Below, in pieces: positions 1 through 33,035 of a stretch of DNA of 33,035 nucleotides (position 1 is the first letter of the stretch; every line of letters begins with the position of its first letter). The stretch lies in the NCBI GenBank assembly GCA_019114845.1, contig DXEU01000071.1, positions 1 through 33,035 on the forward strand. Reading direction: 5' to 3'. Under the pieces are notes generated by a model. That model was not told where the DNA came from and searched no databases. It saw only the letters and a list, made by a program, of their open reading frames with translations. Source of the DNA: Candidatus Lachnoclostridium stercoripullorum (GTDB lineage Bacteria; Bacillota; Clostridia; Lachnospirales; Lachnospiraceae). Made by a program: the position numbers and the translations under genes.

Positions 1-12
1 GAGGTGTACAGA

Positions 13-276
13 TTGGCTAACATTAAATCCGCTAAGAAGAGAATCTTAGTAAACGAGACGAAGGCTGCCAGAAATAAAGCTATCAGATCCAAGGTAAGAA
101 CCGCTATCAAGAAGGTTGACGCTGCTATCGCTGCCGGTGACAAGGCTGCAGCACAGGCATGTTTAGTAGCTGCTACCGCTGAGATTGACAAGGCTGAGAC
201 CAAGGGCGTTTACCACAAGAATACGGCTTCCCGTAAGGTATCCCGTCTGGCTAAGGCTGTCAACGGCATGGCTTAA
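13..276 (+). CDS. rpsT: 30S ribosomal protein S20
   Basis: Protein MANIKSAKKRILVNETKAARNKAIRSKVRTAIKK... is a typical S20. Start is TTG at 13 with GAGGTG SD at 1-6; the ORF-track start at 4 lies inside the SD. Confidence 0.95.
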   Translation: MANIKSAKKRILVNETKAARNKAIRSKVRTAIKKVDAAIAAGDKAAAQACLVAATAEIDKAETKGVYHKNTASRKVSRLAKAVNGMA

Positions 277-300
277 TCCATATACAAGAAGATATTTTAA

Positions 301-341
301 GACCCCTGATCCGAAGGTGTGACGGATCGGGGGTCTTTTTC
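301..341 (+). terminator. Rho-independent terminator of rpsT
   Basis: GACCCCTGATCCG-aaggtgtga-CGGATCGGGGGTC followed by TTTTT. Confidence 0.9.
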
Positions 342-344
342 TAT

Positions 345-474
345 TTAATAGGAAACTTCGTTCCCTATTAAATAAAAACGCTCCGCTGTGGATGCGCACT
401 CCGCGCTTAAGGCAATTGGTTGCTGACGCAACCGCGCTCCGGCGCGAGTGTGCGCAGAAGCGCACACTTTTTTG
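345..474. repeat. 130-bp multi-hairpin intergenic repeat, copy 1 (inverted relative to copy 2 at 32906-33035)
   Basis: Base-by-base comparison with the reverse complement of 32906-33035 gives 128/130 identity with no gaps. Contains internal palindromes TTTAATAGGAAAC/GTTCCCTATTAAA, GGTTGC-TGAC-GCAACC, CGCGC-TCCG-GCGCG and GTGTGCGC-AGAA-GCGCACAC-TTTTTT. Confidence 0.95.
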
Positions 475-486
475 ATGCCTCTCCCC

Positions 487-1464
487 TCATCGGTATTTTC
501 TGGCGATCAAAAGCTCCACCGCCAGCCGGTCCTGGAGCCTTCCGGTCTTCACCGCCTCCTCCGACTCCACGCAGAGGTTCACGTAGGAGAGAATCTGCTC
601 CCTGGTGAAGGCCCTGGCCTGGGGCATGGTTTTCCCCACCACAAAGGGCTGCATCTTCAGCCGGGAGGCGATGGTCTGCCGGTCCATCCCCTGCCCCATC
701 AGCTCCTTCACCTGAAGAATCTGGTTGAACTGGCGGGCGATGAGGTAGAGGATGCGCATGGGCGGCTCCTTCAGGGTCAGCAGATCCTCGTAGAGGTCCA
801 TGGCCTTTTTCGTCTCCCCCGCCACGATGGCCGCCACCATCTCAAAAATCCTGCTGTTCACATGGACGGTGCAGATGGCCTGCACGTCCGCGTCCGTCAC
901 CACTTCCCGATCCCCCACATAGCAGATCAGCTTCTCCAGCTCCATGCGGATGTTCTCCATATCGTCCCCCGCCGCCGCCAGAAACTGCTCCATGGTGCGC
1001 CCGGTGATCTTCTTTCCGTCCCGGGCCAAGATCCCGCCGGCCCAGCGGGCCAGCTGGGAGGCGTCCTGCCGGGAGAGCTCCGCCGCATAGCCCAGCTCCT
1101 TCACCTTCTTGTACAGCCGATTGCGCTTGTCCACCTCGGACTCCACAAAGATCACGCAGGTGCTGTCCGGCATCAGGGGCAGGTAGGTCACCAGCTCCTC
1201 CCCCGCCGCACTCTTAAAAAATCCCGTGTCCTCCAGCAAAATCAGCCTGCGCTCCGCAAAAAAGGGCATGGTGTCCGCCAGGCTGATGATCTCCTTCACA
1301 TCCAGCCCCTTCCCTTCAAAATAGTTGTAGTTCATGGAGTCCCCGCCGGTGATGGCCTCCCGGAGGCGGTTTTTATAGCTCTTTTTCAGGAAATCCTCCT
1401 CCCCGAAGAGGAGGTAGATCTTCCGGAAATTTCCCTCTTTCAGATCCCTGTTCAATGTCTGCAT
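487..1464 (-). CDS. holA: DNA polymerase III subunit delta
   Basis: MQTLNRDLKEGNFRKIYLLFGEEDFLKKSYKNRL... HolA-like N-terminus and length (325 aa). ATG at 1464 with AAAGGAAGAG SD; the upstream part of the ORF-track call is not coding. Confidence 0.93.
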   Translation of the reverse strand: MQTLNRDLKEGNFRKIYLLFGEEDFLKKSYKNRLREAITGGDSMNYNYFEGKGLDVKEIISLADTMPFFAERRLILLEDTGFFKSAAGEELVTYLPLMPDSTCVIFVESEVDKRNRLYKKVKELGYAAELSRQDASQLARWAGGILARDGKKITGRTMEQFLAAAGDDMENIRMELEKLICYVGDREVVTDADVQAICTVHVNSRIFEMVAAIVAGETKKAMDLYEDLLTLKEPPMRILYLIARQFNQILQVKELMGQGMDRQTIASRLKMQPFVVGKTMPQARAFTREQILSYVNLCVESEEAVKTGRLQDRLAVELLIARKYR

Positions 1465-1496
1465 GTCTCTTCCTTTCCCGCCAATCCCCCAGGCGC

Positions 1497-1533
1497 CCAG
1501 CAAAATCTCGTACTGCCAGCAAAATCTCGTACT
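1497..1533. repeat. Tandem duplication of an 18-bp unit (CCAGCAAAATCTCGTACT x2, 1-bp spacer)
   Basis: Identical copies at 1497-1514 and 1516-1533, between comEC and holA. Confidence 0.95.
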
Positions 1534-1536
1534 ATA

Positions 1537-1565
1537 GTTATACCCCAAAATCAGGGGGCGGACAA
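1537..1565 (-). promoter_or_regulatory. Putative SigA-type promoter for holA
   Basis: Minus strand TTGTCC-17 bp-TATAAC overlapping the comEC 3' end. Confidence 0.55.
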
Positions 1566-3845
1566 GAAGGTTTTCACCTCCAGGCTTCTCCCGTCCGTGC
1601 AAACGGTCACCGCCCCGCCCCTGGCTGTCTCAAGGACTCTCACCCCCGCCTCGGAGAGCCGCTCCACCGTCTCCGGGGCCGGGTGGCCGTAGGAGTTCCC
1701 CGCCCCGTAGGAGATCACCCCATACTTTGGCCGCACCGCCTCCAGAAACGCCTCGCTGCTGGAGGATGCGGAGCCGTGGTGGGCCACCTTCAGCACCGTG
1801 CAGCCCGCCAGGGCCCGCCGCACAGCGGGATTTTTCAGCATCTCCTCCTCGCAGGCTGCGCCAATGTCCCCGGTGAACAGAAACGACGCCTCCCCGTACT
1901 CCAGTTTCACCACCAGGGACCTCTCGTTTCTGTCCGCCGGCAGCTTCGCCCCCTCAAAGGGGTACAGGCAGCTCAGGGTGAGTTTCCCCGCCTGGATCTG
2001 GTCCCCCGCCTCCATGGACACCACCCGCACCCCCTTCTCCCTGGCCAGGGCCGCCAATTCCTCCCAGGCCTCCTCCCCCGCCCCCGCCTTCGGCAGGGCC
2101 AGGGTTCCGATTTCCACCGCCCCGCTCGCCAGCAGAGTCTCAAGCCCGCTTATGTGATCCCCGTCGCAGTGGCTCACCACGGCGTAGTCCAGGGAGCGGA
2201 TCCCCCGGGAGTGGAGATAGGCCGTCAGCACCTGCTCCCCCACGCTCTTCTCATCGCTGCTCCCCCCGTCAAACAGGATCCGGCACGCCCCCGCCTCCGC
2301 CACAATCCCGTCTCCCTGCCCCACATCCAGGTAGGTGACGGAGAGTCCGCCCCTGGGAAGGGGAAAGAGCATGAAAAACAGCAGGGCGGTACTCCCCGCC
2401 AGCCAGAGCCCCTTTCTCCTCAGCCGCCCCGCAAGGAGGACAGCGGCCCCCAGGACCACCCCGTAGGCGGCAATCTGCCAGAGCGCCGGCCTCCCGATCA
2501 CCAGGCTGCTCCCCGGCATCCGCCCCCACAGGGCGCAGAGAGCCTCATAGCACTTCAAGATATAGTACCCGCCGCCCACGCAGAGCTTTCCCAGGGAAAG
2601 GCTCACGCTCCCCAGGGCCAGGCACAGAAGGCCCGACACCATGGCATAGGTCATCATGGGGATTACCAGCAGGTTGAGGAAAATGCTGTAGGGCGGGTAC
2701 ACGAAGAAATGCCACGCCACCGCCGGGTAGGTGGCAAACTGGACCGCCAGCCCGCTCCCCAGCACCTTTCCCGCCCGGCTCTTCCACAGGCCGGCCCCCT
2801 CCATGGCCCTGTTTAAGGCCCCGATTCCCCCCACCGCCAGGAAGGAGAGCTGGACGCCGCCCTGGGTCAGGACCTGGGGATTTCTCCAGAGGATCGCCAG
2901 GGCCGCCAGGGAGAGGGCGGAGGGCAGGTCATAGGTTCTCCCCGCCCAGCCGGATGCCATGGACGCCAGAAACATGATCACCGCCCGCCTGGTGGAGGGG
3001 GAAAATCCGGTCATCACCCCGTAGAGGACCATGAACCCCGCCGCCAGAACCGATTGGGGCCGTTTTCCCATCCCCAGCCGCCCCAAGAGCCCGTAAAATC
3101 CCATCCCCAGCATGGAGACGTGGAGGCCGCTGATGGCCAGCAGGTGGGAGATCCCGCTCTCCTGGTACAGGGCGTACACCTCGTCGGGGATGTCCCCTTT
3201 AAGCCCCAGGAGCATCGCCTTGAAAATGCCCGCGTTCTCCCCGGCGCAGGCGTCCAGAACCCCCGCGCTGTGTTCCCGGATCCTGCCCAGCATCCGCCGC
3301 AGGGGATTGCCCCCGGGCAGCCGCTCCCAGCTCTCCGCCGACGCCTTCCAGTACATGCCCCGGGAGTCGTAGTAGGCGCGGTAGTCGAACTCCCCGGGGT
3401 TGGAGGCCGGGTCGTAGGGGGCCAGCTCCCCGGACACCAGAATCCGGTCCCCGGCCTCAAACCCGGGTCCAGCCTCGAAAAAGACGGACACCGTCCCCAG
3501 CTCCTCCCCGGATGGCTCCAGCCTGGCCTCCAGAAGCTCCGTCCCCCAGCCGTAGGTCTTATCCTCCAATCCCCCCGCAATCCCCGAGATCCTCTGCAGT
3601 CCGGCCTCCGCAAGCCCCATCTCCCGCATCCGGTCCGCCTCCGCCCTGGCTCCCTCCATTCTCCAGAAGCCCAGGGCCATAAAAAGGAACAGGAACCCGA
3701 TCCACAGGCTCCTGTTCTTTCTGCACTCCAAACAGGCCGCCGCCGACAGATACACCGTCAGCAGGACAGCCATTTCCGCCGCATGCAGAGCCAATACCTC
3801 TCCAAGTACGAATCCCCCTGCAAGAAATACCAGCGGACGTCTGAT
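1551..3845 (-). CDS. comEC: DNA internalization-related competence protein ComEC/Rec2 (membrane channel plus C-terminal metallo-beta-lactamase-like domain)
   Basis: ComEC domain (GISHLLAISGLHVSMLGMGFYGLL) and MBL domain (LDVGQGDGIVAEAG...SHCDGDHISGLETLL...VAHHGSASSSSEAFL). ORF-track start is TTG 3794. Reading continues upstream in frame to IRRPLVFLAGGFVLGEV with an ideal SD ahead of ATC at 3845. Confidence 0.9.
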   Translation of the reverse strand: MRRPLVFLAGGFVLGEVLALHAAEMAVLLTVYLSAAACLECRKNRSLWIGFLFLFMALGFWRMEGARAEADRMREMGLAEAGLQRISGIAGGLEDKTYGWGTELLEARLEPSGEELGTVSVFFEAGPGFEAGDRILVSGELAPYDPASNPGEFDYRAYYDSRGMYWKASAESWERLPGGNPLRRMLGRIREHSAGVLDACAGENAGIFKAMLLGLKGDIPDEVYALYQESGISHLLAISGLHVSMLGMGFYGLLGRLGMGKRPQSVLAAGFMVLYGVMTGFSPSTRRAVIMFLASMASGWAGRTYDLPSALSLAALAILWRNPQVLTQGGVQLSFLAVGGIGALNRAMEGAGLWKSRAGKVLGSGLAVQFATYPAVAWHFFVYPPYSIFLNLLVIPMMTYAMVSGLLCLALGSVSLSLGKLCVGGGYYILKCYEALCALWGRMPGSSLVIGRPALWQIAAYGVVLGAAVLLAGRLRRKGLWLAGSTALLFFMLFPLPRGGLSVTYLDVGQGDGIVAEAGACRILFDGGSSDEKSVGEQVLTAYLHSRGIRSLDYAVVSHCDGDHISGLETLLASGAVEIGTLALPKAGAGEEAWEELAALAREKGVRVVSMEAGDQIQAGKLTLSCLYPFEGAKLPADRNERSLVVKLEYGEASFLFTGDIGAACEEEMLKNPAVRRALAGCTVLKVAHHGSASSSSEAFLEAVRPKYGVISYGAGNSYGHPAPETVERLSEAGVRVLETARGGAVTVCTDGRSLEVKTFLSAP

Positions 3846-3846
3846 T

Positions 3847-4800
3847 TTATTCTCCTCCTATATAGTCCAGGTTCCTCTCAAAGGGAGACTCCAGCGAGAT
3901 GGAATCCCGGAATTTCACATTGACCGATCCGTTGACAGCGATCTGCACCCGGTTGATCCCCGCCGCCTCCGCCAGGGAGTTGACGATGGAGTAGATGGGG
4001 ATGTAATCCGCCACCGCCAGGCTGCCGCTGCCCCTGAGAAAATTCTCGTCAAAGTTGATGTAGCACACATTGTCGTTGACCGTCACGTTGAGAAGCCGGG
4101 TGTCCTCCGGCACGGTCGGGCACAGGGAAAAGCTCTCCGGCCCGGAGATCAGCTCCTCCAGCACCAGCTGGGCCATGGACGTGTTGGTGTTGTGCACCAC
4201 CTCCCTGGTCTCCGGGTACAGCCGCTCCCCCTTCTCATCTGTGAAATACAGGGTGAGCACCGTGCGCTCGTAGGCGTTGACGTCGCTGACGCTGTCGATG
4301 AAATCGCCGCCGGCCATCATCCCCACCGGCTGCCCCTTGGCGTTCAAAATAGGCTGTTCCCCCGCCAGAATGCTGATGTAGTTCACCCCCGGCGCCTGGG
4401 TCAGGGTCTTGGCCAGGGCCGCCCGGCACAGGATCTCCTGATCCCGGCTCATGGCGTTGTAGGAGTCGCTGAAGAGCAGATAGACCACCATCTCCTCCCG
4501 GCGGAGATCCCTGTACTCCACCCGCTCCGGGATGGCCGACTGGCTGTCCAGATCGTTGGGGACCGTGCGCAGTTGATCCATCAGCTCGGCGATGAGAAGG
4601 TCCGTATCCCGGGTCTCCGTCCGGTATTCATTGGGGGTGAGCACCGTCCCGGAGGCGTCCAGGTAGTAGATCTGAAACACGCCCTCCTCCGGCGTCCCCC
4701 GGGACGGGTCCGCCGTCCTCCCCCCGCAGCCGGCCGCCAGGGCTGCCAGCGCCAGGAGGAGCAGAAGCACCGCAAATACGCTTGTCTTTTTATTTTCCAC
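3847..4800 (-). CDS. GerMN domain-containing lipoprotein
   Basis: Lipobox (LAALAAGCGG) followed by two GerMN-like modules (FQIYYLDASGTVLTP..., VLTLYFTDEKGERLYPE...). Overlaps the HK stop by 11 nt. Confidence 0.87.
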   Translation of the reverse strand: MENKKTSVFAVLLLLLALAALAAGCGGRTADPSRGTPEEGVFQIYYLDASGTVLTPNEYRTETRDTDLLIAELMDQLRTVPNDLDSQSAIPERVEYRDLRREEMVVYLLFSDSYNAMSRDQEILCRAALAKTLTQAPGVNYISILAGEQPILNAKGQPVGMMAGGDFIDSVSDVNAYERTVLTLYFTDEKGERLYPETREVVHNTNTSMAQLVLEELISGPESFSLCPTVPEDTRLLNVTVNDNVCYINFDENFLRGSGSLAVADYIPIYSIVNSLAEAAGINRVQIAVNGSVNVKFRDSISLESPFERNLDYIGGE

Positions 4801-6250
4801 CCGGCACCTCCTTCTGGGAGATGTACGTCAGGGGAATCCTCACGGTGAACACCGTCCCCTCCCCCTCCGTACTCTGCACCTGGATCGTCCCCCGGTGCAT
4901 CTGAATAATATTTCTGGTGATGGCGAGGCCCAGACCCGTTCCCCCGGTCTCCCTGGATCTGGCCTTGTCCACCCGGTAGAATCGCTCAAAGATCCTGGTC
5001 TGGAACTCCTCCGGGATGCCGATCCCAGAGTCCGCCACCTTCACGGTGAAGAATTTGTGGTCGGCGTCCAGGACCACCCGGACCCAGCCGTCCTCCCGGT
5101 TGTATTTCACCGCGTTCTCCACCAGGTTGGTGAAGGCCTGGGACATTTTCACCTCGTCCACCTCGGCGGTCACCTCCCGGATGGTCTCCAGGGTCAGCTC
5201 CACATTCCGCTTCTTGGCGATGGGGCGGATCCTCTTTAAGATCAGCTCCAGCAGAGCCCCCACATTCACCTGGCTGATGTTCATCACCTGGGCCGCCGAC
5301 TTGTCCATCTTCACCAGGGTCAGAAGGTCGTCGATGATCTTGCTCTCCCGGTCGATCTCGTCGGAGATATCGTTCATAAACTCCCGGTAGAGTTCCACCG
5401 GCGCGTCCTCCATGGACATGAGGGAGTCCGCCAGCACCCGGATGGAGGTGATGGGGGTCTTCAGCTCGTGGGACACGTTGGAGACAAATTCCTGCCTGGA
5501 ATTGTCCACCTCCCGCAGCTTGGCGAAGGATTGGCTCACCGATTCGGACATCTCCTGCAGCTCCCGGTAATCCTCCACCCGGATGGTCTCCGCATCCCCC
5601 TGGGCGATCTTCCCCAGCCACCTGCGGAAGGCGTACACCGGCTGTAGGTACAGCCGCACCGCCAGAAAAATGGCCGCGATGATCACGATCAGGGCCATCA
5701 CCTCGAACATGGTGATCTTCTCCCCCACCACATCCATCAGGTTCAGGATGGAGGCCGTGGAAGCCGTCACCAGCAGCACCCCGTCGATCTCCCCGTCCGA
5801 TCCCTGACTGTAGATGGGGAAGGTCTCGATGATGTAGTGCTTGCCGCTGTTGTACTCACTGCTCGTCTCCCCCCGGAAGCAGCGGATCACCTCCTCGGAG
5901 ACGTGGTACTTCCCCTCCGCCAGGCGGAAGGTGTCCCGGATGATCCGGTAATCCTCATTCACCACCACGATCCGCCCGTTGAACACGTCCGCCAGCACAT
6001 CCATCTGGCTGTCCAGCACCGTGTCCGTCACCTCGCTTCCCAGATATCCGGACTGGGTCAGGCGGTTGCTCAGAATCAGAGCCTGATTCTGAATGTCCAG
6101 AATCCTGGTCTCGATCTGACTCTTGCTCAGGGACGTGAGAAGCAGCCGCCCCTGAATCAGCATGGGCAGAACCCCCATGACAAACAGCATAGCGAACAGA
6201 ACCATCCGCATGCTCAGCTTCTTCTTCAGCCAGCTCCACCATCTTCTCAT
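4790..6250 (-). CDS. Membrane sensor histidine kinase (HAMP, HisKA, HATPase_c; WalK/PhoR-like)
   Basis: H-box FVSNVSHELKTPITSIRVLADSL; N-box AFTNLVENAVKYNR; G boxes VADSGIGIPEEFQTRIFERFYRVDKARSRETGGTGLGLAI. Confidence 0.93.
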   Translation of the reverse strand: MRRWWSWLKKKLSMRMVLFAMLFVMGVLPMLIQGRLLLTSLSKSQIETRILDIQNQALILSNRLTQSGYLGSEVTDTVLDSQMDVLADVFNGRIVVVNEDYRIIRDTFRLAEGKYHVSEEVIRCFRGETSSEYNSGKHYIIETFPIYSQGSDGEIDGVLLVTASTASILNLMDVVGEKITMFEVMALIVIIAAIFLAVRLYLQPVYAFRRWLGKIAQGDAETIRVEDYRELQEMSESVSQSFAKLREVDNSRQEFVSNVSHELKTPITSIRVLADSLMSMEDAPVELYREFMNDISDEIDRESKIIDDLLTLVKMDKSAAQVMNISQVNVGALLELILKRIRPIAKKRNVELTLETIREVTAEVDEVKMSQAFTNLVENAVKYNREDGWVRVVLDADHKFFTVKVADSGIGIPEEFQTRIFERFYRVDKARSRETGGTGLGLAITRNIIQMHRGTIQVQSTEGEGTVFTVRIPLTYISQKEVPGGK

Positions 6251-6253
6251 CGC

Positions 6254-7117
6254 TTACACTTCCAGCATCTTGGAGCAGGCCACCGCCAGGGACCCCGGTC
6301 CGATGTGGCAGGCCACGCTCAGGGACAGGGGATCCGCATGGACGCTCACCCCCGGAAACATCTCCTCCATCTCCTTCTTCAGAAGCTCCGCCGCCTCCCC
6401 GTTGGCCGTGTGGGCGATCTGGAGCCAAGTTTTGCGGCAATCCTTGTCGTGGAAGCGCTCCTCCAGGTCCTTCTTCAGGGCGGTGAGCATGATGTCCTTG
6501 GCCTGCTTCATGGTTCTGGCCTTGGCGAAGGCGTCCAGCCGCTCCCCCTGGATGGTGAGCACCGGCTTGATCCGCAGGAGCGTGCCCAGAGCTGCCGCCG
6601 CCGGGGTGATCCGGCCGCCCTTCTTCAGATATTTCAGGGTATCCACGGTGATGTAGATGCTGGATTCATAGCGGGTGTCGTAGAGAATCTTCTGGATCTC
6701 CTCCCCCGTCTTTCCCGCCTCCGCCAGCATCTTGGCGTCCAGGGCGGACTGGCGCTGGGTCACGGAGATCCGGTGGTTGTTCACCACGAACACCTTCCCC
6801 TCGTAGTCCTGGGCCAGCGCCATGGCCGTCTGGCAGGAACTGCTGAGGCCGCTGGACATGGGAATGTGAACCAGCTGGTCATACTCCTCCAAAAGCCGGT
6901 CCCAGAGCCCGGTCACCGACTCCGGCGTGGGCTGGGAGGTGGAGATGTCCGCCCCGGTGCCCAGCTTTTCATAGAACTGCTCCTGGGTCAAATCTATATC
7001 CTCGTAATAGGTCTCCCCGTCGATCATAAACGGCATGGGAAGCACATGGATCCCCAGCTCCTTCGCCTGGCTCTGGGTGATCCCGCTGTTGCTGTCTGTT
7101 ATAATACCGATCCTCAT
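6254..7117 (-). CDS. DegV family (fatty-acid-binding) protein
   Basis: MRIGIITDSNSGITQSQAKELGIHVLPMPFMIDGETYYE... typical DegV. ATG at 7117 with AGGAG SD. TAA is followed 3 nt later by the HK ATG. Confidence 0.92.
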   Translation of the reverse strand: MRIGIITDSNSGITQSQAKELGIHVLPMPFMIDGETYYEDIDLTQEQFYEKLGTGADISTSQPTPESVTGLWDRLLEEYDQLVHIPMSSGLSSSCQTAMALAQDYEGKVFVVNNHRISVTQRQSALDAKMLAEAGKTGEEIQKILYDTRYESSIYITVDTLKYLKKGGRITPAAAALGTLLRIKPVLTIQGERLDAFAKARTMKQAKDIMLTALKKDLEERFHDKDCRKTWLQIAHTANGEAAELLKKEMEEMFPGVSVHADPLSLSVACHIGPGSLAVACSKMLEV

Positions 7118-7163
7118 GGTCTCCTCTTTCTCCTTCTTCCGATATAATGAATTAAGTTTCATT

Positions 7164-8171
7164 TTATCCTATTTTGAAAGAAAATGGAAGGGCAATTTCT
7201 GGGGCCTGCGGCAGAATCTCCCGCTCTCTCAGGAGCTTCTCCACCCACAGGCTGTACTCCGCCACCGTGTCCGCCTTCCGGATCTTCTTCCCGTAGGATT
7301 CGCTGTCCGGGAAGAGGCGAAGCATGTAAAACCAGAGCTCCTTCATCTTGAACAGCACATTCCGATCCCCGGACATGATCTGGCAGTAGCCCCGGAGAAT
7401 CTCCCCGTGAAATTCCCGAAAGCGCTCCGCCGTCATCCCCGGATCCCTCTCTCCCCGCTCCTCGGCGGCCAGCCCCTCCGCCAGCCCCGCATCCGCGATG
7501 AGCCCCCGGCCGAACATGATCCTCTCCGCCTGGGGGAAGCACCTGGAAAATTCCCGGGCCGCCTCCCTGCTGAACAGATCCCCGTTGTAGCAGACGGGAA
7601 AGGGGGAGTCCTCCAGCGCCTGCAGAAAGGCCGGCAGATTCGGCGTGTTGCCGTACCCGTCCCTCAGCACCCTGGGGTGGACGATGAGCTCTCGCAGGGG
7701 ATATTTCCGGTAAATGGCCAGAAGCCGCTCAAACTCCTCCGGCCTCTCCACGCCGATCCTGGTTTTGACCGAGATCCCCATATCCGTGCCGTCAAAGATT
7801 CTCCCCAGAAAGAGGTCCAGCTCCTCCGGGTACCCCAGGAATCCGGCCCCGCGTTTCTTGGCCGCCACCGTCCCGGAGGGACAGCCCAGGTTCAGGTTCA
7901 CCTCCTCATACCCGAACTCCCTGAGAATCTCCGCCGTGTGCAGGAAATCCTCCCAGTCGTTGGTGAGAATCTGGGGCACCACCGGGACCCCCTCATTGTG
8001 CTCCGGCAGCACGTCGTTCAGTTCCCGGGAGCGCAGTCCCCGCTTCTTTCCCGGGGACAAAAAAGGGGTGAAATACCGATCCACCCCGCCGAACACCCGG
8101 TGATGAGCGTTCCGATATACATATCCGGTGATCCCCTCCATGGGGGCCGCATACCGCCTCACCGTCTCCAC
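7164..8171 (-). CDS. tRNA-dihydrouridine synthase family protein
   Basis: YAAPMEGITGYVYRNAHH..., NLNLGCPSGTVAAKKRGAGFL, VKTRIGVERPEE, VCYNGDLFS, MFGRGLIADAGL are Dus motifs. Confidence 0.88.
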   Translation of the reverse strand: METVRRYAAPMEGITGYVYRNAHHRVFGGVDRYFTPFLSPGKKRGLRSRELNDVLPEHNEGVPVVPQILTNDWEDFLHTAEILREFGYEEVNLNLGCPSGTVAAKKRGAGFLGYPEELDLFLGRIFDGTDMGISVKTRIGVERPEEFERLLAIYRKYPLRELIVHPRVLRDGYGNTPNLPAFLQALEDSPFPVCYNGDLFSREAAREFSRCFPQAERIMFGRGLIADAGLAEGLAAEERGERDPGMTAERFREFHGEILRGYCQIMSGDRNVLFKMKELWFYMLRLFPDSESYGKKIRKADTVAEYSLWVEKLLREREILPQAPEIALPFSFKIG

Positions 8172-8833
8172 TCCTCTCTCATCTTCTGAATCGCCTGAAA
8201 CCGCTCATAAAACTGCCCGTAAAAATCTCTCCCGCCCTGGTAGGGGGTGAGGAAAAACCGGTTCAGGATCTCCAGATTCACCTGCTTGGCCCGCTCCTGG
8301 TCCCCGCAGCCCTGCACATACCTCTGCGCGTCCAGCAGAAAATAGTGCCAGTCCGCCACGTAGGCCTCGTTGGCCTTCAAATCGGGGATATCGATGAAAT
8401 GGCTCACCCGCACCTTCGACCGATTCTTCTTCCGGCACTCCCCCGTCTGGAGAAAATACCGGAATCCCCCGTCCTCGTAAAAGCGTCCCAGGGGAAACAG
8501 GCGGCAGAGCCCCGGCCGGTGGGCGTGCACCCGGCAGCGCCCCTCCTCGTTCAGGAAGCCGCAGGCCTCGTCCTCCCCCGTCATCTTCATGGTGGGGAGG
8601 ATGACTCCATCCACCACATGCAGCTCCAGATAGCGGGAAAATAGTTCTCCAAGCCCCACTTTGGCTCCAATATTCAGGTTATATATGTCCAGGGGATCCA
8701 AAATCACCGATTCCCCCATATGACGGCAGCAGGCGGAGCAGCCCTCGCAGCCGCCGCAGCCGGCCCGCACCAGGTCCTCCGCCCTGTAAAGCTTTCCGTC
8801 GGAAATATCCTCCATCCGGACTTCTCTTCTCAT
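8159..8833 (-). CDS. YkgJ-family cysteine cluster protein
   Basis: [28 protein letters not shown]...[27 protein letters not shown] cysteine pattern. Confidence 0.85.
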
Positions 8834-9282
8834 CTGATTAACTCCTCACTGTCCAGCACCACCGTAAAGGGGCCGTCATTTACCAGGCTCACCTCCATGT
8901 AGGCTCCGAAGCGCCCCTGGGCCACCTTTTTCACATAGCGCCGGCATCTGTCCGACGCGTACTCGTAGAGCCGGTCCGCCATCTCGGGCGGGCCCGCCTT
9001 CACAAAGCTGGGGCGGTTCCCCTTCCTGCAGTCGGCGTAGAGGGTGAATTGGCTCACCATGAGGATTTCCCCGTCCACGTCCGCCAGGGAGAGGTTGGTC
9101 TTGCCGTTCTCATCCTCGAAAATCCGCAGGCGGCACATCTTGTCCACCATCCGGTCCGCCATCTCCTCCGTGTCGGAGGCCTGCACCCCCAGAAGCACCA
9201 GGAATCCTCTGCCGATCTCCCCCACCGTCTCTCCGTCCACCTTCACGGATGCGCGGGTCACCCGCTGCACTACCATCTTCAT
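8830..9282 (-). CDS. dtd: D-aminoacyl-tRNA deacylase
   Basis: [33 protein letters not shown]...[20 protein letters not shown]...[18 protein letters not shown]; Dtd SQFT and NDGP motifs. Confidence 0.95.
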
Positions 9283-9420
9283 ATCTCAATTCCTCTCATT
9301 CTCATTTCTTTCGTCCCGTATTCGGGCAGCCCAGTCCTGCCGCGGGCATCGGGCTGCCTGGGCCTGCCGCACTCACAGGCTCACTGCGCCGGCCGCACTC
9401 GCAGCCCGCCGCGCTCCTCC

Positions 9421-11031
9421 CTACATCAGCCCCAGCTTTCTGCAGAGGCGCAGAAGGCGCCCGCCCATGGGCATCTCCTTCAGCTCTCTGGGCCGCACCG
9501 CCCGCGTCTTTATGATCCCCACGCCGTACACCGCCATGGCCGCCGGCACAGCCACCAGAAGGCTCAGGGCGTTGGAGTGAAGGATCAGGTGGACCAGATG
9601 GTACACCCCGAAGGCCGCCGCCCCCATCACCGCCGACACCGCGGCGGGGAGGATGAACGTGGTGATCACCTCCTGCCGGTACCGCATGGTCTGGCCAATG
9701 GAAATCCAGTTCAGGACGCAGACCACCAGGGCGAAGGTCACGTTGCCCAAAACCAGGCCGTAGACTCCCCAGTTGAGCTTGTCCAGCATCAGGTACACCA
9801 GCACCACATGGATCGCCAGGGAGATGGCGGAGTGGGTCACGGACTTGGCCATCAGGTCGATCCCCTGGAGCACCGCGTTGGTCACCGTGGACAGGGAGAA
9901 AAATACCACCGCCGAGGCGCCCATCATCAGCAGCTGGGCGGACAGCTCCCTGCTGTCCCCGAAGAGGAGCTGCAGGATGGGGGAGGCCAAAACCCCCATG
10001 CCCACCGCGCAGGGGATGGCGATGAGCATGTTGAACTTGATGGTCATATAGATCTTCCTGCGCACCGCCCCGTTCTTCTGCATCGCCCTGGATGTGACGA
10101 TGCTGGGGATCATGGAGGCCCCCAGGGAGGTGGCGATGGCCACCGGCACGTTGGTCAGCAGCCGGTACTTGCCGCTGTAGATGCCGAGGAGCTCCATTCT
10201 CTCCTGCTCGCCGAAGCCTTTTCCCCCCATGATGAGGCCGAACATGGAGTTATCCACAGAACCGCTCAGCTGATACACCGTCTGGCTGAGGATGATGGGC
10301 ACCACCGTGAGAAACAGCCCCATGGCCACCCGCCGGTAGGAGGAGTGGCGCTCCCCCTCCCGCCCCTTATGGCCGTGGCGGTAGGCGATCATCACCACCC
10401 CCAGGAAGGCAAACGCCGCCAGGGCGCCCACAAACGTCCCCAGGGTTCCCCCCGCCGCCCCGTAGGAGGCGGGGTTGGGCTGGCTGGCAAACCGCTTCAT
10501 AAAGTCATAGGAGGCCCAGATGCTGACGCCGGCGTGGACCAGCTGCTCGATGATCTGGGAGATGGAGGTGGGGATCATGTTGCCCCGCCCCTGGAAAAAT
10601 CCCCGGAACACGCCCATCACCGCAAAGACCAGGATGGTGGGAGCCATCACCTTCAGGGGAAGGGCGCTGCCCGGGCTGTTGAAGATGCTGGAGGCAATCC
10701 AGTCCGCGCCGAAAATCAGCAGCACGGTCATCACCCCGCCGGTGACGGCGCCGAAGGCGATGCCGCAGTTGAATACCCGGTCGATATCCCCCTTCTTCCT
10801 CCCGCCCCGGCTCTTGGCGATCTGCTTGGACACCGCCAGGGGAAGGCTGTAGGAGGACAGGATCAGGCCGATGTTGTAGATCTCATAAGCCGTATTGTAG
10901 TATCCGATTCCCTCATCCCCCAGAATCCGGGTCATGGGAACCTTGTAAAACAGCCCGATCAGCCGGACCACAATGCCCGCCGCCGCCAGAATACTCCCCT
11001 GCACCAGGTAATTGTCATTTTTCTTGCCCAT
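9421..11031 (-). CDS. Polysaccharide biosynthesis / lipid flippase-like membrane protein (SpoVB/MurJ, MATE-like superfamily)
   Basis: MGKKNDNYLVQGSILAAAGIVVRLIGLFYKVPMTRILGDEGIGYYNTAYEIYNIGLILSSYSLPLAVSK; about 14 TM-like hydrophobic segments. Confidence 0.87.
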   Translation of the reverse strand: MGKKNDNYLVQGSILAAAGIVVRLIGLFYKVPMTRILGDEGIGYYNTAYEIYNIGLILSSYSLPLAVSKQIAKSRGGRKKGDIDRVFNCGIAFGAVTGGVMTVLLIFGADWIASSIFNSPGSALPLKVMAPTILVFAVMGVFRGFFQGRGNMIPTSISQIIEQLVHAGVSIWASYDFMKRFASQPNPASYGAAGGTLGTFVGALAAFAFLGVVMIAYRHGHKGREGERHSSYRRVAMGLFLTVVPIILSQTVYQLSGSVDNSMFGLIMGGKGFGEQERMELLGIYSGKYRLLTNVPVAIATSLGASMIPSIVTSRAMQKNGAVRRKIYMTIKFNMLIAIPCAVGMGVLASPILQLLFGDSRELSAQLLMMGASAVVFFSLSTVTNAVLQGIDLMAKSVTHSAISLAIHVVLVYLMLDKLNWGVYGLVLGNVTFALVVCVLNWISIGQTMRYRQEVITTFILPAAVSAVMGAAAFGVYHLVHLILHSNALSLLVAVPAAMAVYGVGIIKTRAVRPRELKEMPMGGRLLRLCRKLGLM

Positions 11032-11080
11032 TTTGCCAGCACCTTCCGTTTTTCTTATGTATCGTCTCAAAAACAGTCCC

Positions 11081-11109
11081 ATTCTATCACAGGAAATGGG
11101 GCTTTTCAA
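11081..11109 (-). promoter_or_regulatory. Putative SigA-type promoter for the flippase-dtd unit
   Basis: Minus strand TTGAAA-17 bp-TAGAAT. Confidence 0.6.
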
Positions 11110-11122
11110 GATTTCACCCGCC

Positions 11123-11159
11123 AAAAAGGGGGCTGCGGGATGTCATCCTCCGCAGCCCC
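11123..11159 (-). terminator. Rho-independent terminator downstream of the LD-carboxypeptidase gene
   Basis: Minus strand GGGGCTGCGG-aggatgacat-CCGCAGCCCC-CTTTTT. Confidence 0.85.
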
Positions 11160-11173
11160 GGCAGTTCCTGTCG

Positions 11174-12232
11174 TCATTCTTTTCCATAGCAGATCCGGAT
11201 ATCGCTGTCCCGCACCGTCACTTCCCCCATGGCCCCGCACAGGATGGGCATGGACGGCGGGAGATGTCCCAGGTCCGCGTCCATGATCACCGGCACATTC
11301 AGCTCCTCCAGCAAATCCAGGACCGCATGGTACTGATCCAGCCCCATGAGCTCCTCCCCGAAGTGGAGGGGGCGCCCGATGAGGAAGCCCTTCACATGGG
11401 AGAACCATCCGGCGTGTTTTAACTCCCAGATGGCCCGGCGCACGGACATCACCGTCAGGTCACAGGATTCCAGAAACCAGATGATCCCCTCGTCCCGGTT
11501 CCGGCCGGCGAAGGCCTCCACCTGGTCGTAGCTGGTCCCCGCCAGATTTGCCAGGCAGTCCAGGCAACCTCCCACAAGCCTTCCCCTGAAGCGGATCTCC
11601 TCCCCGCCCGCGGCGGGCCGGCCTCCCACATAGCTCCTCAAAATCTTCGGCTCCGTGAGCCTGTAGGGGGCTTCCGGATCCCGGTTTCTCATGGTCTCCT
11701 CCATGTCCATGCCGCCCTTCTCCCACAGCGGGTAGCCCTGAACCCAGGTCTTTTCCCCTGTGAGCAGGTCAAAGGCGTCCTGCAGGGACGGATCCCAGGG
11801 GTTCATGGCGAAGGATCCGGCGCAAGGGCCGTAGATGGACGCCATATCGCAGAGGGTGGTGAGCAGGAAGGTGAAATTGGTGTTGTCGGAGAGGCCCATA
11901 TACCACTTGGGCTCCGCCCTGCGGATCCGCTCAAAGTCCACGTAATCCAGGATCTCGCACATCAGCTCCCCGCCGCCGCAGGAGATGAGGACGTCATTCT
12001 CCTTCCGGCAGTACCACTCCGTCAGCTCCTCCCCGCAGGCCCGGGGCGTGTTGCTGATGCCGATTCCCTTCTCCTCGTAGCAGTTGGGGCCCAGGTCCAG
12101 CCTGTACCCGCGCCTCACAAACGCCTGCTGCGCCAGCTCAAACATGGTGCGAAACGGCTCCTCCCCGCATCCGAAGGACGGGGCCACAAAGCCGATGGTT
12201 CCGCCGGGTTTTAATCCCTGGGGATATCTCAT
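11174..12232 (-). CDS. S66-family LD-carboxypeptidase / MccF-like protein
   Basis: MRYPQGLKPGGTIGFVAPSFGCGEE...; nucleophile region KWYMGLSDNTNFTFLLTT. ATG at 12232 with AGGAGGG SD; the ORF-track 5' extension is not coding. Confidence 0.85.
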   Translation of the reverse strand: MRYPQGLKPGGTIGFVAPSFGCGEEPFRTMFELAQQAFVRRGYRLDLGPNCYEEKGIGISNTPRACGEELTEWYCRKENDVLISCGGGELMCEILDYVDFERIRRAEPKWYMGLSDNTNFTFLLTTLCDMASIYGPCAGSFAMNPWDPSLQDAFDLLTGEKTWVQGYPLWEKGGMDMEETMRNRDPEAPYRLTEPKILRSYVGGRPAAGGEEIRFRGRLVGGCLDCLANLAGTSYDQVEAFAGRNRDEGIIWFLESCDLTVMSVRRAIWELKHAGWFSHVKGFLIGRPLHFGEELMGLDQYHAVLDLLEELNVPVIMDADLGHLPPSMPILCGAMGEVTVRDSDIRICYGKE

Positions 12233-12278
12233 GGGGTTCCCTCCTTTTCTCTCATCCAGCCCGCAAATCCGGCTGCCC

Positions 12279-13304
12279 TCACAGGGGCTTTCCCGCCAGA
12301 ATCTCCTGATAGTCCTTATAATTCTCCTCCAGCAGCTTGGGCGTGTCCAGGCCGTAGGGGCACTTCTTCGCGCAGGCTCCGCAGTGGAGGCAGTTCTCAA
12401 TCTTCTTCATCATGGCCTGGGCCTTCTCGGTGAGCTGCTTGTCCGACGGAGAGCGGCGGATCAGCAGGCTCATGCGGGCGCAGGTGTTGATCTCAATCCC
12501 CACCGGGCAGGGCATGCAGTAACCGCAGCCCCGGCAGAAATTGCCGGAGAGCTCCTTCCTGTCCCCCTCGATGACGGCCCTAAGCTCCTCCGTGAGGGCC
12601 GGCGGCTCATCCATATAGCGGAGAAATTCCTCCAGCTCGCTCTGCCTCTGAACGCCCCAGATGGGGAGCACGTTGTCGTACTGGGCCAGGTAGGCGTAGG
12701 CGGCCGCGGAGTTGGTGATCAGGCCGCCGGACAGAGCCTTCATGGCGATGAATCCCATGTCCGCCTCCCTGCACATCTCCACCAGCTCCAGATCCTTGTC
12801 CGTGGCCAGATAGCAGAAGGGGAACTGCAGCGTCTCGTAGAGGCCGGATTCGATGGCCTCCCTGGCCACGTGGATGCGGTGGTTGGTGATGCCGATGTGG
12901 CGCACCACCCCCTGGCGCTTTGCCTCCCCCATCGCCTCATAGAGGCCGCTGCCATCCCCCGGCTTCGGGCAGAAGGACGGGTTGTGGAACTGGTAGATGT
13001 CGATATAGTCCGTCTTCAAAAGCTTCAGGGAGGCATCCAGATCCCGCTTGAAGCCCTCCCCGTCCTTGGCCATGGTCTTGGTGGCCAGGAAGATATGCTC
13101 CCTCACATCCGCCAGGGCCTCCCCCAGCTTCTCCTCGCTGTCGGAGTAGGCCCTCGCCGTGTCAAAAAAGCGGAAGCCGCCCTCGTAGGCGTTTCTCAGG
13201 AGCTTCACCCCGTCCTCCAGGCTCACCCGCTGCACCGGCAGCGCTCCGAAGCCGTTTTTGGGAACCGTGATTTCCGTCTTGCCAAGTCTCACCGTTTCCA
13301 TCAT
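12279..13304 (-). CDS. Aldo/keto reductase with C-terminal 4Fe-4S ferredoxin-like domain
   Basis: AKR motifs (GFRFFDTARAYSDSEEKLGEAL, TDYIDIYQFHNPS) plus CGYCMPCPVGIEI and CLHCGACAKKCPYGLDTPKLL. Confidence 0.9.
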   Translation of the reverse strand: MMETVRLGKTEITVPKNGFGALPVQRVSLEDGVKLLRNAYEGGFRFFDTARAYSDSEEKLGEALADVREHIFLATKTMAKDGEGFKRDLDASLKLLKTDYIDIYQFHNPSFCPKPGDGSGLYEAMGEAKRQGVVRHIGITNHRIHVAREAIESGLYETLQFPFCYLATDKDLELVEMCREADMGFIAMKALSGGLITNSAAAYAYLAQYDNVLPIWGVQRQSELEEFLRYMDEPPALTEELRAVIEGDRKELSGNFCRGCGYCMPCPVGIEINTCARMSLLIRRSPSDKQLTEKAQAMMKKIENCLHCGACAKKCPYGLDTPKLLEENYKDYQEILAGKPL

Positions 13305-13879
13305 AAAGTTCCTCCTTCTCCCCTCAGAATTTCTCTCAGTTTATCCTCCTCGATCTCCCCGATGGGAGTCACCGGACGGGGATCCCCATCCAGCGAACCG
13401 ATCTGTCTCTCATACCAGGCCACATCCACCCACCGCCCGTTCTTGCAGCCGGTGTGGTGAAAGGTGCCCAGCTTCTCAAATCCCATGCTGCCGTGGAGTC
13501 TCTCGCTCCTGGGGTTGGGGATAGTGACGCAACCGTACACATTTCTCACCCCCTGGAGCTTCAGGATCTCCATGAGCATCCCGTAGAGCCGTCTCCCCAA
13601 GCCATCTCCCCGGTACTCCCGGTCCAGATAGATGGACAGCTCCGCATCCCACTGGTAGGCCGCCCTCTCAAAGGGCTTGTGGGCGTAGGCGTATCCCACC
13701 GCCCGGCCTCCCTCCTCGCACACCAGGTAGGGGTACTCCCCGCCGATCTCCCGGATCCGCCCGGCAAATTCCTCCTCGGTGGGCAGGACGTACTCAAAGG
13801 TCACCGTCGTGTCTATGTACTGTCTGTATATCTCCAGCAGCTGCCTGCTGTCCGTCTCCCGGGCGAAGCGAATCTCCAT
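13301..13879 (-). CDS. GNAT N-acetyltransferase (phosphinothricin acetyltransferase-like)
   Basis: MEIRFARETDSRQLLEIYRQYIDTTVTFEYVLPTEEEFAGRI...LDREYRGDGLGRRLYGMLMEI. Confidence 0.87.
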   Translation of the reverse strand: MEIRFARETDSRQLLEIYRQYIDTTVTFEYVLPTEEEFAGRIREIGGEYPYLVCEEGGRAVGYAYAHKPFERAAYQWDAELSIYLDREYRGDGLGRRLYGMLMEILKLQGVRNVYGCVTIPNPRSERLHGSMGFEKLGTFHHTGCKNGRWVDVAWYERQIGSLDGDPRPVTPIGEIEEDKLREILRGEGGTL

Positions 13880-13940
13880 GGGAATTCCTCCTCACATCTC
13901 TATCCTCTGATCGTATTGCCCCTTATACACGGCGCTGTCG

Positions 13941-14705
13941 TCACACCTTGTCCACCGGGGCCAAAAGCACCCGGCCAGTGCCCCGGAACACGTTGACCAG
14001 CCCCTCGCCGGACACTGCGGAGCCCAGCAGGGATTTTCCGGAGCGCTCCACCGTGAAATCCAGGCTGCCGCTCCAGGCCACCGCCATGCTGCCGTCGATC
14101 TTCAGCACGTCGTTCTCCAGGGTCACCTCGATCAACTCCTCTTTGGGCGACTGGGATTCCAGGCAGACAATGCCCTTCCCCGCCAGGGCCAGGTTGAAGA
14201 GCCCCTCGCCCCCGGCCACCGCCGAGGAGAGGTTGGTGCGCATCACCGTCTTGTGCTTTAAGCTGGACTCGCAGGCCAGGAAATACCCGTCCTCCAGCAC
14301 CACGGAGCCGCCCCACTCCCCCACGTCCAGGAGGAGAAGGTATTTGTAGGTGGGCTCCAGCACCATGGTCCCCGTCCCCGTGTACTCCGGCTTGATGGCG
14401 GACTCCCCGCTGGCCTTCCCGCGCACCGCCTTCCCCAGCAGGTCCCCCACGCCCTTGATGCCGGTGGTGGCGTTCACATTTCCCACCATCCACTGCATGG
14501 CGCCGGCCTGCACCGTCACCGGCGATTTGCTCAGCTCGCAGATCACCTGGCGCTTGCGCACGTTCATGGCGTCGCAGAAATAGGCGTTCATGGCGGACTG
14601 GGGCGACACGCTCAAGTCCCTGCGGTACTCAATCACCGTAAATGCCCCCGCCGTCTCCACGATCCGGATGTCGTCGTTGTCCGTCAGATTTGAAATCCGA
14701 TACAT
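13941..14705 (-). CDS. AIM24 family protein
   Basis: AFTVIEYRRDLSVSPQSAMNAYFCDAMNVRKRQVICEL...AGAMQWMVGNVNATTGI...LEDGYFLACESSLKHKT is an AIM24-like beta-rich fold. Confidence 0.8.
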   Translation of the reverse strand: MYRISNLTDNDDIRIVETAGAFTVIEYRRDLSVSPQSAMNAYFCDAMNVRKRQVICELSKSPVTVQAGAMQWMVGNVNATTGIKGVGDLLGKAVRGKASGESAIKPEYTGTGTMVLEPTYKYLLLLDVGEWGGSVVLEDGYFLACESSLKHKTVMRTNLSSAVAGGEGLFNLALAGKGIVCLESQSPKEELIEVTLENDVLKIDGSMAVAWSGSLDFTVERSGKSLLGSAVSGEGLVNVFRGTGRVLLAPVDKV

Positions 14706-14721
14706 AACTCCCCCTCCTTCG

Positions 14722-15201
14722 CTACTTGTGGTAGGGTTCCCCGTTTAAAATGCGAAACCCCCTGTATATCTGCTCCAGAAGAACCACCCGCATCAGCTGA
14801 TGGGGGAAGGTCATTCTGGAAAAGCTCAGCGCATAATCCGCCCGCCGCATCACCTCGTCGGAGAGCCCCAGGGAGCCCCCGATGACGAAGACCAGGTGGC
14901 CGTTTCCCTCCACCCCCAGCCTGCCCAGCTTCTCCGCCAGGCCCTCGCTGGTGAGCATCTGCCCCTCGATGGCCAGGGCGATCACATAGGCTCCGTCCTT
15001 GATCTGAGCCAGGATCCTCTTTCCCTCCTTCTCCCGGATCTGGCGCTCCGCCGCCTCCGAGGCTCCATCGGGCGTCTTCTCGTCCGCCACCTGGAGAATC
15101 TCCAGCCTGCAGTAGCGGCCCAGGCGCTTGGCGTACTCCGCCACCGCCTGCTCGTAAAATTTTTCCTTCAGCTTTCCCACTGCCACCACGGTTATGCGCA
15201 T
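14722..15201 (-). CDS. rlmH: 23S rRNA (pseudouridine1915-N3)-methyltransferase RlmH
   Basis: MRITVVAVGKLKEKFYEQAVAEYAKRLGRYCRLEI...LVFVIGGSLGLSDEV...LSFSRMTFPHQLMRVVLLEQIYRGFRILNGEPYHK. Confidence 0.96.
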   Translation of the reverse strand: MRITVVAVGKLKEKFYEQAVAEYAKRLGRYCRLEILQVADEKTPDGASEAAERQIREKEGKRILAQIKDGAYVIALAIEGQMLTSEGLAEKLGRLGVEGNGHLVFVIGGSLGLSDEVMRRADYALSFSRMTFPHQLMRVVLLEQIYRGFRILNGEPYHK

Positions 15202-15206
15202 AGACG

Positions 15207-15743
15207 TCACTCCCCGCAGGTGTTTGCCGCCGGCCCAGAGGCCTCCGTCCGGTCAAACTCCAGAATCATATCGTACCACACTGCCCCTCCGTGGACGGAC
15301 GCGGACACCCCCAGATTCCGGTAGCCGAATTTCTCGTAGTAGGGGATCAGCCGGTCCTTGCAGGTGAGGATCAGCCCTCGCCGCCCGGCCTCCTTCGCCC
15401 CGCGGATCATGCGCTCCATGAGGGCGGCCGCCACTCCCCGGCGGCGCCAATCCGGGGCCACGTCCAGGCCGAAGATACTCTGGTAGGCTCCATCCTCCCG
15501 GTGCATCCCGGCATCCTCAAACATCTCGTCACAGATGGTGCGGCGGTCCGTCACAGCCCCGTTGATCATGCCGATGATCCGGCCGTCCTCGTCCTCCGCC
15601 ACAAAAAAGCTCCCGGGAAACGCCGCAATCCGCTGTCTCAGGGACGCCTCCTCCGCCGCCTCGGCGGCGGGAAAGCACTCCGCCTCCAGGGCGGTCACCC
15701 CCGCAAGATCCTCTGTCCTCACTTCTCTGATCGTATATTCCAT
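15207..15743 (-). CDS. GNAT N-acetyltransferase
   Basis: MEYTIREVRTEDLAGVTALEAECFPAAEAAEEAS...LDVAPDWRRRGVAAALMERMI...YYEKFGYRNLG. ATG at 15743 with AGGAG SD. Confidence 0.87.
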   Translation of the reverse strand: MEYTIREVRTEDLAGVTALEAECFPAAEAAEEASLRQRIAAFPGSFFVAEDEDGRIIGMINGAVTDRRTICDEMFEDAGMHREDGAYQSIFGLDVAPDWRRRGVAAALMERMIRGAKEAGRRGLILTCKDRLIPYYEKFGYRNLGVSASVHGGAVWYDMILEFDRTEASGPAANTCGE

Positions 15744-15757
15744 TCTGTCAAACTCCT

Positions 15758-16456
15758 CTACACGCGAAAATAATATCCCACGCCCCACTTGGTGTGGACG
15801 TACTTGGGATCGCTGGGGCTGGGCTCTATCTTCTCCCGCAGCCGCCGCACATGGACGTCCACCGTCCTCACATCCCCGGTGTCCATGGCCTTGTTGCCCC
15901 ACACGTAGGTCAGGAGGGCCTCCCGGCTGTAGACCTTGTTGGGATTGCAGACCAGAAGCTCCAGAAGGTCAAATTCTTTGGCCGTCAGGTTGATCTCCCG
16001 CTCCCCGATAAACACTCTCCTGGCCTCCAGATCCATCTTCAGATCGCCGGCGGTGACCACCTTGTTCTCCTGCTTCTGATTTCCCCGGCTTCTCTTGGCG
16101 TTGCGCCTCATGATCGCCTTGATCCTGGCCTTCAGCTCCAGGATGTTGAAGGGCTTGGTGACATAGTCGTCCGCCCCGTACTCCAGGCCCAGGATCTTGT
16201 CCATATCGCTCCCCTTGGCCGTCAGCATGATGATGGGCATCTCCGAAAATTCCCGGATCGCCTGGCACACCTCATAGCCGTCGTGCTTGGGCAGCATCAC
16301 GTCCAGCAGCACGATGTCGTACTCCTTCGCTCTGGCCATATTGATGGCCTCTTCCCCGTCATATGCACAGTCCACTTCCATGCCGTCCTGTTCCAGGCTG
16401 AAGCGGATCCCTTTTACAATCAATTTCTCATCATCCACAACTAATGCTCTTGCCAT
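15758..16456 (-). CDS. OmpR/WalR-family response regulator
   Basis: Receiver (ALVVDDEKLIVKGIRF...VLLDVMLPKHDGYEV...MLTAKGSDMDKILGLEYGADDYVTKPF) plus winged-helix (NLTAKEFDLLELLVCNPNKVYSREALLTYVWG...RTVDVHVRRLREKIE...VHTKWGVGYYF). Confidence 0.95.
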   Translation of the reverse strand: MARALVVDDEKLIVKGIRFSLEQDGMEVDCAYDGEEAINMARAKEYDIVLLDVMLPKHDGYEVCQAIREFSEMPIIMLTAKGSDMDKILGLEYGADDYVTKPFNILELKARIKAIMRRNAKRSRGNQKQENKVVTAGDLKMDLEARRVFIGEREINLTAKEFDLLELLVCNPNKVYSREALLTYVWGNKAMDTGDVRTVDVHVRRLREKIEPSPSDPKYVHTKWGVGYYFRV

Positions 16457-16471
16457 CGTCTTTCCCCTTGC

Positions 16472-17059
16472 TCACACACTGATGTTGTCTTTTATCTTTT
16501 CAAATGCCCCTTCCTTGATGCCGGGCACTTTCATAATGTCTTCCACAGACTGGAACCTGCCGTTCTCCTCCCGGTACCGGATAATATCCGCCGCCCTGGA
16601 CTCCCCGATCCCCGTTAGGGTCATCAGTTCCTCCGGGCCGGCCCTGTTGATATTGACTTTGCCTCCGGTCTGTCCGGAGACGCCGGTCATGCCGCTCTGT
16701 GCCTCCTCCTTGGAGGGGACGTCGATCTTCATGCCGTCCTCCGTCAGCTCCGCCAGGTTTAAAGCTTCCGCTGCCGCCTCCTCCGTGAAGCCTCCTGCCA
16801 GCTCCACCGCCTGAAAAATGCGGCTGCCCTCCTCCACCTGGTACACGCCGGGATTCATCACTTCCCCGCAGATATGTATATATTGGTAAACAGGAGCCTG
16901 GGTATCCGCCTCGCTTTCAGTCAAGGCAGATGTACCCAGGCTTTCCGTCTGATCTTCACCGATATTTTCTGATATGCCGTCCCCGCTGCAGCTGTAGATG
17001 AACCCCGCAGCCGCCAGCAGAAGCACAGCCAGACACGTCTTCCAGTATTGTTTTTTCAC
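16472..17059 (-). CDS. comEA: ComEA-like secreted SLBB plus helix-hairpin-helix DNA-binding protein
   Basis: Lipoprotein-like N-terminus (AAAGFIYSCSG), SLBB segment (YIHICGEVMNPGVYQVEEGSRIFQAVELAGG), HhH (VNINRAGPEELMTLTGIGESRAADIIRYREENGRFQSVEDIMKVPGI). GTG start. Confidence 0.88.
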   Translation of the reverse strand: MKKQYWKTCLAVLLLAAAGFIYSCSGDGISENIGEDQTESLGTSALTESEADTQAPVYQYIHICGEVMNPGVYQVEEGSRIFQAVELAGGFTEEAAAEALNLAELTEDGMKIDVPSKEEAQSGMTGVSGQTGGKVNINRAGPEELMTLTGIGESRAADIIRYREENGRFQSVEDIMKVPGIKEGAFEKIKDNISV

Positions 17060-17113
17060 GGCTCTCCGCTCCCTTCTTCCGGCGCGGAAACCGTTCTCAG
17101 CCTGACAAATTCT

Positions 17114-17142
17114 ATTTTACATAAAACCTTTCAGGAAATCAA
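17114..17142 (-). promoter_or_regulatory. Putative SigA-type promoter for comEA
   Basis: Minus strand TTGATT-17 bp-TAAAAT; the -35 overlaps the YdcZ-family gene stop codon. Confidence 0.6.
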
Positions 17143-17567
17143 CTGCGAAAAATAATAATTCCGGCGATGGCCACCGCCGCCCCCAGGGCCTTCCTCCAGG
17201 CAAAGGCCGCCCGCTCCACCCCGAACAGGCCGAAGAGCTCGATCCCGTAGGCCACGAGAATCTGGGAAACCACGATCAGCAGGGCCGCCCTGGCAGGCCC
17301 CAGACTCTCCATGCTGCGGATCACCGTGTAGGTGATAAACGCCCCCAAAATCCCCCCGGCCAGCATGTATTTAGGCTCCACCGCCAGGAGAGATCCCACG
17401 CTCTGCCGGCCGGAAAGGAGCCAGGCGGCCGCGCAGGTGACAAAGGCCGTCAGCTGCACCCATCCGGCGGACACCCACACGCCGGTCTGCCGGGTCACCT
17501 CCGTGTTGAACACCCCCTGCACGCTCATCAGCGCCCCCGACAGAAGGGCTGTTAAAATTCCCCACAT
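17139..17567 (-). CDS. DMT family transporter, YdcZ (DUF606-type)
   Basis: MWGILTALLSGALMSVQGVFNTEVTRQTGVWVSAGWVQLTAFVTCAAAWLL...; four-TM protein of about 142 aa. ATG at 17567 with GGAGG SD 8 nt upstream is preferred over the TTG at 17582. Confidence 0.85.
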   Translation of the reverse strand: MWGILTALLSGALMSVQGVFNTEVTRQTGVWVSAGWVQLTAFVTCAAAWLLSGRQSVGSLLAVEPKYMLAGGILGAFITYTVIRSMESLGPARAALLIVVSQILVAYGIELFGLFGVERAAFAWRKALGAAVAIAGIIIFRS

Positions 17568-17573
17568 AAAAAT

Positions 17574-17618
17574 ATCCTCCAATGCAGATTGATATTCCTA
17601 GTTTCTGCACTGGAGGAT
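17574..17618 (-). promoter_or_regulatory. SD-sequestering RNA hairpin between folD and the YdcZ-family gene
   Basis: Minus strand ATCCTCCAGTGCAGA-(15 nt)-TCTGCATTGGAGGAT: 15 consecutive pairs (one G-U). The 3' arm contains the GGAGG SD. Confidence 0.8.
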
Positions 17619-17622
17619 TAGA

Positions 17623-18477
17623 TTATACTCTCCCCTGTTCTTTTCTTCTCTCCGCCGCCCGCACAAGGTGCTCCGCCAGGACCGCTGTGGTCACAGCCCC
17701 CACGCCGCCGGGCACCGGGGTGGCCATGGCGGCCTTCCCGGACACCGCCTCAAAGTCCATATCCCCGCAGAGCTTTCCCTCCGGGGTCACATTGATGCCC
17801 ACGTCCACGGCCACGGCCCCCTCGCGCACATGGTTCCCGCCGATCATCCCCGCCTTCCCGGCGGCGGAGACCAGGATATCCGCCTCCCTGCACTCCCGCT
17901 CAAGGTCTCTGGTCCTGGTATGGCAGACGGTCACCGTGGCGTGCTCCTGGAGGAACAGCATGGCCAAGGGCCTGCCCACCACGGGGCTGCGGCCCACAAT
18001 CACCGCCCGCTTCCCCTCCATGGGAACCTGGTAGGTCTTTAAGATCCGGATCACGGCCTCCGCCGTGCAGGGGGCGAATCCATCCCTGTCCCCCAGGAAG
18101 ACCTTAGCCACATTTTCCGGGGAAATCCCGTCCAGATCCTTCCCCGGATCGATCATCCGCTCGATCTCCCTCTCATCCAGCTGGGGCGGGAGGGGGCGCA
18201 GCAGCAAAATCCCGTCTACGTCCCCGTCCTCGCTGATCCTCCGAAACCGCTCCCCAAACTCCTCCATAGATATGTCTGCGGGCCAGGCATGGCTCTCCGC
18301 CCGCAGGCCAAATTTTTTCATCCGGGAGAGAGCTCCTCGCTCGTAGGAGAGGTCGTCCGGCTTCTCCCCCACACGGACGATGGCCAGGGTGGGCACATAT
18401 CCCCCCAGGGCCTTCAGGCGCTCCTCCACTTCCCTCTGTATCTGGGCGGCAGCCTCCGCCCCCTTTAAAATGATCAT
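17623..18477 (-). CDS. folD: Bifunctional methylenetetrahydrofolate dehydrogenase/methenyltetrahydrofolate cyclohydrolase
   Basis: Contains GILLLRPLPPQLDE, IDPGKDLDGISPEN, FAPCTAEAVIRIL, VIVGRSPVVGRPLAMLFL, ATVTVCHTRT. The family PGGVGxxT motif is present (VPGGVGAVTTAVLAEH). Confidence 0.95.
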   Translation of the reverse strand: MIILKGAEAAAQIQREVEERLKALGGYVPTLAIVRVGEKPDDLSYERGALSRMKKFGLRAESHAWPADISMEEFGERFRRISEDGDVDGILLLRPLPPQLDEREIERMIDPGKDLDGISPENVAKVFLGDRDGFAPCTAEAVIRILKTYQVPMEGKRAVIVGRSPVVGRPLAMLFLQEHATVTVCHTRTRDLERECREADILVSAAGKAGMIGGNHVREGAVAVDVGINVTPEGKLCGDMDFEAVSGKAAMATPVPGGVGAVTTAVLAEHLVRAAERRKEQGRV

Positions 18478-18494
18478 CTCTCCGCTCCCCTCAT

Positions 18495-19112
18495 CTAGCT
18501 CAATCGGAGCAGGATCCGCTCGTACACCGCATCCGCCTGCTCCATCCCTCTCTTCAGCATTTCATCCGCCTTCCGGTTCAGCTCCTCCGCCTTCCCCCGG
18601 TCCTTCATGGATCTCGTGTTGATGCGCACGTTCATGGCCGCGCCGGCGACGGACGCCCGGGCCAGCTGGGCGCCCACGCCCACGTCGCTCACCGCCATGA
18701 CGCTCCCCTTCTCCTCCAGGACTTTGAGAATGTCCAGGGTCTCAAGCCCCGCCCTCATGACCTCCAGGGGCACCAGGCTGGCGTCCAGCAGGCATTTTTC
18801 CATGACCTGCTCCTTAAAGGCTCTCTCCTCCTCCTTGGACGCGGGCAGGCGGTAGGCCTCCGCCAGGGGGGCGAACACCTCCTCGTCCTCCCTGGCCAGC
18901 TCCAAAAACCGGCGCTGCAGCCTGCCAAGCTGCCCCAGAAGCTCCCGGATCTCCCCCTCCCAGCAGGCGTATTTCTTCTTGCCCACCGTCAGGTTCGCCA
19001 CCATCTGCCCCAGGGCGCTCCCCAGAGCTCCCCCCAGGGCGGAGGCCCCTCCTCCCCCCGGCACCGGGGCGCCGGAGGCCAGGGCATCCAAAAATTCTTC
19101 TATTCTCATCAT
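18495..19112 (-). CDS. Cyclodeaminase/cyclohydrolase family protein (methenyl-THF cyclohydrolase, FchA-like)
   Basis: MRIEEFLDALASGAPVPGGGGASALGGALGSALGQMVANLTVGKKKYA... is the FTCD_C signature. ATGA-type overlap with the yfhO stop. Confidence 0.92.
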   Translation of the reverse strand: MMRIEEFLDALASGAPVPGGGGASALGGALGSALGQMVANLTVGKKKYACWEGEIRELLGQLGRLQRRFLELAREDEEVFAPLAEAYRLPASKEEERAFKEQVMEKCLLDASLVPLEVMRAGLETLDILKVLEEKGSVMAVSDVGVGAQLARASVAGAAMNVRINTRSMKDRGKAEELNRKADEMLKRGMEQADAVYERILLRLS

Positions 19113-21847
19113 CGTCTCTCCTTCTTTTTCCGCTCCGCCCATCTTCCCAGGACGGCTGCGGCGGCAAGCGATCCCGCACTGACCGCCGTGATGGCTGCGC
19201 CCGCCCGCAGGCCCTCCGGCTCATAACGCATCTCCACGGTGTGGCTTCCCGCCGGAAGCTCCACGGTGAGGAAGGTGTCAAAGAGCTTTCTCGTCTCCGT
19301 CTCCTCCCCGTCCACCAGGACCGTCCACCCCCGGTCGTAGGGGATGCTGGTGTAGAGGAGACCGGGATGTTCCATGGTGATGGTCCCCGCCAGGGCCGTG
19401 TCCGTCCACTCTGTGAGGTTCCAGGACTCCCGGCTCAGGGTCTCGTACACCTGCCTGAGGGCGTCGTCGGAGAAGCGGTAGACTCTGGCGCTCAGATCCG
19501 CCCCCGCCGGGTCCACGGCGGTGAGGAGGATTTCCTCCCCCGGCAGGCATCTGCCCAGCTCCAGCAGATAGCCCCGGTTCACATTGTCGTAGGTGGTGCT
19601 CTCCTCGCCCCAGCTCACCTTCACCTCCTTCACCTGGCGGTTGGAGATGTAGGCGTAATATTCTCCCTCCTGCTCCACCCCGTAGCTGTAGGAGGAGCCT
19701 CCGTCCTCCCCGTAGACCTCCTCCAGAACCCAGGAAGTTCCCAGCACGGCGCACAGGTCATTCTGCACGTCCGCCGGGTTTCCCAGATCCAGCTGCCAGT
19801 TGTCCTCCAGGTCCATGGAGATGCCAAAGCCCAGTGGCAGGGTATAGTCCTTCCGGTAGAGCCAGGTGTTTCCCTCCTGTCCCGCCAGGGTCAGCAGGGG
19901 GTTGCTGCTCCCCTGATTCCAGTCGTACAGGCCGTAGCGGATGGAGAGGAGGGAGTCCACCAGGGGAGTGCTCCCCTCGATGCTGTAGGAGTTGGTGGAG
20001 GCCTCGCAGCCCATGCGGCGGAAAAATTCCGTCATGTCGGCGTTGGCCGTGGAGGAGAACAGGGACACTGTGGGGAAATTCATCCACGCCCCGTCATTCT
20101 TCGTCTTTCCGTCCACCTTCTCCACCCGGTAGAACACCTCCTCGGGGCTCAATCCCGCCACCAGATCCATCACGTCCCGGTTGTCGTCCAAGTAGGCGGT
20201 GCGGCTGGTGGTGGTGACGCTGGTGGCCGTGGTGTTCACCGCCGCCTCCACCGACACCAGAGCCAGGGCCAGAAGGCCGATGAGGCCGGCGCCGGCCCGC
20301 CTGCGGGTGTGGAGGTAGATCAGGCCGGCGTAGAGGGCCAGCAGCAGGATCGCCGCGTAAAATACGATGAAATGGTAGGCATCGTCCTCCACCGTCTGCT
20401 CCGCCAAAAGCACGAAGCACACCGAGCCGAAAAATGCCGCAGCCACATGCTTCCAGGGCGTCTCCCCCAGAAACATATAGGCCCGATAGCAGATGAAGAG
20501 CATCAGGAAAATGTAGATGAAGGACTGCCGGCAGGGAAGGCTGTTGGGGTAGTGGAACCCGTGCCAGATAAAGTTCAGCACATTGATGGAAAAGCTGGCG
20601 AAAAACAGCAGCAGCAGGCCACAGTACACCGCCTTCTCCCGGACCGGTATCTTCCGGCAGGCCAGATAGAGGAGGAAGAAGAGGAGCACCGCCACCCCGC
20701 AGTAGATGTTGGGCCAGTGGTCCAGCCCCACCTCCGTCTCCACGCAGGGGAGATGCCTGGCCAGCATATCCACGATGGAGAAGTAGCTGCTGAAGGTCTG
20801 GGGAAAATTAAAATCCCCCGAGGCCGTCATCTGCAGGGCGAAGATCTCCGGCAGCAGCACCACCGCCGCCACGCCCCCCGCCAAAAGGGAGTAGACTCCA
20901 AACTTCAGGCAGATGGCCCCCCAGTCCTTCAGGCTCTTTCTCCCCTCCAGGATCAGCCGGCTGACAAAATAGATCACCATGAACAGGCAGGTCATGATGG
21001 AGATATAGTAATTGGAAAGGATGGACAGCCCCAAGGTCACGCTGTAGAGGAGCCCCTTCTTCTCCCGCACCAGGCGCTCCAGCCCGTACATCACCAGGGG
21101 GAAGAGCCAGATGCAGTCCAGCCACATGATGTTCCAGCTGTAGGCCGCCATGTAGCCCGACAGGGCGTAAAAGATCCCGAAAAAGGCCGCGCCGAAATCC
21201 CCCGCCCGGCCGTGCTTTCTCAGATACCAGGCGAAGGTCAGACCGGAAAGGCCGATCTTGGCCACGATCAGGTAGGTCATAAATTCGATGATGTAGGCCT
21301 TGGGGCAGAGAACCACCAGCCAGTTTACGGGGCTGGCCAGATAGTAGGCGTACAGGGCGGCAAAATTTACGCCCCCGCCCACATCCCAGCTGTAGAGCAG
21401 GCTCCCCCCCGTCCGCAGCTTGTGGTGAAACTCCGAGAAAAACGGGGCGTACTGGTGGTACATGTCCGTCCTCAGAAAGCTGTAGTCCCCAAAGGGGAAG
21501 ATTCCCCTCTGCACAAATATGAGGATCATGATCACCACGGGGATGAGGAAAGCCGCCAGAAGGCCGTCCCGGGGGCGCAGAAAGCCCCCCAAGTGCTCCC
21601 CGGAGCGCCCCCGGGGGATCTCCTCCCCTGGTTCCCGCTCCTGTCCCGTCTCCTTCCCAGTCTCCAGTTCCTGTCCCGTCTCTGTCTCCTCCTCCGCGTC
21701 CAGATCCTCGATCACCAGATCCTCCTCCAGTCTCTCCGCCGTGCCCCGAAGCCGGCCCTGCAGTTCTCTCTCCATCTCTCTCTTCTCCATAACACCCAGA
21801 ATCTCATCCAGTTCCCTGGAAACCGCTCCGCCCTCTTCCTGTCTCAT
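19109..21847 (-). CDS. YfhO family membrane protein (GT-C-like, extracytoplasmic glycosylation)
   Basis: Hydrophobic 900-aa protein with FPFGDYSFLRTDMYHQYAPFFSEFHHKLRTGGSLLYSWDVGGGVNF and C-terminal YTSIPYDRGWTVLVDGEETETRKLFDTFLTVELPAGSHTVEMRYEPEG, typical YfhO. Confidence 0.92.
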   Translation of the reverse strand: MRQEEGGAVSRELDEILGVMEKREMERELQGRLRGTAERLEEDLVIEDLDAEEETETGQELETGKETGQEREPGEEIPRGRSGEHLGGFLRPRDGLLAAFLIPVVIMILIFVQRGIFPFGDYSFLRTDMYHQYAPFFSEFHHKLRTGGSLLYSWDVGGGVNFAALYAYYLASPVNWLVVLCPKAYIIEFMTYLIVAKIGLSGLTFAWYLRKHGRAGDFGAAFFGIFYALSGYMAAYSWNIMWLDCIWLFPLVMYGLERLVREKKGLLYSVTLGLSILSNYYISIMTCLFMVIYFVSRLILEGRKSLKDWGAICLKFGVYSLLAGGVAAVVLLPEIFALQMTASGDFNFPQTFSSYFSIVDMLARHLPCVETEVGLDHWPNIYCGVAVLLFFLLYLACRKIPVREKAVYCGLLLLFFASFSINVLNFIWHGFHYPNSLPCRQSFIYIFLMLFICYRAYMFLGETPWKHVAAAFFGSVCFVLLAEQTVEDDAYHFIVFYAAILLLALYAGLIYLHTRRRAGAGLIGLLALALVSVEAAVNTTATSVTTTSRTAYLDDNRDVMDLVAGLSPEEVFYRVEKVDGKTKNDGAWMNFPTVSLFSSTANADMTEFFRRMGCEASTNSYSIEGSTPLVDSLLSIRYGLYDWNQGSSNPLLTLAGQEGNTWLYRKDYTLPLGFGISMDLEDNWQLDLGNPADVQNDLCAVLGTSWVLEEVYGEDGGSSYSYGVEQEGEYYAYISNRQVKEVKVSWGEESTTYDNVNRGYLLELGRCLPGEEILLTAVDPAGADLSARVYRFSDDALRQVYETLSRESWNLTEWTDTALAGTITMEHPGLLYTSIPYDRGWTVLVDGEETETRKLFDTFLTVELPAGSHTVEMRYEPEGLRAGAAITAVSAGSLAAAAVLGRWAERKKKERR

Positions 21848-21862
21848 CCCATTTCCTCTCCG

Positions 21863-22303
21863 CTACTTCTTTGGTGCCGTGCCCTTCCGGAATATCAGCC
21901 ATTTGCTGAACACGTAATTCAGCACCAGGGAGATCCCGGACACCGCGATCTTGCACAGCATGTCCTGCTGGATTTTCAGCCCATCCACCATGACCACCAT
22001 GGCCACATAGGTGAACACCGCCGTGAACAGGCGGCATCCAAAGAAGCTGGCCATCTCCTTCATCAGGTATCTCAGGTGAAAATTAAAGTTCTCAAACACA
22101 AAGACCTTGTTGGTCCCGTAGGCAAACAGGATGGCGAACACCTGGCTCAGCACCGTGGCCGCCCGGTAGCCCAGGGGGACGCGCATGACCCCGTAGGACA
22201 CCCAGTCCACCAGGGTGGTCAGCACCCCGAAAATCAGGTAGGACACCGTCTCCCGGTTCACCAGCCTGGCTCTGATCTGTTTCAACATCTCCTTGCGCAC
22301 CAT
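21863..22303 (-). CDS. GtrA family protein
   Basis: ETVSYLIFGVLTTLVDWVSYGVMR...VLSQVFAILFAYGTNKVFVFEN...FFGCRLFTAVFTYVAMVVMV...; four-TM GtrA signature. Confidence 0.92.
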   Translation of the reverse strand: MVRKEMLKQIRARLVNRETVSYLIFGVLTTLVDWVSYGVMRVPLGYRAATVLSQVFAILFAYGTNKVFVFENFNFHLRYLMKEMASFFGCRLFTAVFTYVAMVVMVDGLKIQQDMLCKIAVSGISLVLNYVFSKWLIFRKGTAPKK

Positions 22304-22333
22304 CCTTTCCGCCGTCAGCCCGTCTTTCCGGTT

Positions 22334-22362
22334 ATTGTATTACAGGGGCTGTAAAATGTAAA
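22334..22362 (-). promoter_or_regulatory. Putative SigA-type promoter for gtrA-yfhO with operator-like palindrome
   Basis: Minus strand TTTACA-17 bp-TACAAT; spacer contains TTACAG-CCC-CTGTAA. Confidence 0.6.
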
Positions 22363-22374
22363 GACCGCTTTGCC

Positions 22375-23379
22375 TCACTGCCTGGCCAGCCACTGCTCCA
22401 TCCCGTCTGAATAGTGGAGCTCCCCGTCGTCGGTGATGAACACCGCCCACACATGCTCCAGGGAGTTGACCAGCTCCATTCCCCTCTCTAATCCCAGGGA
22501 GAAACAGGTGGTGCTGAGGCCGTCCCCGTCCACGGACTTCTCCGAGACGATGGTCACGGCGGTGAGGCCGTTTTCATAGGGATATCCCGTCTTGGGGTCC
22601 AGGATGTGGTGGTAATTCACCCCGTCCTTCTCAAAATGGCGCTCATAGACCCCCGAGGACACCGCCGACAGATCCCGGATCTCCAGGACGCCCACCGTCT
22701 CGCTGCGGTCCGCGTAGGGGCGCTGGATCCCGATGCGGAACGGCTCCTCCCCGTAACCGCCGACGCAGAGCACATTTCCCCCCAGGTTGATGATGGCGCT
22801 CTCCACCCCCTGCTCCAGCAGGTATTCCTTCATCTTATCTGCGATATAGCCCTTGGCGATGGCTCCCAGGTCGATTCTCGTCTCATCGTCGGCAAACACA
22901 ATCGTGTTTCCCGAGACCGACACCCGCTCATAGCCCACCTTCGGCAGGTTTTCCCGGATCATTTCCGGGTCGGGGAGCTCCGGCTCTGCGGCTGTGAAAT
23001 CCCAGAGGGAGCTCAAGGGCTCCACCGTGATGTCGAAGGCCCCGCCCGACAGGCGGCTGTAGTAGAGCCCTCTCTCAATGACCTCCGCCGTCTCGGCGGA
23101 CACCTCCATCTCCCTGGTTCCCGGCTCCCGGTGATTCAGGCGGAAGATCTCGCTGTCCTCCTTCGTGCGGCTGAGAAGGTCCTCATAATGGCTGCACAGC
23201 TCCAGGCAGCCGTCCAGAATCGCCTCGTCCTCCGAGTCGTAGAGGGTGACGGTCACAAACGTGTTCAGCAGAAAATCCGAGCGGCTCACCGGCTCCGCCT
23301 GCCTCCTCCCGCAGCCGCCAGCCGCCAGGACCGACGCGCAGACGAGCACCGCCGCCGCTATCGCTTTTTTCAGTTTCAA
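22375..23379 (-). CDS. apbE: FAD:protein FMN transferase (ApbE lipoprotein)
   Basis: Lipobox SVLAAGGCG; FVTVTLYDSEDEAIL; IDLGAIAKGYIADKMKEYLLEQGVESAIINLGGNVLCVG; HHILDPKTGYPYENGLTAVTIVSEKSVDGDGLSTTCFSLG. TTG start with AAGGAG SD. Confidence 0.95.
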   Translation of the reverse strand: MKLKKAIAAAVLVCASVLAAGGCGRRQAEPVSRSDFLLNTFVTVTLYDSEDEAILDGCLELCSHYEDLLSRTKEDSEIFRLNHREPGTREMEVSAETAEVIERGLYYSRLSGGAFDITVEPLSSLWDFTAAEPELPDPEMIRENLPKVGYERVSVSGNTIVFADDETRIDLGAIAKGYIADKMKEYLLEQGVESAIINLGGNVLCVGGYGEEPFRIGIQRPYADRSETVGVLEIRDLSAVSSGVYERHFEKDGVNYHHILDPKTGYPYENGLTAVTIVSEKSVDGDGLSTTCFSLGLERGMELVNSLEHVWAVFITDDGELHYSDGMEQWLARQ

Positions 23380-23481
23380 TCTCCATTCTCCTTAATCTCT
23401 TTTTTTATATAAATGCTGGATTTTTGATTGCAAAAATGATATGATGTGGGGGAATTATTACCACGAATTCGAGGAATGCAT

Positions 23482-24360
23482 ATGAAAATCAGGCAGCTTT
23501 ATACCTTTAAAATCGTCTGCGAGGAGGAGAGCATCACCCGGGCCGCCGAGCGCCTCTCCACCACCCAGCCGGCCATATCCCGGACCATCAGCGAGCTGGA
23601 GGAGACGCTGGGCACCCAGCTCTTTGACCGCACATCCAGGAAGATTGTGCTCAATGAGGCGGGCCAGCTCTTCCTCTCCAAGGTGATCCCCCTCCTGGAG
23701 CTCTACGAGGACCTGGAAAAGGGACTTCCGGACTCCGACGTCCGCTACCAGCTGAGGATCGGGGCCACCCCCTCCCTGGCCGGCACCCTTCTCTTCCAGA
23801 TCCTGGAAAAATTCCGTTCCGGCCATGAGGACGTGCAGATCCGGGTCACCGTGGACAGCGAGCCGGTCCTGGAGCAGATGCTGCTCCAGCGCCAGATCGA
23901 TATGGCCCTCACGGAGGGGATGACGGATGACGAGCACTTCGTCAAGGTCCCCATCTCCTCCGAGCCGCTGGCCGTGCTCTGCTCCCCGGATTTCCCCGCG
24001 GCGGCGGCCGGGGAGATCTCCGCCCCGGACCTGGCCAGGCAGCCCCTCCTGCTGAAGGAGGATGCCAGCATGATCCGCCGTCTGGTGGACGCCGCCTTCC
24101 TGTTCTACGACATAGCGGTCTCCCCGTCCTGGACCAGCACCAGCTCCGCAGTGCTGCTGAAGGCCGCCCGGGAAGGCCTGGGGATCACCATTCTCCCCCG
24201 GGCTCTGGCCAGCCGGGATCTGGAGAACGGTTCCCTGACGGAGCTCTCCGTGCCGGACTTCAACCTGGACTGCACGACCCACGTGACCTTTCTCCAGGAC
24301 AAATATCAGTCCCCGGCCTTCCAGGCCTTCATGAACGTGATTCTCTTCTCTGTAACCTGA
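23482..24360 (+). CDS. LysR family transcriptional regulator
   Basis: MKIRQLYTFKIVCEEESITRAAERLSTTQPAISRTISELEETLGTQLFDRTSRKIVLNEAG is a LysR HTH. Confidence 0.94.
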   Translation: MKIRQLYTFKIVCEEESITRAAERLSTTQPAISRTISELEETLGTQLFDRTSRKIVLNEAGQLFLSKVIPLLELYEDLEKGLPDSDVRYQLRIGATPSLAGTLLFQILEKFRSGHEDVQIRVTVDSEPVLEQMLLQRQIDMALTEGMTDDEHFVKVPISSEPLAVLCSPDFPAAAAGEISAPDLARQPLLLKEDASMIRRLVDAAFLFYDIAVSPSWTSTSSAVLLKAAREGLGITILPRALASRDLENGSLTELSVPDFNLDCTTHVTFLQDKYQSPAFQAFMNVILFSVT

Positions 24361-24383
24361 TTTTCTTCCCCGCAAATCAAATA

Positions 24384-24427
24384 AGGGAGTGCTGCAAAAC
24401 TCATCTCTCCATTTTGCAGCACTCCCT
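24384..24427. terminator. Bidirectional Rho-independent terminator between convergent genes
   Basis: AGGGAGTGCTGCAAAA-(12 nt)-TTTTGCAGCACTCCCT: 16-bp perfect stem. Confidence 0.88.
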
Positions 24428-24432
24428 CTTCA

Positions 24433-25761
24433 TCAGGCTTCTTCCTTCTTTGCCTCCGCCTTCTTGGGCGCCTTCTTCCTGTCCGCCATCAGTTTCTCCG
24501 TGCTCACCAGCTTTGTGCACAGGCACAGAAGCTCCGTGGCCAGCTCCAGATCATTTAAGGGCGGGTAGGAGGGCGCAATCCGGATATTGCTGTCGTGGGG
24601 ATCCTTTCCGTAGGGATAGGTGGCCCCCGCGGACGTCATCACCACTCCCGCCTTCTTGCAGCGGGCGACGATCTCCTTGGCACAGCCGTCCATGGCCTCG
24701 AAGGAGATGAAATATCCCCCCTTCGGCTTGGTCCAGTCGGCGATTCCCAGACCTCCCAGCTCCTGCTCCAGAATTCTCTCCACCGCCTCAAACTTGGGCC
24801 GCAGAATGTCGGCGTGCTTTCTCATGTGCTCCACCATGCCGTGGATATCCTTGAAAAAGCGCACATTTCTCAGCTGGTTCACCTTGTCGTGGCCGATGGT
24901 CTGCACGGACAGCTGCTTGCGGATGTCCTCCAGGTTGTTGGGGGACGCCGCCAGGGCGGCGATTCCGGAGCCGGGGAAGCAGATCTTGGACGTGGACGCA
25001 AACTTGTACGCCAGGTCCGGGTTGCCGGCCCGCTTGCACTCCGCCAGAATCTCAATCAGGTGGTCCTGGTCATTGTCGTACAGGTGATGGATGGTGTAGG
25101 CGTTGTCCCAGTAGATGCGGAAATCCTGGGCTGCCGGCTTCAGTCTGGCAAACCGTCTCACCGTCTCATCCGAGTAGGAATATCCCTGGGGATTGGAGTA
25201 CTTGGGCACGCACCAGATTCCCTTGATGGAATCGTCGCCCGCCACCAGCTCCTCCACCATATCCATATCCGGTCCCTGGGGAGTCATGGGCACATTGATC
25301 ATCTCTATTCCAAAATACTCCGTGATGGCGAAATGGCGGTCATAGCCGGGAACGGGACACAGGAACTTTACCTTGTCCAGTTTGCCCCAGGGCGTGCTGC
25401 CCATGACGCCGTTGGTGATGGAGCGGGCGACCGTGTCGTACATCACGTTCAGGCTGGAGTTTCCATAGATAATCACGTTGGCGGGAGCCACCTCCATCAT
25501 GTCGGCGATCAGCTCCTTCACCTCGCTGATTCCCTCCAGGCAGCCGTAATTGCGGCAATCCGTGCCGTCCTCACAGGTGAGATCGTCGTGGCTGCTGAGC
25601 ACGTCCATCATTCCCATGGACAGATCCAGCTGCGCCAGGCTCGGCTTTCCCCTGGACATATCCAGCTTCAAGTCCCTTCCCTGCATCTCCCTATACTGGG
25701 CTGACAGCTCGTCATGAAGCGCTCTCAGCTCCTCCATTGTCATTTCAGCATACGGTTTCAT
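24433..25761 (-). CDS. Aminotransferase class I/II-fold PLP-dependent enzyme (aspartate aminotransferase type)
   Basis: MTMEELRALHDELSAQYREMQGRDLKLDMSRGKPSLAQLDLS...WCVPKYSNPQGYSYSDETVRRFA...WDNAYTIHHLYD...FASTSKICFPGSGIAALAAS (PLP lysine). Confidence 0.9.
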   Translation of the reverse strand: MKPYAEMTMEELRALHDELSAQYREMQGRDLKLDMSRGKPSLAQLDLSMGMMDVLSSHDDLTCEDGTDCRNYGCLEGISEVKELIADMMEVAPANVIIYGNSSLNVMYDTVARSITNGVMGSTPWGKLDKVKFLCPVPGYDRHFAITEYFGIEMINVPMTPQGPDMDMVEELVAGDDSIKGIWCVPKYSNPQGYSYSDETVRRFARLKPAAQDFRIYWDNAYTIHHLYDNDQDHLIEILAECKRAGNPDLAYKFASTSKICFPGSGIAALAASPNNLEDIRKQLSVQTIGHDKVNQLRNVRFFKDIHGMVEHMRKHADILRPKFEAVERILEQELGGLGIADWTKPKGGYFISFEAMDGCAKEIVARCKKAGVVMTSAGATYPYGKDPHDSNIRIAPSYPPLNDLELATELLCLCTKLVSTEKLMADRKKAPKKAEAKKEEA

Positions 25762-25830
25762 TGTTCACTCTCCTAGTCTTCCTGTTATCATCTGCAGAAT
25801 CCTGCATCTTCCTTAAAATGCAACGCTACC

Positions 25831-25859
25831 ATTATCCACCAAAACTTCTGATTGCGCAA
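25831..25859 (-). promoter_or_regulatory. Putative SigA-type promoter for the aminotransferase
   Basis: Minus strand TTGCGC-17 bp-GATAAT. Confidence 0.55.
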
Positions 25860-25901
25860 GCACTTTTTCATCGGAAGTACCCCGAGGCCCTCCCCTTTTC
25901 C

Positions 25902-25930
25902 TTGACATCCCCTCCGCCAGACACTAAAAT
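25902..25930 (+). promoter_or_regulatory. Putative SigA-type promoter for the NYN-domain gene
   Basis: TTGACA-17 bp-TAAAAT. Confidence 0.65.
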
Positions 25931-25988
25931 AGATATGTTATACATTACAAATCCTGATCCCTGCCCCGGCATATCAGGGGAGAGGATC

Positions 25989-26519
25989 GTGAATCACAAC
26001 ATGGAAGATTATCTGCTGGTAGACGGATACAATATCATATTTGCCTGGCCGGAGCTCAAAAGTCTGGCGGAGACCAACCTGGATTCCGCCCGCATCCGCC
26101 TGCAGGATATTCTCTGCAACTATCAGGGCTTTAAAAAGTGCCGGGTGATCCTGGTGTTCGACGGCTACAAAGTGAAGGGAAACCCCGGGGAGGTGCTCAA
26201 GTACCACAACATCCACGTCATCTTCACCAAGGAGGCGGAGACCGCGGACCAGTACATTGAAAAGGTGACCCAGGAGATCGGCCGCACCCACCATGTGCGG
26301 GTGGCCACCTCCGACCGCCTGGAGCAGGTGATCATCCTGGGAAAGGGAGCTGTCCGCATGTCCGCCAGGGACCTCTTCAAGGAGATCAGCGAGACCAACG
26401 ACGAGATCCACAAGCAGCACCTGGAGCGGATCCCCTCCAAAAAGAACCGGCTCTTCGACAACGTGGACGCCGACCTGTTCCAGTACTTGGAAGATATACG
26501 GCTGAACAGAAAAAAGTAA
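25989..26519 (+). CDS. NYN domain-containing protein (YacP/Rae1-like ribonuclease family)
   Basis: MEDYLLVDGYNIIFAWPELKSLAETNLDSARIRLQDILCNYQGFKKCRVILVFDGYKVKG...VIFTKEAETADQYIEKV...VRVATSDRLEQVIILGKGA. GTG at 25989 after AGGGGAGAGG; ATG at 26001 is the alternative. Confidence 0.9.
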   Translation: MNHNMEDYLLVDGYNIIFAWPELKSLAETNLDSARIRLQDILCNYQGFKKCRVILVFDGYKVKGNPGEVLKYHNIHVIFTKEAETADQYIEKVTQEIGRTHHVRVATSDRLEQVIILGKGAVRMSARDLFKEISETNDEIHKQHLERIPSKKNRLFDNVDADLFQYLEDIRLNRKK

Positions 26520-26628
26520 GAATTCTTTAAGCCTTCTGCTACTATCTCTTTCCCCCTTTATCTGATATACTGTCCCCGTCAGCAGGAAATGTTCCTGCCG
26601 GCCATTACCCCTAAGGAGGACATATACT

Positions 26629-27513
26629 ATGACTAAGAAGACAACGAGATCTATTCTGGCCGTTCTCGCAGCAGCGGCCGTTATCACCGCCGGAGGAGCT
26701 TTCTCCTCCATGGCTGAGCCCGCCTCTGACTTAAAGATCTGGGGGCCGGTGAGCGAGGTGACCGACTCCAGCCTGGTCATCGACAATCAGAATTCCAATT
26801 CCTACGCCGGGGATGTGGTGATCCACATTTCCGAGGAGACCCTGATTCTGGACGGCACCAGCGGCATGCCGGCATCTGTGGAGGAGGGCGAGACGGTGTA
26901 CGCCTACATCAGCCCGGCCATGACCATGAGCCTGCCGCCGCAGACCACGGCGGACATGATTCTCACCGACCTGCCCGCCGACTACAAGGCCCCGGACTAT
27001 ATTGAAGTGCAGTCCATGGAGGCAGTGGACGGAGGATACCGCCTCACGGCGGCGGACGGACTGACCTTCCAGGTGCCCGCCGACTGCCCCATTCTTCCCT
27101 ACCTCACCAGAAATATGCTGTACCTGGAGAACCTCTATCCCGGCGCCCGCTGCCTGGTGTGGTCCGACGGCAGCACCGCCTCCAAGATCATGATGTTCCA
27201 GCCCTACGGGCCTGAGGAGGCGGGAAGCGAGGACACGGTTCAGCCCTACGAGCAGCAGACCGGCTGGGTTCTCACCGAGGGCGAGGCCGGAACGGCGGAT
27301 GCCCGCTGGATCTACTACAACCAGGACGGATCCCTGGCCAAGGGATGGGTGGAGGACAGCGGAAAATGGTACTTCCTCAACCTGGAGACCGGCGTGATGG
27401 AGAGAAGCTGCTTCATCCAGGTGGACGGCAAGACCTACTACATGCAGGAGGACGGCTCCATGCTGACGGAGGCGAAGACCTTCACCCCCGCCGCCGACGG
27501 CTCCCTCTCCTGA
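26629..27513 (+). CDS. Secreted protein with C-terminal cell-wall/choline-binding-type repeats
   Basis: Signal peptide (MTKKTTRSILAVLAAAAVITAGGAFSSMA); C-terminal RWIYYNQDGSLAKGWVEDSGKWYFLNLETGVMERSCFIQVDGKTYYMQEDGSML repeats; AAGGAGG SD. Confidence 0.8.
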   Translation: MTKKTTRSILAVLAAAAVITAGGAFSSMAEPASDLKIWGPVSEVTDSSLVIDNQNSNSYAGDVVIHISEETLILDGTSGMPASVEEGETVYAYISPAMTMSLPPQTTADMILTDLPADYKAPDYIEVQSMEAVDGGYRLTAADGLTFQVPADCPILPYLTRNMLYLENLYPGARCLVWSDGSTASKIMMFQPYGPEEAGSEDTVQPYEQQTGWVLTEGEAGTADARWIYYNQDGSLAKGWVEDSGKWYFLNLETGVMERSCFIQVDGKTYYMQEDGSMLTEAKTFTPAADGSLS

Positions 27514-27549
27514 TGCATCATTCTGAATGATTCGATCCCAGAACGTCAA

Positions 27550-27582
27550 AGGGCGTGCAGCGAGGAAACTGCTGCACGCCCT
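27550..27582. terminator. Bidirectional Rho-independent terminator
   Basis: AGGGCGTGCAGC-gaggaaact-GCTGCACGCCCT between the convergent secreted-protein gene and tyrS. Confidence 0.8.
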
Positions 27583-27589
27583 ATCTGTT

Positions 27590-28816
27590 TTATTTCACCA
27601 CAATCTTCATGAAGTTCTTCTTGCCCCTCTTCACGATGATTCCATCGCTTCCGATCTGGTCCTTGGTGAACTCCGCCTTGATATCCTTCACCTGGGTTCC
27701 GTCCACGGACACGCCGCCCTGCTCCACATTTCTCCTGGCGTCGGAGCGGGAAGTGCACAGGCCGGACTTCTGCATGATGGCCAGCAGGCCGATCTTTCCG
27801 TCCTCAAAATCCTCATCCGTCAGCTCATAGCAGGGCATGTTGGCGGAATCGCCGGAGCCGCCGAAGAGAGCCTTGGAGGCTTCCTCCGCCTTCTTGGCCT
27901 CCTCCTCGCCGTGAACCAGGTTGGTGAGCTCGTAGGCCAGGATCTCCTTCGCCCTGTTCAACTGGCTGCCCTCCCACTTGTCCATCTCGTCGATCTGCTC
28001 CAGGGGAAGGAATGTGAGCATCCGCAGGCATTTGAGCACGTCGGCGTCGGCCACATTTCTCCAGTACTGGTAGAACTCGAAGGGAGAGGTCTTGTTGGGA
28101 TCCAGCCACACGGCGCCGGACTGGGTCTTGCCCATCTTCTTGCCCTCGGAGTTCAAGAGCAGGGTGATGGTCATGGCGTGGGCATCCTTGCCCAGCTTTC
28201 TGCGGATCAGCTCCGTGCCGCCCAGCATGTTGCTCCACTGGTCGTCGCCGCCGAACTGCATGTTGCAGCCGTATTTCTGGAACAGCATATAGAAGTCGTA
28301 GCTCTGCATGATCATGTAGTTGAACTCCAGGAAGCTGAGTCCCTTCTCCATTCTCTGCTTGTAGCACTCCGCCCGCAGCATGTTGTTGACGCTGAAGCAG
28401 GCTCCCACCTCCCGAAGAAGGTCGATGTAGTTTAACTTGGTCAGCCACTCGGCGTTGTTGACCATCAGGGCCTTTCCGTCGGAGAAATCGATGAAGCGGC
28501 TCATCTGCTTTTTGAAGCACTCGCAGTTGTGCTCGATGGTCTCCACCGTCATCATCTGTCTCATGTCGGTCCGGCCGGAGGGATCTCCGATCATGCCGGT
28601 ACCGCCGCCGATGAGGGCGATGGGCTTGTTTCCGGCCATCTGCAGCCGCTTCATCAGGCACAGGGCCATGAAATGTCCCACATGGAGGCTGTCCGCCGTG
28701 GGGTCAAAGCCGATGTAAAAGGTGGCCTGTCCATTGTTCACCATCTTTTTGATCTCTTCCTCGTTGGTCACCTGGGCGATCAGGCCGCGGGCCACTAACT
28801 CTTCATAAATCTGCAT
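27590..28816 (-). CDS. tyrS: Tyrosyl-tRNA synthetase
   Basis: YIGFDPTADSLHVGHFMALCLMKRLQMAGNKPIALIGGGTGMIGDPSGR...SEGKKMGKTQSGAVWLD (KMSKS-like) and C-terminal S4 domain. Confidence 0.96.
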   Translation of the reverse strand: MQIYEELVARGLIAQVTNEEEIKKMVNNGQATFYIGFDPTADSLHVGHFMALCLMKRLQMAGNKPIALIGGGTGMIGDPSGRTDMRQMMTVETIEHNCECFKKQMSRFIDFSDGKALMVNNAEWLTKLNYIDLLREVGACFSVNNMLRAECYKQRMEKGLSFLEFNYMIMQSYDFYMLFQKYGCNMQFGGDDQWSNMLGGTELIRRKLGKDAHAMTITLLLNSEGKKMGKTQSGAVWLDPNKTSPFEFYQYWRNVADADVLKCLRMLTFLPLEQIDEMDKWEGSQLNRAKEILAYELTNLVHGEEEAKKAEEASKALFGGSGDSANMPCYELTDEDFEDGKIGLLAIMQKSGLCTSRSDARRNVEQGGVSVDGTQVKDIKAEFTKDQIGSDGIIVKRGKKNFMKIVVK

Positions 28817-28839
28817 GTTTCTAATCTCCTTTTCAGCAA

Positions 28840-29149
28840 AATATAAAAGGCAGCTGCGTCCAAAAGGACGAGGCTGCCGCTCGTGTTACCACCTTTATTC
28901 ACAGACGGCTCGCACCGCCTGTCTCATGGAGTACTGACATACTCCGGCGGGAAATAACGTCCGCCGCCCCGTCGCCGCCTACTGAGACCGACCGCCGCCG
29001 CAGGAATCTGCCACCGCTGGTCCGTTGGGGGCGCTGCTCCGGGATGTATTCGTCCCCAGGGGGTGCGCGCGCCTCTCATCTCCCGGCTGCTTTCTGTCCG
29101 CCCGTTCCCGGAACTACTTGTTCCCTTCTCTGCATTTGCCTGTGAAATT
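28840..29149 (-). ncRNA. T-box leader riboswitch of tyrS
   Basis: Minus strand T-box AAAGGTGGTAACACGA (28896-28881). Terminator GGCAGC..CGTCC-TTTT-GGACG..GCTGCC-TTTT (28878-28845). Candidate Tyr specifier GAA-UAC-A (UAC = 29048-29046). Confidence 0.9.
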
Positions 29150-29155
29150 GTCTGT

Positions 29156-29185
29156 ATTATAAGCGCTTTTCCGCCCCTTTGTCAA
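29156..29185 (-). promoter_or_regulatory. SigA-type promoter for the tyrS T-box transcript
   Basis: Minus strand TTGACA-18 bp-TATAAT. Confidence 0.75.
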
Positions 29186-29193
29186 CACCCCAT

Positions 29194-30096
29194 TTACAAT
29201 TTTGACTGATAGACCGTCAGCAGCAGCACGGTTCCCAAAATCAGCCCGAATCCCAGAAGATCCATCCCGGTGAAGGACGTCCCCAGCCACAGAAAGGAGA
29301 TGATCACCGCCGACACCGGCTCCGTGCTGGCGTACAGGCTGCCCTTGAAGGGGCCGATGATGGACACGCCTCCCAGGTACAGGCCGAAGGCCACCGCCGT
29401 CCCGATCACCGTCACCCCGGCCAGGGCCAAAATCAGCCCCGCATCCCACGCCATCTCATATCTCCAGGGCCTCACCGCCGCAGTCATCACAATCCCCGCC
29501 AGGAACATCCCGAACCCCAGCACCTGGCAGACGCCGTAGCGCTTCATCAGATCTCCCGGAATCATGTTGTAGAGCACTCCCCCGAAGGCCGCCAGCAGGC
29601 CGAAGAACAGCGCCTTGGGCGTGAGCGTCAGCTCCCGGAAATTTCCGTGGGTCCCCAGGATGAACGTCCCGGCCAGGCACAGGACGATGGCGAGCCCCTC
29701 CACCGGGGACGGCATCCTCCTCTCCTGGGCGCAGACGATCAGCAGGATGAACACGGGAAACATGTACTGGAGCACCGTGGCCGTGCCCGCGTTGGAGTAC
29801 TGGATGGCCGCGTAATATGGATACTGGGCCATGAGAATCCCCGCCAGGGCGAACACGACCAGGTGGATCCGGTCTCTCCTGCTGTGAAAGATCTTGAGAT
29901 TTCCCTTTCCGCTGCGGATAAAGCCCGCCGCCATGAGCAGGATTCCCGCCCCGATCAATCGCAGGGCCACCAGCCACTCCGCCGTGGCCCCCTTCTCCTG
30001 AAACAAAAATTGTCCGCAGCAGCCGGAAAATCCCCAGCAGATTCCCCCGGCGATGGTCATCAGGCTGCCGATGCGCATCCGTTCTCCCTGACTCAT
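29194..30096 (-). CDS. EamA/DMT family transporter
   Basis: MSQGERMRIGSLMTIAGGICWGFSGCCGQFLFQEKGATAEWLVALRLIGAGILLMAAG...; ten-TM EamA duplication. Confidence 0.9.
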   Translation of the reverse strand: MSQGERMRIGSLMTIAGGICWGFSGCCGQFLFQEKGATAEWLVALRLIGAGILLMAAGFIRSGKGNLKIFHSRRDRIHLVVFALAGILMAQYPYYAAIQYSNAGTATVLQYMFPVFILLIVCAQERRMPSPVEGLAIVLCLAGTFILGTHGNFRELTLTPKALFFGLLAAFGGVLYNMIPGDLMKRYGVCQVLGFGMFLAGIVMTAAVRPWRYEMAWDAGLILALAGVTVIGTAVAFGLYLGGVSIIGPFKGSLYASTEPVSAVIISFLWLGTSFTGMDLLGFGLILGTVLLLTVYQSKL

Positions 30097-30125
30097 AGTT
30101 CTCCTCCTCTGGCCGCAAAAAGCTT

Positions 30126-30154
30126 TTGACCGCGGCATTGTTTTATATTATAAT
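30126..30154 (+). promoter_or_regulatory. SigA-type promoter for the DAHP synthase gene
   Basis: TTGACC-17 bp-TATAAT. Confidence 0.78.
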
Positions 30155-30240
30155 GAAAAATTAGAGGCTGGTCAATTTGTTCATAAACGGTTAGAAAAAT
30201 TATGCAAAATTTACCCGCACCGGCCAATGGAGGAGTACCA

Positions 30241-31272
30241 ATGAGTTTCGAGTTTGTACAGAAGCTGCCCACACCGGCGGAGATCAAGGACATGTTTCCC
30301 CTTCCCGCCCGCCTGGCAGCCATAAAAGCAGAGAGAGATCGGGAGATCCAGAAAATTTTCACCGGGGAGAGCGACAAATTCCTGGTGATCATCGGCCCCT
30401 GCTCCGCAGACAATGAGGACGCAGTCCTGGACTACACCACCCGCCTGGCGAAGGTGCAGGAGAAAGTGGCGGACCGCCTGCTCCTGATCCCCAGAGTCTA
30501 CACCAACAAGCCCCGCACCAACGGCCTGGGCTACAAGGGCATGCTCCATCAGCCCGACCCGGAAAAGCAGCCCAGCGTCTCCGAGGGGCTGCACGCCATC
30601 CGCCATCTCCACATGAAAGTGCTGGATGAGACGGGATTTTCCACCGCCGACGAGATGCTGTACCCGGAGAACGTCAGCTATCTAAACGACATCATGTCCT
30701 ACATCGCCGTGGGCGCCCGCTCCGTGGAGAATCAGCAGCACCGCCTGGTGAGCAGCGGCTGCGATGTCCCCGTGGGCATGAAGAACCCCACCAGCGGGGA
30801 TCTCTCCGTGATGCTGAATGCGGTGGTGGCCGCCCAGACCGGCCATGAATTTATCATGCGGGAGTGGGAGGTAAAGACCCACGGCAATCCCCTGACCCAC
30901 ACCATTCTCAGGGGCGCTGTGAGCAAGCACGGCCAGTGTCTGCCCAACTACCACTACGAGGACCTGATCCTCCTGTACCGCCTCTACCAGGAGCGGGATG
31001 TGAAGAACCGTGCCTGCATCGTGGATGCCAACCACTCCAACTCCAACAAGCAGTACATGGAGCAGGTCCGCATCGTGAAGGAGGTGCTCCACAGCCGCCG
31101 CCATTCTGACCAGATCCGTGAGATGGTCAAGGGCGTGATGATCGAGAGCTACATCGAGCCCGGCTCCCAGAAGGTGGGCGAGCACTGCTACGGCAAATCC
31201 ATCACCGACCCCTGCCTGGGTTGGGAGGATTCCGAGCGCCTGCTGTACGAGATCGCCGAGGGGCTGGAGTGA
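30241..31272 (+). CDS. aroF: 3-deoxy-7-phosphoheptulonate (DAHP) synthase, AroG/AroF type
   Basis: FLVIIGPCSADNEDAVLDYTTRLAKVQEKVADRLLLIPRVYTNKPRTNGLGYKGMLHQP...GARSVENQQHRLVSSGCDVPVGMKNPTSGDL...CIVDANHSNSNKQ. ATG at 30241 with TGGAGGAG SD. Confidence 0.94.
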   Translation: MSFEFVQKLPTPAEIKDMFPLPARLAAIKAERDREIQKIFTGESDKFLVIIGPCSADNEDAVLDYTTRLAKVQEKVADRLLLIPRVYTNKPRTNGLGYKGMLHQPDPEKQPSVSEGLHAIRHLHMKVLDETGFSTADEMLYPENVSYLNDIMSYIAVGARSVENQQHRLVSSGCDVPVGMKNPTSGDLSVMLNAVVAAQTGHEFIMREWEVKTHGNPLTHTILRGAVSKHGQCLPNYHYEDLILLYRLYQERDVKNRACIVDANHSNSNKQYMEQVRIVKEVLHSRRHSDQIREMVKGVMIESYIEPGSQKVGEHCYGKSITDPCLGWEDSERLLYEIAEGLE

Positions 31273-31280
31273 GGGGCGCC

Positions 31281-31766
31281 GTGATTCGCCCCGCCGTCCC
31301 CGCCGACGCCTCCCGCTTGGCGGAAATACAGATATTTGCCAAACGGACCGCTTTTCGGTCCGTTTTTCAGAATGATTTTGTATCCTTCAATGAGATGCAG
31401 GTGCTGGACTTAGCCCTGCGTTTTCGAGACGATCCGGACATGCGAAAGGGCGTGTTTGTCTGGGATGACGGAATCGTAAAAGCTATGACGAGGTGGGACA
31501 AGAGCCGGGAAAATTGCCTCCACTGGGAGTTGAAGGAACTGTATGTGGATCCATTTTTCCAGCACCAGGGGCTGGGGCTCTCCCTCCTGAAAGCCTTTCT
31601 CTCCTCCGCCAAACAGGCGGGAATGAGGACAGCCTCCCTCTGGGTCCTGGAAAAGAATCCGGCCGCCAGATCTCTGTACAGCCGCTGCGGCTTTGCCCCA
31701 GACGGATCCAGAAAACTCCAGGAAGGGACGTCGGAATATCTTCTGCAATATACAAAAGTCCTTTAG
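31281..31766 (+). CDS. GNAT N-acetyltransferase
   Basis: VIRPAVPADASRLAEIQIFAKRTAFRSVFQNDFVSFNEMQVLDLA...LYVDPFFQHQGLGLSLLKAFLSSAKQAG...LWVLEKNPAARSLYSRCGFAPDG. GTG start 8 nt after the DAHP synthase stop. Confidence 0.87.
   Translation: MIRPAVPADASRLAEIQIFAKRTAFRSVFQNDFVSFNEMQVLDLALRFRDDPDMRKGVFVWDDGIVKAMTRWDKSRENCLHWELKELYVDPFFQHQGLGLSLLKAFLSSAKQAGMRTASLWVLEKNPAARSLYSRCGFAPDGSRKLQEGTSEYLLQYTKVL
31341..31367 (+). terminator. Intrinsic-terminator-like hairpin inside the GNAT coding sequence
   Basis: AAACGGACCG-ctttt-CGGTCCGTTT-TTC: 10-bp perfect stem followed by a T run. Confidence 0.6.
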
Positions 31767-31769
31767 TTC

Positions 31770-32351
31770 TCACCCCTCTGCAGGCTCCGGCCGCACCACC
31801 TCCCGGAGGGCAAATTTCCCCTCTTCGAAATCATAGACAAAGATGCAGCAGTTGGTAAACCCCTTCTTCAGCTCCTCCGACGGATCCTGCACCCCCTTGA
31901 GGAAATTAAAGCAGGCCCCGCCGTGGGAGACCGCCAGCACGCTCCGGTGATCTTCTTTCTCCATGATCTCCGTCAGCGTTCTGGTCATCCGCTCCCGCAC
32001 CTGATCCGTGGACTCACCGCCAAACTGGAGATAGTAGGTGACCGCCCTCACCGGATCCTTGCAGGCCAGCCGCTCGCTCTCCGCTTCCAGCTGCCCGTAA
32101 AACACCTCCTTGAGCCCCTTTAACCGCACGTATGGGAGGTTCGTCACCAGCTCCAGGGTGTCGCAGCACCGCTCGCTGGTGGAGCTGTAGGCGTGGTCGA
32201 AGGCGATCCCCTTCTCCTCAAAATAGCGTCTGGCCCCCAGGGCCTGCCGCTTTCCCAGCTCCGTCAGGGGAGAATCACACCAGCCCTGAATCCGTTTCTG
32301 TTCATTGAACATGGTCTGTCCATGGCGCATCAGGTATAATCGTTTCTTCAT
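31770..32351 (-). CDS. Histidine phosphatase family protein (phosphoglycerate mutase-like)
   Basis: MKKRLYLMRHGQTMFNEQKRIQGWCDSPLTELGKRQA (RHG motif), VLAVSHGGACFNF. Confidence 0.92.
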   Translation of the reverse strand: MKKRLYLMRHGQTMFNEQKRIQGWCDSPLTELGKRQALGARRYFEEKGIAFDHAYSSTSERCCDTLELVTNLPYVRLKGLKEVFYGQLEAESERLACKDPVRAVTYYLQFGGESTDQVRERMTRTLTEIMEKEDHRSVLAVSHGGACFNFLKGVQDPSEELKKGFTNCCIFVYDFEEGKFALREVVRPEPAEG

Positions 32352-32379
32352 AATCTCCTCCTCTTTTCACTTCTCTCTG

Positions 32380-32793
32380 TCAAAGCACCATCAGCAAGGT
32401 TCCCGCCCCGATCAGCACACAGCCCGCCAGAGATTTTCCTGTGAAATTCTCATGGAGAAACACAAAAGCCAGCACCAGAGTGATCACCACGCTGAGCTTG
32501 TCGATGGGCACCACTTTGGACGCATCTCCCATCTGCAGAGCACGGTAATAGCACAGCCAGGACGCCCCCGTCGCCAGCCCAGAGAGAATCAAAAACAGCC
32601 AGCTCCTTCTGCTGATGGCCGTGATCTCACCCTGGGCGTGGGTGAGGAACACCATCCCCCAGGCCATCACCACCACTACCATGGTCCGAATGGCCGTAGC
32701 TAGGTTGGAATTAACCCCATCGATCCCCACCTTGGCAAGGATGGATGTCAAAGCCGCAAATACTGCCGACAGCAGTGCAAATACCATCCACAT
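32380..32793 (-). CDS. EamA family transporter, single-domain (about 137 aa)
   Basis: MWMVFALLSAVFAALTSILAKVGIDGVNSNLATAIRTMVVVVMAWGMVF...GASWLCYYRALQMGDASKVVPIDKLSVVITLVLAFVFLHE; half-size DMT. ATG at 32793 with GGGGAG SD. Confidence 0.9.
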   Translation of the reverse strand: MWMVFALLSAVFAALTSILAKVGIDGVNSNLATAIRTMVVVVMAWGMVFLTHAQGEITAISRRSWLFLILSGLATGASWLCYYRALQMGDASKVVPIDKLSVVITLVLAFVFLHENFTGKSLAGCVLIGAGTLLMVL

Positions 32794-32827
32794 ACTCCCA
32801 TCTCCCCTTTCGTCGTATTGCTCTTCT

Positions 32828-32855
32828 ATTTTATCACGCCCCGCCCCTTCCGCAA
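32828..32855 (-). promoter_or_regulatory. Putative promoter for the EamA-phosphatase unit
   Basis: Minus strand TTGCGG-16 bp-TAAAAT. Confidence 0.4.
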
Positions 32856-32905
32856 GTTCTTTTTCTCCTGCCCACTCGCGGCATAAATGCCGCTCGCCGG
32901 GCTTA

Positions 32906-33035
32906 CAAAAAAGTGTGCGCTCCTGCGCACACTCGCGCCGGAGCGCGGTTGCGTCAGCAACCAATTTCCTTAAGCGCGGAGTGCGCATCCACAGCGGAGC
33001 GTTTTTATTTAATAGGGAACGAAGTTTCCTATTAA
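32906..33035. repeat. 130-bp multi-hairpin intergenic repeat, copy 2 (inverted relative to copy 1; truncated by the window end)
   Basis: 128/130 identical to the reverse complement of 345-474. Confidence 0.95.

Follow-up and report, generated by a model that had tools for sequence, protein, structure and literature searches.

A ~130-bp multi-hairpin element of Lachnospiraceae inserted behind intrinsic transcription terminators

Results

Two copies of the element at the ends of one contig

The stretch of DNA analysed here (the window, 33,035 bases) is an entire contig of a draft Lachnospiraceae genome of 207 contigs and 2.4 Mb that is 83% complete (G000). Close to its left edge, the intrinsic terminator of rpsT is followed immediately by a non-coding element of about 130 bp and then by holA, and a second copy of the element closes the window at its right edge (Table 1). 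The genes scanned between positions 487 and 31272, which include holA, a ComEC-like competence protein, a histidine kinase, DegV, Dus, YfhO, tyrosyl-tRNA synthetase, and DAHP synthase, are all ordinary chromosomal genes.

Table 1. Features of the element copies and the adjoining host terminator, in window coordinates
Feature	Position	Strand	Evidence
Host rpsT intrinsic terminator (GACCCCTGATCCG...CGGATCGGGGGTC) with T-tract TTTTTCTAT; insertion target	301..344	+	Sequence; element-free terminator in five congeners
Element copy 1, between rpsT and holA	345..474	+	Sequence matches, locus comparison
Hairpin H1, TTAATAGGAAAC-TTCG-TTCCCTATTAA	345..371	+	AGGAAA core invariant in 42 copies; stem base covaries
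A-tract ATAAAAA, complementary to host T-tract 336-344; proposed target guide	372..378	+	Coupling, covariation
Hairpin H2, CGCTCC-GCTGT-GGA(T)GCG, one extruded T	379..396	+	Folds
Hairpin H3, GGTTGC-TGAC-GCAACC, conserved GGAAAAT before stem	418..433	+	Alignment, covariation
Hairpin CGCGC-TCCG-GCGCG, alternative pairings possible	433..446	+	Sequence; weak support in consensus fold
Element's own terminator, GTGTGCGC-AGAA-GCGCACAC, with T-tract TTTTTTG; right end	448..474	+	Terminator and covariation analysis
Element copy 2, upstream of EamA-family gene, contig end at its first base	32906..33035	-	Sequence matches

An earlier note on this DNA had reported the two segments as a near-perfect inverted pair, and the match is as described: read in the same orientation, they are identical at 128 of 130 positions (98.46%) without a gap, the two differences being GGCAATT/GGAAATT and AGAA/AGGA, of which the latter falls in the last loop. 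The four stems that it named are likewise all found in the sequence. As a DNA strand, the element folds at -36.5 kcal/mol against -20.1 +/- 3.0 for shuffled sequences (z -5.5; 0 of 200), and the corresponding comparison for RNA gives a z of -4.8.

The right-hand copy stops exactly at the contig end, and copies of the element form the ends of nine further contigs of the same draft as well. Because several copies, this one included, lie at contig ends, the inverted pair at the ends of the window is an effect of assembly, and the inverted arrangement has no biological meaning. That the segment is a REP/MITE-type repeat, non-coding, dispersed, and mobile, holds up, given its many copies, its empty sites, and the lack of an Rfam match, but the weight placed on the inverted pair does not survive the contig break. 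The main feature, insertion behind host terminators, had been overlooked. A composite transposon built from the two inverted copies was also considered and rejected, as the span between them is filled by ordinary core genes and the right-hand copy lies at a contig end.

Family size and distribution

Rather than two copies, G000 contains 40 matches at E<=0.001, about 21 of them long and the rest partial, and the 17 full-length copies have a mean identity of 97.6%. The related genomes G005 and G011 carry many more, the best of which are 80-87% identical to the window copy. From 42 copies, a covariance model (R1) was built. It identified about 40 clear copies in the 0.8 Mb of stretches from G005 and, in the 0.4 Mb from G011, about 20, the stretches of both genomes having been chosen partly for known copies. 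The model has matches in 66 of 120 Lachnospiraceae genomes. The exact left-end sequence has its nearest named records in an uncultured Lachnospiraceae MAG and in Candidatus Caccovicinus merdipullorum. The element forms a dispersed family with recent mobility.

No Rfam family matches the element: nothing reached the gathering score, and relaxed thresholds returned only implausible candidates, such as microRNA families. Neither outcome that the earlier note had named as refuting a dispersed family, a total of two copies or a known Rfam match, was thus obtained. The literature search, with most subscription papers outside its scope, found no description of the family. A strict-pattern search of IMG/VR and a search of plasmids gave no match to the element. 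Twelve records named 'Bacteriophage sp.' do match it; MT835478.1, the larger of the two that were fetched, carries RecG, FakA, and a penicillin-binding protein and is bacterial chromosome, and other short records from the same project match too. A phage vector was rejected on the grounds of the negative IMG/VR search and the chromosomal genes of MT835478.

Short forms of 55-60 bp exist that consist of H1, the A-tract, H2, and a T-tract. There are also copies truncated at the 5' side (L022, 70-129; L145:15267-15338, reverse strand) whose remainder adjoins a terminator T-tract, a state that fits truncation on insertion and later deletion alike. In the wider class beyond Lachnospiraceae, R1 matches are weak only. 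Several of these, in other clostridial families, begin with the same succession of terminator, T-tract, AGGAAA-type hairpin, and A-tract and continue into an unrelated body.

Insertion 3' of host terminators

In nearly every aligned copy, the left flank presents a host terminator hairpin of varying sequence, then a T-tract, and then at once the element. When hairpins of <= -8 kcal/mol that end at the T-tract are counted, 19 of 20 copies in G000 possess one, against 4.8 in shuffles, as do 14 of 21 in G011, against 1.35. The signal is weaker in G005 (18 of 38 copies, against 11.4 in shuffles), where many copies are old. The target consensus is mostly TTTTT-pyrimidine-purine-T, and a T-tract followed by (A/G)T stands to the left of nearly all copies.

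Sites without the element are found at two kinds of location. In the rpsT-holA gap of five congeners (G004, G007, G003, G008, and G001), the terminator is present and is followed by holA or other sequence, with the element absent; at the same locus, G005 has a decayed copy, and G027, which belongs to another genus, carries a member of a different subfamily. G005 also contains R2 (for example, L082-L103), an intergenic repeat of ~200 bp (AAACGGACATGACCGC...GGGGCTTTCA) that is unrelated to the element and is present in at least 22 intact copies. About 22 R2 copies are empty, with CTTTCTCAT (CCCTACTTTCTCAT) running directly into ACCG, and five, which may descend from one insertion, are filled at exactly that point. 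The empty sites retain the T-tract sequence of the left flank, placing insertion precisely 3' of a short site that is kept at the left. As both the rpsT-holA and the R2 sites occur empty, insertion is here a matter of observation rather than inference, and we are highly confident that it is targeted to terminators.

Ends, tandem copies, and conserved structure

The right end of the element is its own terminator with a T-tract, and copies are found inserted behind it. Because the element carries its own terminator, tandem arrays form, and the target is re-created by each copy. Terminal inverted repeats are absent, hairpins lying subterminally at both ends, and the endings of the right T-tract vary among young copies. 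The left and right T-tracts of young G000 copies are not duplicates of one another (p 0.57), on which basis a target site duplication is rejected for young copies; a weak similarity between the two is present in G005 (p 0.03) and G011 (p 0.002).

Across the aligned copies, a structure of 35 pairs has 93% paired cells, with double changes at 24 of the 35 pairs and 161 double-change cells in all, compared with 42 in shuffles (0 of 500). Its first helix is formed in part by pairing of the host T-tract with the A-tract inside the element. For these two tracts, coupling is stronger than in shuffles in G005 (p 0.0016; positions 2 and 5, 0 of 1000) and in G011 (p 0.0002), values that are inflated by related copies, and the young copies of G000 show no such coupling. 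Coupling may reflect guided target choice, or else correction or selection after insertion; its absence from young copies means that it may arise after insertion. A single base is extruded from H2 in most lineages, and in one G005 subfamily there is none. On the minus strand, H2 and the A-tract complement behind it read, by sequence, as a terminator.

IS200-type elements and the search for a mover

Nine IS200-type (Y1) insertions in Lachnospiraceae were inspected, one of which is an ends-only derivative. Each of the nine follows a terminator T-tract that ends in GT, and each has an A-tract immediately 5' of its left hairpin. Two left-end types, GTCACAG... and TAGGCCAAGGGCCT..., occur among these elements, and the A-tract precedes the left hairpin in both. 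Their right ends (a hairpin and TGACT) are unlike that of the element; in G005, the layout of the left end is the same.

No Y1 transposase (PF01797) and no remnant of IS200 DNA was detected in the 83% complete G000 draft, despite the near identity of its copies. Over 120 genomes, co-occurrence of the element with Y1 is weak (odds ratio 2.1-3.0, p 0.017-0.07), and six genomes with at least 10 element matches are without Y1. The one of these six that was examined (G085) holds only old copies, at most 81% identical, which fits loss of the mover. An autonomous version, with an open reading frame between two element ends, was absent from 1.2 Mb of G005 and G011 stretches.

Discussion

We read the element as a non-autonomous mobile unit of ~130 bp. 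The sequences show that it inserts precisely 3' of terminator T-tracts, and it is about as likely as not that it does so by working like an IS200/IS605 end pair on which a Y1 enzyme acts in trans. Its transposition would then proceed via single-stranded DNA and be catalysed by a Y1 (HUH) transposase supplied in trans, as for IS200/IS605 ends. Cleavage would take place on the left at the host T-tract and on the right at the T-tract that ends the element; the internal A-tract would serve as the guide by pairing with the host T-tract, with H2 as the adjacent hairpin. The terminator at the right end of each copy would re-create the target for the next insertion. Among single explanations we regard this Y1 mechanism as the likeliest, although our confidence in it goes only about halfway.

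A precedent is given by IS608, which inserts 3' of a site that stays in its left flank, uses guide pairing, and has neither inverted repeats nor target duplications (PMC5934647, PMC7290912). Like the element, the ends of IS200/IS605 elements and of their ends-only derivatives (PATE), IS608 being an example, are inserted 3' of a short sequence that persists in the left flank, and they lack terminal inverted repeats. They further share with it subterminal hairpins, a target-complementary sequence just 5' of a hairpin, and the absence of duplication, which for the element applies to young copies. Unlike these systems, the element has no tnpA, its right end differs from that of the local IS200, no Y1 was found in G000, and H1, with its invariant AGGAAA core, is interposed between target and guide; moreover, it targets a terminator T-tract and makes new targets with its own terminator. 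The endings of the right T-tract also speak against the Y1 reading, since their variation among young copies exceeds the expectation for a fixed right cleavage site, as do the weak co-occurrence of the element with Y1 and the lack of coupling between the tracts in young copies. As the tests for shared ends and for the enzyme both failed, we do not place the element in the IS200/IS605 PATE class. It might tentatively be proposed, with rather less confidence, that a clostridial superfamily of non-autonomous elements, defined by host T-tract, AGGAAA hairpin, and A-tract, finds terminators by DNA-DNA pairing with the T-tract and offers its own terminator as the next target, with an enzyme yet to be named as the mover.

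A related alternative, which we consider unlikely though worth weighing, retains the same terminator-targeting element and assigns it a different mover, for instance the reverse transcriptase of a group II (IIC-type) intron or a recombinase that joins T-tracts. Group IIC introns insert behind intrinsic terminators. In G001, a group II intron (Rfam RF02001, RF01998, RF00029) lies directly after the terminator T-tract of an element copy, and the missing Y1 of G000, the varying right T-tract endings, and the few 5'-truncated copies that start beside a T-tract (L022, L145) point the same way. Such an intron, however, comprises a ribozyme and a reverse transcriptase, and the element has neither: none of the group II intron domains known to Rfam is present in it, and a group II reverse transcriptase as its partner was rejected, none being found in G000. 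The truncations can equally be explained as later deletions.

It could also be supposed that the element is a structured, mainly bidirectional terminator module that selection maintains and gene conversion spreads, and that it is no longer a mobile parasite. Compensatory changes do maintain its helices, and a terminator on the plus strand is matched by H2 and the A-tract complement, which read as one on the other strand. Three observations nevertheless show insertion and not conversion of existing sites: orthologous loci and R2 copies that are empty, near-identical young copies at unrelated sites, and tandem arrays. As the sole explanation, the module is already contradicted by the empty sites, and we judge it improbable.

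Two familiar classes of small repeat are very improbable. A classical MITE moved by a DDE transposase, with inverted ends and a target duplication, would suit the size, dispersal, and lack of coding capacity and the weak excess of matching left and right T-tracts in G005 and G011, but the element is without terminal inverted repeats, constant-length duplications are absent in the young copies of G000, and the target is a terminator T-tract. A REP/BIME element served by a RAYT (REP-associated Y1 transposase), the link that the earlier note had suggested, would likewise be an extragenic hairpin repeat of high copy number, but neither a RAYT nor any other PF01797 gene was found in the G000 draft at its 83% completeness, and an element of 130 bp with a modular body that targets terminators does not correspond to it.

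Among small repeats, the nearest with a stem-loop target are probably the EFAR elements of Enterococcus, which De Gregorio et al. (2009) reportedly described as modular palindromic repeats of ~170 bp with multiple hairpins that integrate at stem-loops such as terminators. On insertion, EFAR reportedly takes away part of the stem-loop that it targets; at the element described here, the host terminator remains intact, and the host group is another, this comparison being one of described features. EFAR elements are cited in PMC3733652. The pneumococcal BOX, RUP, and SPRITE repeats are small dispersed hairpin repeats enriched between convergent genes, SPRITE being terminator-like (PMC3049150). Unlike the element, BOX and RUP are bounded by inverted ends and flanked by target duplications, and a terminator T-tract target is not among the features described for the three families in the consulted passages of PMC3049150.

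In conclusion, intrinsic terminators represent a safe harbour, as insertion behind them seldom harms genes. An element that pairs with the T-tract and itself supplies a new terminator would, if this is true, explain how hundreds of copies are tolerated. Such an element would reshape the ends of transcripts in many gut Lachnospiraceae and would account for a class of assembly breaks; if the proposal is correct, it would also be a natural and testable example of single-strand transposition in which the target is chosen by base pairing.
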